DNA of 64,000 nt from Opitutia bacterium (GTDB lineage: Bacteria; Verrucomicrobiota; Verrucomicrobiia; Opitutales; T3Sed10-336). The notes under the pieces are model-generated. The model was not told where the DNA came from. It ran no database searches and was given only the letters and a program-made list of their open reading frames with translations. A program made the position numbers and the translations under genes. The stretch is taken from the NCBI GenBank assembly GCA_003566885.1, contig PXBO01000010.1, forward strand, positions 1-64,000, read 5' to 3'. Positions 1-64,000 of the stretch are shown in pieces (the stretch's first letter is position 1; each line of letters begins with the position of its first letter).

Positions 1-393
1 GAACTGCGCGCTGTTTTCGGTGTATTGCTGGACTTCGATCGCGATCCCGTTGGGATCCTTCACCCAGAACTGGAGTGTGGCGTCGGCACCCTCCTTGATG
101 GGGCCGGGTTGAAACCCGGCGGATTCGAGCCGTGACCGGAGAGACTCGATATCGTTCGTTTCCAGGCAAAAATGGCTCAATTGATTATCCGTTGAGGCGG
201 GTTCGGGGGCGTCGGCTTGAAACGCCTCGAGAAATAGGTTGTCCGCGATCTTGAGATAGAATCCGACATGTTTGCCGTCGCGGGTGAAATCAAACTGCTT
301 TTTAAACCCCATGAGGTCGCAATAAAACGATTCGGTGGCGCCGAGGTCGGCGGTTTTCAGGCAAACGTGTGCGAGGGCTGCGATTGTGCTCAT
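1..393 (-). CDS. VOC (glyoxalase/bleomycin-resistance fold) family protein, 3' end cut by window
   Basis: The reverse strand is open from an ATG at 393 to the window edge (131 codons, no stop), so it is absent from the ORF track. The protein begins MSTIAALAHVCLKTADLGA and has two VOC-type beta-alpha-beta-beta-beta modules. The first carries the early metal-ligand histidine (AHVCLKTAD), the middle has LSHFCLETNDIESL, and the end has FWVKDPNGIAIEVQQY, a typical closing glutamate strand. Such proteins are small cytoplasmic metal-dependent lyases or dioxygenases (lactoylglutathione lyase-like). The substrate cannot be told. Only a few C-terminal residues are likely to be missing. Confidence 0.85.
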   Translation of the reverse strand, partial: MSTIAALAHVCLKTADLGATESFYCDLMGFKKQFDFTRDGKHVGFYLKIADNLFLEAFQADAPEPASTDNQLSHFCLETNDIESLRSRLESAGFQPGPIKEGADATLQFWVKDPNGIAIEVQQYTENSAQF

Positions 394-734
394 GGCGATA
401 GAATATCCGGAACCCCGCTGTCCGGGCAAGCTTTGCCCGGTTTCCTGCGCCAGGCTTCGTGCTCTTCGTGTCCTTGAGTGAAGCGGGTGGTGGCTTGATT
501 TCCGCAGTTAAGCACAGGGTAAAACGCCCCCGCATAGGGCAGATATCGCTGTGCTCGGTACAATCCTGATCCTCCGTGCCGGAAAACCTCCCGCTCCGAT
601 TAGGTCGAGATTGAAATTAAGAATACGTGGACCCGTTCCGGGCCTCGGCAAAACCGACTCCGAAACCATTCGCGAATACATCGTCTACGCAAAACGCCTG
701 GACTCTCCGAAACACCATTCACAATTTATAGCGG
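394..734. other. intergenic gap with a small hairpin
   Basis: No convincing gene was seen between the VOC gene and the DUF4105 gene, which are transcribed divergently. Position 422-440 is a perfect hairpin (CCGGGCAA-GCT-TTGCCCGG). It is followed by a short CTTCGTGTCC-type repeat remnant at about 455-475. The listed ORFs here are low-quality shadows. Confidence 0.5.
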
Positions 735-1721
735 ATGACTCGTCGAACCAAACGGATCGTTGCCACGACTCTCGCACCATTCTTCCTTTGGTCGTGTTTC
801 GCCATTGTCTTTTCTCCGGCCTTGCCCCTGACGGCCGGTATCCTCCTGGCATTGGGCTGGGCGGTCGCGGTCGCGGCCGGGGGAGCCAGAAGGCGCTTCG
901 ATCGCATCTGGATCGGCGCAACGGTTGCCGGAATCGTCGTAATCGGTGCGATTCACTTCACGCGCCCACTGAGCGCCGCCCGCGCCTGGATCCCCGATCA
1001 GGAGAACGCGGTACGGGTCTCGTTCGTTGACGGAAGCGTCATCATCGAAAACATCCGAGACCGGACGTTTGGCGAAGACGGACGGGTGACCTCGCTCAAC
1101 TGGGAATCGGATACGTTCCCGGTCGACGGTGTCGAACGAGTCTATTTCGTTCACGAAATCCTCTCGCCCCGCGGCCTGGTGGCGCACGGCTTTCTGACCT
1201 TCGCCTTCTCCGATGGCCGGCACCTTGCGATCTCGGTCGAGGCCAGGCGAGCGGCCGGTCAATCCTACCATCCCCTTCCCGGCCTGTTCCGAAACTACGA
1301 ACTGATCTACGTGATCGGACGGGAAACCGACCTGATCGGCGAGCGTGCGAACGTGCGCGGTAACCCGGTGTACCTTTACCCGATTCGAACCTCCCCGGAA
1401 AACGCCCGGGCTCTCTTTCGCTCCGTGATCGAACGCGCCGACCGACTTTCGAGTCAACCCGAGTACTACAATTCCGTCACCAATAACTGCGTGACCAACA
1501 TTCTCCTCCACGTCAACGAACTGACCGAGCTTCCGCTACGATACGACCTCCGAATCCTCTTCCCCGGACTCGCCGACAACCTGCTTCACGAGCGCGAACT
1601 CCTCGACTTCACCGGCACGCGTGAAGAAGCACGGGAACGCTTTCGCATCAACGAGCGCAGCGAACCGATCGTCACTCCCCGCGAATGGTCCCGGCAAATT
1701 CGCGAGATCCCGGAGCCGTGA
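735..1721 (+). CDS. DUF4105 domain membrane protein
   Basis: 328 residues. Two hydrophobic segments lie near the N-terminus (about residues 8-48) and a third at about 60-78, so the protein is anchored in the inner membrane with a large C-terminal soluble part. That part matches the DUF4105 pattern: HGFLTFAFSDGRHLAISVEA, then GLFRNYELIYVIGRETDLI, VYLYPI, and later YNSVTNNCVTNIL with a conserved Asn-Asn-Cys. The NNC motif and nearby His resemble cysteine-peptidase-like architecture, but no activity is established for the family. It converges on the oxidoreductase gene at 1807. The start is the first ATG of the ORF; there is no clear ribosome binding site. Confidence 0.85.
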   Translation: MTRRTKRIVATTLAPFFLWSCFAIVFSPALPLTAGILLALGWAVAVAAGGARRRFDRIWIGATVAGIVVIGAIHFTRPLSAARAWIPDQENAVRVSFVDGSVIIENIRDRTFGEDGRVTSLNWESDTFPVDGVERVYFVHEILSPRGLVAHGFLTFAFSDGRHLAISVEARRAAGQSYHPLPGLFRNYELIYVIGRETDLIGERANVRGNPVYLYPIRTSPENARALFRSVIERADRLSSQPEYYNSVTNNCVTNILLHVNELTELPLRYDLRILFPGLADNLLHERELLDFTGTREEARERFRINERSEPIVTPREWSRQIREIPEP

Positions 1722-1806
1722 CAAGGTCTTATTCTTCGGCTTAATAGGCACAAGGATACTCGAATGGAATTTTTCCCATTTCGCCTTTGATCTCACAGGA
1801 AAGGGA

Positions 1807-2793
1807 TTAATTCGTCCGATCGCGGAAGCTCCGGAGGAAAGTGTCCATCACGCGGCTGGTTCTCGCAGCGGTCACGCCGGTACTGGGACAGCTTTTCGTC
1901 CTTTGGCGAAGATCGTTGACGAGGGTCTCGATCAGCGGCTGCTGAATGTGCGGCGGGTCGGAAAAATCCCATTCTTTGCGATCCCCATCGGCCTCGAGCA
2001 CCACGGGAACAGGTGCGAACGTCGAAAAAAGGATGCGCCCGCGAGTCCCGACAAACTCATTCGATTCCAAAGGAACGGGCGAAGCGAAGCACCACGTTCC
2101 GGTCCCAAGGACCCCCGAAGCGAATTCAAATGATCCGACAACCGTATCCTCGGCCGGATACGCGCCCATCCGGTTCGCAGCAAAACCGTCACAGGACGTT
2201 ATCGGGCCGAGGAGAAAATCCAGAAGATCCAGGGTGTGCGAAGCCAGGTCGACAAACAGCCCGCCTCCGGCAATCTTTGGATTCAGGCGCCACGGCATGT
2301 CCGAATCGCCGGAAATCGCCGGAACCATGAAATGCCGCACGTTCACCGTCAGCAACTCGCCGATCGCCTTTGCTTCAAGAAGTTCGCGGACCTTGAGAAA
2401 CCGGGGCAAGGCTCGCCGGTAATACGCGACAAAAACCGGGACACCGGCCGCGCGACAGGCCGCGATTACTTCCTCGCACTCGGAGAATGTCGGAGCCATC
2501 GGCTTTTCAATATACACCGGCTTTCCGGCACGTGCGGCCTGGATCGCATACATCGCATGGCTGGAAGGTGGCGTCGCTATATAGACGGCGTTGACTTCGG
2601 GATCGTCGATCAATTCAGACGCGTCGTCGTAGAAACGCGGAACGCCGTGCCTCCGCGCATAATCTTCCGCCTTCCTCCTGTCGCGGCGCATAACGGCAAC
2701 CAACGCCGATCCTTCGACCTTCTGAAGCGCCGGCCCGGATTTTCGTTCGGTCACATCGCCGCATCCCACAATACCCCACCGGATTGTTTTCAT
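1807..2793 (-). CDS. Gfo/Idh/MocA family NAD(P)-dependent oxidoreductase
   Basis: The start is placed at MKTIRWGIVGCGDV (15 codons inside the listed ORF), because this is the beginning of the Rossmann dinucleotide-binding fold; the product is 328 residues. Motifs are GIVGCGDV (nucleotide loop), AVYIATPPSSHAMYAIQAARAGKPVYIEKPM (the EKP catalytic lysine region) and a C-terminal alpha/beta domain with GGGLFVDLASHTLDLLDFLLG (catalytic Asp/His pattern). Family members oxidise or reduce sugars, inositols and related polyols in the cytoplasm. The substrate cannot be assigned. No operon partner; it converges with the DUF4105 gene. Confidence 0.93.
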   Translation of the reverse strand: MKTIRWGIVGCGDVTERKSGPALQKVEGSALVAVMRRDRRKAEDYARRHGVPRFYDDASELIDDPEVNAVYIATPPSSHAMYAIQAARAGKPVYIEKPMAPTFSECEEVIAACRAAGVPVFVAYYRRALPRFLKVRELLEAKAIGELLTVNVRHFMVPAISGDSDMPWRLNPKIAGGGLFVDLASHTLDLLDFLLGPITSCDGFAANRMGAYPAEDTVVGSFEFASGVLGTGTWCFASPVPLESNEFVGTRGRILFSTFAPVPVVLEADGDRKEWDFSDPPHIQQPLIETLVNDLRQRTKSCPSTGVTAARTSRVMDTFLRSFRDRTN

Positions 2794-3109
2794 CGGATCC
2801 ACCCGACCGAAATCTAAGGCGACAGGATTTCGCCGCAACTCGAAATGCCGAGCAGGCTGGCCGGTTTCAGTATCGCGAACAAGGGCGGTGAGACGCCAGA
2901 AGGGCAGGCCAGAATATGTCGGGTCTTGACGGTAGGGAAATCAAATCGAAGCGAACTCGCACAAATCAGGGTGGAGGCCGAACGGTGGTAAGCCGGACAA
3001 TCTTGCGGGGGCCTGATGTGTTTGCCAATGGCCGATGAGGATATTGGTGAGCGGCGCAAAATCGGCGAATAAAGCTGTCGGGAAAGCCGTGGCGCTCGTG
3101 AGTCCGGTC
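2794..3109. other. intergenic gap, nothing recognised
   Basis: Divergent spacer between the oxidoreductase gene and the toxin-antitoxin operon. No hairpin, array or credible ORF was seen. It must hold the oxidoreductase promoter, which I could not identify. Confidence 0.4.
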
Positions 3110-3137
3110 TTGCGCCTCACCTGGTTTCGGGTAATCT
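3110..3137 (+). promoter_or_regulatory. predicted leaderless promoter of UPF0175/DUF3368 TA operon
   Basis: TTGCGC (3110-3115), a 16-nt spacer, then TAATCT (3132-3137). The -10 box ends 6 nt before the ATG at 3144, so transcription is expected to begin at or next to the start codon. The same geometry recurs at the other TA loci in this window. No Shine-Dalgarno sequence lies between the box and the ATG. Confidence 0.5.
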
Positions 3138-3143
3138 GCCTGT

Positions 3144-3416
3144 ATGGACCTAACCGTAAAGATTCCGGACGATTTGGCTCGGGAGTTGGGTGCCGGATTC
3201 GAGGATCTGAGTCGGGCCGCCCTGGAGGCTCTGGCGGCGGACGCGTACGCGAAGAGCGTACTGTCGCTGGAACAGGTGCGGAAATTGCTGGAGCTTGAGT
3301 CCCGCTGGGAGGCACAGAAGATTCTTAGCGACCACGAAGTCTGGCCGGGACAAACGGCCGATGAAATCATCCGGGACGCCGATTCGTCGGAGGAATTCCG
3401 AGCTGATCTTCCGTGA
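3144..3416 (+). CDS. UPF0175 family antitoxin
   Basis: 90 residues, starting MDLTVKIPDDLARELG. A predicted helix-turn-helix-like segment reads LSRAALEALAADAYAKSVLS and LEQVRKLLEL, as in UPF0175 proteins, which commonly precede DUF3368 toxins. The acidic C-terminus (TADEIIRDADSSEEFRADL) would wrap the toxin. The stop overlaps the toxin start in GTGA, indicating translational coupling. Inferred role: neutralises the downstream PIN-like toxin and represses its own promoter. One of four TA modules in the window. Confidence 0.85.
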   Translation: MDLTVKIPDDLARELGAGFEDLSRAALEALAADAYAKSVLSLEQVRKLLELESRWEAQKILSDHEVWPGQTADEIIRDADSSEEFRADLP

Positions 3417-3904
3417 TCGTCGTTAGCGATACATCGGCGCTGTCGTGCTTCGCCGAGCTCGGGGAGCTGGATTTGCTTCACCGGCTTTATGGCTCCGTGA
3501 CGATCACTTCCACGGTACTCCGTGAATGTTGTCACCGTTCGGCCCCGGAGGGCCTGCGGCACTTTCTTTCCGCTCCTCCAGTATGGTTGACTCTCGTTGC
3601 GGACCCGAAGCCGGTGCTTGCGGAAACCAGGTCCCTCGATCCAGGTGAAGCTTCAGCGATCACTCTTGCATGGCAAAATCGAGGTTCCAGCTTGCTGATC
3701 ATTGATGAAAAACAGGGGAGGCGCGTGTCACTGGACCTCGGACTTCGCATTACCGGCGCCGCGGGCGTCCTGACCGATGCCGCCTCCGAAGGGTTGGTTG
3801 ATTTCGAAGCAACGTTTCAGCGATTGGCCCGGACGCAGTTCCGTCTCAAGTCTTCGGTGATCGACATCTTGCGCAAGCGCCTTGATGAACGTCGGATCCA
3901 ATAA
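3413..3904 (+). CDS. DUF3368 PIN-like toxin
   Basis: 163 residues, starting at a GTG that overlaps the antitoxin stop. It begins IVVSDTSALSCFAELGELDLL (the first PIN-type acidic residue), then has a middle EASAITLAW (second acidic residue), LLIIDEKQGRRVSLDLGL (third acidic residue cluster) and ITGAAGVLTDAASEGLV, all characteristic of DUF3368. PIN-domain toxins are metal-dependent RNases acting on tRNA or rRNA; the target here is unknown. Pairing with UPF0175 is the usual arrangement. All expected acidic positions are present, so it is probably active. Confidence 0.87.
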   Translation: MIVVSDTSALSCFAELGELDLLHRLYGSVTITSTVLRECCHRSAPEGLRHFLSAPPVWLTLVADPKPVLAETRSLDPGEASAITLAWQNRGSSLLIIDEKQGRRVSLDLGLRITGAAGVLTDAASEGLVDFEATFQRLARTQFRLKSSVIDILRKRLDERRIQ

Positions 3905-4200
3905 GCCTTGGAGTGCAGTGTTACGCCACCATTTTCTCCCGCAGCCACCTGTCGTAACTGCCTACCTGCGATAGTTCTGTCCGAGTAGAGCGACTGGTTC
4001 CCCGACCGTCCTCCCACAGACCCGGACGGGGAGACGGTCCGGCCCTCGAAAACGCAGGCAGGCCGATGTGGAACATACCGAATGGGAATCAACCTTTGCT
4101 GTCGGGATCTTTGGTATCGGCGAAGCCGGGTTGGATTCAACGTTGCCGGGATCCGATGAAATTATGGATTTGGGGTTTTTCATTTCCGGAAGATTCGGTG
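3905..4200. other. intergenic gap, nothing recognised
   Basis: Spacer between the DUF3368 gene and the T2SF gene. The listed antisense ORFs have no family resemblance. The T2SF ORF stays open through part of this stretch, so alternative upstream starts at 4066 and 4156 exist for it. Confidence 0.4.
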
Positions 4201-5169
4201 ATGGTTTCTCAGGAACTTATGGCAACCGGGCAAAAAAATCTCGCGCGTTGGTATCGGGAGGTGGCACAGCACCTGGCGGCGGGATTGCCGTTGACACGAG
4301 CTGTGGTTAACGCGGGAGGGCCGGCGCGGAAAGAGCGGAAACGAATGGAACAGGAACTTACCGCCGGGCGTTCCTGGAGCGACGTCTTGAATTCGGCGCG
4401 GTGGCTGCCGCCGGAGGACCGGGCGTTGCTGGTCGCGGCGGCCGAAAGCGGACGTTTGGTCGAGGTCCTGATGCCGCTGGCCAGAAAGCGGGCGTTGCTG
4501 GCGGAACAGAATCGCCGTGCGGTCGGGGCCTGCGTTTACCCGGTGGCGGTACTGCATTTCGGGGCTCTGGCGGTGCCGCTCCGGTTCCTGGTGATGGGCG
4601 AAACGGAAACCTACCTCGCCCAGGCGGGCACGGTGCTGATTCCGCTTTGGCTCGTCATCGGCGTCCTCGCATGGGGAGCCGGCGGCCGTCACGCCTGGCT
4701 GCAAATGCTGATGCGGATGGTTCCTTTCTTTCGCGCCTACAGCCGGCGGCGCGCCCTGGCGGATCTCGCCTTCACCCTGGAGGGCGGCGTGATCGCGGGT
4801 CAGTCGATCGTTCGCGCCTGGGAAAGCGCGGGAGCGGCCTCCGGTGACGGCCGCCTGCAACGCGCGGCCGACCGCATCGCCGCCGCCGCGCGGGAGGGCA
4901 ACGAACCCGGCGCGACCCTGTCGGATGAAAATGCGTTTCCGGATGACTTCGTCTCGCTCTATCTTACCGGGGAAAAGACCGGTCAACTCGACGAAAACCT
5001 GGGGCACCTGGCTCACCTGTACGGCGAACAAGCCTCGGACAGTCTGCGGGCCGCGTCGGCATTCTATCCCAAAATTCTGTTTCTGCTGGTCGCAGTTTGG
5101 GTCGCCTACACCGTATTGTCATTCTACGCCGGATACTTCGGACAGTTCGAAGAGTTGTTGCAGTTCTGA
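4201..5169 (+). CDS. type II secretion system F / PilC-like inner-membrane protein
   Basis: The ORF is open from 4066. I favour the ATG at 4201 (MVSQELMATGQKN), 4156 or 4219 also being possible; 4219 has AGGA just upstream. Two T2SF repeats are visible. The first is WYREVAQHLAAGLPLTRAVV with GRSWSDVL and RALLVAAAESGRL; the second is LADLAFTLEGGVIAGQSIVRA with FPDDFVSLYLTGEKTGQLDENL. Hydrophobic segments lie after repeat 1 (VYPVAVLHFGALAVPL, LIPLWLVIGVLAW) and at the C-terminus (FLLVAVWVAYTVLSFYAGYF). Family members form the inner-membrane platform of type II secretion or type IV pili. It stands alone, with no ATPase, pilin or secretin gene nearby. Confidence 0.85.
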   Translation: MVSQELMATGQKNLARWYREVAQHLAAGLPLTRAVVNAGGPARKERKRMEQELTAGRSWSDVLNSARWLPPEDRALLVAAAESGRLVEVLMPLARKRALLAEQNRRAVGACVYPVAVLHFGALAVPLRFLVMGETETYLAQAGTVLIPLWLVIGVLAWGAGGRHAWLQMLMRMVPFFRAYSRRRALADLAFTLEGGVIAGQSIVRAWESAGAASGDGRLQRAADRIAAAAREGNEPGATLSDENAFPDDFVSLYLTGEKTGQLDENLGHLAHLYGEQASDSLRAASAFYPKILFLLVAVWVAYTVLSFYAGYFGQFEELLQF

Positions 5170-5225
5170 GTGGGCGGGCAAGGCCTGCCGCCGGCGTCGG
5201 CGACAGCGCTAGCACGCGCTCTTTT

Positions 5226-5242
5226 GCGGGCAGGATGCCCGC
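5226..5242. repeat. short hairpin between convergent genes
   Basis: GCGGGCA-GGA-TGCCCGC, 7-bp perfect arms, in the 84-nt gap between the T2SF stop and the KduD stop. It could act as a shared transcription stop, but no T-run follows on either strand, so a REP-type repeat is as likely. Confidence 0.45.
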
Positions 5243-5253
5243 GCTCCCGGGGG

Positions 5254-6024
5254 TTAACGTCCCATCCAGCCGCCGTCCACCAGGAGGGTGGCGCCGTGCA
5301 CGTAGGATGCGGCGGGTGAGGCGAGGTACACCACCGCGCCCTTGAAGTCATCCGGTTCGCCCCAGCGGCCCGCCGGGACGCGGTCCAGGATCTGGCGGCT
5401 GCGCACCGGGTCGTTGCGGAGAGCTTCGGTGTTGTCGGTGGCGATGTATCCCGGGGCGATGGCGTTCACATTGACGCCGTGCCCCGCCCACTCGTTGGCG
5501 AAGGCCTTGGTCAACTGCCCCACCCCGCCCTTGCTGGCGGCGTAGCCTGGAACGGTGATGCCGCCCTGGAAGGTGAGCAGTGAGGCCGTAAAGATGATTT
5601 TCCCCTCGCCGCGAGTCACCATCTCTTTGCCGATTTCCCGGGTAAGAATGAACTGGGCGTTGAGATTGACCTCGATGATCTTGTCCCATGACTCATCCGG
5701 ATGCTCGGCGGCGGGGGCTCGCAGGATGGCGCCCGCGTTGTTGATGAGGATGTCGATGCCGGGGTGCCGTTCCTTCACCGTTTTGATGAAAGCGTACAAG
5801 GCGCTCCGGTCGGAGAAGTCGCAGGCGTAGCCGCTGAATGACCGTCCCAGGGCGACAACCTCGTTCTCCACCTCGCTGCCCTCGGGTTCCAACGTGGCGC
5901 TCACCCCGACAATATCGGCGCCCGCCTCGGCCAACCCCACCGCCATGGCGCGACCGATGCCCCGCCGGCACCCGGTGACCAGCGCCGTTTTTCCATCCAG
6001 TCTGAATTGATCGAGAACGCTCAT
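5254..6024 (-). CDS. kduD: SDR oxidoreductase, KduD-like (2-dehydro-3-deoxy-D-gluconate 5-dehydrogenase)
   Basis: The start is set at MSVLDQFRLDGKTALVTG, 19 codons inside the ORF; 256 residues. Short-chain dehydrogenase signatures: TGCRRGIGRAMAVG (NAD loop), NNAGAI, catalytic Ser in FTASLLTFQGG, YAASK (catalytic Tyr-x-x-x-Lys) and the C-terminal VHGATLLVDGGW. The sequence FRLDGKTALVTGCRRGIG and the DNTEALRNDPVRSRQILDRVPAGRWGEPDD segment are typical of KduD, which interconverts keto-deoxy sugar acids in uronate/pectin catabolism. It lies 82 nt downstream of an MDR dehydrogenase on the same strand, probably in one operon. Exact substrate is inference. Confidence 0.85.
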   Translation of the reverse strand: MSVLDQFRLDGKTALVTGCRRGIGRAMAVGLAEAGADIVGVSATLEPEGSEVENEVVALGRSFSGYACDFSDRSALYAFIKTVKERHPGIDILINNAGAILRAPAAEHPDESWDKIIEVNLNAQFILTREIGKEMVTRGEGKIIFTASLLTFQGGITVPGYAASKGGVGQLTKAFANEWAGHGVNVNAIAPGYIATDNTEALRNDPVRSRQILDRVPAGRWGEPDDFKGAVVYLASPAASYVHGATLLVDGGWMGR

Positions 6025-6106
6025 AAAATCCCGTTGAAGTAAAAAGTGAAAAGGTAGAAGGTAAAAGTCTGTCCACCCCATCTACGTCCCGCGGTCGCCG
6101 CGCCAT

Positions 6107-7132
6107 TTACGCACGATCGCCGCATTGTACCAGGATTTTCATGACATCGCCGCCGGTTGACATGAGGTCGAGCCCCTTCTTCAATTCGTCCAGGGAATAA
6201 ATGTCGCTGATCAGCCGGTCCAATGGCAAGTCGCCGGAGGCGGCGAGTTCGATGGCTTGGTCGAAATCCCGATTTTCATAGACGCGCGCGCCGCAGAGAC
6301 GCAGTTCGCGCCAGAAGAACTGGAAAAGATCGATTTCCGGCGGTTTCGCAAAAATGCCCACTGCGACAATCAGACCGCGGGCTTTGGGCAGGCGGGTCAT
6401 CATTTCCGCCGCCGAAGGATGCCCGGTCGCCTCGAAGACCACGTCGGCTCCGGCGCCCTCGGAGGACTCCTCCACGAGAGCAGGCAAATCCACCGCCCGG
6501 GGATCGACCGCCTCCAGCCCCAGGGCTTCCAGGTGCTGCTCCCGGTAGGGATTGATTTCCGACACGATAACCCGCGCTCCGGCCTGCCGCGCCACCAGGG
6601 CGATCAAGGTGCCGATCGGGCCGCCGCCGAGAACCACGGCGAGATCGTTGGGCGCCAATTCGGCCAGCCGAACGTCGTGACACGCCACCGCCAACGGTTC
6701 GATCAAGGCCGCGCGAGAGAGCGGCAGGTCCTCCGGCAGCCGCCGCACCGTATGAGCCGGCACGATCCAGCGTTCCTGAAAGGCGCCCGGGGTGTCTATG
6801 CCGAGAAACTTGAGGTTCTCGCAAATATGATCGTAGCCCGCCCGGCAAGTGGGGCATTCGCCGCACGGGTCGAGGGGCATCACCGTGACCCGGTCGCCGG
6901 CCGCGAACCCGGTCACTCCCTCCCCGACCGAACCCACCACCCCCGACATCTCGTGCCCCATGATCTGCGACGCCGTCACCCGCCAATCCATTTTCCCGTG
7001 GTAGATCCCGACGTCCGTGCCGCAGATGCCGCAGTACGCGACTTCGATTTCGATTTCTCCGGCACCGGGAGCGCCGCGCTCCGCTTCACCGATCCGGATT
7101 GCCTGGTTTCGTTCGTAAAAAGCGGCTTTCAT
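6107..7132 (-). CDS. zinc-dependent MDR alcohol/polyol dehydrogenase
   Basis: 341 residues from MKAAFYERNQAIRIGE. Catalytic-zinc motif CGICGTDVGIYHG and GHEMSGVVGSVGEGV; structural-zinc cysteines in DPCGECPTCRAGYDHIC; Rossmann loop VVLGGGPIGTLIALVARQAGA. The family includes sorbitol, L-idonate and L-threonine dehydrogenases. It is the promoter-proximal gene of a two-gene operon with the KduD-like SDR, which suggests sugar-acid or polyol catabolism (inference). The 246-nt gap upstream separates it from the divergent Hcp-like pair. Both zinc sites look intact. Confidence 0.92.
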   Translation of the reverse strand: MKAAFYERNQAIRIGEAERGAPGAGEIEIEVAYCGICGTDVGIYHGKMDWRVTASQIMGHEMSGVVGSVGEGVTGFAAGDRVTVMPLDPCGECPTCRAGYDHICENLKFLGIDTPGAFQERWIVPAHTVRRLPEDLPLSRAALIEPLAVACHDVRLAELAPNDLAVVLGGGPIGTLIALVARQAGARVIVSEINPYREQHLEALGLEAVDPRAVDLPALVEESSEGAGADVVFEATGHPSAAEMMTRLPKARGLIVAVGIFAKPPEIDLFQFFWRELRLCGARVYENRDFDQAIELAASGDLPLDRLISDIYSLDELKKGLDLMSTGGDVMKILVQCGDRA

Positions 7133-7378
7133 GGTGACCCCAGTCTAATCCCAATGAATGGATCAGGGAAACTAAAAACCAGGGAAACCGGCGGCCGGTG
7201 GATGCCTGTCGGGCCTAGCTGCTCTGCAACTCCGGTTTGGCGGGAGACAACCACTGAAACCGGCGCCGCTTCATAATCTTTCCGAATAAGCCCTATGCCA
7301 AATCCTGATCAACGCAGGCTTGCCGTGACGTGATCCGCACTCTAGAAACGGGCCATAACGCAACCGGAGGTTTTTACT

Positions 7379-7942
7379 ATGCGATATCGCGTTTTCATAC
7401 TTTTCACCGCAATGGCCGGGCTGGTTCTTGGTTCGGTCGCGCCCGCAATGGGGGCTTACGATATGTTTCTCAAGATCGACGGGATCGACGGGGAGTCGAC
7501 GGACAAAGACCATCAGGGATGGATCGAGGTGGAGTCGTTCTCCTGGGGCATGAGCGTCAGCGTCTCCTCCATTGGGACGGGAGGCGGAGCCGGGAAGGCC
7601 AACTTCCTCGAGCTTTCCATCGACAAGTTTCTCGACAAAGCTTCACCGCGGTTGATGCTGACCGGCGCGGAGGGTCGGCACCTTCCCGCGGTACACCTGG
7701 TGCTTCGCACGCAAGGGGAAACCCGTCACAGCTTCTTCGAGATCGAGCTCAAGAACGTATTTGTGACCAGTCTCGGCATCGAAGGCCAGGCCGGGGAACC
7801 GGTACCCACGGAAACCCTTTCGCTGAATTACGAGGAAATCAAAGTGACCTACACCCCGCAACGCGCCGATGGCGGAGCCGGGGATCCGGTTTCCGCCGGG
7901 TGGAACATCGCCGAAAACCGGCGGGTTGACACCGAGTCGTGA
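7379..7942 (+). CDS. Hcp-fold (type VI tube protein-like) protein with signal peptide
   Basis: 187 residues. A clear Sec signal (MRYRVFILFTAMAGLVLG, cleavage after AMG) is followed by AYDMFLKIDGIDGESTDKDH and GWIEVESFSWGMSVSVSS. This is the opening of Hcp, the hexameric tube protein of type VI secretion, which normally has no signal peptide. Further Hcp features are GGAGKANFLELSIDKFLDKASP and the late TETLSLNYEEIKVTYTPQ strand. A good ribosome binding site (GGAGG) lies 8 nt before the ATG. Inferred to be exported to the periplasm or beyond. It is followed almost at once by a second Hcp-like gene, and no type VI machinery is present in the window. Confidence 0.9.
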   Translation: MRYRVFILFTAMAGLVLGSVAPAMGAYDMFLKIDGIDGESTDKDHQGWIEVESFSWGMSVSVSSIGTGGGAGKANFLELSIDKFLDKASPRLMLTGAEGRHLPAVHLVLRTQGETRHSFFEIELKNVFVTSLGIEGQAGEPVPTETLSLNYEEIKVTYTPQRADGGAGDPVSAGWNIAENRRVDTES

Positions 7943-7953
7943 CAAGGAGCGCC

Positions 7954-8766
7954 GTGCGCTTGAAATCTTTGATTTTTATTGCTTTGGCGCTGACGGTTGC
8001 CGGTCCGGCGGCAACAGCGGCATACGATGCGTATCTGAAAATCGATGGCGTCGATGGCGGTTCGGAAGGCAAAGCGCGTGGAGGGTGGATCGACCTGCTC
8101 TCGGTCGCGCAGGGGATGAGCCGGCCGATGGGCGACAGTGGCGGGGGTGGCGCCTCCAAACCGGAGTTTTATGATCTGCTGATGGTCAAACCGGTGGATA
8201 AAGCCACTCCCCTTCTGATGCTGGCAGGCGCCGAGGGAAGACATTTTCCGGAAGCGACGCTCGATCTCGTGCGAGCGGATGGCTCCGCCGCCCGATTTTA
8301 CCGGATACGGCTCCAGGATGCCGTCATCACCCAAACCGAGGTCATGGGAAACGTCTTCCATGAGCAGCCCCTGGAAACCGTCGCACTGACCTACGGGTAC
8401 CTGGAATGGTCCTACGTGGAATTCGATCTTGAAGGGAAAGAGGTCGCGGAGCACCTCGCCTACTGGGATCTCCTGCAAAACCAGGGCGGCATTTCGGTCA
8501 TTCCCGCAAACGGCGGGCCCCCGCCCGACCCGCCGGACGGTTTTCGGCACCGGGTCGATTTCGGCGTCTCCACCGAAACCGGCACCGGCACGCTGAGCTG
8601 GAACAGCAAAAGCGGCAAAACCTACGGCGTCTACTACAGTCCCGACCTGAACGAACCGTTCGACACCCTGGTGAAGACCGTACCCTCCGAAGGCGACGAC
8701 ACGACCTCCACCACCGTCGAACTGTCCGGTTCGCGAGGGTTTTATATCATCCGGGAGATCGATTGA
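7954..8766 (+). CDS. second Hcp-fold protein with signal peptide and C-terminal extension
   Basis: The ORF opens at a GTG at 7939 overlapping the previous stop, but AAGGAG at 7944-7949 favours the GTG at 7954; 270 residues. Signal peptide VRLKSLIFIALALTVAGPAA, cut before AYDAYLKIDGVDGGSEG. The Hcp core runs to about residue 160 (GWIDLLSVAQGMSRPM, LETVALTYGYLEWSYVEFD). A proline-rich linker (GGPPPDPPDGF) then leads to a roughly 75-residue beta domain (LSWNSKSGKTYGVYYSPDL, GFYIIREI) of a kind common at the ends of verrucomicrobial secreted proteins. Co-transcribed with the first Hcp gene. Function unknown; a secreted tube or carrier is inference. Confidence 0.88.
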   Translation: MRLKSLIFIALALTVAGPAATAAYDAYLKIDGVDGGSEGKARGGWIDLLSVAQGMSRPMGDSGGGGASKPEFYDLLMVKPVDKATPLLMLAGAEGRHFPEATLDLVRADGSAARFYRIRLQDAVITQTEVMGNVFHEQPLETVALTYGYLEWSYVEFDLEGKEVAEHLAYWDLLQNQGGISVIPANGGPPPDPPDGFRHRVDFGVSTETGTGTLSWNSKSGKTYGVYYSPDLNEPFDTLVKTVPSEGDDTTSTTVELSGSRGFYIIREID

Positions 8767-8790
8767 TTCTTGTTTCGGCGCACCAAACGC

Positions 8791-8826
8791 TGTGGCGTGC
8801 TCGCTTGCGAGCGCCTGCCTTCCGGG
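8791..8826 (+). repeat. REP-like element, GTGGCGTG hairpin family, copy 1
   Basis: GTGGCGTG followed by the hairpin CTCGC-TT-GCGAG, then CGC and a CTTCCGG tail. Three other copies in the window keep the flanks and loop but change the stem in paired fashion. It lies 25 nt after the stop of the second Hcp gene. Confidence 0.7.
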
Positions 8827-8883
8827 TTTGCGAACTCATTAGTCCGAATGGCACGGTTAAGGCGATTCATACGGTCTGATTTT

Positions 8884-8946
8884 CTCACAAAGGCACCAAG
8901 GCACGGAGGTTTTCTTTGTGTGCTTTGCGCCTCCGTGAGAGAAGGA
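8884..8946. repeat. CACCAAGGCACGGAGG-type gap repeat
   Basis: Two short runs of 8-9 nt units in opposite orientation (CACAAAGGCACCAAGGCACG and GTGTGCTTTGCGCCTCCGTG) separated by TTTTCTTT. This belongs to the same dispersed family as the CACGAAGGACACGAAGG arrays elsewhere in the window. Confidence 0.65.
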
Positions 8947-8960
8947 ATCTTTGTTTTTTT

Positions 8961-9000
8961 GCCTACGACGGAGTCGACGCCTTTGCAGGCGTTACTACGA
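8961..9000. repeat. palindromic intergenic repeat
   Basis: CTACGACGGAGTCGACGCC-TTTGCA-GGCGTTACTACG, with ACGCC/GGCGT as the inner stem and CGTAGT/ACTACG-like outer ends. It resembles other small palindromes that fill gaps here; no coding capacity. Confidence 0.4.
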
Positions 9001-9045
9001 CATGGGCTCTTAACCGAGCGGCATTCTCATTAGTCTCTTATTTCT

Positions 9046-9074
9046 GAAATCTTGCGCAAATCGCGCAAGATTTC
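9046..9074. repeat. 12-bp perfect inverted repeat
   Basis: GAAATCTTGCGC-AAATC-GCGCAAGATTTC. Perfect arms and a 5-nt loop, located in the 498-nt gap between the Hcp pair and the threonine aldolase gene that converge on it. It could stop transcription from both sides, although no long T-tract follows. Confidence 0.55.
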
Positions 9075-9202
9075 CTGGAGGGCAACTCTCCGCCGTTGCC
9101 GCCGGAACGGCAAATCGGCAATCCCGGCTTGCCGGGGTTGCCCACCACGTAACACCTTTTTGGTACAGGCTCCGCCGGCTTGGGGGAAAGGCGATAAGCT
9201 CG

Positions 9203-9234
9203 GAGGAGCGTCCGCAAGCGGACACGCCACAAAA
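9203..9234 (-). repeat. REP-like element, GTGGCGTG hairpin family, copy 2
   Basis: On the minus strand: TTTTGTGGCGTG, hairpin TCCGC-TT-GCGGA, then CGCTCCTCCGA. It is inverted relative to copy 1, about 400 nt away. Stem bases differ from copy 1 at paired positions. Confidence 0.65.
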
Positions 9235-9264
9235 GGGTGGCAACGGGCCGGCCGATCCTTGTGA

Positions 9265-10341
9265 TCAACCCCGGCAGGAAGCGACGCACTCCGCCATATC
9301 GCCGGCCAGGTCGGCGACATCCTCGGGCGAGGTATCCCAGGAGCACATGAAACGGCAGAGGCCCGGGCCGCTCTCTCCGCCGCGGCCGATGAAATCGTAA
9401 AATCCCCAGCCGCGTGCGCGCAGGTCGGCGGCGGTTTCCGGGGGAAGGTGCAAGAATACGGCGTTCGCCTGAACCGGGTAGGCCGGTTCAATCTTAGGTA
9501 TTTCGGAAATCCGCCGGGCCAGTTCCGCTGCCATGGCGTTGGCGTGGGCGGCGTGTCGCAGCCAGGCGCCGTTTTCCAAAATTCCCGCCCAGGGAGCGGC
9601 CAGATAGCGCATTTTGGATGCGAGTTGTCCGGCCTGCTTGCAGCGAAAATCGAATTCCCGGGCCAAATCCTTGTGGAAAAACACCACCGCCTCCCCCACC
9701 GCGAGTCCGTTCTTGGCGCCACCCAGGCAGAGAACATCCACCCCCGCCTGCCAGGTGATTTCCTTGGGAGTCACCCCCAGCGCGGCCACGGCATTGGCGA
9801 ACCGGGCGCCGTCCATGTGCAGGCGCAGATCGAAATCCCGGCAGAGGGCGGCAATGGCCTGAAGTTCTTCCGGCGAATAGATCGTGCCCAGTTCGGTGGG
9901 CTGGGTGACGCTGACCACGCGCGGCTTCGGGTAATGAATGTCAGATCGACGCCGGACCATGCGTTCTATGGCCGGCGGGAACACACGTCCATTTTCGCCG
10001 GGCAGGAGCAGTATCTTGGTGCCGTTGGTGAAAAACTCCGGCGCCCCGCATTCATCGGTTTCAATATGCGCCGCCTCGTGACAGAGCACGCTGTGATACG
10101 AGCGGCACATGGAGGCGAGCGAAAGCGAATTGGCCGCGGTTCCGTTGAAGGTGAAAAAGACGTCGCAGTCCGTTTCAAAAACCTCCCGGATCAGATCGGA
10201 GGCTTTTTGCGTCCACTCGTCATCGCCGTACCCCGGAGCAAACCCTCGATTGGCCTTCTCCATCGCCTCCCACGCCTCGGGACAAATTCCCGCGCAATTG
10301 TCGCTGGCAAAGGTGTAACGGCTTGGCTCGGACGAAGGCAT
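9265..10341 (-). CDS. ltaE: low-specificity L-threonine aldolase
   Basis: 358 residues. A PLP-dependent fold-type I enzyme that splits threonine or allo-threonine to glycine and acetaldehyde. Evidence: N-terminal YTFASDNCAGICPEAWEAM, AAHIETDECGAPE (the E-x-G-A active-site loop), RLHMDGARFANAVAALG (PLP-ring Asp), and the Schiff-base lysine in VLCLGGAKNGLAVGEAVVF. Length fits the family (about 340-360). The start ATG gives MPSSEPSRYTF. It is transcribed divergently from the AraC regulator gene, 261 nt away, so control by that regulator is possible but not shown. Confidence 0.92.
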   Translation of the reverse strand: MPSSEPSRYTFASDNCAGICPEAWEAMEKANRGFAPGYGDDEWTQKASDLIREVFETDCDVFFTFNGTAANSLSLASMCRSYHSVLCHEAAHIETDECGAPEFFTNGTKILLLPGENGRVFPPAIERMVRRRSDIHYPKPRVVSVTQPTELGTIYSPEELQAIAALCRDFDLRLHMDGARFANAVAALGVTPKEITWQAGVDVLCLGGAKNGLAVGEAVVFFHKDLAREFDFRCKQAGQLASKMRYLAAPWAGILENGAWLRHAAHANAMAAELARRISEIPKIEPAYPVQANAVFLHLPPETAADLRARGWGFYDFIGRGGESGPGLCRFMCSWDTSPEDVADLAGDMAECVASCRG

Positions 10342-10602
10342 AGAGAAAACGGATTACAACCTCTGATCGTTTTCCGGCTGGCGCGCAAGCGTTTATCAAG
10401 AGCCAAAGATCGGAAAGCCGCCTACGGCCAACGCGTGCGGAAAACTGGGCAGGTGCTGCGTAGCGATTTACGCGGATTCGGCGGATAATGGGGCCTAAAC
10501 AATAACGGCACGCTCAACGGATCCGCCCGTTCTCAGCACACGCAATTTTTCAACATTTCCCTGTGATTTTCAGGCAGTTCCACTTGTCGCATTCCGCAGG
10601 CG

Positions 10603-11577
10603 ATGCGCTGCGGAATGCCGACGCGAATTCTTATGGCTTACTATTGCTCTCGGTTGCAAACGCGTCTAGCGTTCATCGACGCGATGGAGCGACGGCAGAA
10701 ACTCTTTTTGGAGAAGCTTACGGCTTCCCGTATTTTTCAGGACTATAAACAGGCGTTCGAGTCGGGCACGGGATTGCCGCTGGCGGTCACGTCGTCGCAG
10801 TCCTGGGGTCTGCCCCACCGGTTCGGGGAGAAGGAAAACCCGTTCTGCTCCCTCATGGCAAAGTCCAGCAAGACCTGCGCCGCCTGTCTGGAAGTGCAAA
10901 AACGCCTTTCGGACGAGTCGGAGCACGGCCCGGTGACCCTGACCTGCTTTGCCGGGCTCTGTGACTCGGCGGTGCCCATCCGCATGGGTGAGGATCTGAT
11001 CGGACTGCTGCAAACGGGGCAGGTATTGGTCGAAGCTCCCGACGAAGCCGGTTTCAGCCGCATCACCCGCACCCTCATCAAATGGGGCATCGAGGCCGAC
11101 TTGAAGGATCTGCGAGAAGCCTATTTTGCCACTCGCGTGCTCGAACCGGACCAGTACCAGTCATTCGTGAGCATGTTGCACATTTTCGCCGAGCACCTGG
11201 CCCTGGTGGGACACCAGCTCGAGATCGCCGCCGAAAGCCGGGAAAGTCCGGTCATGCGGCGCGCGCGGGTCATTATCGAGGAAAAGCAGGCGGACGACAT
11301 CCCCTCGCGTGACGTAGCCAGGATGTTGAATACCAGCACCTTTTACTTCTGCAAACTGTTCAAAAAGGCCACCGGTCTGACCTTTACCGAATACCTGACC
11401 CGGGTGAGGGTGGAAAAGGCGAAGAATTTTCTGCTCAATCCGCACCTCCGCGTGAGCGAAATCGCCTACCAGGTGGGCTTCCGCTCATTGTCCCAGTTCA
11501 ATCGCTCGTTTCGCAACCTTGTGGGTCAGACGCCTTCCGAGTACCGGGAGGCGCGCGGGGTGTCGCCGTCGTCCTGA
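10603..11577 (+). CDS. AraC-family regulator with PocR-like N-terminal sensor
   Basis: 324 residues as listed. Internal starts at 10633 and 10684 are equally plausible because none has a clear Shine-Dalgarno sequence. The N-terminal sensor (about residues 40-200) has TGLPLAVTSSQSWGLPHRFG, NPFCSLMA, CAACLEVQKRL and LTCFAGLCDSAVPI. This cysteine pattern matches PocR-type domains, thought to bind small hydrocarbon ligands or metal. The C-terminal AraC DNA-binding domain (about 225-318) has DVARMLNTSTFYFCKLFKKATG and ISEIAYQVGFRSLSQFNRSF-like helices. Its 3' end overlaps the SIS gene tail-to-tail by 80 nt. Confidence 0.9.
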   Translation: MRCGMPTRILMAYYCSRLQTRLAFIDAMERRQKLFLEKLTASRIFQDYKQAFESGTGLPLAVTSSQSWGLPHRFGEKENPFCSLMAKSSKTCAACLEVQKRLSDESEHGPVTLTCFAGLCDSAVPIRMGEDLIGLLQTGQVLVEAPDEAGFSRITRTLIKWGIEADLKDLREAYFATRVLEPDQYQSFVSMLHIFAEHLALVGHQLEIAAESRESPVMRRARVIIEEKQADDIPSRDVARMLNTSTFYFCKLFKKATGLTFTEYLTRVRVEKAKNFLLNPHLRVSEIAYQVGFRSLSQFNRSFRNLVGQTPSEYREARGVSPSS

Positions 11578-13339
11578 CCGGCGACCTCCCCTGACGCCGG
11601 ATCACCCATTCCACCGGTGAAACGGAGTGCTCGCCTTTGGCTCGCATCGCCTCCACGGCCTCGATCGCCTCAAACAGCCGCCGACAGGCCACCGGGTACG
11701 ACACTCCGGTCAGATCCGCGATCAAGCGGGTCCCGCGGTCGATCAGCTTCTTGTTCCCTGGCGCCACACAGGTCATCCAATTACCGGTCACGCGTCCCAT
11801 TAAGGCCATGGTGGCGGTCGAAACGGCATTAAGGCAGAGTTTGAGCACCAGCCGCTCCCAGAGATCCAAAAAGGAGGAGGACACCGGACAATCGATAACC
11901 AGGCGCGGATCCGCGGGGAAAAGTAACGCGGCCCCGCCGAATTCGACTGCCGCCGCCCGCACGTAAGAATTCTTCACGCGCAGAAAAGCATCGTTCGCCA
12001 GCGACGAGGTCGAAGAACCGGTTTGCAGCGCAATCAAGGCGTCCTTTCCCGTACCGTACCGCGAAGGATCGTCCTCCGCGCCGATGCGAAACCGGAACAA
12101 TTGGTCCCGGCCCAACTGCGGAGGCTGACGGACCAAGGCTTCCGGGGCGCCCAATTCGGCATAAACGGAGGCACTCCACTCCAGGCAACGCGGTTCGCGC
12201 CCCAATAGGTCCCGCCAGGCTTCCTCCGTGGAAAGGACCGGATGCTTGAGAAAGGCCCAGGAATCCGGGGCGCCGGGATCGTCGTACTTCCGAAAAGGCG
12301 GCAAACTGAAAGTGGGCGACCTTTCGGTGGTGTCCGTAAGAATATCCAGCAGATAGTCGGATGCGGCGTAGGTCACCCGGCCGCCACCCGAGTATACTTC
12401 GCGCTCGAACTCGGTCCAGCCAGCCAAGGCGGCCAGGTTTTCGGGCGTCCGCAGGCGATCGAGCAATCCCTGGAATCGATCGGGGAGAGCTTCCGGTTCC
12501 GGGACCGCAAGGTCCAGTCTGGCGCGGACGTCGGCCGGCAGCGAAGCGTCCAGAAATCGAAGCAGTCCAAGTTCCAGCGCGGTTCCAATCACCAGAAGCT
12601 CCGCCGTCGTCGCCTGCATCCGGGTGGATCCGGCGATGGCCATCGGCCCGGCGGCGAGGTCGAGCGGCGTGATGCGGGGGTCCTCCAGGACCTCCCGCGA
12701 ACGTTCGACTGTGGCCGCCAGCAGCGGCGCCGGGTTGTTGAAAACAAAAAACACCTCGGCGCCGAGAGCCACCCCTTCCCGGGCGGTTCCGATCACAAAG
12801 GAGGTCTCGCCCCCTTCGGTGATTGCCACGACCACGTCGCCCTCCCCCGCCCCGCTCTCACGCAGCTGGTGCCGACCGAAACCGGCAAAGTCTTCAAACC
12901 CTTCCACCGATCGGATCAACGCGTAGTCCCCGCCGGCCATAATGCTGCGGGTCAGATCCTCCCGATCGGCCACCGATGCGGGCAGAGCGGGTCGCAAACG
13001 CCGCCAGGATTTCCTCCAGGCGGCATCGAGCAGGATACTGAGCCTCCCGGTGGCGCCGCATCCGGTAAAAATAATCCGCTTATTTTCGGATATCGCCCGG
13101 GAAAACGCATTCACCATGGCTTGGAACGGCGCGCTGCCCGTCACCCGGCGCAGCATCGGCACGAGATCCCGGTCGACGGAAAGCAGGAGATCGATTCCCT
13201 CGGCGGTATCCGCCGCCAACACCCGGTCCAGGTTCGCGGTAAGCGGGTGTGGCTGCTCCGTGGGCAGGGCGCCCAAGTGAAACTCGGTCTCGCTCGCGGT
13301 AAAATAGTCCGCCTTCTCACGGGCTCCCGGATTGCTCAT
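11498..13339 (-). CDS. GCKR/MurQ-like SIS-domain sugar-phosphate protein
   Basis: The start is placed at MSNPGAREKADYF (54th codon of the ORF), where family-like sequence begins; 613 residues. The N-terminal HLGALPTEQPHPLTANLD resembles the start of MurQ/GCKR. The first SIS domain has IIFTGCGATGRLSILLDAAW (compare MurQ GAGTSGR), VVVAITEGGETSFVIG and AGSTRMQATTAELLVIG; a second SIS-like half follows (about residues 310-560) with TGSSTSSLANDAF. Twin SIS domains resemble glucokinase regulatory protein rather than the single-domain MurNAc-6-P etherase. Role inferred: binding or processing of an amino-sugar phosphate. The last residues (RSPVRTTATPRAPPGTRK) look non-family and are read through the AraC 3' end. 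Confidence 0.78.
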   Translation of the reverse strand: MSNPGAREKADYFTASETEFHLGALPTEQPHPLTANLDRVLAADTAEGIDLLLSVDRDLVPMLRRVTGSAPFQAMVNAFSRAISENKRIIFTGCGATGRLSILLDAAWRKSWRRLRPALPASVADREDLTRSIMAGGDYALIRSVEGFEDFAGFGRHQLRESGAGEGDVVVAITEGGETSFVIGTAREGVALGAEVFFVFNNPAPLLAATVERSREVLEDPRITPLDLAAGPMAIAGSTRMQATTAELLVIGTALELGLLRFLDASLPADVRARLDLAVPEPEALPDRFQGLLDRLRTPENLAALAGWTEFEREVYSGGGRVTYAASDYLLDILTDTTERSPTFSLPPFRKYDDPGAPDSWAFLKHPVLSTEEAWRDLLGREPRCLEWSASVYAELGAPEALVRQPPQLGRDQLFRFRIGAEDDPSRYGTGKDALIALQTGSSTSSLANDAFLRVKNSYVRAAAVEFGGAALLFPADPRLVIDCPVSSSFLDLWERLVLKLCLNAVSTATMALMGRVTGNWMTCVAPGNKKLIDRGTRLIADLTGVSYPVACRRLFEAIEAVEAMRAKGEHSVSPVEWVIRRQGRSPVRTTATPRAPPGTRKASDPQGCETSD

Positions 13340-13583
13340 GGGATGGCATTGTCCCTTCGGCGGCCGGTCTCGTCGACGGCAAAAACAGCGACGTTTCAGC
13401 GGGACCACGCAATCGGGTAATCCGGAAGGGTTTTTCGCCCGCGCCAACCCGGCCGCCACCGTTCCGCTTTTCTGCTTTACCGGAAAAACCACCTTCACCT
13501 AAACTCCAGCCGTCAAGGAGGGTCGGCGGGGGCTTCACCGGTCGGCTTCTCCACGCAACAAAAACCACTCATTCGACTTTGCC

Positions 13584-14156
13584 ATGAAAACCAAGCCTTG
13601 TTTCCTCCTTCGCACCCTGATCGCGGTTTCCCTGTTCTCTGGGGGCAGCGTCCTTTCGGCCGACATCCCCGACCAGGACATAAACGGTCCCGATGACAAT
13701 GGTCCTGTATTCACCGCCAAGGGACGGGCCGAACTGGGCTTTCACGCGAGTTATTCCATTCTCGATCCTGATGGTCAGGACAGCGTGGACATTCTCAGCG
13801 GACATCTGGATTTTTCATATTTCATCCTCGATAATTGGGCGCTCCGGCCACAGTACCAAGTCATCCGCTACGACAACGGCACTTCGCTCACCGCCCACGT
13901 GCTGGGGTTGGGGGTCGATTTTCACATTCCGCATGAGAACATCGCCTTTTATTTCGGCGGCGCGCCCAGCGTAGGATTTGTCAGCGCGGATAACTCGGAC
14001 AGCGACACGGAGTTTTTGATGGAGCTCCGGGGCGGCATCAAGCATTACCTGTCCCAACGCCTGGCCCTTAACACACAAATCTCCTACTCGTTCGGCAGCG
14101 ATTACTCGCTGACCCGGGCCACCATGGGATTGTCCGTGCTGTTCGGAGGAAACTAA
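13584..14156 (+). CDS. small outer-membrane beta-barrel protein
   Basis: 190 residues with a signal peptide (MKTKPCFLLRTLIAVSLFSGG, cleavage near LSA). The rest alternates polar and hydrophobic residues in about eight strands (AELGFHASYSIL, LDFSYFILDNWALRPQYQV, LGLGVDFHI, FLMELRGGIKHYL, LALNTQISYSFG) and ends in a strand with terminal LFGGN, consistent with an OmpA/OmpW-size barrel. No family name can be given. It ends by overlapping the YdjM-like gene tail-to-tail by 4 nt. Confidence 0.7.
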   Translation: MKTKPCFLLRTLIAVSLFSGGSVLSADIPDQDINGPDDNGPVFTAKGRAELGFHASYSILDPDGQDSVDILSGHLDFSYFILDNWALRPQYQVIRYDNGTSLTAHVLGLGVDFHIPHENIAFYFGGAPSVGFVSADNSDSDTEFLMELRGGIKHYLSQRLALNTQISYSFGSDYSLTRATMGLSVLFGGN

Positions 14157-15148
14157 TCGCCCTCCAGGCCGAAGGTCGGTTCGAAATAACGCCAGGATAC
14201 CGGGCCGCCGGTTTCGTCCAGCTCAACCTCCATCGAAAAGGGCGGCGGCTGATCGCCGGGCCGCAGCCTCTCCGCCCAGGGATGCAGGGTGCGAAAGCGT
14301 AAATCCGAGTACAAGACGGCCCGTCCATCATTCGACCGCCCGATTTCCTCCGATACCGCATAAACCGCGAACCACTCCCAGGTCGCGAAAAACGATTCCT
14401 CCGCCCCCCACTGACGCAATTCGTCCCGGTCGGCCCGCCGGAAAACTTCGAACCGGCCCTCCGGGGCGGTTCGGAAAAGGTGGAAGGGTTCGACCAGGTA
14501 TTCGTGTTCGGTTTCGACGATGAGTTTCCAGCGAAACGGGGTCAGAAAATCAGGATCGAGATGAATTCGCTCAAAAACCGCGCCTTGGTCATCGAGCGCT
14601 GACGCGATGCGCGCCTCAAGCAGGGTTTTTACGCCGAAATTCGTGAACGGGTAAACGATGATAAACCCCAGCGCCACCAGGCCATACCGCGGCTTGCGGT
14701 TGGATCCGACCAAAAGCGACCCCAGAAAAAGCACCAGGATCGTAATGGTGAGCAAAGGATCAATAATAAAGACGCTCCCCAGCGCGTAACGCGTGCTGGA
14801 GAACGGGGCGAACACCAGCGTTCCGTAGTTATTGATCCAATCGAGAAAAACGTGCAGCAGGACACAGGCGTAGGCAAAAAGAAAGAGTTGGGGAAACCGC
14901 CACGAACCGCGCTTGAAAATCCAGAAAAACCCGGCCACTGCCGCGGCGAGCAACATTCCACCGAAAACCGAATGGGTAAACGCCCGGTGGTAGAGCAGGT
15001 AGAATTCGGGATCACTGCTGAGAAAGTTATCGATGTCGGGCAGCCAGGCCGCGAGCATGCCGAAGGGCACGATCGCTTTGCCCGGAAAGCGGCGGCGCAC
15101 CGCCTGGCCTGCCAACCCGCCGGCGACAATATGAGTGACCGGATCCAT
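14153..15148 (-). CDS. YdjM/DUF457-type membrane-bound metal-dependent hydrolase
   Basis: 331 residues. The N-terminus MDPVTHIVAGGLAGQAV has the family's first His. AAWLPDIDNF carries the Asp pair, YHRAFTHSVFGG is the characteristic HR-x-x-THS motif, and VLLHVFLDWINNYGT is the second metal-binding helix (H-x-x-x-D). About four transmembrane helices lie in residues 60-175, followed by a periplasmic or cytoplasmic C-terminal region of about 150 residues unique to this subgroup. Activity is not established for the family. It diverges from the recA region. Confidence 0.85.
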   Translation of the reverse strand: MDPVTHIVAGGLAGQAVRRRFPGKAIVPFGMLAAWLPDIDNFLSSDPEFYLLYHRAFTHSVFGGMLLAAAVAGFFWIFKRGSWRFPQLFLFAYACVLLHVFLDWINNYGTLVFAPFSSTRYALGSVFIIDPLLTITILVLFLGSLLVGSNRKPRYGLVALGFIIVYPFTNFGVKTLLEARIASALDDQGAVFERIHLDPDFLTPFRWKLIVETEHEYLVEPFHLFRTAPEGRFEVFRRADRDELRQWGAEESFFATWEWFAVYAVSEEIGRSNDGRAVLYSDLRFRTLHPWAERLRPGDQPPPFSMEVELDETGGPVSWRYFEPTFGLEGD

Positions 15149-15161
15149 AAGCCCGGCATCC

Positions 15162-15209
15162 TAGCAGCCTGTCGGACTTAGGCTACCGCCTAAGTCCGAC
15201 AGGCTGCTA
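15162..15209. repeat. CTGTCGG palindrome, large copy
   Basis: A 22-bp perfect inverted repeat with a 4-nt loop (arm begins TAGCAGCCTGTCGGACTTAG; loop TACC), 14 nt upstream of the YdjM-like start. There is no T-run. It shares the core CTGTCGG...CCGACAG with the palindrome at 15367. It could fold as a very stable hairpin in any transcript of this gap. Confidence 0.75.
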
Positions 15210-15366
15210 ATGGAGGAAATTTCATGACAGAAGACTGGAATAGGTGTGAAAAAACTCATGAATGGTATGTAAAGGCTGCTTCAGGCTCGAGTCGCGTTCA
15301 TTCTCACCCAAGTTCTTCGCCTTTCTCGAAAAATTTCCCCGCCTTTTGTCATGATATTTCCTCTTT

Positions 15367-15400
15367 TAGTAGTCTGTCGGCGAAGCCCGACAGACTACTA
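15367..15400. repeat. CTGTCGG palindrome, second copy
   Basis: TAGTAGTCTGTCGG-CGAAGC-CCGACAGACTACTA, 14-bp perfect arms, 140 nt upstream of the recA start. The outer arm differs from the first copy at both sides in matched fashion (GCAGCC versus GTAGTC), so pairing is kept. Confidence 0.72.
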
Positions 15401-15539
15401 GCCGACCCCGGACCCCGACAACAGCCGTAAGCCGAAAAATTCAAAGAAAAAGTATTGAAATTATGATCACATGTCCCTAGCCCTGATCCTTGGGGACCGT
15501 CGGTGCGGTCAATCCCCGATGTCACTCAAAGAAGCAGCC

Positions 15540-16634
15540 ATGGCCAAAGAAACCACCAACAGCAGAAAAAGCACGAACGCGGCCGCGTCGGAACGGGAAC
15601 AGAACCTCAATCTGGCGCTTTCCGCCATCACCAAGCAATACGGTGAAGGCTCCATCATGCGCCTGGGGAGCAACCGAAGGATGGATGTTTCCGCGATTTC
15701 CACCGGATCGCTCGCCATCGATCTGGCTTTGGGCATCGGAGGCCTGCCCCGCGGTCGTGTCTCGGAAATCTACGGCCCGGAATCTTCGGGTAAGACCACC
15801 CTTTGCCTCAGCCTCATCGCCGAGGCTCAGCGCCAGGGCGGCCTGGCGGCGTTTGTCGATGTCGAACACGCCCTCGATCCAAAATACGCCCGCGTGGTCG
15901 GGGTGAACCTCGAAGACCTGCTGGTGTCCCAGCCCGACAGCGGCGAGGACGCGCTCAACATCACCGAAAGCCTTATTCGCTCCAACGCCATCGACGTTGT
16001 GGTCATCGACTCCGTCGCCGCCCTGGTGTCGAAGGCCGAACTCGACGGCCAGATGGGCGACGCCACCGTCGGCTCGCAGGCCCGCCTGATGAGCCAGGCC
16101 ATGCGCCGCCTGACCGCGGTCATCAGCAGGACCCAGTGCGTCTGCCTCTTCACCAACCAAATCCGGGAAAAAATCGGCGTCATGTTCGGCAGCCCCGAAA
16201 CCACCCCCGGTGGACGCGCCCTCAAATTCTTTTCCTCAGTCCGTATGGACATCCGCCGCATCGGCCAGATCAAGGATCCGGGCGGCAAGGTCATCGGCAA
16301 CCGCACGCGCCTGAAAGTCGTGAAAAACAAGGTCGCCCCACCCTTCACCGAATGCGAGTTCGATATCATGTACAACGAGGGCATCTCCACCACGGGATCG
16401 CTAATCGACCTCGGCATCGAGCACAAGGTCCTGGAAAAGAAGGGCGCCTGGATTTCCTACAACGGCAACCTCATCGGCCAAGGCCGCGAAGCGGCCAAGC
16501 AGCACCTCATGGACAATCCGGACGTCGGCAAAGAAATCCACTCCGCAGTATCTGAAAAGATCCAGGAAGCCGCCACCCCCGCCCGCAGCAGCGCCAAATC
16601 CACCGCCGAAAAAGCCGAGACCAACGGCGAGTAA
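15540..16634 (+). CDS. recA: recombinase RecA
   Basis: 364 residues from [14 protein letters not shown] codons before 15540 show no family similarity, though MSLKEAA at 15519 is possible. The protein is a DNA-dependent ATPase for homologous recombination and SOS activation. Walker A is GPESSGKTT, Walker [11 protein letters not shown], loop L1 near [10 protein letters not shown], loop L2 in [18 protein letters not shown], and the conserved [10 protein letters not shown] is present. The C-terminal tail is Ala/Ser/Thr/Lys-rich and mildly charged ([18 protein letters not shown]). A TATGAT hexamer lies at 15462; no clear LexA box was identified. The upstream gap carries two palindromes. Confidence 0.97.
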
Positions 16635-17031
16635 GGGAGAAGTAGGAGGGACGAGTTAGGAATTATGAAGTGAGAATTCTGTTTCGGCGGTAGGGATAAC
16701 CGCTTATTCGCGCTAAATTACGCTTATACGAGCTGATCAAGAAATTAACCAAGAGACATCCTGCGAGCACCTTCATCCGATTGGTGAACGAAAACCGCGA
16801 GAGGCCGTACTTCAAATCATTCGTTAGAGGAGATCAGTCAAGATTAGCGGTTAACCAAACTGCCGAATTTAGTTTATTTTCCTCAAGTCCCTCCCTTCGT
16901 GTCTTTTGTGCTCTTCGTGGTGAAATCAACCACGGTTTTTGGTTTCAACGAAACGGATATCACCTCTTTCGCTGAATCCGATTCCTTGGGGTTGATACCG
17001 TCGCGTTTCTGATGTTGAAGAAGACAGCATC
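16635..17031. other. repeat-rich intergenic gap between recA and mnmE
   Basis: No gene. It contains a TAACCGCTTATTCGCGCT stretch (about 16693-16728) and AGATTAGCGGTTAACC (about 16843-16858), relatives of the ATTAGCG repeat. A CTTCGTGTCTTTTGTGCTCT array follows at about 16888-16935. No DnaA-box cluster was seen. Confidence 0.55.
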
Positions 17032-18387
17032 ATGATCAGTGACACCGATACCATCGTCGCGCCGTCGACACCCTACGGGGAGTCCGCCATCGCCGTAATA
17101 CGCGCCAGCGGACCGCGAGTGCCCGAGCTCCTGCGGGAGCTTTTCGGTCGCACTCCCCCGCCCCGCCGCGCCACCCGGGGGCTGTATCGCGACCTGAACG
17201 GTCACCGGGTCGACGACCTGGTGTACTGCTATTTCCAGAAACCGGCCTCCTACACCGGCGAGGATGTTCTCGAACTTTACCCCCACGGCAACCCGCTCAT
17301 CGTGAGGAAGATCACCGACGATCTTCTGGCGCGCGGCTGCCGTTCGGCCAGCCCGGGCGACTTCACGCGGCGGGCTTTTCTCAACGGACGTATGGATCTC
17401 AGCCAGGCCGAAGCCGTGATCGACCTCATCAGGGCTCGATCCGACCGCGCCTTGGAAGCGGCCGGACGGCAACTGCGGGGGGAACTCGGCGCCCGGATTC
17501 ATACGCTGACGGACACCCTGCTGCAAGTCCTGGCGGAGATCGAGGCCTATATCGACTTCCCGGAAGAGGATCTTCCGGGCGAAAACGCCGACGGCCCCGG
17601 AGCGCGTATCCGCAACCTTCTTACCGAAATCGAGCACCTCGCCGCTACCGCCCACTACGGCACCATGTTACGCGAAGGGGTCGGCACAATCATCCTGGGC
17701 GCCCCCAACGCCGGGAAGAGCAGCCTGCTCAACCGCCTGGCCAAACGCGAGCGGGCCATTGTCAGCGACCAACCCGGTACCACCCGGGATTTTCTTGAGG
17801 AACGGCTGCACCTCGCTGGACACTGTATCCGTCTTCTGGATACGGCAGGCTTGCGCGAGCGCGGCGACACCATCGAACGGATGGGTATGCAAAAGACCCT
17901 CCAACAAGCGGACGAAGCGGATCTCTTCCTGGTGGTACTCGACGCCACCCTCCCCCACCCTCCCCTTCCCGACACGCTTCGGAATCGTCTCACGCCCGCC
18001 AACACGCTGGTCATCCACAACAAGGCCGACCTCCTCGATAGCCGGCAGCCCGAATCTTTCCTCCCGGAATGCCGCCAGGTCCTGTTCTCCGCCCTGAACG
18101 GCGAAGGCATCGATACCCTGGAGGGCGCTCTGGAAGCTCTCCTGCAAAAAGAAGCCGAATCTCCCGGCGCCGACCGCATCGCGGTCAGCGCCCGCCACGC
18201 CCGCGCGCTGGATCAGGCCCGATCCGCTTTGGAAACCGCGCTCGAACACCTCCGCCAAGGCCAACCCCCGGAACTCGCCGCCAGCGAACTGCGCGCCGGC
18301 CTGGACGCTCTCGGTGAAATCGTCGGGCGTATCGACAACGAAGCCATGCTGGACAAACTCTTCGCCACATTTTGTATCGGGAAATAG
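17032..18387 (+). CDS. mnmE: tRNA modification GTPase MnmE
   Basis: 451 residues. Works with MnmG to place 5-carboxymethylaminomethyl or aminomethyl groups on U34 of certain tRNAs. The N-terminal folate-binding domain (TIVAPSTPYGESAIAVIRASG; SYTGEDVLELYPHGNPLIV) is followed by helical regions and a GTPase domain at about 215-370: G1 GAPNAGKSSLLN, switch PGTTRDFLEE, G3 DTAGLRE, G4 NKADLL. It ends in the invariant C-terminal FCIGK, whose Cys is catalytic. Length is normal. It lies directly upstream of mnmG, whose product is its partner. Confidence 0.97.
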   Translation: MISDTDTIVAPSTPYGESAIAVIRASGPRVPELLRELFGRTPPPRRATRGLYRDLNGHRVDDLVYCYFQKPASYTGEDVLELYPHGNPLIVRKITDDLLARGCRSASPGDFTRRAFLNGRMDLSQAEAVIDLIRARSDRALEAAGRQLRGELGARIHTLTDTLLQVLAEIEAYIDFPEEDLPGENADGPGARIRNLLTEIEHLAATAHYGTMLREGVGTIILGAPNAGKSSLLNRLAKRERAIVSDQPGTTRDFLEERLHLAGHCIRLLDTAGLRERGDTIERMGMQKTLQQADEADLFLVVLDATLPHPPLPDTLRNRLTPANTLVIHNKADLLDSRQPESFLPECRQVLFSALNGEGIDTLEGALEALLQKEAESPGADRIAVSARHARALDQARSALETALEHLRQGQPPELAASELRAGLDALGEIVGRIDNEAMLDKLFATFCIGK

Positions 18388-18413
18388 CGCGATATGTCGT
18401 AAGGGACTGTATG

Positions 18414-18452
18414 TTAACCACAAAGAGCACGAAGGACACGAAGGATTTTGGG
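18414..18452 (+). repeat. CACGAAGG array, forward copy
   Basis: TTAACCACAAAGAGCACGAAGGACACGAAGG, a run of 8-9 nt units, just after mnmE. An inverted copy lies about 200 nt downstream (18627), so the pair could form a long imperfect stem. Confidence 0.7.
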
Positions 18453-18626
18453 GATAGACTCTGGACTTTGATCTTGTCGGAACGGCCTGTAGGCAAAGCC
18501 GGAAAAAAACCACACTAGGTCCGTCAACGGGATCCTGCAATCCGCCAGGTAAATCAGAATCCGAAATCTCAGTCCCGTCCCTTCAGAGTTCCGTGTTGGG
18601 CGTTTAACGTTCCCGCCGCTGGTCTT

Positions 18627-18662
18627 CCTCTTCGTGTCCTTCGTGCTCTTCGTGGTGAAAAA
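18627..18662 (-). repeat. CACGAAGG array, inverted copy
   Basis: CTTCGTGTCCTTCGTGCTCT followed by TCGTGGTGAA, the reverse complement of the array at 18414. Part of the 377-nt non-coding gap between mnmE and mnmG, in which no gene was seen. Confidence 0.7.
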
Positions 18663-18718
18663 CTCCTATGTGAGCCATTTGTCTCTGCAAATCCGGGTTG
18701 AGGCCGATATTCTCTTGA

Positions 18719-18748
18719 ATTAGCGTATATTAGCGTCCATTAGCGGTT
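18719..18748 (+). repeat. ATTAGCG tandem repeat, 10-bp period
   Basis: Three consecutive units, ATTAGCGTAT, ATTAGCGTCC and ATTAGCGGTT, ending 16 nt before the mnmG start. Related single units occur at about 16843, 28476 and 63901. The position in the mnmG leader could affect its expression, but this is unproven. Confidence 0.6.
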
Positions 18749-18764
18749 AAGGGGCTTTTTCACT

Positions 18765-20636
18765 ATGCACGATTTCACCAGCACAATTTACGATGTCATT
18801 GTGTGCGGCGCCGGCCACGCCGGCACGGAGGCCGCGTTGGCGTCCGCCCGCATGGGCGCGGCAACGCTTTTATTGAGCGGCAATATCGACACCATCGGCC
18901 AGATGAGCTGCAACCCGGCCATCGGAGGCCAGGCAAAAGGACACATGGTGCGGGAAATCGACGCCCTGGGTGGAGAAATGGCGGTCAACGCGGATGTTAC
19001 CGGGATTCAATACCGAAAATTGAACGCGTCCAAGGGGCCGGCCGTGCAGGCCCCACGCACGCAGTGCGATAAAAAAGCGTACCAATTCCGCCTGAAACAC
19101 ACGATTGAGCTCCAGGAGAATCTGACCCTCTTCCAGGCCACGGTAAATAGCCTGATCTTCGAAGGAGATCGTGTGGTTGGCTGTCGGACGAATCTCGACG
19201 TGGATTTTTACGGAAAAACCCTGGTTGTGACCACCGGAACCTTCCTGCGAGGGTTGATGCACGTCGGGAAGAACAAGAACGAAGGCGGTAGGATGGGGGA
19301 CTACAGCGCCAAAACGCTCTCCGCCAGCTTCCTGGAAGCCGGAATCGAGCTGGAACGCCTGAAAACCGGCACTCCGCCACGTTTGTTGGGCCGAAGCATC
19401 GACTTTTCCGTTATGGAGGAGCAGAAGGGCGACGAGGAACCGAGTCTGTTCGGGTTCTACGACACCCGGGACGGGGAGGAATTGTTCCACGTGGAACAAT
19501 CCGCGGAACGGCGACTGGGGTGGAGGCCGGGGGAGAGCCAGGTTTCGTGTTTTATCACCTACACGACAGAAGAAACCGAACGTATCGTTCGGGAGAATCT
19601 GCACTTGTCCCCGATGTACAGCGGACAGATCGAAAGCACCGGCCCGCGGTACTGTCCGAGCATCGAGGACAAGTTCGTTCGTTTTCCCGACAAGCCGTCA
19701 CATCGCTTCTTCTTGGAACCGGAAGGGCGCAATACGAACGAATACTACATTAACGGCTGTTCCACCAGTTTGCCATTGGATGTGCAAATCGCCATGATTC
19801 ACAGTGTGCCTGGCCTGGAGAGGGCGGTGATTCTTCGTCCGGCCTACGCCGTAGAGTACGATTTTGCTCCGCCAACCCAGTTGAAGCCGTCCCTGGAGTC
19901 CAAAAAGGTGGAGAATCTCTTTTTTGCCGGACAAATCAACGGCACTTCGGGATACGAAGAGGCCGCCGCCCAGGGGTTGGTGGCCGGCGTGAACGCGGTC
20001 CGCAAGGGCAGGGGAGAGGAGCCGATGATTCTCGGGCGTCACGAGGGGTACATCGGGGTGCTGATTGACGACCTGGTGACCAAGGGCACTTCGGAACCCT
20101 ACCGCATGTTCACCAGCCGCGCCGAGTACCGCTTGCTGTTCAATCACGGCAGCGCCGAGCTGCGGTTGCGTCACCATGCGCGGCAACACGGGCTTCTTTC
20201 GGAGGCGCGTTTGGACCGAATCGACGCCAAAGCGGCGGCGATCAATACCTGGACCCAGCGACTGGAAACCGAACGGGCAGGGGAGGGGGGAACCTTCGCG
20301 GAGCGCGCCCGCCGGCGGGAAGACGGGATTCCGTTTCCGGTCGAGTTCAAGGCCCTCCCGGACGCCGTGCGCGAAGAGGTGCTTTATCGCGTGGTCTACC
20401 GAGGTTACCTGGAGCGCGAGTTGAAACAGATTGAAAAACTTTCCCAGGTGGAGAATCTGCGCGTCCCAGAGTCAATTAACTATTTGTCTATAAACGGGTT
20501 GCGTAAGGAAAGCGCCCAAAAGCTCGATGCCGTACGCCCCCGCACGCTGGGTCAAGCGGGCCGGATCAGCGGCGTCAATCCGGCCGATATTAACATCCTC
20601 ATGGTCCACCTGGCCGGGAAGCGGCGCCGGGAGTGA
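18765..20636 (+). CDS. mnmG: tRNA uridine-5-carboxymethylaminomethyl modification enzyme MnmG
   Basis: 623 residues. The FAD-dependent partner of MnmE at tRNA wobble uridine 34. Evidence: FAD loop [60 protein letters not shown], and the C-terminal helical region ending [16 protein letters not shown], which contacts MnmE and tRNA. Length is normal. The ATG follows an AAGGGG about 8-10 nt upstream. A parS-like palindrome is embedded at 19481-19500, encoding LFHVEQ. Unlike many origin regions, rsmG-parA-parB do not follow; a TA locus does. Confidence 0.97.
19481..19500. promoter_or_regulatory. parS-like centromere site inside mnmG
   Basis: ATTGTTCCACGTGGAACAAT is a perfect 20-bp palindrome whose central 16 bases, TGTTCCACGTGGAACA, fit the bacterial chromosomal parS pattern TGTTnCACGTGnAACA. 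ParB/Spo0J binds such sites near the replication origin. It is read through as codons for LFHVEQ. No second copy was seen in the window. Confidence 0.8.
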
Positions 20637-20663
20637 CAGGATTTGGCCCTGAATTGAAAAGGT

Positions 20664-20808
20664 CTCACACGGAGCCACGGAGATCACGGAGGGAAGTCGG
20701 AACACAAAGGTCGGAAATCAGGACGTGACATTCTATCAGAGTTGATCCTGTCCGACTCCGGTTCCCGTTACGCCTTTTTCTCCGTGTCTCCGTGCCTCCG
20801 TGTGATCC
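20664..20808. repeat. pair of inverted CACGGAG arrays
   Basis: TCACACGGAGCCACGGAGAT with ACGGAGG at 20664-20696, and TTCTCCGTGTCTCCGTGCCT with CCGTGTGA at about 20770-20808. They are inverted copies of an 8-9 nt unit repeat separated by about 75 nt, filling the gap between mnmG and the convergent TA operon. A stem over 25 bp is possible. Confidence 0.68.
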
Positions 20809-20839
20809 TCTCTCTTGCGGGTTACCCTTCCGGTTTTCT

Positions 20840-21250
20840 TCAAGACCAGTCTTCGACTTGAACACCGGGAAGGTTTTGGAAGTGTTTGGCGTTCAGCGTG
20901 GCAAGGATGAGGTTATGCTGAATCGCGGTCGCGGCGATCAGTAAGTCGAAGTCGGCCCGCGGGGTTCCCTTCATTTCCTGCTCGGCTTTCAACCGGCCGA
21001 AAACGGCCGCCCCCGCCTTGTCCAGCGGGAGCACGGCCAGCCGGTTTTCCAAGTATTCGCGGTATTCCCGCCAAAGCCGGTCGGACCGTTTCTTCTCCAG
21101 TCCGTAAAGTAATTCGGCTTCCGCCACGGCGGGGATGGCCAGCGCCCCATCGCCCAAGTCCCGCCACCGGCGGATAACCCCCGGAAGCGGACGGGGGCGC
21201 AGCCTCTGGGAATAGACGCTGGTGTCCAAGAGGTGTGTGATACTGGGCAT
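20840..21250 (-). CDS. PIN-domain (VapC-type) toxin, copy A
   Basis: 136 residues from MPSITHLLDTSVYSQRLRP; the ORF opens upstream, but family sequence starts here, 5 nt after the antitoxin stop. The PIN acidic residues are D in LLDTSVYS, E in VAEAELLYGLE, and D in ADFDLLIAATAIQ near the end. Predicted metal-dependent RNase. It is about 75% identical by eye to the toxin at 26824, and its antitoxin partner is likewise duplicated. It is the downstream gene of a two-gene operon and probably active. Confidence 0.88.
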   Translation of the reverse strand: MPSITHLLDTSVYSQRLRPRPLPGVIRRWRDLGDGALAIPAVAEAELLYGLEKKRSDRLWREYREYLENRLAVLPLDKAGAAVFGRLKAEQEMKGTPRADFDLLIAATAIQHNLILATLNAKHFQNLPGVQVEDWS

Positions 21251-21255
21251 GTTGT

Positions 21256-21504
21256 TTAAAGCGGGGAAGGGCGATTCAGGGAGGGATCTCGGCGCGGCAA
21301 CTCCAAATCCTCCGTGAGAGGGCCGTAACGGGCCTGGGACTCTTCCACCGTATCCCAAACGGAGCCCGCTAAATCATTCACCGGGACGATTTTAACCAAC
21401 GGCTTACCCCGCCGGGTCACCGTGCACGGTTCTCCGGTTTGCGCCACCTGATCGCATATCTCGGATAACCGGTTTTTTGTATCAAACAGACCGAGCGTTT
21501 TCAT
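21256..21504 (-). CDS. Phd/YefM-type antitoxin, copy A
   Basis: 82 residues. MKTLGLFDTKNRLSEICDQV then TGEPCTVTRRGKPLVKIVP is the Phd/YefM DNA-binding N-terminus. The C-terminal SVWDTVEESQARYGPLTEDLE segment is the probable toxin-neutralising tail. It is followed after 5 nt by its PIN toxin. There is no Shine-Dalgarno sequence; the predicted promoter's -10 box ends 6 nt before the ATG, suggesting a leaderless mRNA. Closely similar to the antitoxin at 27235. Confidence 0.88.
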   Translation of the reverse strand: MKTLGLFDTKNRLSEICDQVAQTGEPCTVTRRGKPLVKIVPVNDLAGSVWDTVEESQARYGPLTEDLELPRRDPSLNRPSPL

Positions 21505-21510
21505 AATTAT

Positions 21511-21538
21511 AAGCTAGCTGGCTGGATGGTTGTGTCAA
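21511..21538 (-). promoter_or_regulatory. predicted leaderless promoter/operator of TA copy A
   Basis: On the minus strand: TTGACA (21538-21533), a 16-nt spacer, TAGCTT (21516-21511), then 6 nt to the ATG. The spacer carries CCAGCCAGCTAG, also present at the paralogous promoter at 27490-27517, a likely antitoxin-binding site. Confidence 0.6.
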
Positions 21539-21642
21539 TGCGACCTGAATCGAAAAGACTCAAAACGAGTGTAGCCGCCAAGCGGATTGTAACCTATGTC
21601 ACAACGGGACGAGGAGTTTTCTCAGGGAAGGAGGGGGGATTC

Positions 21643-21716
21643 CTGTGGCGTGTCTACTCGCAGACGCTTTCCGGAAGCGCGGGCCGAGCGCTTGCAAGCA
21701 AGCACGCCACAAAGGG
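21643..21716. repeat. head-to-head pair of REP-like GTGGCGTG hairpins, copies 3 and 4
   Basis: Forward: TGTGGCGTG, TCTAC-TC-GCAGA, CGCTTTCCGG. Inverted: TGTGGCGTG, CTTGC-TT-GCAAG, CGC and a CTTCCGG tail. The two units face each other like a BIME pair in the 362-nt gap between TA copy A and blaI. Copy 3 (forward) has one stem mismatch; the other is perfect. No gene was seen in this gap. Confidence 0.7.
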
Positions 21717-21787
21717 GAACGACGGAATCAGGAATTTCCGTTAGGTTTCATTATTTCCGGCGGGCTACACAACTATGGGTTTCGTCG

Positions 21788-21818
21788 TTGACATTACGAA
21801 TTTCTTCGTAGTTACTGT
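21788..21818 (+). promoter_or_regulatory. candidate promoter and BlaI-type operator upstream of blaI-M56
   Basis: TTGACA at 21788-21793 overlaps an inverted repeat ATTACGAA-TTTC-TTCGTAGT (21793-21812, 7 of 8 paired). TACTGT at 21813-21818 is a possible -10 with a wide 19-nt spacer. A dyad in this position fits self-repression by the BlaI-type regulator. The exact operator is inference. Confidence 0.5.
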
Positions 21819-21866
21819 TCTTGTTCCATTTGCTATCCCTCTTTTCCGTCTGCGAATCCTTGCGTT

Positions 21867-22256
21867 ATGTCAAAATCAGATCTTCCCCGTCCGACCGACT
21901 CCGAATTGTCCATTCTCCGCGTCCTCTGGCGTCGGGGGCCGAGCACCGTCCGGGAGGTGCTGGAAGAGATGGCTCCCGGCACCGGGTACACCACGGTTCT
22001 CAAATTCCTCCAGATCATGGCGGAGAAGGGGCTCGTCCGGCGCGATGAATCCCGCCGCACCCACGTTTATCGCCCGGCGGCCAGCCGGGAGGAGACCCAG
22101 CGAAAGCTGACCGGCGACCTGATCAAGCGCGCCTTCAATGGCTCCGCGAAGAGCCTCGTCCTCCAGGCCCTCTCCGGCACGAAAGCCTCGGCCGAGGACC
22201 TGGCGGAAATCCGCCGCCTACTCGACGAGATCGAAACAAAAAAGGCCAAACGATGA
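21867..22256 (+). CDS. BlaI/MecI/CopY-family transcriptional repressor
   Basis: 129 residues. Winged-helix pattern: PTDSELSILRVLWRRGPSTV, then VREVLEEM, TGYTTVLKFLQIMAEKGLVRR and HVYRPAASREETQRKL, with a C-terminal dimerisation helix (EDLAEIRRLLDEIETKK). Family members repress operons until cleaved or displaced following a signal from a partner M56 membrane peptidase. Here that partner is the next gene, overlapping by ATGA at 22253-22256. The usual cleavage region around LTGDLIKRAFNGSAKSLV is recognisable. Confidence 0.93.
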   Translation: MSKSDLPRPTDSELSILRVLWRRGPSTVREVLEEMAPGTGYTTVLKFLQIMAEKGLVRRDESRRTHVYRPAASREETQRKLTGDLIKRAFNGSAKSLVLQALSGTKASAEDLAEIRRLLDEIETKKAKR

Positions 22257-24937
22257 ACGCCGCCTCCACGCTCCTCGCCCAACCCTCCATCCAAACCCTC
22301 GGCTGGACCCTTCTTCATTTCGTTTGGCAGGGGGCCCTGATCGCGGCGGTTTTTGCGCTCGTCCGCTTCATCCTCAGAGGCCGTTCGGCCAACTCCCGCT
22401 ACCTCGCGGGGTGCGTCACCCTATTGGCACTCCTCGCCGCGCCCGTCGTCACCTTCTCCGTACTGAACCCGGGTCCGGCAGCGCCCCATACCGCTATCGC
22501 TCACGCCGAGCCACCCCCCACGTCCTTGGCCGCAAATCCGCCTGCCCCAACGGCGTCTCCCGATACCTCGACCGCCGCTTCGGCACCGGCGACGTTCGAA
22601 CCTCCACCTTCAGCAAAAACGGTCTCACCGCTTCCCGTCCGAATCGAACCCTGGCTGCCGTGGCTCGTGGCGGCGTGGTTCCTGGGCGTGTTCGTTCTAT
22701 CGGTACGACTTCTCCTCGGTTGGATCCATGTCCGGCGTCTCAGGACTCGCGGCAACGAGCGCCTGAGTGAAACCTGGCAGCGACGCTTTGAACAACTCTG
22801 CCGCCGCATGGCGGTTTCGCGACCGGTCCGGCTGCTGAGATCGAGCCTCGTGGAAGTGCCCGCCGTCATCGGCTGTCTGCGGCCGATCGTTCTGGTGCCG
22901 GGCAGTGCGCTAACCGGCCTCACCTCCGCCCAGCTCGAATCCGTGCTGGCCCACGAGCTTGCGCACGTTCGGCGTCACGACTACCTGGTCAATCTCCTCC
23001 AGAACGTCATCGAGACCCTGCTCTTCTACCACCCGGCCGTGTGGTGGGTGTCCCGTCGGGTGCGTGAAGAGCGTGAAAACTGCTGCGACGACCTTGCCGT
23101 AGCCGTTTCGAACGAACCCGTTGTCTATGCCGAGGCCCTGGCAAGCCTCGAAGAGCTGCGCCGTTTTACGCCCCAACTTGCCCTGGGTGCCGGGGGCTCG
23201 GATCTGCTTTCCCGCGTGCGCCGCATCCTCGGTCTGCCCGATGGAACCCGCGGGTTTCGTCCGCCGCTCGCCGGTTTCATCGCCCTGCTCGGAGTCACCG
23301 TCGTATTGACCTCCATCGCCCTTTACACGGCGCTTCAGCGCGAGCCCGTTTATTATGGAAAACCGGTCAGCACCTGGATCGGCATGCTGGGCACGAGCTA
23401 CCATCAGGCCGCGCACGACGTGCTGACGACCGCGGGCGACGAGGTATTGCCCTACCTCGAAAAAGCAATCGTCGCCCGGGAGTCCTGGTTTTCACAGAAA
23501 TACCGCTCAACACACGAAGTGCTGCCCGGGCTCCTGGCCGGGATAGTCCCGGAACCCAGAAGCCGAAATTTCTTCCAAGTCCGCGCCGCCACCGCCGAAC
23601 TGATTCCGGAAGTAACCTCCGATCCCGACCTCGCCCTTCCAATCCTGATGCGGCCGTTGGACGAAGCTGATACGGCCAGTCGAGAGGCGGTACGCGCTTT
23701 GGGGGAATTCCGCAGTAGCGCCGCGCCCGCCGTTCCCAAGCTGATCTCCCTTCTAAACGATCCCGATCACCGGATGCGAAGCAGTGTCGCGGCAACACTT
23801 CACCGGATCGGACCAGCGGCTAGGGACGCGGGCCCGGTGCTTGCAGCCTTGATGGAGGACGAGGAACGTCGGGTACGCATCTTCTCGGCTCAAACTCTCG
23901 GAGCGATCGGTGCGCATCCCGATGTAGCGATTCCCGCTTTGCTCGAAGCCGCACAATCCGACGATTCCGAGCTGCGCTTCCAGGCCATACAATCGCTCGG
24001 CCGATACGGAGCCAACGCAGAGCCAGCCGTACCCGAGATCGCCGAAGCTTTGGCTGACCCGGATCCGTCTGTCCGGCGATCCGTACTGGGGGCATTGGCG
24101 GGAATCGGGTCCTTTCCCGGCGACCTCGAATCAACCATCCAGGAATTGGCGACTCACGCCGAAAGTCCATCCGAGCGCGGTTGGGCCACCCTCCTGCTCT
24201 GGAGAACCACCCCGGACGATCCCGAGCTCACGGACGAACTTGTCACTTATCTGCGCTGGTCGGACCCTCCGACAGTGGGCAGTGGTATGCTCTACCGTCT
24301 GAGCCTGATGGATCCGGTCCCCCGGCACCTCGCGCCAATCCTTCGTGAAATCGTCGACGAAGGCGATTATTTCCCGTCCCGCCGATTCGCCGCGCAAATC
24401 CTGGTTAATCTCGATCCGGAGTACGGGTCGCTCGCGCACTATTTGGAACCGACAATCGCCCCTGCAAGGTCCGGCGAACTCGATCCGGCGCGCCAACGAA
24501 TCATCGAAATCTTCGCCCGCAACCATTTCGACTCGGAACGAATCGTACCGGAATTGTTGAATCTCCTCGATGACAAAGCGCTTGCCGCCGAAGCGGTCCA
24601 TGGCTTGATCGAAACCGAGCCAATGAACCGGCCGGGAACCCACCTGCTCTCTCTCCTGTCGGACAGAAGGCCTCACGTCCAGGTTGCGGCGCTCGATGTG
24701 CTCTCGACTACAGGATACATTCCCCGTGCGGGTCTCGCCGTGCTTCCCGATCTCTTACTGCATCCCGAGGATTCCATTCGCGTTCCGGCGGCCAGGCACA
24801 CGATCACTTACGTCGGATCGTATCCCTCCGACATTCCGCCCACACTCCGCCCCGCACTCGAGGCCGCTGCTTCCGACCCGAACGAAGAATTCCGCACCCT
24901 TGCCGCCCGCGCGCTGGACCGTCTCGAAGCAGAGTGA
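22253..24937 (+). CDS. M56 (BlaR1-type) peptidase fused to HEAT-repeat domain
   Basis: 894 residues. Membrane helices at about 12-35, 43-65 and 136-156, then a zinc-peptidase core with VLAHELAHVRRHDY (HExxH) and ERENCCDDLAVAV (downstream Glu/Asp ligand region), and another helix at about 337-357 (FIALLGVTVVLTSIALYTAL). BlaR1 would continue into a penicillin-binding sensor. Here residues about 420-894 are instead HEAT repeats (AVRALGEFRSSAAPAVPKLI, DPDHRMRSSVAATLHRIG, DPSVRRSVLGALAGIG). Inferred: a membrane sensor that relieves BlaI repression when its HEAT domain meets a partner. Translationally coupled to blaI. Confidence 0.9.
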   Translation: MNAASTLLAQPSIQTLGWTLLHFVWQGALIAAVFALVRFILRGRSANSRYLAGCVTLLALLAAPVVTFSVLNPGPAAPHTAIAHAEPPPTSLAANPPAPTASPDTSTAASAPATFEPPPSAKTVSPLPVRIEPWLPWLVAAWFLGVFVLSVRLLLGWIHVRRLRTRGNERLSETWQRRFEQLCRRMAVSRPVRLLRSSLVEVPAVIGCLRPIVLVPGSALTGLTSAQLESVLAHELAHVRRHDYLVNLLQNVIETLLFYHPAVWWVSRRVREERENCCDDLAVAVSNEPVVYAEALASLEELRRFTPQLALGAGGSDLLSRVRRILGLPDGTRGFRPPLAGFIALLGVTVVLTSIALYTALQREPVYYGKPVSTWIGMLGTSYHQAAHDVLTTAGDEVLPYLEKAIVARESWFSQKYRSTHEVLPGLLAGIVPEPRSRNFFQVRAATAELIPEVTSDPDLALPILMRPLDEADTASREAVRALGEFRSSAAPAVPKLISLLNDPDHRMRSSVAATLHRIGPAARDAGPVLAALMEDEERRVRIFSAQTLGAIGAHPDVAIPALLEAAQSDDSELRFQAIQSLGRYGANAEPAVPEIAEALADPDPSVRRSVLGALAGIGSFPGDLESTIQELATHAESPSERGWATLLLWRTTPDDPELTDELVTYLRWSDPPTVGSGMLYRLSLMDPVPRHLAPILREIVDEGDYFPSRRFAAQILVNLDPEYGSLAHYLEPTIAPARSGELDPARQRIIEIFARNHFDSERIVPELLNLLDDKALAAEAVHGLIETEPMNRPGTHLLSLLSDRRPHVQVAALDVLSTTGYIPRAGLAVLPDLLLHPEDSIRVPAARHTITYVGSYPSDIPPTLRPALEAAASDPNEEFRTLAARALDRLEAE

Positions 24938-25043
24938 ACCCTTTTATCCCCCCCAACCTGAACGATTCGCCCGGATCTTCCTTCTTCAATCCGCCGACAG
25001 CTTTCCTCTGGATTCCGGCGGGCGGCTGTGCTATTGCGGGGCA

Positions 25044-26621
25044 ATGCGTTATATCCTCGGCCTAGACCTTTCCACTCAGAGTTTCTCTTCGGTGCTTATC
25101 GATCCCGACGAGAATCGTGTGATCGATTCGGAATCGGTGAGTTTCGGGAAAGATCTTCCCCAATATAAGTCGCCAAACGGTTTTCTGCCGGAGACTGAGG
25201 ACGGGCAGGTCCATTCCGACCCGCGCATGTGGCTGGAAGCGTTCGATCTCCTATTGGAGCGGATCCGGGCGAAAGGGATCGATCTGGGCCGGGTGGCCGC
25301 GGTTTCCGGGGCGGGACAGCAGCACGGCAGTGTTTATCTCGACGCGAGCTGGTTCGACCGGTTGGCGGCGCTCAAGCCGGATAAATCGCTTGCGGACCAG
25401 ATCGCGCCCGCGTTTTCCCGCACGACGTCTCCGATCTGGATGGACAGTTCGACCGGCAAGGAGTGTGCGGAGATCGCCGAAAGTCTCGGCGGCGACGCGG
25501 AGGTCTGCGCGCGGAGCGGGTCGGTGGCAATCGAACGGTTTACGGGACCGCAGATCCGGGCGTTCTGGAAGCGCGATCCCGATGCCTACGGTAATACCGC
25601 CCGCATTCACCTGGTGAGCTCGTTTATCGCAAGCCTGCTGGCGGGCCGGGAGGCCCCCATCGATCACGGCGACGGAGCGGGCATGAACCTGGCGAATATC
25701 CACCAATGGCGCTGGGACGACGACCTGGCGAAGGCGACCGCGCCGGACCTCATCGAAAAGCTCCCGCCCCTCAAGCCGTCGGCGACGGTGGTCGGGACGG
25801 TTGCGGAGTATTTTCAAAAGAAATACGGATTTTCGCCGGACGCGCGGGTTGTGGCCTTCACCGGGGACAATCCCAGCAGTCTCATAGGCATGGGCGCCGG
25901 GGCGCCGGGGCGGGTGGTCATCAGTCTCGGCACCAGCGACACGCTCTTCGCCGCCATGGAAGACTGCCACACCGATCCGCAGGGATTCGGTCATGTCTTC
26001 GGCAATCCAACCGGCGGGTACATGAGCCTACTCTGCTTTCGCAACGGTTCTTTGGCGCGCGAGAAAGTGCGCGACCGGCTGGGAGCGAGCTGGGACGATT
26101 TCGACGTCGACGGGCTGAGCGCGACCCCGCCGGGAAACAATGGCAACCTCATGATCCCTTTTTTCGGCGCGGAAGTCACCCCTCGAGGCTCCCTGCCCGA
26201 GCCAGTCCTATCAGGGGCGGACGCCTTCGTCCGTTACGACGACAAACCGGCCGTTGTGCGCGCCTGCCTGGAAGGACAGTTTCTCAACATGTGGCTGCAC
26301 ACCCGTTGGCTGGCGCAGGAGACCTCGTCGATTTCGCTCACCGGCGGCGCTTCCCAAAACAACGGCATCGCCCGGATCGTGGCCGACATCTTCGGGGCCG
26401 ACGTCAATCGTCTGGCCGTGTCCGGATCGGTGGCGCTCGGCGGCGCGCTGCGCGCGGGACAGGCGGCTCTCGGACTCGACGGCGCGGAGCTAGCGCAAAC
26501 CTTCTGCCAGCCGGACCCGGGCTCGACCGTCCGCCCCGACTCCAACGCGACCCCCGTTTACCGCAAGTTGGCGGAGACGTTTCGGGATTTGCTCGAAAAA
26601 TCGCTGCAGCCGCCGGAGTGA
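25044..26621 (+). CDS. xylB: xylulokinase-like FGGY carbohydrate kinase
   Basis: 525 residues from MRYILGLDLSTQSFSSVLID; the ORF is open far upstream through the M56 gene, but the FGGY fold starts here. Motifs: GLDLSTQS (phosphate loop), AVSGAGQQHGSVYLD, GDNPSSLIGMGAGAPG (catalytic Asp), VVISLGTSDTLFA, and SLTGGASQNNGIARIVADIF (ATP site). Phosphorylates D-xylulose or a similar ketose for entry to the pentose phosphate pathway. No xylose isomerase or transporter gene is adjacent, so the true substrate is uncertain. Confidence 0.88.
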   Translation: MRYILGLDLSTQSFSSVLIDPDENRVIDSESVSFGKDLPQYKSPNGFLPETEDGQVHSDPRMWLEAFDLLLERIRAKGIDLGRVAAVSGAGQQHGSVYLDASWFDRLAALKPDKSLADQIAPAFSRTTSPIWMDSSTGKECAEIAESLGGDAEVCARSGSVAIERFTGPQIRAFWKRDPDAYGNTARIHLVSSFIASLLAGREAPIDHGDGAGMNLANIHQWRWDDDLAKATAPDLIEKLPPLKPSATVVGTVAEYFQKKYGFSPDARVVAFTGDNPSSLIGMGAGAPGRVVISLGTSDTLFAAMEDCHTDPQGFGHVFGNPTGGYMSLLCFRNGSLAREKVRDRLGASWDDFDVDGLSATPPGNNGNLMIPFFGAEVTPRGSLPEPVLSGADAFVRYDDKPAVVRACLEGQFLNMWLHTRWLAQETSSISLTGGASQNNGIARIVADIFGADVNRLAVSGSVALGGALRAGQAALGLDGAELAQTFCQPDPGSTVRPDSNATPVYRKLAETFRDLLEKSLQPPE

Positions 26622-26752
26622 TTCCGGGACGCCGCTTTGTCCTTGCGGAGCGAGGCGTTTGGCGGGAGAAACCGCACCGCTGAACGTCCGGAAGCCCGTT
26701 GGGACGGCAGAAAACCCGATGCCGGACACCTATTGGGGTCCATCCGGTAGGG

Positions 26753-26806
26753 AAGACACTGAGGCGAAGAAAAACTCGCGCGGAGACGCTGTGGCGCGGA
26801 GGTTTC
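26753..26806. repeat. degenerate GCGGAGACGC-type array
   Basis: ACACTGAGGCGAAGAAAAAC then GCGCGGAGACGCTGTGGCGC and GGAGG: a diverged member of the 8-9 nt unit family, in the gap between xylB and TA copy B. No gene was seen in the 202-nt gap. Confidence 0.5.
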
Positions 26807-26823
26807 TTGTTATCGAAACAACC

Positions 26824-27234
26824 TCAAGACCAGTCCTCCACGATAAGGTTGGGGAGAGCGTCGAAGTGACGGATGTTCAGGGTTACGAGAATAAGCCGGT
26901 GGCGGATGGCGGTGGCGGCAATCAGCAGATCGAAATCCGCCCGGGTCGTCCCCTCAGCCTCCTGTTCGGCTTTGAGTCGTCCAAAAACCGCCGCGACCGC
27001 CTTATCTACCGCTAGCACCGCGAGCCGGTTCTCCAGGTAGTCGCGGTATTCACGCCAGAGGCGAGGGGAGTCCTTCTTCTCCAATCCGAAGAGCAATTCC
27101 GCTTCCGCGACGGCGGGTATTGCCAGCGCCGCATCACCCAACGTCCGCCAGCGGCGAATCACTCCAGGCAGCGGGCGGGGACGGAGTCTTTGAAAATAGA
27201 CACTGGTATCCAGGAGATGGGAAATAACAGCCAT
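26824..27234 (-). CDS. PIN-domain (VapC-type) toxin, copy B
   Basis: 136 residues, MAVISHLLDTSVYFQRLRPR. Same length and near-identical layout as the toxin at 20840: the shared run RPRPLPGVIRRW, AIPAVAEAELLFGLEKK, and ADFDLLIAATAIRHRLILVT with the PIN acidic residues conserved. It starts immediately after the antitoxin stop. Predicted RNase toxin. The two copies differ mainly at surface-type positions, so cross-neutralisation by the two antitoxins is possible but unknown. Confidence 0.88.
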   Translation of the reverse strand: MAVISHLLDTSVYFQRLRPRPLPGVIRRWRTLGDAALAIPAVAEAELLFGLEKKDSPRLWREYRDYLENRLAVLAVDKAVAAVFGRLKAEQEAEGTTRADFDLLIAATAIRHRLILVTLNIRHFDALPNLIVEDWS

Positions 27235-27483
27235 TTAGAATGGGGTGGGGCGATTGCGGGAAGGATCTCTGGACGGCAGCTCTAATTCCTCGGTCAACGG
27301 ACCGTAACGTGCCCGGGATTCTTCCACCGTATCCCAGACCGACCCTCCGGAATCCTCCGCCGGGACAATCCTGACCAACGGCTTGCCCCGCCGGGTCACC
27401 GTACACGGCTCACCGGTTCGTGCCACCTGGTCGCAAATTTCCGATAAACGATTCTTGGTATCGAATAGACCGAGGGTTTTCAT
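27235..27483 (-). CDS. Phd/YefM-type antitoxin, copy B
   Basis: 82 residues. MKTLGLFDTKNRLSEICDQV is identical to copy A for its first 20 residues and differs at only about a dozen positions overall, mostly in the C-terminal toxin-binding part (GGSVWDTVEESRARYGPLTE). The toxin gene follows without a gap. It has the same leaderless-type promoter as copy A. The strong N-terminal identity suggests that both antitoxins bind the same operator sequence. Confidence 0.88.
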   Translation of the reverse strand: MKTLGLFDTKNRLSEICDQVARTGEPCTVTRRGKPLVRIVPAEDSGGSVWDTVEESRARYGPLTEELELPSRDPSRNRPTPF

Positions 27484-27489
27484 AGGATT

Positions 27490-27517
27490 AATCTAGCTGG
27501 CTGGCTGCTTATGTCAA
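27490..27517 (-). promoter_or_regulatory. predicted leaderless promoter/operator of TA copy B
   Basis: On the minus strand: TTGACA (27517-27512), 16 nt, TAGATT (27495-27490), then AATCCT and the ATG at 27483. The spacer contains CCAGCCAGCTAG, as in copy A, while the surrounding bases have diverged. That conservation points to a binding site. Confidence 0.62.
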
Positions 27518-27564
27518 GGGAGTGCCACCGGTTTCCGGCTGGCCCGAAACCCGCCGTCGAACCC

Positions 27565-27599
27565 TTGACAAAATATCAAACCAGACCAGACTTGGTCTG
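27565..27599 (+). promoter_or_regulatory. predicted leaderless promoter with operator dyad of third TA pair
   Basis: TTGACA at 27565-27570, then CAGACT or AGACTT as -10 after 16 or 17 nt, ending 6-7 nt before the ATG at 27600. The inverted repeat CAGACCA-GACT-TGGTCTG (27582-27599) covers the -10 and touches the start codon. It is a good candidate for antitoxin binding. Confidence 0.6.
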
Positions 27600-27875
27600 A
27601 TGAAGGTTGTTAATATCCAGAACGCCAAAACCCATCTTTCCCGGTTGCTGGAGGATGTCGTTGCGGGCGAGGAGGTGGTGATCGCCAAAGCGGGCAAACC
27701 CCTGGCGCGGCTGACCGCTTATGAGGAGTCCCGGAAGCCGCGGAAACTGGGGGCTTTGAAGGGGGCGATCACCGAAACCTCCGACTGCTGGGCGCCGGAT
27801 CCGGAGATCGATGCGTTGTTTTACGGAGCCGAAGACGACTTGCCGGAAAACCGTGTTGCGGAAAGTCAGAGATGA
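27600..27875 (+). CDS. Phd/YefM-type antitoxin (third pair)
   Basis: 91 residues from MKVVNIQNAKTHLSRLLEDV; the listed ORF starts upstream, inside the promoter. VVAGEEVVIAKAGKPLARLTA is the typical Phd fold, and the acidic tail (DPEIDALFYGAEDDLPEN) should block the toxin. Not closely related to the two copies on the other strand. The stop overlaps the toxin ATG (ATGA). There is no leader, hence no Shine-Dalgarno sequence. Confidence 0.9.
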   Translation: MKVVNIQNAKTHLSRLLEDVVAGEEVVIAKAGKPLARLTAYEESRKPRKLGALKGAITETSDCWAPDPEIDALFYGAEDDLPENRVAESQR

Positions 27876-28249
27876 ACATCCTGCTCGATTCCCACGCCCT
27901 GATCTGGGCTCTGCACAATCCGGGCGAACTGCGGCCCGCCGCGCGCCAGGCGCTGGAAAATCCGGAAAACCTGGTGTTTTTCAGTGCCGGCGCGGCGTGG
28001 GAGTTGGAACTGAAAGCGGCCAAGGGGAAATTGGTCCTCCCGGAGCGATGGCTGGAGGCGGCAGTCGAAACCGGGTTTCGAGCGTTGCCGGTGACGGCAG
28101 AAGACGCCGCCGCCAGCGCCCGGCTTCCCTGGCATCACAACGATCCCTTCGACCGGCTGTTCATCGCCCAGGCCGCACGACGAGGCTGGCGCATGGCCAC
28201 CCGGGACGCGTTCTCGCCCCGCTACCCTGTTCGCATCCTAGCGGTTTAG
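27872..28249 (+). CDS. PIN-domain (VapC-type) toxin (third pair)
   Basis: 125 residues. MNILLDSHALIWALHNPGEL is the standard VapC opening (first Asp), then SAGAAWELELKAAKGKLVLP (Glu), HHNDPFDRLFIAQAARRGWR (Asp pair) and MATRDAFSPRYPVRIL. These acidic residues are complete, so RNase activity is expected. Coupled to its antitoxin by the ATGA overlap. It lies head-to-head with TA copy B, the two promoters being only 47 nt apart. Confidence 0.92.
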   Translation: MNILLDSHALIWALHNPGELRPAARQALENPENLVFFSAGAAWELELKAAKGKLVLPERWLEAAVETGFRALPVTAEDAAASARLPWHHNDPFDRLFIAQAARRGWRMATRDAFSPRYPVRILAV

Positions 28250-28364
28250 TGACCACGATCCGGGATCCAAGGGAACTTTTCGCGCAGATGACACATGGAA
28301 TTGGAATGTCGGGGGAATCGTTGAATGTCGTTAACGATCACAGAGCCCAACATCCGGAGAAAAC

Positions 28365-28396
28365 CTCAGCGTCTCCGCGCCTCCGCGTGAAATATT
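28365..28396 (-). repeat. CTCCGCG array in gap before trmB
   Basis: AACCTCAGCGTCTCCGCGCC followed by TCCGCGTGAAATA, another member of the 8-9 nt unit family. The 260-nt gap also has an ATTAGCGG unit at about 28478. No gene was seen. Confidence 0.55.
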
Positions 28397-28509
28397 GTGC
28401 CTTTGGGCCGGAACGAGGTAATACTGGAAGGCAAACGGTGTGAAGACCGACACCGATGGTTAAAATTTGCCGCCGCGTCAATTAGCGGTTCGATAGTCTG
28501 TCGTTTCCG

Positions 28510-29130
28510 ATGAAAGTTCCGTACGTCACCGCCGCTTTGCCGGATAACATCTCCAAAGGTTACCGACGGATCCTCGAGGCTCGTCGCGACAACCTGCTCG
28601 CATCCCTTGAGCGCGTTCCCGGCGCCCGTGAACCTTACGACCTGGAAATCGGGTGCGGGCACGGTCATTTCATGGCCGGATACGCCGCCGCGCATCCGGA
28701 GAGGTACGGCATCGGCATCGACATCTCCGGGGGACGCCTGGAACGGGCTCAACGGAAAACCGACCGGTCCGGCCTGAACAACGTCTCCTGGATCCAGGCC
28801 GAAGCGGAACTCTTCCTGGAATCCGTCCCGGAAACCATTCGGTTTTCACGTGTCTTCATTCTTTTTCCCGATCCCTGGCCCAAAAAGCGTCACCACAAGC
28901 ACCGCCTGGTGAGTTCCGGGTTCCTCAACGCGTTGGCCACCGTGTGCACGGCCGGAGCCACTCTCTATTTCCGCAGCGACCACTTTCCCTATGTGGATGC
29001 GGTGCAAAACGTCATCGCGGCGAGCTCTGAATGGGAACCGTCAGCCGACGCCCCATGGGCTTGGGAGGAACCGTCCGTGTTTCAGGAACTGGCAGATCAG
29101 TACCGCTCGCTGGTCGCTATCAGGGCGTGA
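28510..29130 (+). CDS. trmB: tRNA (guanine-N7-)-methyltransferase TrmB
   Basis: 206 residues. Methylates G46 in the tRNA variable loop using S-adenosylmethionine. Motifs: YDLEIGCGHGHFMAGYAAAH (SAM loop), GIGIDISGGRLERAQRK, and the family signature FILFPDPWPKKRHHKHRLVS (catalytic Asp plus basic tRNA-binding run). LYFRSDHFPYVDAV replaces the usual T-D-x-x-Y end motif. It starts at MKVPYVTAALP and lacks the long N-terminal extension of the E. coli enzyme. Confidence 0.95.
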   Translation: MKVPYVTAALPDNISKGYRRILEARRDNLLASLERVPGAREPYDLEIGCGHGHFMAGYAAAHPERYGIGIDISGGRLERAQRKTDRSGLNNVSWIQAEAELFLESVPETIRFSRVFILFPDPWPKKRHHKHRLVSSGFLNALATVCTAGATLYFRSDHFPYVDAVQNVIAASSEWEPSADAPWAWEEPSVFQELADQYRSLVAIRA

Positions 29131-29211
29131 GGCGAAGCGCCCGTGACTCTTATCGGAAGATTCGCTCGAGCGGGAGCCCGACGCCATAACGGCATAAACC
29201 CAACGGGCAGT

Positions 29212-29412
29212 TCAAAAAAACTCCAGCCAGGCGATCAGGAAAAACTGCAACAACGCCATGCAGAACACCAGAACCAGTGTCGCCACAAAAAACGCGTCGA
29301 GCGCCATCGTTCGTCCATTCCGTCTGCGTTTGGGCACGGAGGCCCGGCGTGCCGGTTTCTTCTTCGCGGGCCGGCGGTAGAGGGACTCGGTCAAGTTGTC
29401 TTTCGGCGGCAT
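29212..29412 (-). CDS. small basic single-pass membrane protein
   Basis: 66 residues. The N-terminal half is strongly basic (RRPAKKKPARRASVPKRRRN). The C-terminal half is one hydrophobic helix (ALDAFFVATLVLVFCMALLQ and FFLIAWLEFF), giving an expected N-in orientation. No family is recognised. It sits between trmB and rnd, which converge around it; its shape makes it more credible than the overlapping ORFs. Function unknown. Confidence 0.5.
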   Translation of the reverse strand: MPPKDNLTESLYRRPAKKKPARRASVPKRRRNGRTMALDAFFVATLVLVFCMALLQFFLIAWLEFF

Positions 29413-29519
29413 GAGGGCTAATCGGCTTTCGAGGAACCGGCAACGCGCCCGGATTCCTGAAATTCAGTCGTTGAGTTCCCCTTTGACTTTAGGGTTAAAC
29501 CGGTTCCCATACTCCAACC

Positions 29520-30695
29520 TCACTTCAGATCCAGCCCCTCCCGCAGCAGTTCGGCCTGCCAGGGCAAAAGGAGTTCGTCCATTTTAGTCTGGTTGCGGCT
29601 GAGCACCGCCAGCTGGGTGCGATTGGCGATCAGCGACGGATCGATGCCCAGCTTCGTCGCCTTCCGGTCGCGCAGCTCGCGCAACGCCTCCTGCCGCTCC
29701 AGTTCCTCCGCGCTGAACGGCTGACGGCGGCGCCCCTCGTTCGGGCGGCTGGGAAGAGAATCCGGGTCGCGTTCCCGTCCGCGCTGGATCGCCTTTTCCA
29801 ACGCTTTGCGATGCCGGGCGAAAAGGCGGGCCGGCAAGGCCTTGTGCCATTCGGTTCCCGAAGACCGTCCCGCGGCGGCGGCCACATCGACCAAAAAGTT
29901 GTTGTTCAGTATCTTGAAGGGCGGCAGATCGGCTTTTTCGGCCGACCGTTCCCTCCAGTGCCACAGTTCATAGAGCACCGCCTGGCTGCGAGGGGGGAGC
30001 CGCGTGGAGCCGGCCAATCGCCAGGCATTCTCATCCTTTTCGCCAAAACCGTCAACCGCGGCTTCGATCTGGAATTCGCAGCGCTGCTGCAGCCAATCAA
30101 CCCGCTTCTTCCGTTTCAATTCCGCCAGCATCTTCTTCCGGATCTCTTCCAGGTACAGAACGTCCTCGGCGGCATAATCAAGCATCTTTTTGGGAAGGGG
30201 TCGCTTCGACCAGTCGCTCTTCTGATGACCTTTGGGCATTTCAATGCCCACGTAATGTTCCACCAATCCCCCCAAACCGGTCTTGGGCAAGCCGAGCAAC
30301 TGGGCGCCGAGCATCGTGTCGAAAAGCCGCTCCGGACGAAAGCTGTAGTGGTCGGCCATCAGGCGCAGATCGAAATCACTGCCGTGCATGATCAACAGCC
30401 GGGTCCTGAAAACCTCCATCAGGCCCCGCATGTCCAGATCCTCCAGCACATCGACCAGGAAGATGCGATCACCCGCCTTTATCTGGAACAGGCAAATCCT
30501 GTTCCGGTAGTGGTACATGTTGTCGGCTTCGGTATCGAGCGGCACCTCATCGAAGTTCGCGATAATATCGACCAGAGTATCCAGTTCCTCCTGCCGGTCG
30601 ATCCATTCGTAGGCTTTGCTCACTCGCGTTTTCGTTTCGGTTCGATTCGGCAAACGAAAGAGTCGGCGCCAAGGCGCCCCGGAGATAAATTTCAT
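29520..30695 (-). CDS. rnd: ribonuclease D (DEDDy 3'-5' exonuclease)
   Basis: 391 residues as listed; a GTG at 30623 (VSKAYEWIDRQEELD) could be the true start, since the first 24 residues look unlike the family. Exo motifs: PLDTEADNMYHYRNRICLFQ (Asp-x-Glu), IMHGSDFDLRLM (Asp), and MLDYAAEDVLYLEEI (Tyr-x-x-x-Asp). An HRDC-type helical domain follows (LYELWHWRERSAEKADLPPF), plus a second one near the end. The enzyme trims tRNA and other small RNA 3' ends in the cytoplasm. It diverges from queC. Confidence 0.9.
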   Translation of the reverse strand: MKFISGAPWRRLFRLPNRTETKTRVSKAYEWIDRQEELDTLVDIIANFDEVPLDTEADNMYHYRNRICLFQIKAGDRIFLVDVLEDLDMRGLMEVFRTRLLIMHGSDFDLRLMADHYSFRPERLFDTMLGAQLLGLPKTGLGGLVEHYVGIEMPKGHQKSDWSKRPLPKKMLDYAAEDVLYLEEIRKKMLAELKRKKRVDWLQQRCEFQIEAAVDGFGEKDENAWRLAGSTRLPPRSQAVLYELWHWRERSAEKADLPPFKILNNNFLVDVAAAAGRSSGTEWHKALPARLFARHRKALEKAIQRGRERDPDSLPSRPNEGRRRQPFSAEELERQEALRELRDRKATKLGIDPSLIANRTQLAVLSRNQTKMDELLLPWQAELLREGLDLK

Positions 30696-30837
30696 GGCCC
30701 CCGGCCGTCCTCCCTTTCGGCATTTGAAAAACTGATCACGCCCATTTTGTATTAACGATCCTGAGCGTTTTCAAGCCCGGTCTCCGAAACGTCGTGGCCC
30801 GAAAATCAAAAGCGTGGTAGGGTTGGGAGATCAAGCC

Positions 30838-31605
30838 ATGAAAACCATCGTACTCTGCAGCGGCGGGATGGATTCCGTCACCGCCCTCTACCAGGCGCAC
30901 CGCGAACATGAGGTGGCCGGAGCGCTCGGATTCCATTACGGTTCCAAGCACAACGACCGGGAGTTGCCCTGCGCCCGGCACCACGCCGCCAAACTCGGTG
31001 TGCCGTTCCGGGTGGTGACCCTGGATTTCATGGACGCGCTCCTGGATTCTCACCTGCTTCGGTCCGGAGGCGACATACCCGACGGGCACTACGCCGAGGA
31101 AACCATGAAACAAACGGTGGTCCCTTTCCGCAACGGCATCCTGTTGTCGATCGCCGCCGGCTACGCCGAAAGCGCCGGGGCCGGAGGCGTCCTCATCGCG
31201 GCCCACTCAGGAGATCACGCCATCTACCCGGACTGCCGGGAACCGTTTATGGAGGCCATGGGTCGGGCCATGGCAACCGGGACTTACCCCGGCATCCGGC
31301 TGTTGCGCCCCTTTATCGCCCTGGATAAAGCCGGAATCGTTCGAATCGGCGCGGAGCTTGGAGTCGATTACGCCCACACGTGGTCCTGTTACAAAGGCCG
31401 GGAACGCCATTGCGGGGTCTGCGGCACCTGTGTGGAACGGCGTGAGGCCTTCCTGCAAGCCGGAGCGACCGATCCCACCGCATACGAAAAAACCCCGCCC
31501 CTGCCGGCGGCGCCCGCGGGTGCCGTCCCATCCGGACCCCCGATCGGAGAAAGGTCCGATGCCACGGGGCAGACCGTTGACCGCACCCGGAGCGCCGGTC
31601 AGTAA
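30838..31605 (+). CDS. queC: 7-cyano-7-deazaguanine synthase QueC
   Basis: 255 residues from MKTIVLCSGGMDSVTALYQ, where the PP-loop ATP motif SGGMDS begins. Converts 7-carboxy-7-deazaguanine to preQ0 with ATP and ammonia. LIAAHSGDHAIYPDCREPF and the C-terminal zinc site CYKGRERHCGVCGTCVERR match the family. About 35 low-complexity residues follow (PLPAAPAGAVPSGPPIG). They are probably a by-product of the 47-nt overlap with queE, whose start and ribosome binding site lie within this tail. Confidence 0.95.
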   Translation: MKTIVLCSGGMDSVTALYQAHREHEVAGALGFHYGSKHNDRELPCARHHAAKLGVPFRVVTLDFMDALLDSHLLRSGGDIPDGHYAEETMKQTVVPFRNGILLSIAAGYAESAGAGGVLIAAHSGDHAIYPDCREPFMEAMGRAMATGTYPGIRLLRPFIALDKAGIVRIGAELGVDYAHTWSCYKGRERHCGVCGTCVERREAFLQAGATDPTAYEKTPPLPAAPAGAVPSGPPIGERSDATGQTVDRTRSAGQ

Positions 31606-32305
31606 TCGAATCGTGCGGATTTCCGAAATATTTCATTCCATCCAGGGGGAAGGTCAACTGACCGGCATTCCTTCGGTCTTTGTGCGCACCTCGGGATGCA
31701 ATCTCCGTTGCGGTTGGTGCGACACCCCCTACGCGTCCTGGAATCCGGAAGGGGATCATCTCACGGTTCCGGAAATTGTCGACCGGGTCCGGGCGTATGC
31801 CTGCCGTCACATCGTCCTCACCGGCGGCGAACCGATGGTCGCTGACGAGGTCCCTGAACTCGCCGCCGTCCTGCGCGAAACCGGACATCATATCACCATT
31901 GAAACCGCCGCCACCGTGCCTCCGAACGGCATCGCCTGCGACCTGGCATCCCTCAGTCCGAAACTCTCCAATTCCGATCCCGGCCCGGAAGCACCGGGGG
32001 ATTGGCGGGAGCGACATGAGGCGCGGCGTCTGCGACCGGAGGTCATTCGATCCTGGATCGACGCCTATTCCTGCCAGTTGAAATTCGTGGTGGCGGGGGA
32101 GGAAGACCTCCCCGAGATCCAGGACCTTCTGGCCTCGCTCAACCGAACGATTCCCCCGGAAACGGTGCTGCTGATGCCGGAAGGGATAGATCCAGCCGTG
32201 CTGCGCCAACGTTCCCTATGGCTGGCCGAACTCTGCCGACGACACGGCTATCGCTTTTCGCCCCGGCTTCACATCGAACTCTTCGGCAACACCCGGGGAA
32301 CGTGA
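31559..32305 (+). CDS. queE: 7-carboxy-7-deazaguanine synthase QueE
   Basis: 248 residues from the ATG at 31559, chosen because GGAGAAAGG lies 4 nt upstream; a GTG at 31613 (VRISEIFHSIQGEG) is the alternative. A radical SAM enzyme: IFHSIQGEGQLTGIPSVFVR, then the iron-sulfur cysteines in SGCNLRCGWCDTPYASW, and the SAM-binding HIVLTGGEPM. Makes 7-carboxy-7-deazaguanine from 6-carboxytetrahydropterin. Overlaps queC by 47 nt, hence translational coupling. queD and folE are not in the window. Confidence 0.95.
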   Translation: MPRGRPLTAPGAPVSNRIVRISEIFHSIQGEGQLTGIPSVFVRTSGCNLRCGWCDTPYASWNPEGDHLTVPEIVDRVRAYACRHIVLTGGEPMVADEVPELAAVLRETGHHITIETAATVPPNGIACDLASLSPKLSNSDPGPEAPGDWRERHEARRLRPEVIRSWIDAYSCQLKFVVAGEEDLPEIQDLLASLNRTIPPETVLLMPEGIDPAVLRQRSLWLAELCRRHGYRFSPRLHIELFGNTRGT

Positions 32306-32653
32306 GCGATTGCGGATTGAAGATCGAAGAATGAAGAATGAGAGCACTCGGTTAGGGCAGGTTGCTGGAATTTTCGTGGCCTCGGGCCTTCGCCCGATGA
32401 GTGAGGGGGCGGGTACGAAAGGTGAGTTTCGAAGACATCTCCAGCGTTCGAAACGTTTCCCACCGAGCGTCATCCGGCGAAGGCCCCCGGCCAGCCGGAA
32501 CCACGATGGTCTCGAAATCCATCCTTAACTGAGGGCCATTCCAATTAGGGGTTTTATGGACGGAGCCGCGCTCTCCATCAAAATGATGTTGGCCTCACGC
32601 GATATTTTAGAATTTCGGGACGGGGACGCTTGCTCCGACGAGAGGGCTTGGGT
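32306..32653. other. intergenic gap with short repeats
   Basis: No credible gene. After queE there is an A-rich run with GAAGA/GAATGA units (about 32318-32345). Then GTGGCC followed by TCGGGC-CTTC-GCCCGA (32379-32400), a hairpin reminiscent of the GTGGC-led REP-like family. A CCGGCGAAGGCC segment lies at about 32474. Confidence 0.4.
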
Positions 32654-33472
32654 ATGACGGAGCGCATGAAAATTGTGCGTTATCGGGATGAAGCCGGGAC
32701 CGTTGGTTATGGGGCGGAACGGGAGAACGGAGATTGCCTGGCGATCGAGGGCGATATTTTCGCCGATTATTCCCTTACGGATCGCCCGGTCCGGGTGGCC
32801 AAACTCCTGGCGCCGGTGACCCCGCCACTCATTCTCTGCATCGGGCTCAATTACCGCAAACACGCCGAGGAGACCGGGGCGAAAGTTCCGGAATTTCCGG
32901 TGGTGTTTCACAAAAGCCCGGCGGCGCTGCAGCATCCCGGTGAACCGATCCTCCTGCCCAGATTTCTGCCGAGCGACAAAGTCGACTATGAGTGCGAACT
33001 GGCCGTGGTGATCGGCCGCGCCTGCAAAAACGTACGCCGGGAGAACGCGCTGGATCACGTTCTCGGATACACCTGCGGCAACGACGTCAGCGCCCGGGAC
33101 TGGCAGAAGGAAAAGGGCGGGGGACAATGGTGCCGCGCCAAGAGCTTCGACACCTTCGCCCCGCTCGGACCCTGTCTGGTTACCCCCGACGAGATCCCCA
33201 ATCCGAACGCCCTGAAAATCACCACCCGCCTGAACGGGGAAGCGGTCCAGGAGAGCAACACCTCCGACATGATTTTCGACGTGCCCGCCCTGATCGCGTT
33301 TCTCAGCGGCAGCACCACGCTGCCCGCGGGCACTGTCATTCTGACCGGTACCCCCGAAGGCGTCGGCATGGCTCGCACCCCGCCCCTGTGGTTGAAAAAT
33401 GGTGACACGGTGCAGGTAGAAATCGAAAAAATCGGAGAACTCAGCAACCCGGTGAAAACGGAGGAGGCCTAA
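32654..33472 (+). CDS. fumarylacetoacetate hydrolase (FAH) family protein
   Basis: 272 residues from MTERMKIVRYRDEAG; MKIV at 32666, preceded by GGAG, is equally possible. FAH fold: ILCIGLNYRKHAEETGAKVP, VVFHKSPAALQHPGEPILLP, metal ligands in VDYECELAVVIG (Glu, Glu) and GNDVSARDWQ (Asp), and the C-terminal VILTGTPEGVGMAR. Family members hydrate or cleave 2-keto acid products such as acylpyruvates, 2-keto-4-pentenoate or ureidoglycolate. The substrate cannot be assigned. No catabolic neighbours. Confidence 0.92.
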   Translation: MTERMKIVRYRDEAGTVGYGAERENGDCLAIEGDIFADYSLTDRPVRVAKLLAPVTPPLILCIGLNYRKHAEETGAKVPEFPVVFHKSPAALQHPGEPILLPRFLPSDKVDYECELAVVIGRACKNVRRENALDHVLGYTCGNDVSARDWQKEKGGGQWCRAKSFDTFAPLGPCLVTPDEIPNPNALKITTRLNGEAVQESNTSDMIFDVPALIAFLSGSTTLPAGTVILTGTPEGVGMARTPPLWLKNGDTVQVEIEKIGELSNPVKTEEA

Positions 33473-33508
33473 AGCTCCCCGCCGGAATCACCCGGGGTAA
33501 ACCCGGTC

Positions 33509-33539
33509 GCCACGATTAGGATACCAGCGTGGCGACGGG
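33509..33539. repeat. imperfect palindrome GTCGCCACG/CGTGGCGAC
   Basis: 9-bp perfect arms with a 13-nt loop, in the gap where the FAH gene and the PfkB gene converge. It is followed by a GGGCTCTACGCCC hairpin. The GTGGCG start again resembles the REP-like family; it may serve as a transcription stop. Confidence 0.45.
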
Positions 33540-33604
33540 CTCTACGCCCGGAGAGCCCTCTTGGATTGTTTTCCGATCAAGACACTCCGGGCGGTCCACA
33601 CCCC

Positions 33605-34594
33605 TCAACCCTTCAATTCCTCTTCCACTACCGCCCAGCGCTCTTCCGGCAGGGTGGCGCCCATGACCTGGACCACTTCGGCGCCCAGGAGCGAACCGAA
33701 TCGGCCGCAATCCGCCAACTCGCGGCCGTGGAGCCACCCGTAGAGAAATCCGGCCGCCCACAAATCCCCGGCGCCGGTGGTATCGACGACGTTGTCGACC
33801 CGGACCGGATCGACGCGAACCACCTTCTCACCGCGGGCAATGTAGGAGCCTTCCTTGCCCACCTTGACCACAGCCGTGTCACAGAGCCGGGCCAATTCCC
33901 TGGCCATGGCCTCGTAGTCATTGCCCTTGCCGCAATAGGCGCTGGCTTCCTCTTCGTTGGCGAAAACCACGTCCACGTAGTCACGGAGAATGCCGGGCAG
34001 GACATCCCTGGTGCCATTCACCACTTCGAATGACGCCAGATCGACACTGATGGAACAGCCGGCCTCTTTGGCCGAGTCGAGGACTTTTTGCATCAGGTCG
34101 CGGTTGAAAAGCAAGTACCCTTCGATATGCGCATGCTGACAATCCCGGAAATCCTCGACGCTGACCTCGTCGGGGGTCAGCGTCATCGCCGCGCCGAGAT
34201 CGGTGCGCATGGTACGTTCGGAATCGGGGGTCACCAGCGAAAGACAACGTCCATTCGGAACCCCGCCTTCCTTGAAGCGCGAGGTGTCGCCGCCCAGGTC
34301 TGCAAATCGCCGTTTATAAAATTCCGCTCCGGCGTCGTTGCCAATCTTTCCCAGAAAGGTGGCGGGTACCCCCAGGCGAGCCAGCGTGAAGATACTGTTC
34401 CCGGCTGAACCGCCGGCGGCTTCCACCAACTCGCCCTCGACCTTCGCCAACAGCGCTCCCATGGTTTCCGTATCCACCAGTTCCATGCCGCCTTTGGCTC
34501 CTTCGATAGCTTCCAGGAACGCATCCTCAACCCGCGCCAGTGAATCCACGATAGGCGAGCCTACTCCGATGATTTTGTATTTTTTCTCTGCCAT
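33605..34594 (-). CDS. PfkB-family sugar/nucleoside kinase (adenosine kinase-like)
   Basis: 329 residues from MAEKKYKIIGVGSPIVDSLA. Ribokinase-type signatures: GGSAGNSIFTLARLGVPATF (PfkB motif 1), GNDAGAEFYKRRFADLG, and DTTGAGDLWAAGFLYGWLHG (motif 2, with the catalytic Asp and anion hole). The SERTMRTDLGAAMTLTPDEV loop resembles adenosine kinase-like bacterial proteins. ATP-dependent phosphorylation of a sugar or nucleoside is expected; the substrate is uncertain. It diverges from the porin gene. Confidence 0.9.
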   Translation of the reverse strand: MAEKKYKIIGVGSPIVDSLARVEDAFLEAIEGAKGGMELVDTETMGALLAKVEGELVEAAGGSAGNSIFTLARLGVPATFLGKIGNDAGAEFYKRRFADLGGDTSRFKEGGVPNGRCLSLVTPDSERTMRTDLGAAMTLTPDEVSVEDFRDCQHAHIEGYLLFNRDLMQKVLDSAKEAGCSISVDLASFEVVNGTRDVLPGILRDYVDVVFANEEEASAYCGKGNDYEAMARELARLCDTAVVKVGKEGSYIARGEKVVRVDPVRVDNVVDTTGAGDLWAAGFLYGWLHGRELADCGRFGSLLGAEVVQVMGATLPEERWAVVEEELKG

Positions 34595-34846
34595 AAATTC
34601 GTCGTCCCCGCGCCACCCTCTTGCGATCGATTGCGGCGCACGAATTACCATTACATCCACAAGCCTGTCAGCGGGGCAACGAGAAAAACATCGCGAGCTA
34701 TCGGCTCCGCCAAAAACAGGGTCGAAAACTCTTCACGCAAAATCGTCCGGCCCCCGGTTTCGACACGGAAACGTCGATACGCACTCGTCCAAAAAAAAAG
34801 AGGCCAAAAACGCCGGGTTTCAGTTCGATTACGCTTGCAAAAACCC

Positions 34847-34862
34847 GTTACAATTCTGTAAC
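34847..34862. promoter_or_regulatory. candidate operator dyad upstream of porin
   Basis: GTTACA-ATTC-TGTAAC, a 6-bp perfect dyad about 80 nt before the porin start. A related GTTACAATTC recurs at 36155, just after the same gene. The rest of the 349-nt gap (34595-34943) has A-rich tracts but no recognised gene or clear -35/-10 pair. Confidence 0.35.
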
Positions 34863-34943
34863 AAAATGAATTCCATTCATCATCGCATGGTAACCGATGA
34901 CGAGAACCGCATCAATAAAACCCTTATTGCAGACAACGAAAAA

Positions 34944-36140
34944 ATGAAAACTCATTCATCTCGATCGATACGTTATGCCTCCCTGTTGGGGGTCGCCGCC
35001 CTAATGGTGCCGGCAGGTTTGAACGCACAGAATGACGCCATGGATGCCTTGGAACCCGTGCTGAGTTCGGTAAGCGATCTCCGGCTGAAGGGTTCCTTCG
35101 GCGCGGAGTTCGGCGCCTCCAGCGCCAACCGCAACCGCGGGGGCGCGGGTAATACGGAAAGTTTCCATACTTTCAACATCTCGCACGTTCGCTTCGGCGC
35201 CGAAGCAACCGTGTATGATGATTTCCACCTCGATGCCACCGTATCCCTGCTTCCCACATTCGGAAACGTCATCCACGATCTCGGGGGTGAGGGCGCGGGC
35301 GTGAACCTTTATCATGCCTCACTTGCCTACACCGGCTTCGAAGTCACCGATCTGACTTTCGGATACATGTTCCCGCGCTTCGGACTCGAGAGGAACACCG
35401 CGGATGAAGATATTATCACCATCACTCGTACCGCCCTTACCGGCCTCGTCGCCCCGTTCCAGCACACCGGTCTGGCCGCCCACGGGGATTGGGACATCTT
35501 CGATTATCATGTGGGAATCTACAACGGTGATGCCGGCGGCGGAACCAACCCGTCCGGGCAGTATCCGGTCGGCTATCTCTTCAACCTCAGCGGCGGTGTC
35601 GATCTCGATGAATACGCCGCCGCCCTGCATGAGGACCTTTCCGCCGATCTCCGTGTGGACTTCCTCTACAACGACGAGGTCGGTACCGGCGCCGGGGGAG
35701 AAGCATTCAAAAATGCCGTGGCAATCGGGACCAACGTCAGCTTCTTGGGAATCGACGTGACCTACGAATACATGTGGGCCCGGGCCACCAACAACCTCGG
35801 CCTCGCCAGCCGCCCCAAGGTGCACGGGTATTACATCATGCCTTCCTACTTCGTAACCGATCGGTTCCAGGCCGTGGCCCGTTATGAGAGGATGCGAAAC
35901 ACTGAAGGAAATGTCATCGGAGGCGCCTTCTCCCACAACGTGTACGCCGCCGACATCGCGGGGATTTCCGCCGGAGGGAACAAGTACCAGGCCATTTACC
36001 TGGGCGGCAACTACTACCTCCATGGAGAGAATCTCAAACTGATGGCAGGCCTCGAGCTTGCGGAATTGCGCAATACGACAACGACCAACTTCCAGAGCCG
36101 CACCCACACGGCCATGACCGCGTTGCGCATGCAGTTCTGA
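34944..36140 (+). CDS. porin-like outer-membrane beta-barrel protein
   Basis: 398 residues from MKTHSSRSIRYASLLGVAAL, a signal peptide cleaved after LNA. The long ORF upstream (from 34338) is a shadow. A short helical segment (MDALEPVLSSVSDLRLKGSF) is followed by many amphipathic strands (FGAEATVYDDFHLDATVSLL, YHASLAYTGFEVTDLTFGYM, DVTYEYMWARATNNLG, FQAVARYERMR). The C-terminal aromatic is Phe (ALRMQF), the outer-membrane insertion signal. It resembles phosphate-selective (OprO/P) or general porins; the solute is unknown. It ends with a strong terminator. Confidence 0.85.
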   Translation: MKTHSSRSIRYASLLGVAALMVPAGLNAQNDAMDALEPVLSSVSDLRLKGSFGAEFGASSANRNRGGAGNTESFHTFNISHVRFGAEATVYDDFHLDATVSLLPTFGNVIHDLGGEGAGVNLYHASLAYTGFEVTDLTFGYMFPRFGLERNTADEDIITITRTALTGLVAPFQHTGLAAHGDWDIFDYHVGIYNGDAGGGTNPSGQYPVGYLFNLSGGVDLDEYAAALHEDLSADLRVDFLYNDEVGTGAGGEAFKNAVAIGTNVSFLGIDVTYEYMWARATNNLGLASRPKVHGYYIMPSYFVTDRFQAVARYERMRNTEGNVIGGAFSHNVYAADIAGISAGGNKYQAIYLGGNYYLHGENLKLMAGLELAELRNTTTTNFQSRTHTAMTALRMQF

Positions 36141-36167
36141 TTCACCTCACGAGCTGTTACAATTCCC

Positions 36168-36200
36168 AAAGCGGGCTTCCTCACGGGAGCCCGCTTTTTT
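36168..36200 (+). terminator. intrinsic terminator after porin
   Basis: GCGGGCT-TCCTCACGGG-AGCCCGC followed by TTTTTT, 28 nt downstream of the porin stop. A classic rho-independent form. Confidence 0.85.
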
Positions 36201-36247
36201 GCCGGGGGTACGAATTCATTCGACCTGTTGCACCGAACAGAGAGGGC

Positions 36248-37675
36248 TCAGCCGGCCGGCTCGATATCGTAACCGTCCTTGCGGTCGAGCACCTTCCATC
36301 CTGCCTCCGTCAGCTCCTGGCGCAGGGCGTCCGCCCGGGCAAAGTCCCGCGCTGACTTCGCCTCCCAGCGTTCGTCGGCCAGACGGCGAATTTCATCGGG
36401 AACTTCTCTCGCCTTGGGTTCTTGTTCGGAGTGCAGGTTGATTCCAAGTGCAAAGAGAACAAAAGCGTATGCAAACGCGTTGCCCCTGCTTTTGTCTTCG
36501 GCGCCGCCGATGACCCGAAAAAGCTCTCCCAGTGCGGCCGGTGTGTTCAGGTCGTCCAGCAGCCGCTCCCAGGCACTCTGGAAGGGGCCCAACGATTCCG
36601 GCCGGTTTTCCAGAATGGTCTCCCTGTCGTAGAATTCCGATTTCGTGAGTCCGGAACTCTCCATAAACCGGTCCGCCTTGCGACGGAGTTTCTTCAGCGC
36701 GCTCTCCGCTGCCTGGAGCGAGTCCAGGGTGAAATTGAGCTGCTGACGGTAATGGGCGGAAATGAGTTCATAACGGAGGGCCATGGGCGAAAACCCTTTG
36801 GCCTGGAGGTCCTCCAGCGTGTAGAGGTTGCCCAGGCTTTTGCTCATTTTTTTGCCGTCGACCATGAGGTGGGCGCAATGAAACCAATGGCGCACGAACG
36901 GCTTGCCAGTGCAGGCTTCACTCTGGGCGATTTCGTTCTCGTGGTGGGGGAAAACCAGGTCGACTCCGCCGCCGTGAACGTCGAAGGTTTCTCCCAGGTA
37001 ATCCATGCTCATGGCGCTGCACTCCAGGTGCCATCCCGGACGTCCCGCCCCCCAGGGGCTGTCCCAGTAAATCTCACCGTCCTCTTCCTTGCGGGCTTTC
37101 CACAGGGCGAAATCGGCGCCGGAGTCGCGTTCGTATTCGTCGGCGTCGATCGGCCCGCCGGCGGCGGGCTCACGGCCGGTGGTGATCTCGCGCTCCTTGA
37201 GACGCGACAGCTTGCCGTATTCGTCGAATGAGGACACCCGGAAATAAACCGACCCGCTGTCCGTGGCATAGGCGTGCCCAGCGTCAATAAGCCGGGAAAT
37301 CAGGTCGATCTGACTCTTGATATGGTCCGTCGCCGCCGGTTCGAACGCCGGAGCAAGCAGGTTCAGCTTCTTCGCGTCATCGTGAAATCGCTCCGTCCAT
37401 TTGCGCGTGAATTCCTTCAGGGGCACCCCTTGCTCGCGGGACTCCCGAATCGTCTTGTCGTCGACATCGGTCAGGTTGCGTACGTGTTTGACCGGAATTC
37501 CGGTCATCTCCACCGTGCGACGGAAGACGTCCTGCAACAAAAATGTTCTTAGATTGCCGATGTGCGCCGGCCCGTACACCGTCGGACCGCAGCAGTAAAA
37601 GCGCAGGGCTTCGCCGTCCTCCGAACGGATTTCGCGCTGGGAACGAGTCAGGGTGTCGTACAGATGAACAGGCAT
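36248..37675 (-). CDS. cysS: cysteinyl-tRNA synthetase
   Basis: 475 residues from MPVHLYDTLTRSQREIRSED. Class I synthetase: zinc-binding Cys in RFYCCGPTVYGPAHIGNLRT, with HIGN standing for HIGH; YLGETFDVHGGGVDLVFPHH with metal ligands; KKMSKSLGNLYT (KMSKS). The C-terminal DALR-type helical domain reads ADALRQELTEAGWKVLDRKD. Attaches cysteine to tRNA-Cys. Length is standard. It converges with the porin gene and diverges from hemB. Confidence 0.97.
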   Translation of the reverse strand: MPVHLYDTLTRSQREIRSEDGEALRFYCCGPTVYGPAHIGNLRTFLLQDVFRRTVEMTGIPVKHVRNLTDVDDKTIRESREQGVPLKEFTRKWTERFHDDAKKLNLLAPAFEPAATDHIKSQIDLISRLIDAGHAYATDSGSVYFRVSSFDEYGKLSRLKEREITTGREPAAGGPIDADEYERDSGADFALWKARKEEDGEIYWDSPWGAGRPGWHLECSAMSMDYLGETFDVHGGGVDLVFPHHENEIAQSEACTGKPFVRHWFHCAHLMVDGKKMSKSLGNLYTLEDLQAKGFSPMALRYELISAHYRQQLNFTLDSLQAAESALKKLRRKADRFMESSGLTKSEFYDRETILENRPESLGPFQSAWERLLDDLNTPAALGELFRVIGGAEDKSRGNAFAYAFVLFALGINLHSEQEPKAREVPDEIRRLADERWEAKSARDFARADALRQELTEAGWKVLDRKDGYDIEPAG

Positions 37676-37822
37676 GATTCGTGAAAACGGATGTCCCCAC
37701 AACAAACAACCCAATTCCGGTAAAGATCAAACCTATCTTCGGATTCGTTGCCCGTTACCCGACAACGAACAAGCGACAAATAGGATTCCCCCCATGTCCG
37801 AAGTGGCTTAAGGTCCTCCACC

Positions 37823-38833
37823 ATGAAGGAGAGTTTTCATCTCGAACTGACCTCACGTCCGCGGCGGCTGCGCGCTTCGGCCTCCCGCCGGGCACTGGTG
37901 GCGGAGACCACGCTTTCTCCATCGGATTTCATTGCACCCTTGTTTGTCATAGAAGGGGAGGGCGAGCCGCAGCCGGTGGACGCGATGCCGGGCGTATCCC
38001 GTTTACCTATCGCGAAACTGGTGGAGGAGTGCCGGACCTTGAGCGCCCTGGGCATTCCGGCAGTGGCGCTTTTTCCGTGTTTGGATGCGAGCCTGAAGGA
38101 CGATAACGGAACGGCCGCGCTGGAGGAAAACGCCCTTATTCTTCGCGCCGTGCAGGCGGTAAAACGGGAGGTTCCCGGCCTTTCCGTGATCACGGACATC
38201 GCACTCGACCCGTACACGACGCATGGTCACGACGGCCTGCTGAACGAAGCCGGTACGGATGTTTTGAACGACGCCACGGTGGAGGTACTGGCGAAAATGG
38301 CCGTCCTCCACGCCCGGGCCGGAGTCGATTGGGTGGCTCCCTCCGACATGATGGACGGACGCGTCGGCGCCCTCCGTCGCGCCCTCGACTCCGCCGGCGC
38401 CGTGAACACCGGAATCCTGGCCTATTCCGCCAAATTCGCGTCCGCCTTCTACGGTCCCTTCCGCGAAGCCGTGGGTAGTGCGGTGCCGGCCGGACGTCCG
38501 CCCCTGGACAAGCGCACCTACCAGCTCTCGCCCGGAAACCGCCGCGAGGCCCTGCGCGAGATCCGTCTGGACGAGCAGGAAGGCGCTGACGTGCTGATGG
38601 TCAAACCGGCCGGCCCCTACCTCGACATCATTCGCGCGGTGCGCGAAAATACGGACTTACCGGTGGCCGCCTACCAGGTTTCAGGTGAATACGCGCAGAT
38701 TCACGCCGCCGCCCAACGCGGCTGGCTCGATCTCAAGGCCTGCCGCGACGAATCCCTGCTCGCCATCAAACGCGCCGGCGCGGACATGATTCTTACCTAT
38801 TTTGCCCGCGCCGCAGCGGAGGAACTCACCTAG
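37823..38833 (+). CDS. hemB: delta-aminolevulinic acid dehydratase (porphobilinogen synthase)
   Basis: 336 residues. Condenses two 5-aminolevulinate molecules to porphobilinogen for heme and related tetrapyrroles. Schiff-base lysines in LAYSAKFASAFYGPF and ADVLMVKPAGPYLDIIR; WVAPSDMMDGRVGALR is the signature. The metal loop reads ITDIALDPYTTHGHDG, without the Cys triad of the zinc type, so a magnesium-dependent enzyme is expected. The short N-terminus and length are normal. No other heme gene is adjacent. Confidence 0.97.
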   Translation: MKESFHLELTSRPRRLRASASRRALVAETTLSPSDFIAPLFVIEGEGEPQPVDAMPGVSRLPIAKLVEECRTLSALGIPAVALFPCLDASLKDDNGTAALEENALILRAVQAVKREVPGLSVITDIALDPYTTHGHDGLLNEAGTDVLNDATVEVLAKMAVLHARAGVDWVAPSDMMDGRVGALRRALDSAGAVNTGILAYSAKFASAFYGPFREAVGSAVPAGRPPLDKRTYQLSPGNRREALREIRLDEQEGADVLMVKPAGPYLDIIRAVRENTDLPVAAYQVSGEYAQIHAAAQRGWLDLKACRDESLLAIKRAGADMILTYFARAAAEELT

Positions 38834-38838
38834 GAGTC

Positions 38839-38856
38839 CGTCGGGTTTCGCCGACG
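38839..38856. repeat. degenerate CTGTCGG-type palindrome
   Basis: CGTCGG-GTTTCG-CCGACG, preceded by GGAGTC, immediately after the hemB stop. It resembles a decayed copy of the palindromes near recA. It may help to end transcription between hemB and the convergent acidic-protein gene, although no T-run follows. Confidence 0.4.
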
Positions 38857-38880
38857 AACCCTCAAGACACCGACACCGGT

Positions 38881-39696
38881 TCACCCCTTTTTCCGGCCGC
38901 GCGGACTAGACTCCTCGTCCTCGTCCTCGAGGTCGTCCTCCTCCTCGTCCTCTTCTTCGTCGTCGTCCTCCAACTCATCCAGATCCTCTTCGTCGTCCAC
39001 GGCGATGGAATCGTCGTCCTCATCGTCGTCTTCATCCTCCTCCCACCGAAGGGATTCATCCTTCTTGAGTTCCTCCTCCTCCTTTTCATCAATATCCGGG
39101 AAATCGTCGCTGACTTCCTCTTCAATGGCACGCGTCTTGCCTTCCTCTTCATCGTCGGATTCGTATCCGGCGGGAACGTACTCCAGGATATTGACGATTT
39201 CGGTGAACAAATGAACGGCGCTTCCCTCGATGAAGTTGGTGTTCTGTTCCTCCCGGATCTCCTCCTCGATTTCGTCCATGGTCAACTTCTGCTCGAAGTC
39301 GATGGTGTCGTTGAGAAGCTTTACCCGCAATTTGGTGATATGATCGACAAAGTCGGCGTAAGGACCGGTTTCTTCATCAATGAGGTTGGGCAGGGCGAAA
39401 AGGTGCTCCTCGGTGTCGAGAAAAGTCTCGTTGGCCCGGCGCAAGTGCACGCGGCCTTCCCCCAGATCTTTTTCAATGCGGAACGGAAAAAACGCCGCCT
39501 CCAAAAGGTTCGCTTCGAAGCCGTAGTCATTGAGCGGTTCGATCAAGTCGATGATGTAGCTCATCTGCCGGGGATCGATGATACTCAAACCGTCGACATC
39601 CCAATGAACATCGTCACTGATCTCATCAACCCACCAATTGAGATCCTCTCCCAACCGTACCACACACCACTCAAGCTGCCTTTTTGTTTTCGCCAT
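38881..39696 (-). CDS. unknown protein with long acidic C-terminal tail
   Basis: 271 residues. The N-terminal two-thirds is a soluble domain with WCVVRLGEDLNWWVDEISDD, LIEPLNDYGFEANLLEAAFF and LPNLIDEETGPYADFVDHIT; I recognise no family. From about residue 180 the protein becomes almost wholly Glu/Asp (for example DDEEDLDELEDDDEEEDEEE), then ends in a basic SSPRGRKKG. The tail should be disordered. Such acidic tails occur on chaperones, nucleic-acid mimics and RNA-binding regulators. No operon partner. Function unknown. Confidence 0.72.
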   Translation of the reverse strand: MAKTKRQLEWCVVRLGEDLNWWVDEISDDVHWDVDGLSIIDPRQMSYIIDLIEPLNDYGFEANLLEAAFFPFRIEKDLGEGRVHLRRANETFLDTEEHLFALPNLIDEETGPYADFVDHITKLRVKLLNDTIDFEQKLTMDEIEEEIREEQNTNFIEGSAVHLFTEIVNILEYVPAGYESDDEEEGKTRAIEEEVSDDFPDIDEKEEEELKKDESLRWEEDEDDDEDDDSIAVDDEEDLDELEDDDEEEDEEEDDLEDEDEESSPRGRKKG

Positions 39697-39944
39697 AAAA
39701 AATTCGCTACCTTGCTGAGATTTTTGTTTCGCAACCGACCTTTGCCCTACAGCAGGAAAAAACCCGCACCGGCGGTCAAGTCAACCTGCGAAATGATGAA
39801 TTTTTCGCTATTTTCTCATGATTTGGCTGGCGCGACAAATTCCAGCCCTGCAGGCTGGTCGAATCACGCCGTCACCGGCGCCGCCGCGGGGCCAATTCTT
39901 ACCTGGTGGTTGCACTACGTTTACCGCCGCAGAAATCGGCATTT

Positions 39945-41012
39945 ATGGGATTCTGGTACGACAAGACGATCAAACCGTATCTTTTTCGCAAGGATCCGGA
40001 AGCCGCGCACCATCTGGCGGTGCGAGGCATGCACCTGGCGAGCTCAGTGCAACCGCTCTGCCGTTTATTGGCGCGTCTGAACCGCCCGGGAGGGCGGTGC
40101 CGGCCGATCGAACTATTCGGACTTCATTTTCCCAACGCGGTTGGCCTGGCCGCGGGATTCGATAAGGACGGGGTCTGTTGGCCGGCGGCCGCCGCGCTCG
40201 GATTCGGACATGTGGAGATCGGCACGGTGACCGCGCAACGCCAACCGGGCAATCCGCGCCCGCGTGTTTTCCGTTATCCGCAGGAAGAGGCCGTCATCAA
40301 CCGTATGGGTTTTAATAACGATGGCGCCGAGATCGTCGCTCAACGCCTGGCCCGGCAACCCCGTCGGCGCCGCACCGTTCCACTGGGGATCAACATCGGC
40401 AAATCACGCGCGGTTGGAATCGACGACGCAGCCGAAGATTACCTGGCCTCCTTTCGTGCGCTTGCCGATCACGCGGACTACATCACGATCAACGTCAGCA
40501 GCCCCAACACTCCGGATTTGCGCCTGTTGCAGGAAAGCTCGCATCTGGCAGGGTTGCTCGGGACGCTTTGCGAGGCCAACCTGCACCGCACTCAAGACCA
40601 AGGTAAGACGCGGGTGCCTCTGCTGATCAAAATAGCACCCGACCTGAGTTACCGTCAGATCGACGCGCTGCTGGAGACGGCGGCCGACCTGGGCCTGGAC
40701 GGCGTCATCGCGACCAATACCACACTGGACCGGCCCGGACCCTGCGCGACTATGCGTGAATCCGGTGGCCTGAGCGGCCGGCCTTTGCGCACCCGGGCGA
40801 CCGACATCGTGCGCTACATTCACCGGCACACCGAAGGGAAACTTCCCATTATCGGAGTCGGTGGAATTCACGACCTGGAAGCCGCCGGAGAAAAGATGGA
40901 TGCGGGCGCCTCCCTGGTTCAAATCTACACGGGCATGATCTATCAAGGGCCGTTCTTCGCGCGGGACGTGGCCCGCGCCCTTGCGCACCACCAGCGAGCG
41001 GACTGGATCTGA
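39945..41012 (+). CDS. pyrD: dihydroorotate dehydrogenase (quinone), class 2
   Basis: 355 residues from MGFWYDKTIKPYLFRKDPEA. The N-terminal helical membrane-association segment (PEAAHHLAVRGMHLASSVQP) marks class 2, which passes electrons to quinone. FMN-barrel motifs: NAVGLAAGFDKDG, INRMGFNNDG, NVSSPNTPDLR (catalytic Ser, not Cys), VIATNTTLDR and LPIIGVGGI. Fourth step of pyrimidine synthesis, at the inner membrane. The preceding 248-nt gap has no gene. Confidence 0.96.
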   Translation: MGFWYDKTIKPYLFRKDPEAAHHLAVRGMHLASSVQPLCRLLARLNRPGGRCRPIELFGLHFPNAVGLAAGFDKDGVCWPAAAALGFGHVEIGTVTAQRQPGNPRPRVFRYPQEEAVINRMGFNNDGAEIVAQRLARQPRRRRTVPLGINIGKSRAVGIDDAAEDYLASFRALADHADYITINVSSPNTPDLRLLQESSHLAGLLGTLCEANLHRTQDQGKTRVPLLIKIAPDLSYRQIDALLETAADLGLDGVIATNTTLDRPGPCATMRESGGLSGRPLRTRATDIVRYIHRHTEGKLPIIGVGGIHDLEAAGEKMDAGASLVQIYTGMIYQGPFFARDVARALAHHQRADWI

Positions 41013-41141
41013 GACCGTGGTCGGGCCGCATCCACAACCGCATAGGATTGAATGGACATGTCGCGACGCACACCGTGCCACGGCAGGTATTTTCTCCTCG
41101 CGGAATTCCGAGGCGCCCGTTAATTTCCCCATTTTTGTATC

Positions 41142-42041
41142 ATGGTGAACGAGCGGCAAATCGACGTGGACGAACTCATCGCCAAGGCCCGGGTCTTGCT
41201 CGAAGCCCTGCCTTATATACAGCGCTTCAAGGGATCCACTTTTGTGGTGAAGTACGGAGGCAGCTTCATGGACGATCCTGATCCGGAGGTTCGTTCGCGG
41301 CTGGCGGTGGACATCGTTTTTCTGGCCGCGGTCGGAATCAATGTGGTCGTCGTACACGGAGGCGGCAAAGCCATCTCGCAAGCCATGGAGGTCGCGGGAC
41401 TGACGCCGGTTTTCAACAACGGCCTTCGGGTAACCAACCGCGAAGCGATCGCAGTGGTCCGCAAAACCCTGAACGACGTGGTCAACACCGACATCTGCTC
41501 CATGATCCAGGCAAAGAAAGGCTCGGCCGCCGGCATGCCGGGGCAGTCCATCATGCTCTGCCGAAAACTGCAGGAAGACGACGAAGGCCGCTCCATCGAC
41601 CTGGGATTCGTGGGCGAAGTGACCGAGGTAAAGATCAAGCTGATCAAGAAAGGCCTGGCGGAAAACCGTATCCCCGTCATTTCTCCCCTGGCCAGCGACG
41701 ACACCGGGCAGATTTACAATGTGAATGCCGATCTCGCGGCCGCCCGGGTGGCCGGAGCTCTCCGGGCCCGCCGCCTGGTGTTTATGAGCGATGTGCCCGG
41801 ACTGCTGGCCGACCCTTCCAACGCGGACAGCCTGATATCCACTTTGCACGTGGACCGGGTGGAATCCCTGAAACGTACCGGCGTCATCCACAAAGGAATG
41901 CGCCCCAAGGTCAATGCCGCGGTTCGCGCCTTGAGCGAGGGCGTTCAACGGGTCCACTTCATCGACGGCCGCATGCCCCACAGCCTGTTGCTGGAGATTT
42001 TCACCGACCGGGGAGTGGGCACCGAAATCGTACACAAGTAA
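41142..42041 (+). CDS. argB: acetylglutamate kinase
   Basis: 299 residues. Phosphorylates N-acetylglutamate, the second step of arginine synthesis. Evidence: ATP-lysine and glycine loop [43 protein letters not shown] (substrate arginine), [20 protein letters not shown] and [13 protein letters not shown]. The N-terminal helix ([20 protein letters not shown]) is the type seen in arginine-inhibited hexameric enzymes, so feedback inhibition by arginine is likely. argD follows after 6 nt. Confidence 0.97.
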
Positions 42042-42047
42042 ACGCCA

Positions 42048-43259
42048 ATGGAATCGTTTCACCACGAGGATACCCAGGAACTCTACGACAAGTATGTCCT
42101 GAAAAACTACGCCCCGGCACCCTTGACGCTGGTGCGCGGCGAAGGGGTTTACGTATGGGACAGCGACGGGCGCCGTTACCTTGATTTCGGAGCCGGCATC
42201 GCGGTCAGCGCTCTGGGGCACGGCCATCCGGCCTGGGTGGCTGCGATCAAAGAGCAGCTTTTTCGTCTGACCCACGTAAGCAACCTCTACCGGAATCGCA
42301 ATCAGGGACGTCTGGCGAAAAATCTGGTCTCCCGGTGCGGGCCCGGACGGGTGTTCTTCTGTAACAGCGGCGCGGAAGCGAACGAGGCCCTGCTCAAGCT
42401 TGCGCGCCTCCACGGCGTTCACAAAGCCGGCCGGGAAGGCGTCTGCTACAAGGTCGTGACGGCCCTGAACGGCTTTCACGGACGCACCTTCGGCGGCATG
42501 AGCGCCACCGGACAAGAGAAAATCCGCCAAAATTTCGCCCCGCTGCTGCCGGGGTTCTCTTTCGGCAAGCTGAACGATCTCGCCGATTTCGAACGGTTGA
42601 TCGACCCGGAAACCGCGGCCGTGTTCCTGGAAACGATCCAGGGGGAGGGCGGAATTCATCCCTGCACCGTCGAATTTCTCCAAGGAATCAGGGACCTTTG
42701 CGACCAACGCGGGGTACTCCTGATCCTCGACGAAGTGCAGTGCGGCATCGGGCGCACCGGACGGTTTTTCGCCTATGAAAAGGCCGGCATTCGCCCCGAC
42801 GCCATCGGCATGGCCAAGGGACTGGGAAGCGGGTTTCCCCTCGGCGCGATCTGGGTCGACGAAAAATATGCCGACCTGTTCACTCCCGGCTCACATGGAA
42901 CGACCTTCGGCGGTACGCCACTGGGATGTGCCGCCGGACTGGCGACCCTGCACGTGATCGAGAAGGAGCTTCTGATGGAAAACGTGGGCAGCAACGCCCC
43001 GGGCTGGCTTGCCAACCTGCAGACGGTGCGGGACGAGTTTCCGGACCAGGTGCTTTCCGTGCGCGGCGAGGGTTATATGGTGGGCGTGCAACTGGCGATG
43101 AACCCTCTTCCCACGGTGGCGGCCATGCGGGATCGCGGTATGCTGGCGGTACCGGCCTCCGGCGACGTAATTCGTTTTCTGCCGCCGCTCATAGCCACGG
43201 CGGAGCACCTGCGGCAGTCGACGGAGATCTTTCGCGACGCCCTTGCCGCCACCGCCTGA
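42048..43259 (+). CDS. argD: acetylornithine aminotransferase
   Basis: 403 residues. A class III PLP aminotransferase making N-acetylornithine. DSDGRRYLDFGAGIAVSALG, FFCNSGAEANEALLKLARLH, GFHGRTFGGMSATGQ, LLILDEVQCGIGRTGRFF (PLP-ring Asp), and the Schiff-base lysine in AIGMAKGLGSGFPLGA. Directly follows argB in an apparent two-gene operon. Ornithine or succinyl-diaminopimelate activity is also common in this family. Length is normal. Confidence 0.95.
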   Translation: MESFHHEDTQELYDKYVLKNYAPAPLTLVRGEGVYVWDSDGRRYLDFGAGIAVSALGHGHPAWVAAIKEQLFRLTHVSNLYRNRNQGRLAKNLVSRCGPGRVFFCNSGAEANEALLKLARLHGVHKAGREGVCYKVVTALNGFHGRTFGGMSATGQEKIRQNFAPLLPGFSFGKLNDLADFERLIDPETAAVFLETIQGEGGIHPCTVEFLQGIRDLCDQRGVLLILDEVQCGIGRTGRFFAYEKAGIRPDAIGMAKGLGSGFPLGAIWVDEKYADLFTPGSHGTTFGGTPLGCAAGLATLHVIEKELLMENVGSNAPGWLANLQTVRDEFPDQVLSVRGEGYMVGVQLAMNPLPTVAAMRDRGMLAVPASGDVIRFLPPLIATAEHLRQSTEIFRDALAATA

Positions 43260-43272
43260 GCTTTTTTCCGGC

Positions 43273-44061
43273 ATGAGCGAATCGCCCCGGCAATCTCGAA
43301 AGCCTTTCTTCACCAAAACGATCCTGCCCGTCCGGTACTGGATCGTTTGCCTCCTGGCACTTGGAATTGCGGTCCTTTACTTCGCGGGCATCGAATGGGA
43401 CCTCCACTCCTTCCTGGAATGGATACGGGACCAGGGGCCCCTGCCGTTCTTCCTGGCCCTGGCGCTGTTGCCCGCTTTCGGATTTCCCATCACTCCTTTT
43501 TTCCTGGTGGCCGGAGCCGCCTTCGGCGTCTGGACGGGTATCATCGGTTCGATAATTAGCCAGGCGATCAACCTCATCCTTTGCTATTGGCTGGCCACCC
43601 GCTACCTGCGCGGTTTCCTCGAACGTCTGATTGCCCGAACGCCTTACCGTATTCCCCAGATTCGCCGGGAAAACCGGTTAAAGGTGACCCTGCTGATAAA
43701 AATCACCCCCGGACCGCCGAACTTTCTCAAGAGTTATATTCTCGGTCTGGCGGGCATTCCCTTCGGCATGTTTTTCCTGGTATCCCTGCCCACCTCGGTC
43801 GGCTACGGCATCGGAATCATCGTGCTGGGTGATTCTCTCCTCGACGGAAACATTGGCCAGTCCGTGGTCGGGATCTGCATTCTGGTATCGCTGCTGATCG
43901 GCGTCAGGCTCCTGCGCGACTACCTGCTGCGCCGCAAACTCCGCAGTGAATCCGCGGAAAAAAAGGGCGACGAAAAACCTGACCAGACGGCGTCTTTAAA
44001 CCCGGAAGCCTCGGCTGAATTCACCACGAAGAGCACAAAGGACACGAAGGGAGGGACTTGA
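43273..44061 (+). CDS. TVP38/TMEM64 (VTT-domain) membrane protein
   Basis: 262 residues from MSESPRQSRKPFFTK. Transmembrane helices at about 23-42, 55-78 (FFLALALLPAFGFPITPFFL), 80-105, 150-175 and 195-215. The conserved VTT features are the FPITPFFLVAGAAFG loop and the KITPGPPNFLKSYILGL re-entrant region. Family proteins are linked to lipid scrambling or undecaprenyl-phosphate flipping; the role here is unknown. The last residues (EFTTKSTKDTKGGT) are not domain sequence but translated CACGAAGG repeat. Follows argD after 13 nt. Confidence 0.87.
   Translation: MSESPRQSRKPFFTKTILPVRYWIVCLLALGIAVLYFAGIEWDLHSFLEWIRDQGPLPFFLALALLPAFGFPITPFFLVAGAAFGVWTGIIGSIISQAINLILCYWLATRYLRGFLERLIARTPYRIPQIRRENRLKVTLLIKITPGPPNFLKSYILGLAGIPFGMFFLVSLPTSVGYGIGIIVLGDSLLDGNIGQSVVGICILVSLLIGVRLLRDYLLRRKLRSESAEKKGDEKPDQTASLNPEASAEFTTKSTKDTKGGT
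44024..44055 (+). repeat. CACGAAGG array covering the 3' end of the VTT gene
   Basis: TTCACCACGAAGAGCACAAA followed by GGACACGAAGGG. The array supplies the last 12 or so codons and runs to the stop codon, unlike other copies, which are wholly non-coding. Confidence 0.72.
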
Positions 44062-44294
44062 GGAAATTATAGCGTCTTCACCAAACGCCCAACGTCCTAA
44101 TCTTAATCTTAAACCTTAACGTCGTTCTGTCCGAACGCCATGTGTTCCCGACTGGGATGCTCGGGGATTAAGATTAAGACAGAGAAGAAGTTGGGGGATT
44201 CGAATCGACTTCGCATGAAAGGCAACCCGCTGAAACCAGCGGGAGGCCTATTTTTTACTTCTTACTTCATACTTCTAACTTTTCTCGGTTTCGG
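44062..44294. other. repeat-rich gap between VTT and rhomboid genes
   Basis: No gene. Contains TAATCTTAATCTTA (about 44099-44112) and its inverted partner ATTAAGATTAAGA (about 44167-44179). A hairpin CCCGCTG-AAAC-CAGCGGG (44229-44246) has TTTTTT a few bases on, possibly a terminator for the arg-VTT transcript. A 7-nt unit run TACTTCT/TACTTCA/TACTTCT follows (about 44257-44277). Confidence 0.5.
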
Positions 44295-44927
44295 TCAAAA
44301 CCGCCCGCGACCGTGTTTGGATTCCCAGTAGAGCAGGAGGCCAAAACCGAACACCATCCCGCCCAGGTGGGCGAAGTGGGCGATTCCGCCCAGGGCGCCG
44401 GTCATGCCGGCCAGCAGGGACAAAGCGCCAATGATGATGACCAGGTATTTCGCCTTCATGGGAACCGGCGGAATCAGGAGCATGATCATCTGATTCGGGA
44501 AAATCCGTCCGAAGGCAACTAAGACTCCAAGCACGCCTCCCGACGCCCCAAGCACCGGAGCACCTCCGCCCGGAGCCAGAACGCCCACCGCCAGATGAAA
44601 TAAGCCGGCACCCAGCACACAGAAGAAATAAAAAAAGGCAAACCGCCCGCTGCCCCAGAGGTTCTCGATCTGCACCCCGAACATCCAAAGGACGAACATA
44701 TTCACCAGAATGTGCATGAAACTGCCGTGCAGAAAGCCATACGATATGAGTTGCCAGGGATAAAAGCCAGGCCCTCTCGCATCCTCTCCCAACGGCCAAA
44801 GAATCAGCCGGTTGATGACCTCCGCCGGAGCCATATCCTGCAGCAGGAACATCACGGCACACGCCCCGATAAGGGAAGTGGTGACCGGCGGAAATGCTTG
44901 TTGATTCATCGACATCCCTTGACTCAT
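44295..44927 (-). CDS. rhomboid family intramembrane serine protease
   Basis: 210 residues, about six transmembrane helices. Signatures: YPWQLISYGFLHGSFMHILV with the N-terminal HGSFMHILVNM helix, catalytic serine in PVLGASGGVLGVLVAFG (GxSG), and catalytic histidine in GIAHFAHLGGMVFG. Cleaves transmembrane segments of substrates within the inner membrane. MSQGMSMNQQAFPP gives several start options; the first is used here. It lies just downstream of an M50 protease gene on the same strand (72-nt gap), making a pair of intramembrane proteases. Confidence 0.92.
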   Translation of the reverse strand: MSQGMSMNQQAFPPVTTSLIGACAVMFLLQDMAPAEVINRLILWPLGEDARGPGFYPWQLISYGFLHGSFMHILVNMFVLWMFGVQIENLWGSGRFAFFYFFCVLGAGLFHLAVGVLAPGGGAPVLGASGGVLGVLVAFGRIFPNQMIMLLIPPVPMKAKYLVIIIGALSLLAGMTGALGGIAHFAHLGGMVFGFGLLLYWESKHGRGRF

Positions 44928-44999
44928 CGCCGCAACCCTACCGCAATTTGCGACAAAACCAAGCCGGAAACGGACCGTGGAGCCCCGCCCCGTGACGCT

Positions 45000-45635
45000 C
45001 TAAAGAAAAACCCGCAGAATCAGGTAAAATGGCAGGGCGATCAGGCTCAGGAGGGTGCCGAACAGCGCCCGGAAACCAGGAATGTTAATCAGAATGATGA
45101 TAATGACGAAACCCCAGGCCGTAAGTTGATGGTAAAGCTCGTCGCGCATCCGTATGGCATGACGCAGAAAATGGGACCCGTCGAGCGGGGGTATCGGAAT
45201 CATGTTGAACAGGAACAGCACACAATTGAGTTGGATGGTGCGCACCACGATATCAACCGCAGCCGGCACAAAGAGCAGCAGAATTCCTCCCCCCAACGCA
45301 GCAGCCAGCGCGATGGCGAGGTTGGAAAGGGGGCCGGCGATGGTGATGATGAGGTCGTCGCGCACCGGGTGACGATGATTCCGCGGATCCACTTGCACCG
45401 GCTTGCCCCAGCCGATGATGAAGAACGGCAGCACCCCGAAAATCACCACCAGCGGCAGCACCACCGTTCCGATGGGATCGATGTGGGCGATAGGATTCAA
45501 AGTCACGCGACCCTGCGAACGCGGCAGGGTGTCGCCCAACTTATCCGCCGCATAGGCGTGCGCCCATTCGTGAATGGAAATGCTGCCGACCAGGATCAGA
45601 AAAATGATCAGGCCTTCGTGGATCGAGACGTTCAT
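45000..45635 (-). CDS. site-2 protease family (M50) intramembrane zinc metalloprotease
   Basis: 211 residues with five or six hydrophobic segments. The zinc motif HEWAH lies in SISIHEWAHAYAADKLGD, then GRVTLNPIAHIDPIGTVVLP and the third ligand in FNMIPIPPLDGSH. No PDZ domain, so it is a minimal rhomboid-neighbour type rather than RseP. Expected to cut membrane-spanning regulators or signal remnants. The gene precedes the rhomboid gene in the same orientation and may share its transcript. Confidence 0.93.
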   Translation of the reverse strand: MNVSIHEGLIIFLILVGSISIHEWAHAYAADKLGDTLPRSQGRVTLNPIAHIDPIGTVVLPLVVIFGVLPFFIIGWGKPVQVDPRNHRHPVRDDLIITIAGPLSNLAIALAAALGGGILLLFVPAAVDIVVRTIQLNCVLFLFNMIPIPPLDGSHFLRHAIRMRDELYHQLTAWGFVIIIILINIPGFRALFGTLLSLIALPFYLILRVFL

Positions 45636-45644
45636 AATCTCTTA

Positions 45645-45671
45645 TTAACCACGGAGAACACGAGGAACACA
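45645..45671 (-). repeat. CACGAGG array next to terminator
   Basis: TTAACCACGGAGAACACGAG followed by GAACACA, another 8-9 nt unit array, abutting the terminator at 45672. Confidence 0.5.
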
Positions 45672-45702
45672 AAAAACGGCGGGAATAGTTCCCGCCGTTT
45701 TT
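45672..45702 (-). terminator. bidirectional-type intrinsic terminator after PEP-CTERM gene
   Basis: AAAAACGGCGGGAA-TAG-TTCCCGCCGTTTTT, 14-bp perfect arms with A/T tails on both strands, 23 nt beyond the PEP-CTERM stop. Confidence 0.88.
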
Positions 45703-45724
45703 GCGATCAAAGGAATCGTTCGGT

Positions 45725-46636
45725 TCAGCTCTTCCGCCGGCGACGGATCCAGACCGTTCCGGCGAGAACCAGCGCTCCGAAGAGCATCGCGTAAGTCGAA
45801 GGCTCGGGAACCGCGATAAAATCACCCGGGTCGAGTGCGCCTTCAGTGAAACGGACGTTGTCGACATTTCCGGTCATCCAATCGGCAAGACCTCCATCCC
45901 ACCAGCCGCGTCCGACCGTCCAGACCGCTCCGGTAGTGGCCAAGGCATTGTCAGGACTGTCCGCGACGTCAAAATCCTGCGACCCAACGAGCTGATAATC
46001 AAAATTGTTATCGGTCACGTAAAAACTGACCGTGGTACCATCGCTGGTGGCGGCAAGCCCGGTCCAGCGGTTGTCCTGAGGGACAATCCCTCCATCTGCC
46101 GAATCAATGATAATCCGCTCGCCGGTGACGGTGGCGAAGTCGAGCCGATAGGTGGAACCGGTGCCAAACGTCTGCAGGTAGAAATTCGCTTTGGGCTCAC
46201 CTTCGAAAGAAGACTCATCGCGTCCCACCAATGTCTGGTTCGGCGAGGCGACATTGTCGAGCCGAACCGCAAGCTCGATGGTCCATGAGGTCGGACTCCA
46301 GTTGTTCAAGGCGTTGTTGTTCTCATGCCCGGTGAAGGCGTCCTGGCCAACGGCACGCATGCTCAAGCCGGTGCCGAAGACGCCACCACCCGCTTGGGAG
46401 AACGAAGGCCCGGCATCCTCGTTCCATCCGGACAGCCAGAAATCATTACCGGACTGGTCCGGAACATCCGGGGTGGCACCACCGTCTTCTCCCGGAGAAA
46501 ACGGCTCGCCGGGCGTGCCCTGGTTAAAGTTCCAATGCGCAAACGTTTGCGCTCCGGCCGAGGCAGCCGCCAACAATGTAGCCATTCCCAAAACGGAAAC
46601 GCCAAAATATCGAGCGATAGTTCCTGTTGTTTTCAT
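45725..46636 (-). CDS. PEP-CTERM sorting-domain protein with LamG-like domain
   Basis: 303 residues from MKTTGTIARYFGVSVLGMAT, a signal peptide ending at SAGA. The body is a concanavalin/LamG-like beta sandwich (FAHWNFNQGTPGEPFSPGED, WTIELAVRLDNVASPNQTLV, WTGLAATSDGTTVSFYVTD, GNVDNVRFTEGALDPGDF). It ends in VPEPSTYAMLFGALVLAG, a helix and RRRRKS, the PEP-CTERM signal processed by exosortase, so the mature protein is probably surface or matrix material. No exosortase gene is in the window. Ligand unknown. Confidence 0.92.
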   Translation of the reverse strand: MKTTGTIARYFGVSVLGMATLLAAASAGAQTFAHWNFNQGTPGEPFSPGEDGGATPDVPDQSGNDFWLSGWNEDAGPSFSQAGGGVFGTGLSMRAVGQDAFTGHENNNALNNWSPTSWTIELAVRLDNVASPNQTLVGRDESSFEGEPKANFYLQTFGTGSTYRLDFATVTGERIIIDSADGGIVPQDNRWTGLAATSDGTTVSFYVTDNNFDYQLVGSQDFDVADSPDNALATTGAVWTVGRGWWDGGLADWMTGNVDNVRFTEGALDPGDFIAVPEPSTYAMLFGALVLAGTVWIRRRRKS

Positions 46637-46742
46637 AAAGACCAAAAGAGGTTGAAAGCGGTGTCCGTCGGCGAAAAAAAAACGGACGGGCAACAATAAG
46701 CAGGAGTGTGAGGGCGTTGAATAAAAATGGCAAGAACAAAAC

Positions 46743-48095
46743 CTATCGATTAGGCGAGGTTTTCTGTGTCATTCCGCTCCGAAGCTCCTCCAGCACGTCG
46801 AAAAAATGGGGGAACGTTTTGGCGCAGCAGCCAGGGTCCTTGATGTTTAGCCAGGGTCTGCCGTCGCCGCGCAGGTCATAGCTGCCCAAAATGGCGAAAC
46901 TCATGGCGACGCGGTGGTCGTTGTAGGTGGTGATTTCCATATCCGGGACCAGAGGGGCCGGATGGATTTCCAGGGAATCTTCGGTTTCCCGGACGCCCTG
47001 CCCGAGTTTGCGCAGTTCGAAGGACATGGCGTGCACCCGATCGGTCTCCTGCTTGCGGGTGTGCGCGATACCGCTGATGCGGGTCGGGCCCTCGAGCAGG
47101 GGGGCGATGGCGGCGAGGGTGAGGAAGGTATCGGAAATCGCGGTGAAATCGCGTGCCACCCCGTTTGGTTTGCGGGCTCCCGCGGGCCGCCGAGCCCAGA
47201 GGCCCTCCGGTTTGGCCACGATCTCCGTGCCGGTCGCCGCCAGCACCTCGGCAAAATCGACATCTCCCTGAAGTCCGGAATAACGCATATCCCGGACCAG
47301 GATTTCCCCTCCGACCGCGGAGGGAAGGGCCAGGAAATAACTCGCGGCGGTGGCGTCTCCTTCCACCGGGTACACCCCGGACAGGGGAGGGCGGTAGGGA
47401 TTGCCCGCCGCGACTGAGAAGGTGTCGCCCGTCTTGGTCTGATAAAAGGGCTGACCGAATTGGTGCATCATGGCCTCGGTCATATTGACGAAAGGCCGGG
47501 AAACCGTCCCCGACTCGAGCTGAATTCGAAGGTCCGACCGCGCCAAAGGGGCCACCATCAGCAGGGCGGACAACATCTGACTGCTGGCCTGGGCGTCGAT
47601 GGTGATCTCGCCGCCGCGAAGACCGGTGGTTTCGATCTCGAGGGGAAAGGAGTCCCGTTCCGATGCGTTGATCCGCACCCCGAGTCGCCGGAGCGCCGCC
47701 ACCAAACCGGCCATGGGCCGGTGCCGCATCTGCGGCACTCCGTCCAGACGATAGCGTCCACGGGAAGCCACTGAACAAAAGGCGGTTAGGAAACGGGCCG
47801 CGGTACCCGCATTTCCGACCTGGAGGTCGGCCTTTTTCACCGGGATAACACCGCCCTGTCCATCGACCTCAATGGTGGCGGCCGCCTGATCGTCTCGCAC
47901 CGCGAACCCGAGATCCTTGAGCGCCTGAATCATAATCAGGGTGTCCTCGCTGAATAATGCGTTTTCCAGGCGGGTCGTTCCCTCCGCCATGGCAGCCAGT
48001 ACCAGGGCGCGGTTCGTGATGCTCTTGGACCCGGGCAGCGTCACCGCGCCGGAGACCGGCTGCGAGATGGGAACGATGGGCAAACTCCTGAGCAT
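46743..48095 (-). CDS. aroA: 3-phosphoshikimate 1-carboxyvinyltransferase (EPSP synthase)
   Basis: 450 residues from MLRSLPIVPISQPVSGAVTL; MPTNLVPFQST at 48128 is the alternative start. Joins PEP to shikimate-3-phosphate in chorismate synthesis. Motifs: LPGSKSITNRALVLAAMAEG, VGNAGTAARFLTAFC, QMRHRPMAGL, VEGDATAASYFLALPS, AISDTFLTLAAIAP, RKQETDRVHAM and YNDHRVAMSFAILG. All substrate-binding residues seem present. It lies just downstream of tyrA on the same strand, forming an aromatic amino acid operon. Confidence 0.95.
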   Translation of the reverse strand: MLRSLPIVPISQPVSGAVTLPGSKSITNRALVLAAMAEGTTRLENALFSEDTLIMIQALKDLGFAVRDDQAAATIEVDGQGGVIPVKKADLQVGNAGTAARFLTAFCSVASRGRYRLDGVPQMRHRPMAGLVAALRRLGVRINASERDSFPLEIETTGLRGGEITIDAQASSQMLSALLMVAPLARSDLRIQLESGTVSRPFVNMTEAMMHQFGQPFYQTKTGDTFSVAAGNPYRPPLSGVYPVEGDATAASYFLALPSAVGGEILVRDMRYSGLQGDVDFAEVLAATGTEIVAKPEGLWARRPAGARKPNGVARDFTAISDTFLTLAAIAPLLEGPTRISGIAHTRKQETDRVHAMSFELRKLGQGVRETEDSLEIHPAPLVPDMEITTYNDHRVAMSFAILGSYDLRGDGRPWLNIKDPGCCAKTFPHFFDVLEELRSGMTQKTSPNR

Positions 48096-48161
48096 GGTGG
48101 ATTGAAATGGAACGAGGTTGGTCGGCATGTGATGAAGCAGTCGATGAACCGGATCTCTAAG

Positions 48162-49004
48162 TTAAAGTTTGTCGCGATAGGCCTTGCCCCGGTCAAGAAA
48201 GTGGCGGGCCAAATAGTAATCCTCGTTGGCGAGGGCGGTTTGGAAGCCGTGAAGCTCGTCCTGATAAGCTCGCAGCGCCCGCAGGATCTCGGACCGGTTT
48301 TGCTGCAGGATTTCCCGCCACATCTCGGTGTTGCCTGCGGCGACCCGGGTGGTGTCGCGCAAACCGGCGCCGCCGAATTTGATCCACGACGAATCCTTGA
48401 GGCCGAGAAAACTGCACAGGGTCGATGCGATGACATGCGGCAAGTGACTGATGTGGGCGACGATCTCGTCGTGCTCCTCCGGATTCATGGTCATGACATC
48501 CGCCTCCAGGGCTCGCCAAAAGGCGACCACCCGCTCGGCCGCCTCGGGATCGCTTTCCTCCAGGGGGGTGACGAAACAAGGCCGGCGAACGAACAGATCG
48601 TCCCGGGCATGCTCCATCCCCGACTTTTCCGACCCGGCCATGGGATGGGAACCGATAAATCGTCCCTTATCCCCGATCAGGTGATGGCTCTTGCGGCAGA
48701 TGAGACTTTTTACGCTCCCGACATCCGTCACGATCGCGCCGGGCGGCAAACTGTCACGAATCGCTCCCACCAGCTCCGGAATCCGTTCGACCGGAGTGCA
48801 GACGATCGTGAGCTCCGCTTCCCGGCAGGCCTCTTGCGGGGCCGAAAAGACGCTGTCGCACCAGGCGGCCTCCTGCAACTGCAGGCGGGCCTCCGGCCGC
48901 CGGGCCCAGACGGAGATCTTGTCGGCCACCCCGTGCTTCCGCACCGCCTGAGCCAATGAGGCGCCTAGCAACCCGGGAGCGAGTATGGAAATCTGTTGAA
49001 ACAC
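48162..49004 (-). CDS. tyrA: prephenate dehydrogenase
   Basis: 280 residues from the GTG at 49004 (VFQQISILAPGLLGASLAQA), chosen because the Rossmann fold starts right there; the ORF extends 13 codons further upstream. NAD loop APGLLGASLAQAVRKHG, then ELTIVCTPVERIPELVGAIR, ATDVGSVKS-like VTDVGSVKSLI, FIGSHPMAGSEKSGMEHA (catalytic His) and HDEIVAHISHLPHVIASTL. Oxidatively decarboxylates prephenate towards tyrosine. Upstream gene of the tyrA-aroA pair. No ACT regulatory domain is visible. Confidence 0.93.
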   Translation of the reverse strand: MFQQISILAPGLLGASLAQAVRKHGVADKISVWARRPEARLQLQEAAWCDSVFSAPQEACREAELTIVCTPVERIPELVGAIRDSLPPGAIVTDVGSVKSLICRKSHHLIGDKGRFIGSHPMAGSEKSGMEHARDDLFVRRPCFVTPLEESDPEAAERVVAFWRALEADVMTMNPEEHDEIVAHISHLPHVIASTLCSFLGLKDSSWIKFGGAGLRDTTRVAAGNTEMWREILQQNRSEILRALRAYQDELHGFQTALANEDYYLARHFLDRGKAYRDKL

Positions 49005-49174
49005 TATTTCGCGGATTTTTCGCGGCGCATGAAAGGAATGCACTGTCCCGATGCTGCGGCCGCCTATTATATGCGGTGATGATATTCCGTGAGCGTTCTT
49101 GAAATCAATGCAAACGAAATGCTATTATGTTGTCTTTTAGCCTTTGAATCTTTTTTTACGGTCACAGGAGCGAA

Positions 49175-50905
49175 ATGCCCTATAAGAAAACCATAAGCAA
49201 GCGAGAGAAGCTCAGGCGAGGAGCCTATGTTTTTTTCTTTTCCGTCATCATCGGAGTAATCGGATTTATTTTCTACCTGATCTTCGAGCCCGGAGGCGGC
49301 CCCCGGGGACCGGTTGGCGCTCAAATCGAAGCGGCCGCGCCGGGAGAGCGTCAAGCTCTGATGGAGGAAAGCCGCGAACTCGAAGCCCGTTTCCGGCAAA
49401 TGATCTCGGATGAAGAGCCGCCGAACGAAGACGCCATTGCGCTCCTGCGCCGAGCCTACGATAACCAGCGTCGCGCTCTGGTCAACCACCCGACCGCCCC
49501 CCAGGAGGAACGCAATCGTCTGGATCGCCTGCAACGGGATTTGACGGAATTCGAGGGCGCCTACCTGGGAAGCCGCGTGGCGACCCTGCGGGAAGAAGCC
49601 GCCAACCTCCGCGCCGAAGGCGACTTCGATGGCGCCATCCTTCTCCTGCAGGAAGCCCAGGAAGCGCAGGAACGCATCAACAGGGAAATGCGAAACTCCC
49701 CGCACGCCTCCACCGCCGCCGCCACCTCACTCGCCCGGGACATCGTCAATTGGCGGGCCGAACCGCTGGTTCGCCTCAGCCGGGAATCCGAGGACCTGGC
49801 ACGGACCGCGGTGCGCGAGGAACGTTGGGCGGAGGCGCTGGAGTATTTCACCGATGCCCGTGACGCCCAGGTCAGAATCAACGAGGAGTTTGCCCGGACC
49901 CCGTTTGTCAATCGCGGCCGCGTGACCAGTCTCGAATCGGAAATCGCCGACCTCCGCACCCAGGAAATCCGCGCGACCATCAATACCAGCCGGGAATCGG
50001 GTTCCCGACTGCTGGACGAAGGTTCCTTCGCCGCCGCTGCCGAGCACTTCGCCGAGGCCGCCGGTCGTCAACGAGAACTCAATCGCGAGTTCCCCGGGAG
50101 CCGATTCGCCTCCAGCGCCGCGCTGCGCGAATTGGAAGCGGCCCGGGAAACCGCCCTCAGCGGCGATCTGGCGAACCAACTGAACACCGCCGTAACCGCG
50201 CTGGAAAACAGCCTCCGCAACTGGCGCGGAACCGAAGCCCGGCAACACTTGAACACCGCTCGCACCGCCAGTGAAAGGCTGCGGGCCGATTACCCGCTGA
50301 GCGAGTTCCACGACGAAAACCTGGCCTTCCGCATCACCTACCTGGACAGCCTGCGCGACCGCCTGCCGGGACTCCTGGAAGGAATCAGCCAAAACCTGCG
50401 GCCGGTTCCGGAACACCCCGGCAGCGCCATTTTCGCCCGGGAAGTCTCCCAGGAACTCTACCGCGACGTGATGAACCGCAATCCCAGCCGCCAGATCGGC
50501 GAGCGATTGCCGGTGGACTCGGTCAACTGGGACGAAGCCGTCGAATTCTGTCGCCGCCTGTCCTGGGTGCTGGCCCGGGAGGTCCGTTTGCCCACGCGGG
50601 AGGAATTCCTCGCCGCGGCAACCGAAGGCGAAGTCGCCGCCGGCCTGGCCTGGCACCTGTCCAACAGCAACGGAGAATCGCAGCCTACAGGAACCCGCGA
50701 CCCCAACGAGCACGGGATCCACGACCTTTGGGGCAACGTCGCCGAATGGCTCCAGCCCGCGGTGAACCGGCGCGCTCCGGTGGCGGGCGGCAGCTACGAC
50801 GACAACCTGGCGGATCTGACCGAGCCGCCGATCGAACAGGTGGACACCAATCAGCGCTCGCGTTCCATCGGCTTCCGCTTCGTGGTGGAAACGGAAGAGG
50901 ATTAG
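49175..50905 (+). CDS. membrane-anchored helical repeat protein with FGE-like C-terminal domain
   Basis: 576 residues with a good ribosome binding site (AGGAG 5 nt before the ATG). One transmembrane helix (about 17-38, YVFFFSVIIGVIGFIFYLIF) is followed by roughly 350 residues of Glu/Arg/Ala-rich helices that look like coiled-coil or TPR-type repeats (RLSRESEDLARTAVREERWA, EALEYFTDARDAQVRINEEF; EHFAEAAGRQRELNREFPGS). The C-terminus (about 405-576) is FGE-sulfatase-like: VDSVNWDEAVEFCRRLSWV, VRLPTREEFLAAATEGEV, GIHDLWGNVAEWLQP, VAGGSYDD, RSIGFRFV. The catalytic Cys pair is absent, so a binding role is likelier than enzymatic. Confidence 0.78.
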   Translation: MPYKKTISKREKLRRGAYVFFFSVIIGVIGFIFYLIFEPGGGPRGPVGAQIEAAAPGERQALMEESRELEARFRQMISDEEPPNEDAIALLRRAYDNQRRALVNHPTAPQEERNRLDRLQRDLTEFEGAYLGSRVATLREEAANLRAEGDFDGAILLLQEAQEAQERINREMRNSPHASTAAATSLARDIVNWRAEPLVRLSRESEDLARTAVREERWAEALEYFTDARDAQVRINEEFARTPFVNRGRVTSLESEIADLRTQEIRATINTSRESGSRLLDEGSFAAAAEHFAEAAGRQRELNREFPGSRFASSAALRELEAARETALSGDLANQLNTAVTALENSLRNWRGTEARQHLNTARTASERLRADYPLSEFHDENLAFRITYLDSLRDRLPGLLEGISQNLRPVPEHPGSAIFAREVSQELYRDVMNRNPSRQIGERLPVDSVNWDEAVEFCRRLSWVLAREVRLPTREEFLAAATEGEVAAGLAWHLSNSNGESQPTGTRDPNEHGIHDLWGNVAEWLQPAVNRRAPVAGGSYDDNLADLTEPPIEQVDTNQRSRSIGFRFVVETEED

Positions 50906-50939
50906 TACGGGATCTGCGACGATTTTTCTCAAATGGGCG

Positions 50940-50970
50940 TTGACAGGCCCGGGGGGCGGGGTTCTATTGT
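50940..50970 (+). promoter_or_regulatory. predicted promoter of rpmJ-rpmE2
   Basis: TTGACA at 50940-50945 and TATTGT at 50965-50970 (19-nt spacer, or TCTATT with 17). The predicted transcript starts only about 3 nt before the rpmJ ATG, again nearly leaderless. A Zur box was not recognised by eye. Confidence 0.45.
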
Positions 50971-50979
50971 CGACCCTTT

Positions 50980-51105
50980 ATGAAAGTCGTAACATCACTG
51001 AAATCCGTAAAAAGCCGTCATCCCGGTTGCCAGGTTGTGCGCCGTCGCGGCAAGGTTTACGTCATCAATAAACTGAATCCTCGATTCAAAGCCCGCCAGA
51101 GGTAA
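50980..51105 (+). CDS. rpmJ: 50S ribosomal protein L36, zinc-independent type
   Basis: 41 residues, too short for the ORF track: [20 protein letters not shown], then [21 protein letters not shown]. The length and the [20 protein letters not shown] pattern are those of the C-minus paralogue: the four zinc ligands of the classic 37-residue L36 are reduced to one Cys. Part of the large ribosomal subunit. It precedes the zinc-free L31 gene by 22 nt and probably shares its transcript. Confidence 0.93.
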
Positions 51106-51127
51106 GGCAACCACCGACTTTTTTGCT

Positions 51128-51382
51128 GTGAAAAAGGATATTCATCCCACCCTGAACCACGTCGCTTTTGTCGACGTCGCTTCCGGAAAACGATTTCTCA
51201 CTCGCTCCGTAGCCCGTTCACCGCGCAAAGAGAGCATTGACGGCGTGGAACACTTCGTGATCCTTCGGGACATCACCTCCGATTCCCATCCGGCCTACAC
51301 CGGAGAAAAGCGTATGGTGGACTCCGCCGGCCGCGTGGAGAAATTCGAGAAGAAATTCCGCCGCGTCCGTCGCAAGGACTGA
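51128..51382 (+). CDS. rpmE2: 50S ribosomal protein L31 type B, zinc-independent
   Basis: 84 residues starting at a GTG (MKKDIHPTLNHVAFVDVASG). Type B L31 lacks the C-x-x-C zinc motif and has the long form with RDITSDSHPAYTGEKRMVDS and GRVEKFEKKFRRV. In bacteria with both forms, type B replaces the zinc form when zinc is scarce. Directly follows L36 C-minus, strengthening that reading. A very strong terminator ends the unit. Confidence 0.95.
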   Translation: MKKDIHPTLNHVAFVDVASGKRFLTRSVARSPRKESIDGVEHFVILRDITSDSHPAYTGEKRMVDSAGRVEKFEKKFRRVRRKD

Positions 51383-51404
51383 CCCCGGCTTTAGCCGTTT
51401 CGAA

Positions 51405-51440
51405 CGAAAAAGCCTTCCCGAAATCGGGAAGGCTTTTTCG
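51405..51440 (+). terminator. intrinsic terminator after rpmE2
   Basis: CGAAAAAGCCTTCCCG-AAAT-CGGGAAGGCTTTTTCG, 16-bp perfect arms with A- and T-runs, so it can work for both this operon and the convergent DUF1015 gene. Confidence 0.92.
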
Positions 51441-51497
51441 TGTTTGACCGAGTGGCACAGTCCGCCTCCGCACCGGGCGAGAGGACGGGATCCTCCC

Positions 51498-52739
51498 TCA
51501 GTCCAAGGTGTGGACCACCAGGCCGCTGCGCAGCTTGGGTTCGAACCAGGTGGTTTTGGGCGGCATGATGTTGCCGGTGTCGGCGATGGTCATCAATTGT
51601 GGCATGGTGACCGGGTACAGCGCGAAGGCGACCTTCATCTCTCCGCTGTCCACTCTTCGTTCGAGTTCCTCCATTCCGCGGATGCCGCCTACGAAATCGA
51701 TTCGTTTATCAGTCCGCAAATCGCGAATCCCCAGAATTTCATCCAGGACGTGTTTCGACAGGGCGGTGACATCGAGTGCCCCAATGGGGTCGTTGCCGTA
51801 GGCTTCCGGACGGGCCTTCAGGGCATACCACCTGCCCTCCAGGTACATGCCGAAGGTTCGGGGCTTTTCCGGTTTGGCGGGCCCCGGCCGGACCTCTTCC
51901 ACATCGAAAAAGGCGCGCAGCTTTTCCAGCAAGGCCGGAGCCTCGAGACCGTTGAGGTCTTTGACCACCCGGTTGTAGTCGATGATGTTCAATTGGTTGT
52001 CCGGAAAGAGCACCGCCATGAAAAAGTTGTACTCCTCATCGCCGGTGTGCCCCGGATTATTCTTCCGCTTTTCCGCGCCCACCAGGGCGGCCGCGGCGGT
52101 GCGGTGGTGTCCGTCGGCCACATAAAACGCCGGCACTTTGGCGAACAACTCCTCCAGGCGCCCGATGGTCGGATCGTGATCGATCAGCCAGAACCGGTGC
52201 CCGAACCCGTCGTCGGCGACAAAATCGTACTCCGGCTCCCCCTCGACCACTACGCTGACGATACGATCGATTTCATCCACCGCCGGATAAGTGAAAAAGA
52301 CCGGCTCGGCATTCGCGTTGGTCACCCGCACGTGTTTCATCCGGTCTTCTTCCTTGTCCTTGCGCGTGAGTTCGTGTTTTTTGATCACCTCGTTGAGGTA
52401 ATCCTCCACCGCGGCGCAGCCGACAATGCCGTACTGGGTCCGTTCGCCCCAGGTCTGGGCGTACACGTAGTACATACGCTTGGGATCGCGGACCAGGAAT
52501 CCCTGGTCGACAAACCGGCGAAAGTTCTCCCTCGCCTTGGTGTAAACCGCCTCGGAGTAATGGTCCGTATCCTCCGGCAGTTCGATCTCCGGCTTGACCA
52601 CGCGCAGAAAACTGTGCGGGTTGTCGCCGGCTTCAAGACGCGCTTCCTCCGAATCGAGGACATCGTACGGGCGCGAAGCGAGCGCCTGGACCAAATTCTG
52701 CGGCGGCCGGTAGCCCTGGAATGGTTTCAAAATAGCCAT
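51498..52739 (-). CDS. DUF1015 family protein
   Basis: 413 residues from MAILKPFQGYRPPQNLVQAL. The family hallmarks are PFQGYRPP at the start, ASRPYDVLDSEEARLEAGDN, NPHSFLRVVKPEIELPEDTD, YYVYAQTWGERTQYGIVGCA, FYVADGHHRTAAAALVG (the DGHHR signature), and KVAFALYPVTMPQLMTIADT near the end. The DGHHR motif recalls ParB/sulfiredoxin-like nucleotide-binding sites, and some relatives are proposed kinases; the role in bacteria is not settled. Divergent from the ThyX-like gene. Confidence 0.92.
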   Translation of the reverse strand: MAILKPFQGYRPPQNLVQALASRPYDVLDSEEARLEAGDNPHSFLRVVKPEIELPEDTDHYSEAVYTKARENFRRFVDQGFLVRDPKRMYYVYAQTWGERTQYGIVGCAAVEDYLNEVIKKHELTRKDKEEDRMKHVRVTNANAEPVFFTYPAVDEIDRIVSVVVEGEPEYDFVADDGFGHRFWLIDHDPTIGRLEELFAKVPAFYVADGHHRTAAAALVGAEKRKNNPGHTGDEEYNFFMAVLFPDNQLNIIDYNRVVKDLNGLEAPALLEKLRAFFDVEEVRPGPAKPEKPRTFGMYLEGRWYALKARPEAYGNDPIGALDVTALSKHVLDEILGIRDLRTDKRIDFVGGIRGMEELERRVDSGEMKVAFALYPVTMPQLMTIADTGNIMPPKTTWFEPKLRSGLVVHTLD

Positions 52740-52870
52740 AATTGTCTCTGGTGCAAAAACGACCACTTTTCCGGCAGGCGACTGGTCAAGGCAAGAAGAA
52801 AGGGCCTTTCATTTTTTGCTTGGGATCGCCGCCCAAGGGAATCATTGATGGAGCTTTCGCCTTTACCGCC

Positions 52871-54217
52871 ATGAACGTCACCGGTCTCGCCATCGTCCCA
52901 CCGCCAGACGCCTCCGCCATGCCGCGCGTCACACCGGAGTTGCTCGCCTCGGTGCTGGCCCGTTACTCCCGCAGCAACGACGGGCTGCAAGCCATCCTGG
53001 CCAAAGTCGACCTCGACGACCCGGATGCCTCCATCGACCGGATCCTTCGTTTTGTCGACTACGGTCACGCATCCATCGGCGGTCTTACCGGCGGCATTGC
53101 AATGGCGGTGGACGACGTTTCCATGTGGCTGGCCTACAAGATGTTCGAGATAGCGCAAATGGCCGATGGCCAGGAGTCGAGCACGCGCTACATCACCATG
53201 AGTTCGACCAACCTTCCGCAACCGGACGAGATAGGTTTGCCGCCGGAATTGGCCGACGAATGGACCGGATTAATGGCGGCTTCGTTCGAGGCCTACACCG
53301 AAGAGTACAGGCGCCTGGACCGGCTGGCGGAGGAGAACCCCGATGTGGTCCGGTACCCCGAAGATTCCAAACCGGCATTGATCCGGCGCTTGCGCAAGAA
53401 TTTCGCCTTGGATCGCGCCCGCTATTTCGTGCCGTTCGCCACCCGCACCAACCTCGCCCTGGTCATGTCCTCTCGCATGTGGGCGGAAACGGTCAAACAC
53501 CTGGATTCCCTGCCCCAACCGGAAGCCCGTCGCGCGGCGGAACTGCTGCGGAACGAACTGGAGAAAATCTCTCCCCGCCTGATGCGCCACAGTCGGCGCG
53601 ATACTTCGTTCGCCGCCCAGGCGGAGGCGGACCTGGAGTACAGTTTCGAAACCGGACTCGCCGGCCTGTCCCCGGATCACCTGTCCGATCAGGTCTGGGT
53701 TAAAACCGACGCCGACGCGCCCCCCTTTCTGCCGGAAACCCAGAGCACGGTCAACGCCCTCCGCGACCGCACCAACCGTTACAGCCGGGTGGGACGCGCG
53801 CTGCGACGGATGCGCGTGACCTTTGCCTGGAACAACCTGGCCGTCGCCGAACTGCGCGATCTGAACCGTCACCGCACCGGTCACCGCTTTACCCCGCTCG
53901 TCCAGCACGGATTTTATTTGCCTCCCGAAATCGACGCCGCGCGGCACCGACAGCTCCTGGAACGCCAAACCAACCTGTTGAAACGTCTTTTGGAGATGGG
54001 CTCCCCGGCCTACCCCTACGCCCTGTTGCTCGGCAGCCAAACTCCCTTCGAACACAGCACCCAGGCGGACAAGTTCGTGTATGAAGCGGAGTTGCGCACG
54101 GGCATGGGCGCTCATTTCCGCTACGCCGAACACCTCGGCGCCGCGTTGAGGGAGTTCTACAAGTCGGTTCCGGAAGTCCAACCCTGGGTGCAGGAAGGAA
54201 AGGCCGAACCGGAGTGA
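52871..54217 (+). CDS. double-domain ThyX-like (FAD-dependent thymidylate synthase family) protein
   Basis: 447 residues from MNVTGLAIVPPPDASAMPRV. The ORF starts earlier, but the preceding residues look like leader. Normal ThyX is about 220-250 residues with one RHRxxSxNExSxRY motif. Here the first half has FVDYGHASIGGLTGGIAMAV and MADGQESSTRYITMSS, keeping the E-x-S-x-R-Y end without the RHR. The second half has ELRDLNRHRTGHRFTPLVQH, keeping RHR without the Glu/Ser. So the motif is split over two ThyX-type halves. It may be a functional variant or a divergent paralogue. dTMP synthesis is inference. Confidence 0.75.
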   Translation: MNVTGLAIVPPPDASAMPRVTPELLASVLARYSRSNDGLQAILAKVDLDDPDASIDRILRFVDYGHASIGGLTGGIAMAVDDVSMWLAYKMFEIAQMADGQESSTRYITMSSTNLPQPDEIGLPPELADEWTGLMAASFEAYTEEYRRLDRLAEENPDVVRYPEDSKPALIRRLRKNFALDRARYFVPFATRTNLALVMSSRMWAETVKHLDSLPQPEARRAAELLRNELEKISPRLMRHSRRDTSFAAQAEADLEYSFETGLAGLSPDHLSDQVWVKTDADAPPFLPETQSTVNALRDRTNRYSRVGRALRRMRVTFAWNNLAVAELRDLNRHRTGHRFTPLVQHGFYLPPEIDAARHRQLLERQTNLLKRLLEMGSPAYPYALLLGSQTPFEHSTQADKFVYEAELRTGMGAHFRYAEHLGAALREFYKSVPEVQPWVQEGKAEPE

Positions 54218-54269
54218 TCCCACCGCAAAGGCTTGATCTCGGAGTGATTTTCTCTCTAATCACCTGATC

Positions 54270-54830
54270 ATGCCTTTCCACGCGGTTTATTCTTTCGGGT
54301 TCTGTGCCATGTTGCTGCTCGCGCCATCGCTTCTGTCGGCTCGCGATATCACCCAGCCGGATTATTCCAGCCGCGTACCTTTCGAAGGCGACCGTCTTTC
54401 CGCGCCGTCGAAAACCTTTGAGCGTAACTCCGCCATTGCCGAAAAACGATTCCCGGTAACCGAGTGGCACGCCCGCTACAGCACGATCGGCCGCCAGCGC
54501 GCCAACATCGAAATGACGGCCCGCGAACGCGAAGTTCTGGCTCACCGCACGCTCTCCTTTGACCGGATCACCCCCTCGGTGTCCCGATTCGACGGACGAC
54601 AGGCCTACCTGCGGAATTTGGACGACGTCGAACGCTCGGTGGACGGTCGCGTCCTGGAGGACGCCAGGGTTCGACGCTTCGATGGCCCCATGCGGGAAAT
54701 TCAGGCCGATCTGGGCGGGAGTGAAGATCTCTCCCTGGGTGACCTGAACCGGTTTTTTTATATGCGAAACCGCCCCGGCGCCGATGGCTCCGGACCTCCG
54801 CCGGTCCAACAACCCGGCGGCGGCCAATAG
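54270..54830 (+). CDS. secreted protein of unknown function
   Basis: 186 residues. Signal peptide MPFHAVYSFGFCAMLLLAPS ending at LSA. The mature part is highly charged and Arg-rich (EKRFPVTEWHARYSTIGRQR, AREREVLAHRTLSFDRITPS, DVERSVDGRVLEDARVRRFD), apparently helical, and ends in a Pro/Gly-rich tail (GPPPVQQPGGGQ). No family recognised. Follows the ThyX-like gene after 52 nt and may be co-transcribed. Probably periplasmic. Confidence 0.65.
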   Translation: MPFHAVYSFGFCAMLLLAPSLLSARDITQPDYSSRVPFEGDRLSAPSKTFERNSAIAEKRFPVTEWHARYSTIGRQRANIEMTAREREVLAHRTLSFDRITPSVSRFDGRQAYLRNLDDVERSVDGRVLEDARVRRFDGPMREIQADLGGSEDLSLGDLNRFFYMRNRPGADGSGPPPVQQPGGGQ

Positions 54831-54965
54831 CGCAACCGATTCCGGTATCGGCGGGATCCGCGACGGAGTCGGGGGGTACAGGCGCTTGTCCCGAAACCGC
54901 CTGCCGGCGGAAACGATGGAGCGTTGCCCGCCAAATCTTTGGTATAAGCCTAAAGGGAGAATCCG

Positions 54966-56495
54966 CTAACCGGCCTCTGCCGGCGGCTCGAGGCCTTTAG
55001 TTTGCGGCCCCCGCGATAACTCCTGCGCGGGGGTGTGCAGGAAGGCGTGGAGGCGGGCGGCGGATTGCGGACCGATGCCGTCCACCTCGGCGATTTCGGC
55101 CGGAGTGGCTCGTTTCAGGCGTTGCAGGGAGCGAAACCGGGCCATGACCGCAGCCTTGCGTTTGGGTCCGAGCCCGGGAAAATCGTCGAGCATGGATTCC
55201 CGGATCCTCTTGCTGCGAAGCTCCGCGTTAAAGGTATTCGCAAAGCGGTGGGCCTCGTCGCGAATCCGTTGCAGCAGGCGCAGCGGAGGACTGTTGGAGG
55301 GCAGGTTGAGCGGAGCCCGTTCGTCGGGAAACACAATGGTTTCCTCCCGCTTGGCCAGACCGACCAACGCCGGCGGTTCAAGGTTGAGGACAAAGAACGC
55401 TTTCAGCGAAGCGGTCACCTGCCCGCGTCCCCCGTCGATCACCACCAAATCGGGGAACGGTTTTCCCTCGTCCGCCAATCGCCGGTAGCGTCGACCGACG
55501 ACCTCCTCCATGGCGCGGAAATCGTCGTTCCCCTCGAAGGACCGGATCCGGTAGCGCCGGTATTGGGTTTTGTCCGGGCGGCCGTCGGTAAAACGCACCA
55601 TCGAGGCCACGGAGTAGGTCCCCGAAATATGCGAAATATCGAAACATTCAATTACCCTGGGCGATCGGGACATTCCCAAAACCTCCATGAGTTCGGCCAG
55701 TTCGCCCCCGGGACGAAGCCCCGCCAGCGGGTCGCGGGTAAACTTGCGGGTCTTGAGCAGGGTCTTTTCCAGAGCCAACACCACATCGCGCAGTTCCGCC
55801 GCCTTTTCGTACCGCTGTTTTTCCGCCGCAGACGTCATGTCCGATCGCAGCCGCTCCAACCACTCCCGCGCCTTTCCTTCCAGAAAGGCACAGGCGTTTT
55901 CCACCCGATCACGGTACTCATCCGGCGAGACTTCGTTGGGAAACACCGTCAGTTCGCGCCGAACGTCATCGTACAGGCGATAACGGCCGTCGGGAAGGCG
56001 CGCCGGCGAGGCGTCCGCCAGGATTACGCCGAAACGGCGTCGCAATTCCTCAAGCGTTTTACGCAGGGGGCCGGCGTGAGCGAACGGTCCGAAGTAGCGT
56101 GAACGCTCGTCGGTGCGATTGCGGACCAGCCGGAAACGCGGTATGACCGCCTCCAGATCCACCCGCACCAGGAGAAAACGTTTGTCGTCGGTGAAATCGG
56201 TGTTGTAGCGGGGTTTCCACTCCTTGATCAGGCGGCCCTCGAGGAGGAGCGCCTCAGATTCCGATTTAACCTCGATCACGTCAAAATCCCGGATCATGGA
56301 GATCAGAGCCCGGATTTTCGGTTGGTGGATTCGACTGCGCGATGGTTGGAAATAAGTGGATACGCGTTTTTTGAGATTCTTCGCCTTGCCCACGTAGAGA
56401 ATCGTCCCCAGCCGATCCTTCATGAGATAAACTCCGGGACCGGAAGGCAATTTCCTGACCTTTTCCTTGATTTTGCTGGCGCCGCTCTCTGGCAT
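54966..56495 (-). CDS. uvrC: UvrC-type excinuclease, short form lacking the cysteine cluster
   Basis: 509 residues, about 100 shorter than typical UvrC. The GIY-YIG nuclease (about 15-95) has GPGVYLMKDRLGTILYVGKA and KNLKKRVSTYF. The region after RYFGPF that usually holds four cysteines reads RRRFGVILADASPARLPDGR, with none. The UVR motif is EKQRYEKAAELRDVVLALEK. The RNase H-like nuclease has VIECFDISHISGT, LVVIDGGRGQVTASL and RDEAHRFANTF, followed by twin helix-hairpin-helix (DDFPGLGPKRKAAVMARFRS, AEVDGIGPQSAARLHAFL). Makes the dual incisions in nucleotide excision repair. The segment between UVR and RNase H is also shortened. Confidence 0.9.
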   Translation of the reverse strand: MPESGASKIKEKVRKLPSGPGVYLMKDRLGTILYVGKAKNLKKRVSTYFQPSRSRIHQPKIRALISMIRDFDVIEVKSESEALLLEGRLIKEWKPRYNTDFTDDKRFLLVRVDLEAVIPRFRLVRNRTDERSRYFGPFAHAGPLRKTLEELRRRFGVILADASPARLPDGRYRLYDDVRRELTVFPNEVSPDEYRDRVENACAFLEGKAREWLERLRSDMTSAAEKQRYEKAAELRDVVLALEKTLLKTRKFTRDPLAGLRPGGELAELMEVLGMSRSPRVIECFDISHISGTYSVASMVRFTDGRPDKTQYRRYRIRSFEGNDDFRAMEEVVGRRYRRLADEGKPFPDLVVIDGGRGQVTASLKAFFVLNLEPPALVGLAKREETIVFPDERAPLNLPSNSPPLRLLQRIRDEAHRFANTFNAELRSKRIRESMLDDFPGLGPKRKAAVMARFRSLQRLKRATPAEIAEVDGIGPQSAARLHAFLHTPAQELSRGPQTKGLEPPAEAG

Positions 56496-56565
56496 TTTTC
56501 GGAAACCGATGTATGCTGATTATTGCATTCTTTCAACCCACTCCACCCTGTGACTATATTCAATA

Positions 56566-57834
56566 ATGGGCTCCGGCAAGAATCTCGAGATAATCACCAT
56601 CGGCAACGAATTGCTGCTTGGCCGCGCCTACGAAAAACACCTGGGCTACCTGGCCGCGTGGCTCTATCCCCGCGGAGTGCATATTCGGCGCAGCGTGGTG
56701 GTCCGCGATTCCCCTGAGGAAATTGAGGACGAAGTGCGGAGAGGCTGGGAGCGGGCGGACCTGGTGATTACCACCGGGGGACTCGGCCCCACCTCCGACG
56801 ACCTCACGCGGGAAGCGGTGGCCAGGGTGCTGGGAGTGACGCTGTTTCGGGACGAGGAAACCGTCGGTCGGCTGGAGGCCTATTTCCGCGAGCGCGGGCG
56901 TCCCATGACGCCGAACAACCTGCGCCAGGCCGACCGGCCGCAAGGCTCGGAGCTGATCCCCAACCGGAACGGCACCGCTCCCGGAATCTGGTACCGCCGG
57001 GGAAACAAGGTCCTGATCATGCTCCCGGGACCCGCGGAGGAATTGCACCCCATGTTCGAAAACGAAATTTTGCCCCGGCTGGACACCGCGGGGTTGCTGG
57101 AGCCGGAGACGCCCTTTGTCGAGATCCGTACCGCCGGTTTGGGCGAGTCGGTATTGGAAACGACGCTCGAACCCCTTTTGAATCGTTTCCCCGGGATCAA
57201 AATTTCCTACCGGGCGCACAGCGCCCTGGTCGACGTCCGTCTCAGTTCCGAGGACGGCGCCTACGACCGCGAAGCTCTGGAAGCCATCGGAGCGGAATGC
57301 GCCGAGGCCCTGGGGGAAGATTTTGTGGGCTTTGGCTGTCAGATGCTCAGCCGGATCCTCTCCGACAAGTTGCGGGAACGCGATCAACTCCTGGCGGTGG
57401 CGGAATCCTGTACCGGGGGTCTGCTGGCGAGCTGTTTCACCGATATTCCCGGTGCCTCCAAAACCTTCGCCGGCGGGGTCGTGGCCTACACCAACGCCGC
57501 CAAAGTGCAGCTCCTGGGGGTTCCGGAATGCCTGCTCGCCCAACACGGCGCGGTGAGCCCGGAAGCCGCCGCGGCCATGGCTACCGGGGTCGCGGAACGC
57601 CTTTCCGCCGAGTACGCGCTAAGCATCACCGGTTTCGCAGGTCCCGGAGGCGGGAACCGGGAAAATCCGGTCGGCACCATCTACCTGGGACTGCACACCC
57701 CGGAAGGCGTCTGGTCCCGCCGGGTCAACTTCCCCGGCAGCCGCACCACCGTCAAGACCCGCGCCGTCAACGCCGCCCTCGACTGGCTCCGCCGGGAACT
57801 GGCGAAACCGATCGCCACCCCGAGCAACGCCTGA
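56566..57834 (+). CDS. cinA: CinA family protein (NMN deamidase / ADP-ribose pyrophosphatase)
   Basis: 422 residues with both classic halves. The N-terminal MoCF domain has EIITIGNELLLGRAYEKHLG, DLVITTGGLGPTSDDLTREA and GNKVLIMLPGPAEELHPMFE. The C-terminal CinA domain has LLAVAESCTGGLLASCFTDI, KTFAGGVVAYTNAAKVQLLG and ALSITGFAGPGGGNRENPVG. Full-length proteins deamidate NMN and hydrolyse ADP-ribose, recycling NAD by-products. It diverges from uvrC (70-nt gap). recA is not adjacent here, unlike in many genomes. Confidence 0.94.
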   Translation: MGSGKNLEIITIGNELLLGRAYEKHLGYLAAWLYPRGVHIRRSVVVRDSPEEIEDEVRRGWERADLVITTGGLGPTSDDLTREAVARVLGVTLFRDEETVGRLEAYFRERGRPMTPNNLRQADRPQGSELIPNRNGTAPGIWYRRGNKVLIMLPGPAEELHPMFENEILPRLDTAGLLEPETPFVEIRTAGLGESVLETTLEPLLNRFPGIKISYRAHSALVDVRLSSEDGAYDREALEAIGAECAEALGEDFVGFGCQMLSRILSDKLRERDQLLAVAESCTGGLLASCFTDIPGASKTFAGGVVAYTNAAKVQLLGVPECLLAQHGAVSPEAAAAMATGVAERLSAEYALSITGFAGPGGGNRENPVGTIYLGLHTPEGVWSRRVNFPGSRTTVKTRAVNAALDWLRRELAKPIATPSNA

Positions 57835-58025
57835 GTCCTAGCCTGCTCCCGGCCCTCCAACAAGACTTTCTGTCAAGTATATTTAGCCTGGCAAATTATT
57901 TACCCTCCTTGAATCGAATGCCCGGGCAATCTGGGGGTGGGAGGCAATGCCGCCCGTTCTCGAATAGACTTGTCCGCCCTTCCTCATCGGGACATTTTTC
58001 AGATTCCTGCTCCATTCCTTTCAAT

Positions 58026-60302
58026 ATGAAGACTCAACCCTCCAGTTTATTGTCGTTTTTCCATGGACTAATCCGGTCGTTACCCCGGGGCCTGATGCCG
58101 GGTTGGCATCACCGACGGGCGGTGACGTTCTGTGCCTTCATGGTCACCGGGCTCGTTGCCGGTCAGCCCTTTACCCAGGGGGCCGAAAACCTGGTGTGGG
58201 AATGGCGGAATCCGCTGCCCCAGGGAAATACGCTTCAAAGTGTCGTTCACGTTGACGACAAGCTGATCGCTGTCGGATCCGGTGGAACGATTATTACGAG
58301 CGACGGGATCGAATTGAGCACTCAGACGCTCGGTTCGACCATCAATCTGTTCGATATCGCCAGGAACGGATCGATCTATGTCGCCGTGGGGAGTAAAGAC
58401 GGCAACCTCGTCACGGTCTCAAGTCACGATGGAGAATCCTGGTCCATTCAGACTTTCGAAGATGCGGGATCCCTTCGTGCGGTGATTTGGAACGGGAGCT
58501 CATTTTTCACGGCGGGCACAGGCGGGCGCATACGTCAAAGCGAAGACGGAACCCATTGGGAAACACGCGATGTATCGGCATCGGCATGGTTCGAAGCCAT
58601 TGTGTGGACGGGAGATCAACTGGTCGCCGTCGGCGGGGTACCCGGCGGGGGTAGAACGCCCCCAAGACGGGTCGTCGCCACCAGCGCAGACGGAATCGAC
58701 TGGGATGTCCAGGAAACCACCGACGCCACGCCACTTACCTCAATTGCCTGGAATGGCTCCCGCTATATTGCCACCGTGGACTGGTACCCTTCGATCCTGG
58801 GCAGCACCAATGCCACGGATTGGGAAACCGTCCATTCCACAGGGGATGCCAGGGCGCAATCGGTGACCTCGAACGGGAGTGAATTCCTCGCCGTTGGCAC
58901 AAACGGCAGCCTTTTCCGCAGTACGGACGGTCTGAGTTGGACCCATCAGGAAATCGGGTTCGGGGGCGTGCTTCAATCGATCACCCCAACGCCTAATGGG
59001 GCCGCCGTAGTGGGAAACGGCGGTTTTTTCGCGTTCAGCGATACGCTTTCCGACTGGACCACTCTCGCAAGTGGATTTTTTGAAACCCTGCACGACGTTT
59101 CCTGGAACGGGGAACGCTTCATTGCTGTGGGCGATAACGGCCGGATACTCACCAGCACGGAAGGAATCGATTGGACACCGGTTGAATCCGGAACAACGGA
59201 AATCCTTTTCGGCCTTTTGGAAACCGAAGAAAGAATCGTGGCCGTTGGCACAAACGGGCGAATTGTTGTCAGCGAGGCTGGCACGCCTTTCGAGGTTCGT
59301 GATTCGGGAGTGAGCACAACTTTAAGGGATATTGCCGACAGCGGTGAACGGTACGTCGCGGTCGGCCACAGCGGTACCATCGTGACGAGTGCTGACGCAG
59401 CAACCTGGTCCGAGGTGGAAACGTCCACTAACGTAACACTGTACAGCATCGCCTGGCAAGATGGCCTCTTTGTCGCTGTGGGAAGCAACGGCACAATCTT
59501 GACCAGTCCTGACGGAAACGAATGGGAGATCGAGGATTCCATTACCATATGGCCGCTGGAAGGCATTGCTTCAAATGGCACGACGTGGGTGGCTACCGGG
59601 AACCAACAATCAGTGGCGACGAGTTCCAACGGCAAGGATTGGCAAAACATTGCGAACGCCGTCGAACACAACATTTCTTCACTTTTTTGGAGCGGAACTG
59701 AGTTTATAGGCCTGGGCACGGGCTGGATTTCAACCAGCCCGGACGGATCGAATTGGGAATCCGCGCGTTTACCCGTAACCCATGCCCTCAAGGCCGCCGC
59801 GTGGGACGGCCGACAGTATATCGTAGTTGGAACCCATGGATCCATCCTCTCTGGAGAAGCGCACAGTCCTGAAAACACGTTTACCGCCTGGCTGCACGAC
59901 CATTTTGACGAAACCGAGCTGGAGAACGAAGTCCTTTCCGATCCGGAATCGGATCCGGGTGGTTTCGGAATCAACAATCTCCTGCGTTACGCCTTTGATC
60001 TCGATCCGCGTCATCCCAATATCCACGATATTTCTCACGTTGCGACCACCTCGCTTGAGGATCCCGAAGGTGACTATATCGTCATAACCTTTTCGCGGCG
60101 CGCCAACGCGGCCGATCTTGAATACCAAGTGGAGAGCGGCGACCAGCCGGGATCATGGCAGCACCTTGATGAGAATTACTTTGTCGAGGCTTCCCCGACG
60201 GAAAACGAGGCGTTGGAATTGGTCACCTATCGCGACAGCGTCCCCATCGGCGAAACAGACTCGCGCTTTATGCGAGTGACGGTAAAGCTTGTGGATCCCT
60301 AA
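58026..60302 (+). CDS. large secreted beta-propeller-like repeat protein
   Basis: 758 residues from MKTQPSSLLSFFHGLIRSLP. The listed ORF runs back into cinA, but the signal-like hydrophobic stretch AVTFCAFMVTGLVAG is here. More than a dozen repeats of about 40 residues follow, each with a core W-N-G..(F/Y)-(I/V)-A-V-G..G-.-I-.-.-S-.-D-G-.-.-W (RFIAVGDNGRILTSTEGIDW, LFVAVGSNGTILTSPDGNEW), as in YCF48/BNR-type propellers. The C-terminal 110 residues (DPGGFGINNLLRYAFDLDPR, YIVITFSRRANAADLEYQVE) form a module frequent in verrucomicrobial secreted proteins. Function unknown. holA starts 5 nt after the stop. Confidence 0.82.
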   Translation: MKTQPSSLLSFFHGLIRSLPRGLMPGWHHRRAVTFCAFMVTGLVAGQPFTQGAENLVWEWRNPLPQGNTLQSVVHVDDKLIAVGSGGTIITSDGIELSTQTLGSTINLFDIARNGSIYVAVGSKDGNLVTVSSHDGESWSIQTFEDAGSLRAVIWNGSSFFTAGTGGRIRQSEDGTHWETRDVSASAWFEAIVWTGDQLVAVGGVPGGGRTPPRRVVATSADGIDWDVQETTDATPLTSIAWNGSRYIATVDWYPSILGSTNATDWETVHSTGDARAQSVTSNGSEFLAVGTNGSLFRSTDGLSWTHQEIGFGGVLQSITPTPNGAAVVGNGGFFAFSDTLSDWTTLASGFFETLHDVSWNGERFIAVGDNGRILTSTEGIDWTPVESGTTEILFGLLETEERIVAVGTNGRIVVSEAGTPFEVRDSGVSTTLRDIADSGERYVAVGHSGTIVTSADAATWSEVETSTNVTLYSIAWQDGLFVAVGSNGTILTSPDGNEWEIEDSITIWPLEGIASNGTTWVATGNQQSVATSSNGKDWQNIANAVEHNISSLFWSGTEFIGLGTGWISTSPDGSNWESARLPVTHALKAAAWDGRQYIVVGTHGSILSGEAHSPENTFTAWLHDHFDETELENEVLSDPESDPGGFGINNLLRYAFDLDPRHPNIHDISHVATTSLEDPEGDYIVITFSRRANAADLEYQVESGDQPGSWQHLDENYFVEASPTENEALELVTYRDSVPIGETDSRFMRVTVKLVDP

Positions 60303-60306
60303 TGAT

Positions 60307-61422
60307 ATGGCGGACAAACCATTCACTTTTATCGGCGGCGCGGATGATTTCCTGGTCGAGCGGGCGGGCAAGGAACGTTTCGCGCGGATGACCGAGGGCG
60401 TGGAAGACGACTTGGCCAAGGAGATCGTGGACGGCTATGCCAACAACGTGGGCGAGGTGGAAAAGGCGGTGAACCAGTTCGTCCAGGCGGTGGACACGCT
60501 GCCGATGTTCGGCGGGAAAAAAGTGGTGTGGTTCAAGAGCGTGTGTTTCCTCGCCGACTCGGTAACCGGCCGGGCCGAGGGTACCTTGAAACAAGTGGAG
60601 CGGCTCCAGGAGGTGCTCGGAAGGCTCGATCCGGCCTCGGTTTCGGTCCTCGTCACCGCGTCACCGGTGGATCGTCGCCGCAGCTTCCCGAAATGGCTTG
60701 AGAAGACCGCCGACATCCAGTGGCTGGCGGCCGCGGGGACCGGCCGCAATGACGACCCGCGTGCTCTGGAGGACCTGGTCCGCCGCGAGTGCGCCGCCTT
60801 TGGCGTCGAAATCGCGCCCAACGCTCTGGCGCTGCTCACCGCCAAGGTCAATGCCAACACCCGCCTGGTGGTGGAGGAGGTCCGCAAACTGGCCACTTAT
60901 CTCGGAAAAGAGGGCGGCGTGATTGAGGAAGCCCTGGTGGCGGAGTTGGTCCCGGATTTTGGCGAAGGTGACTTCTTTGAAGCGGCGGAGGCCTTTTTTT
61001 CCCGCGACCTGGCCTGGACCCTGGACGCCCTGCGGCGCCATTTTTTTGCCGGACACGACGCCCGCGGCCTCATCACCACCCTGCAAAACCGCAACCGCAT
61101 TCTCATCCAGCTCAAGACCCTGCTCGATGCCGGTGAAATCCGCATGGGCTACCGCGGCCTGGACAAAACCACCTTCGAACAGGCCGCCCGTGCCCACCGC
61201 GAGGCCTTCGGCGATTCCGAAACCAAATCCCATTTCAACGTTTTCACCCAGAACCTCTGGTACCTCGGCAAACTTTCCGACGGAGTGAAAGGGCTGACGC
61301 TGCGCCGCCTGATCGACCACCAAACCGAATTCATCCGCGCTTTCGAACGGATACTGACCCACCCTAACGAGCAGGAGGAAGTCATGCGCGAAACCGCGAT
61401 ACGGTGTCTGGGGGAGTCGTGA
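60307..61422 (+). CDS. holA: DNA polymerase III subunit delta (HolA)
   Basis: 371 residues from MADKPFTFIGGADDFLVERA. The clamp-loader wrench subunit that opens the sliding clamp. Evidence: short GADDFLVER start in place of G-x-D-x-y-L, TLPMFGGKKVVWFKSVCFLA, ALALLTAKVNANTRLVVEEV with KLATYLG, FFEAAEAFFSRDLAWTLDAL, and the C-terminal collar HDARGLITTLQNRNRILIQL. Divergent, but domain order and length fit. Lies immediately behind the propeller gene, so it may share its mRNA or have its own internal promoter. Confidence 0.85.
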   Translation: MADKPFTFIGGADDFLVERAGKERFARMTEGVEDDLAKEIVDGYANNVGEVEKAVNQFVQAVDTLPMFGGKKVVWFKSVCFLADSVTGRAEGTLKQVERLQEVLGRLDPASVSVLVTASPVDRRRSFPKWLEKTADIQWLAAAGTGRNDDPRALEDLVRRECAAFGVEIAPNALALLTAKVNANTRLVVEEVRKLATYLGKEGGVIEEALVAELVPDFGEGDFFEAAEAFFSRDLAWTLDALRRHFFAGHDARGLITTLQNRNRILIQLKTLLDAGEIRMGYRGLDKTTFEQAARAHREAFGDSETKSHFNVFTQNLWYLGKLSDGVKGLTLRRLIDHQTEFIRAFERILTHPNEQEEVMRETAIRCLGES

Positions 61423-61470
61423 TTCGTTATCCGTGATTCGTCATTTGTGATTCGATCACGAAGCTACGAA
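61423..61470 (+). repeat. GTGATTCG unit repeat
   Basis: GATTCGTTATCC, GTGATTCGTCATTT and GTGATTCGATCACG, about three 13-14 nt units between holA and purB. The last unit itself contains a small dyad CGATCACG. No coding sense. Confidence 0.45.
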
Positions 61471-61521
61471 TCACCTTTTTAACGTGCCATTCTCCCGGCG
61501 CGGTTCTAGTGTCTTCCGCTT

Positions 61522-62940
61522 ATGATTCCCAACGTGCTCGCAGAACGGTACGCGTCGACGCAAATGCAATCCATCTGGTCGGCCCAGGGGCGGGTTCTCA
61601 TTGAACGCGATTTCTGGATCGCGGTCATGAAAGCCCAGCGGGACCTCGGGCTGGATATTCCGGAGGACGCCATCCGGGCCTACGAAACGGTGCGGGAAAC
61701 GGTCGACCTGGAATCGATCGACCGGCGGGAACGCAAGACCCTGCACGACGTAAAGGCGAGAATCGAGGAATTCTGCGACCTGGCCGGCTGGCAGCACATC
61801 CACAAAGGACTCACCAGCCGCGACCTGACGGAGAACGTGGAGCAACTCCAAGTGCACCGTTCTCTGGTCAACCTGCGAATCAAAACCGCCGCCGCGCTCG
61901 GGCTGCTGGCGGAGCGGGCCCGGGAGTATCGCGATCTCATCGTCACCGCCCGCACCCACAACGTGCCCGCGCAACCGACCACCTTCGGCAAACGCCTGGC
62001 CATGTCGGGCCAGGAACTCCTGCACGCCTTCCGCCGGCTGGAATCCCTGATCGAAAGCTACCCGGTGCGCGGCCTGAAAGGGGCGGTCGGCACCCAACTC
62101 GATCTGATGACCCTGTTCGGCGGTGATCGGGCCAAGGTGGCCGAACTGGAGAACCGGATTCTGGAGTACCTGGGATTCCGTCACTCCCTGGCCAATACCG
62201 GCCAGGTGTATCCGCGGAGCCTCGATTTTGAGACCGTCACCTGCCTGGCTCAGCTTGGCGCCGGGGCCGGCTCCTTCGCCCGCACCCTGCGCCTGATGGC
62301 CGGTCACGAACTGGCCAGCGAAGGCTTCCTGGAGGGTCAGGTGGGCTCCTCGGCCATGCCGCACAAAATGAACAGCCGGAGTTGTGAACGGATCAACGGA
62401 TTCAACGCCATCCTGCAGGGCTACGTCGCCATGACCGCGGCCCTGGCCGGCGATCAGTGGAACGAAGGCGACGTGTCCTGCTCGGTGGTGCGCCGGGTGG
62501 CGCTGCCCGACGCGTTTTTTGCCATCGACGGTCTGCTGGAAACCTTTTTGACCGTCCTGCACAACATGGAAGCCTACCCGGCCGTGATCGAAGCCGAGAA
62601 CCGTCGTTACCTGCCCTTCCTGGCCACCACCACTTTCCTGATGGAAGCGGTCAAGGCGGGGGCCGGACGCGAGGAAGCCCACCAGGCGATAAAGGAACAC
62701 GCTTTGGCGGCGGTACGCGCGTTGCGCTCCGGAGAGACCACGGAAAACGATCTGCTGGAACGTCTGGCCGGCGACCCCCGCCTTCCCCTGGAACGTTCCG
62801 CCCTGGATGCCATTCTGGCAACTCCGGAGCGCTTCCTCGGCACCGCGCCGGAACAAGTCGATCGTTTCACGGAAGACGTCGATTCCGTGCTGATCCGTTT
62901 TCCCGACGCCGCCGGTTACAGACCGGATCGTATTCTGTAG
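61522..62940 (+). CDS. purB: adenylosuccinate lyase
   Basis: 472 residues. Catalyses two steps of purine synthesis (SAICAR to AICAR, and adenylosuccinate to AMP). Superfamily signatures: HIHKGLTSRDLTENVEQLQV, TARTHNVPAQPTTFGKRLAM (catalytic His), RGLKGAVGTQLDLMTLFGGD, and the flexible loop VGSSAMPHKMNSRSCERING (catalytic Ser). Length is in the range of the longer, eukaryote-like PurB group. The ATG is preceded by TCTTCCGCTT, with no strong Shine-Dalgarno sequence. Confidence 0.95.
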   Translation: MIPNVLAERYASTQMQSIWSAQGRVLIERDFWIAVMKAQRDLGLDIPEDAIRAYETVRETVDLESIDRRERKTLHDVKARIEEFCDLAGWQHIHKGLTSRDLTENVEQLQVHRSLVNLRIKTAAALGLLAERAREYRDLIVTARTHNVPAQPTTFGKRLAMSGQELLHAFRRLESLIESYPVRGLKGAVGTQLDLMTLFGGDRAKVAELENRILEYLGFRHSLANTGQVYPRSLDFETVTCLAQLGAGAGSFARTLRLMAGHELASEGFLEGQVGSSAMPHKMNSRSCERINGFNAILQGYVAMTAALAGDQWNEGDVSCSVVRRVALPDAFFAIDGLLETFLTVLHNMEAYPAVIEAENRRYLPFLATTTFLMEAVKAGAGREEAHQAIKEHALAAVRALRSGETTENDLLERLAGDPRLPLERSALDAILATPERFLGTAPEQVDRFTEDVDSVLIRFPDAAGYRPDRIL

Positions 62941-62995
62941 TTTTCCGGAGTCACGAAAACGGGAAAGCGGCCGGAAAAAGACTCGCCGCCCCCAA

Positions 62996-63826
62996 TCAGT
63001 TGAGAGCCGGCTCGGTTTCCTCCGGAATCCACGGTTGGCGGGTCTCGAGGCGCAATTGCCCCGCGCGGCGCAAACCCTCACGGACCTGACCCGAGCTCAG
63101 GTGCGGCACAATATGCCGGAGTGCCTCCGGATTTCCGCCATTTGACATAGAAAGATAACACCAGGCGTAAGCTTCCACGAAACTTTGCGGCACACCGCGG
63201 CCGTAATAATACATCATACCAAGATTGTACTGCGCGCGCGCGTAATTCTGGCGGGCGGCCTGGCGGTACCATGAGACCGCTTCCGCCGAATTCAGCGACA
63301 CCCCTTCTCCATTGGCGAAAAGCACCCCCAAATTGTTCTGGGCCGGGGCATAACCCTGGTCGGCCGCACGACGGTACCATTCCGCCGCTTCGGCCTGGTT
63401 GCGCGCCACCCCTTCCCCATAGTCGTACAGCATGGCGAGATTGTACTGGGCTCGCACATGTCCCTCTTCGGCCGCCCGGCGATACCATTCGGCCGCCTTC
63501 TCCAGATCCTGTCCCACGCCTTCGCCGCGATCGTAAATCACCCCCAGACGGTACATGGCGTTTACGTACCCCTGATCGGCGGCCATGCGATACCAGCGAA
63601 CCGCTTCAAAATTGCTCTGCGGCTCGTGTCGCTGCTTTTCGTACATCCACCCGAGGTAATACTGAACCCCGACCTCTCCGGCTTCCCCCTCGTCGATAAG
63701 ATTCTGCAGGTTGCGTCCGGCGGAGTTTTCCGATCCTGGATTGGAATTGGCCGTCAGACAGCCATTGAAGAGTGACAGGGCAAACAGGGCGCCCAGGAAC
63801 GAAAAAATAATGCGCGGTGAAATCAT
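62996..63826 (-). CDS. Sel1-repeat (TPR-like) lipoprotein
   Basis: 276 residues. The N-terminus MISPRIIFSFLGALFALSLF then NGC looks like a lipoprotein signal with the lipidated Cys at about residue 23. About five Sel1 repeats of 36 residues follow (EAVRWYRMAADQGYVNAMYR, KAAEWYRRAAEEGHVRAQYN, EAAEWYRRAADQGYAPAQNN, EAVSWYRQAARQNYARAQYN), each with a LG-x-x-Y-x-x-G-x-GV turn. Such proteins act as periplasmic or surface protein-binding scaffolds. Partner unknown. Converges with purB. Confidence 0.9.
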   Translation of the reverse strand: MISPRIIFSFLGALFALSLFNGCLTANSNPGSENSAGRNLQNLIDEGEAGEVGVQYYLGWMYEKQRHEPQSNFEAVRWYRMAADQGYVNAMYRLGVIYDRGEGVGQDLEKAAEWYRRAAEEGHVRAQYNLAMLYDYGEGVARNQAEAAEWYRRAADQGYAPAQNNLGVLFANGEGVSLNSAEAVSWYRQAARQNYARAQYNLGMMYYYGRGVPQSFVEAYAWCYLSMSNGGNPEALRHIVPHLSSGQVREGLRRAGQLRLETRQPWIPEETEPALN

Positions 63827-63902
63827 GCGGAACAGAGATTAACTCCAATAAATGACCCGAGAGAGGTCGTTGTTTCAAACTAAATCCGGATGTAGAACAC
63901 CG

Positions 63903-64000
63903 CTAATAGCGGTTGGTCGCACCGAAATAACTAAGAAGCCAGACTTCCTTCCAAACCCGGTACCGTCCTTCCCAGGTGATTTTCCCGTGTTCGTCGCGCA
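63903..64000 (-). CDS. unknown protein, only the last ~32 codons in the window
   Basis: On the minus strand an open frame enters from the window edge and ends at a TAG (63905-63903): RDEHGKITWEGRYRVWKEVW then LLSYFGATNRY. Composition looks like real protein (Trp-, Tyr- and Arg-rich), and the gene orientation matches the Sel1 gene downstream. Not on the ORF track because it is truncated. No family can be named. Confidence 0.5.
   Translation of the reverse strand, partial: RDEHGKITWEGRYRVWKEVWLLSYFGATNRY

Follow-up and report, generated by a model that had tools for sequence, protein, structure and literature searches.

The uvrC gene of this locus raises the question of whether a UvrC protein that has lost the cysteines considered characteristic of the family can still be the ordinary excision repair nuclease of its host. 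The existence of a [4Fe-4S] cluster in UvrC is said to have been shown recently, reportedly in J Am Chem Soc in 2020, and its role is debated, DNA binding being set against redox signalling over DNA. The four-cysteine region ('C4') is listed among the characteristics of UvrC (PMC1564403), and a 2020 study, as cited in passages of PMC9426483 and PMC8837605, implicates the cluster in DNA binding and charge transport. The window, i.e., the whole stretch of 64,000 nucleotides that was analysed, belongs to an Opitutia bacterium of the order Opitutales, and its features relevant to the question are the following.

54966..56495, minus strand: uvrC, coding for 509 aa from an ATG start, free of the four cysteines and without PF22920; recognised by its TIGR00194 match and its Pfam domains.
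56202..56435, minus strand: GIY-YIG nuclease domain (residues 21-98, PF01541), predicted to perform the 3' incision; Y23, Y34, R44, E86 and N98 are kept.
55920..56039, minus strand: former iron-sulfur site (residues 153-192), from a column-by-column comparison of 52 Opitutales with 81 Cys-bearing UvrCs.
55764..55859, minus strand: UVR motif, putatively UvrB-binding (residues 213-244; PF02151, 34 bits).
55701..55763, minus strand: short linker (residues 245-265), at the position of PF22920 in the E. coli-type UvrC.
55239..55685, minus strand: RNase H endonuclease domain (residues 271-419; PF08459, 179 bits), predicted to perform the 5' incision; D286, D354 and H416 are kept.
55038..55193, minus strand: helix-hairpin-helix (HhH) pair (residues 435-486; PF14520, PF12826, PF00633), the PF14520/PF12826 matches reaching residue 490.
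56566..57834, plus strand: cinA (NMN amidase/competence-damage protein; PF02464, NF001813), the divergent neighbour of uvrC.

The 509-aa protein passed the whole-protein UvrC equivalog model TIGR00194 (382.4 bits versus a cut-off of 285.45). The catalytic residues of its GIY-YIG domain occupy alignment columns that are invariant in 52/52 Opitutales UvrCs, and the columns of the D-D-H triad of the RNase H domain are likewise invariant in the UvrCs of the order; the statement of the first-pass annotation that the two nuclease sites and the HhH pair persist is thus borne out by the Pfam domains and by these columns. Among the features of the family, the TIGR00194 match, a GIY-YIG domain with the catalytic Tyr, Arg, Glu and Asn, the UVR motif, the RNase H triad and the C-terminal HhH pair were found, and two are missing, namely the four conserved cysteines of the C4 region and the PF22920 domain that separates UVR motif and nuclease in other UvrCs. 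By descent and architecture, the predicted protein is a member of UvrC without the usual C4 feature. A Cho or Cho-like paralogue was discarded, the RNase H domain and the HhH pair being both present and the Cho model NF007833 giving only 40 bits versus 367. In a structure model, the RNase H domain resembled 2nrr in fold (TM 0.88 on the target). Neither sequence nor fold searches of the Protein Data Bank copy used returned a solved full-length UvrC, and a full-length structure was missing from the field as of PMC9426483.

The alignment to the Cys-bearing relatives places the four ligand columns at positions 160, 173, 181 and 185 of the window protein, where A, R, E and F are found in place of the cysteines present in 81/81 Cys-bearing UvrCs. 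The stretch that had been quoted as devoid of cysteines, RRRFGVILADASPARLPDGR, corresponds to residues 152-171, and no cysteine occurs in residues 120-200, which confirms the claim; as an example from the phylum UvrC alignments, a Cys-bearing form of the site reads FGLRSCNALIPTEKDYKHCLDHIIKNCSAPCIGKI versus FGVILADASPARLPDGRYRLYDDVRRELTVFPNEV in the window protein. The first-pass annotation had also envisaged that the cysteines might be displaced elsewhere in the protein. The sole cysteines of the window UvrC are C202 and C284, and since both are also common in the Cys-bearing relatives (42/81 and 59/81, respectively), they are to be regarded as old non-ligand positions rather than as displaced ligands.

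The loss extends well beyond the window. The main set comprised 135 sequences, 81 with the four cysteines (80 from Verrucomicrobiota plus E. coli) and 54 without, i.e., 52 from the order of the window and two from another family of the same class (f13). Two sequences escaped the cysteine pattern owing to a shorter spacing, even though all four cysteines are present, namely L031, scored as Cys-free, and the B. subtilis control. Among 30 further genomes, 25 had the four cysteines and five, all from the window's order, did not. Overall, the four cysteines are absent in 57/57 of the Opitutales genomes sampled and in 80/80 loci of named genomes (best matches with Opitutales, Opitutia or Opitutaceae in the title), and they are kept by 105/105 Verrucomicrobiota of other lineages, family f13 aside. 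The set of four cysteines is complete in each of the six UvrCs representing other phyla and classes (Bacteroides, Streptomyces, Bacillus, Sinorhizobium, Acetoanaerobium and E. coli), the sampling beyond Verrucomicrobiota being as light as these six genomes; Borrelia, known for living almost without iron, would be an obvious lineage in which to look further. On the basis of these counts, the loss is clade-wide, as the first-pass annotation had proposed to check, and is fixed across the sampled order. A description of a Cys-free UvrC was not found in a literature search that covered part of the literature.

Since the four cysteines are present in E. coli and in the other phyla, the direction of the change is a loss and not a gain. 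A phylogenetic tree built without the columns of the site itself needs two changes. In a second tree, built with more care from 43 rows, Opitutales form a clade with support 100/100, and family f13 is placed within the clade of the remaining families of the class; the two were joined in 0/200 bootstrap trees, and a tree forcing them together was rejected (AU p = 0.008). A single loss shared with f13 is rejected by the tree and the AU test. According to these phylogenies, f13 (loci L032 and L161) lost the cysteines independently of Opitutales, and its site, GVLTFGRGAPNERELKSSTYQVPVRLSEL, also differs: about 5-6 residues are deleted and the LYDDxR motif of Opitutales is not found.

In Opitutales, the old cluster site carries a highly conserved replacement motif (P164 and LYDDxRxEIY), in which P164, Y175 and R179 occur in 52/52 UvrCs, D177 in 51/52, L174 in 50/52, D161 in 49/52 and E181 in 48/52. 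The dN/dS ratio versus six close relatives is about 0.08-0.22; with the site included the range is about 0.07-0.22, site and whole protein being similarly constrained, and both are crude estimates with saturated dS. The alignments thus depict a site that is rebuilt with a new conserved motif and not left to decay, in a protein that is under purifying selection with all the catalytic residues kept. An AlphaFold2 model of the whole chain, based on 35 sequences, is of moderate confidence (mean pLDDT 77, pTM 0.47), and residues 151-200 (pLDDT 77-90) were modelled without a cluster, AlphaFold not modelling clusters.

It is conceivable, albeit doubtful, that the rebuilt site has exchanged a redox-sensitive control of DNA binding for a charge network or for a different metal, and non-Cys residues may hold a cluster or a metal in the Opitutales UvrC. 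The more specific proposal, that D161, D176, D177, E181 and H185 form a different metal site substituting structurally for the cluster, is improbable. The conservation of the acidic residues reported above and H185 in 31/52 sequences agree with it; however, many Opitutales have F, Q, G or A at position 185 (F in the window protein), E181 together with the invariant R179 fits salt bridges better, and f13 met the loss by a deletion, without these acidic and histidine residues.

The window UvrC is 101 aa shorter than that of E. coli (610 aa), in agreement with the shortening of about 100 residues in the middle of the protein that had been noticed at first. What is missing is PF22920, a second RNase H-like domain that in E. 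coli UvrC occupies about 118 residues (251-368); in the window protein the gap falls downstream of the Cys site, after the UVR motif (213-244) and before the RNase H domain (271-419). PF22920 was not matched in the window UvrC even at E <= 10, nor in any of the 195 Verrucomicrobiota genomes searched, including lineages with all four cysteines, and it is present in 11/12 control genomes with a UvrC, the exception being Thermotoga maritima. The spacing between positions q250 and q266 is 17 residues in the window protein and 17-21 in the Verrucomicrobiota of the further-genome set, Cys-bearing or not, versus 131-141 in other phyla. UvrCs without the middle are described for Helicobacter felis and H. 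suis in PMC9426483; these proteins and that of T. maritima share with the window UvrC a middle that is absent or not recognised as PF22920. The short middle and the lost cysteines had been joined in the first-pass annotation; since PF22920 is absent phylum-wide, also where the four cysteines remain, they are better regarded as separate events, the domain loss being, from its distribution, phylum-wide, older than the loss of the cysteines and not its cause.

Two comparisons summarise the position of the Opitutales form. With the orthodox UvrC (TIGR00194; E. coli and B. subtilis type) it shares the order of the GIY-YIG, UVR, RNase H and HhH elements, the catalytic residues and the single copy, and it differs in having neither the four-Cys site nor PF22920. 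With the short Cys-bearing UvrCs of other Verrucomicrobiota (L012, L166, L024) it shares a length of about 490-545 aa, the domain set and the lack of a detectable PF22920; these proteins, 37-49% identical to the window protein, differ in keeping all four cysteines as C-x12-C-x7-C-x3-C. The disappearance of both a domain and a cofactor site might suggest that the Opitutales UvrC no longer has a repair function, either drifting or having acquired a new role. This is very unlikely, given the invariant catalytic residues, a dN/dS well below 1, the persistence of the UVR motif and of UvrB, and a domain loss that is earlier and extends to the whole phylum.

As for the copy number, searches of the window's assembly with PF08459 (UvrC RNase H domain) and PF01541 (GIY-YIG) each gave a single hit above the cut-off, in both cases the 54966-56495 gene. 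All eight genomes of the family have one UvrC each, and so do the genomes of the order with a UvrC match (in G312, a single gene was matched in two pieces); no full-length or Cys-bearing UvrC was found beside the Cys-free one in the genomes of the order examined. The uvrC gene adjoins cinA, in divergent orientation, in 79/80 named Opitutales loci, and this conserved neighbourhood points to a vertical orthologue. These data do not favour the suggestion of the first-pass annotation that the protein is a specialised second UvrC, i.e., a paralogue of an ordinary Cys-bearing UvrC encoded at another locus. The window's assembly is 67.6% complete and a second copy could be missing from it, but complete or nearly complete genomes of the same order have one UvrC, which is Cys-free, and the vertical clade in the tree and the place beside cinA render a paralogue exceedingly improbable. 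UvrB was not found in the incomplete genome of the window and is full in all the relatives tested (same-genus and same-order genomes), from which the partners of the window's genome are inferred. Finally, a frameshift, chimera or assembly error hiding the cysteines in this draft assembly has a negligible likelihood, as uvrC is a single open frame aligning almost end to end with 80 relatives, the other two frames across the site are interrupted by stop codons and lack a C4 motif, and the same Cys-free site recurs across the order, in 57 further or related genomes and in the 80 named loci, from independent assemblies, some of them single-contig.

Other observations were made on the same genomes. 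Just past the window (G000:C39:67718-67849, locus L222), a 125-aa ORF gave a sub-threshold GIY-YIG match of 13.3 bits. Thirteen same-order genomes (G398, G409, G410, G413, G417, G420, G421, G429, G430, G432, G439, G441 and G443) have no UvrC RNase H domain; they are small, about 0.8-1.1 Mb and mostly >90% complete, as if excision repair had been lost with genome reduction. Within the window, a ThyX-like protein of 491 aa (52742-54217, plus strand) has the Pfam Thy1 domain on residues 65-278 and scored 33 bits with the thyX equivalog, whose cut-off is 88; of the motif pieces, ESSTRY lies in one half and RDLNRHRTGHRF in the other, suggesting that this ThyX is extended or split. A long ORF (57297-60302, plus strand) overlaps cinA in a different frame, and the part past cinA contains VAVGxxGTIxxSxDGxxW-type repeats, its putative product being by appearance a beta-propeller-like secreted protein.

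In the clade under study, the few matches to the short model PF10576 at first suggested a general loss of iron-sulfur clusters from repair enzymes. This was ruled out by the MutY-type proteins of the same Opitutales genomes, which keep C-x6-C-x2-C-x5-C (CSRRRPLCAACPVVTFC in the window's genome); hence, [4Fe-4S] repair enzymes are still made, and the change in UvrC is not part of a general cluster loss. A 'clusterless' MutY is mentioned in PMC11078426 and represents a precedent, the [4Fe-4S] cysteines being lost and the catalytic domain kept as in the Opitutales UvrC, in a different enzyme family and pathway. The endonuclease III-like Nth proteins (L231, L232, L234, L237, L238, L239) have C-terminal cysteines in an unusual spacing, e.g., CTARRCDGTVCEICRTC, in Opitutales and in one same-class genome (G028), whereas families f12, f13 and f23 have the usual C-x6-C-x2-C-x5-C.

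Taken together, the comparisons indicate that the window protein is very probably the normal housekeeping UvrC of Opitutales, present in one copy and performing the usual two incisions without a [4Fe-4S] cluster. The reading of the cluster as dispensable, offered in the first-pass annotation, gains support, since the Cys-free UvrC is the sole copy in each genome with a UvrC, is under purifying selection with its catalytic residues kept, and the cysteines were lost twice; as a sole UvrC has lost all four and kept both cutting sites, repair can probably proceed without the cluster. The Opitutales UvrC would be active in excision repair through the standard UvrABC dual incision: the UVR motif would recruit it to UvrB, the HhH pair would hold the DNA, and the GIY-YIG and RNase H domains would cut on the 3' and 5' sides, respectively. 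The region after the GIY-YIG domain would fold without metal, its shape being held by hydrophobic packing and charge contacts or salt bridges, and the cluster of other bacteria would be accessory to incision, e.g., in DNA binding or redox sensing.

If these proteins are repair-active, the existence of Cys-free UvrCs in a whole order and in an independent family would argue against a need for the cluster in the cutting chemistry, and these natural UvrCs would be ready-made proteins to test its role. The second RNase H-like domain is likewise dispensable across a phylum, so that a UvrC of ~500 residues would be a smaller, cluster-free target for a full-length structure. Should redox control have indeed been replaced, the two lineages would represent natural UvrCs in which the function of the cluster is uncoupled from incision.
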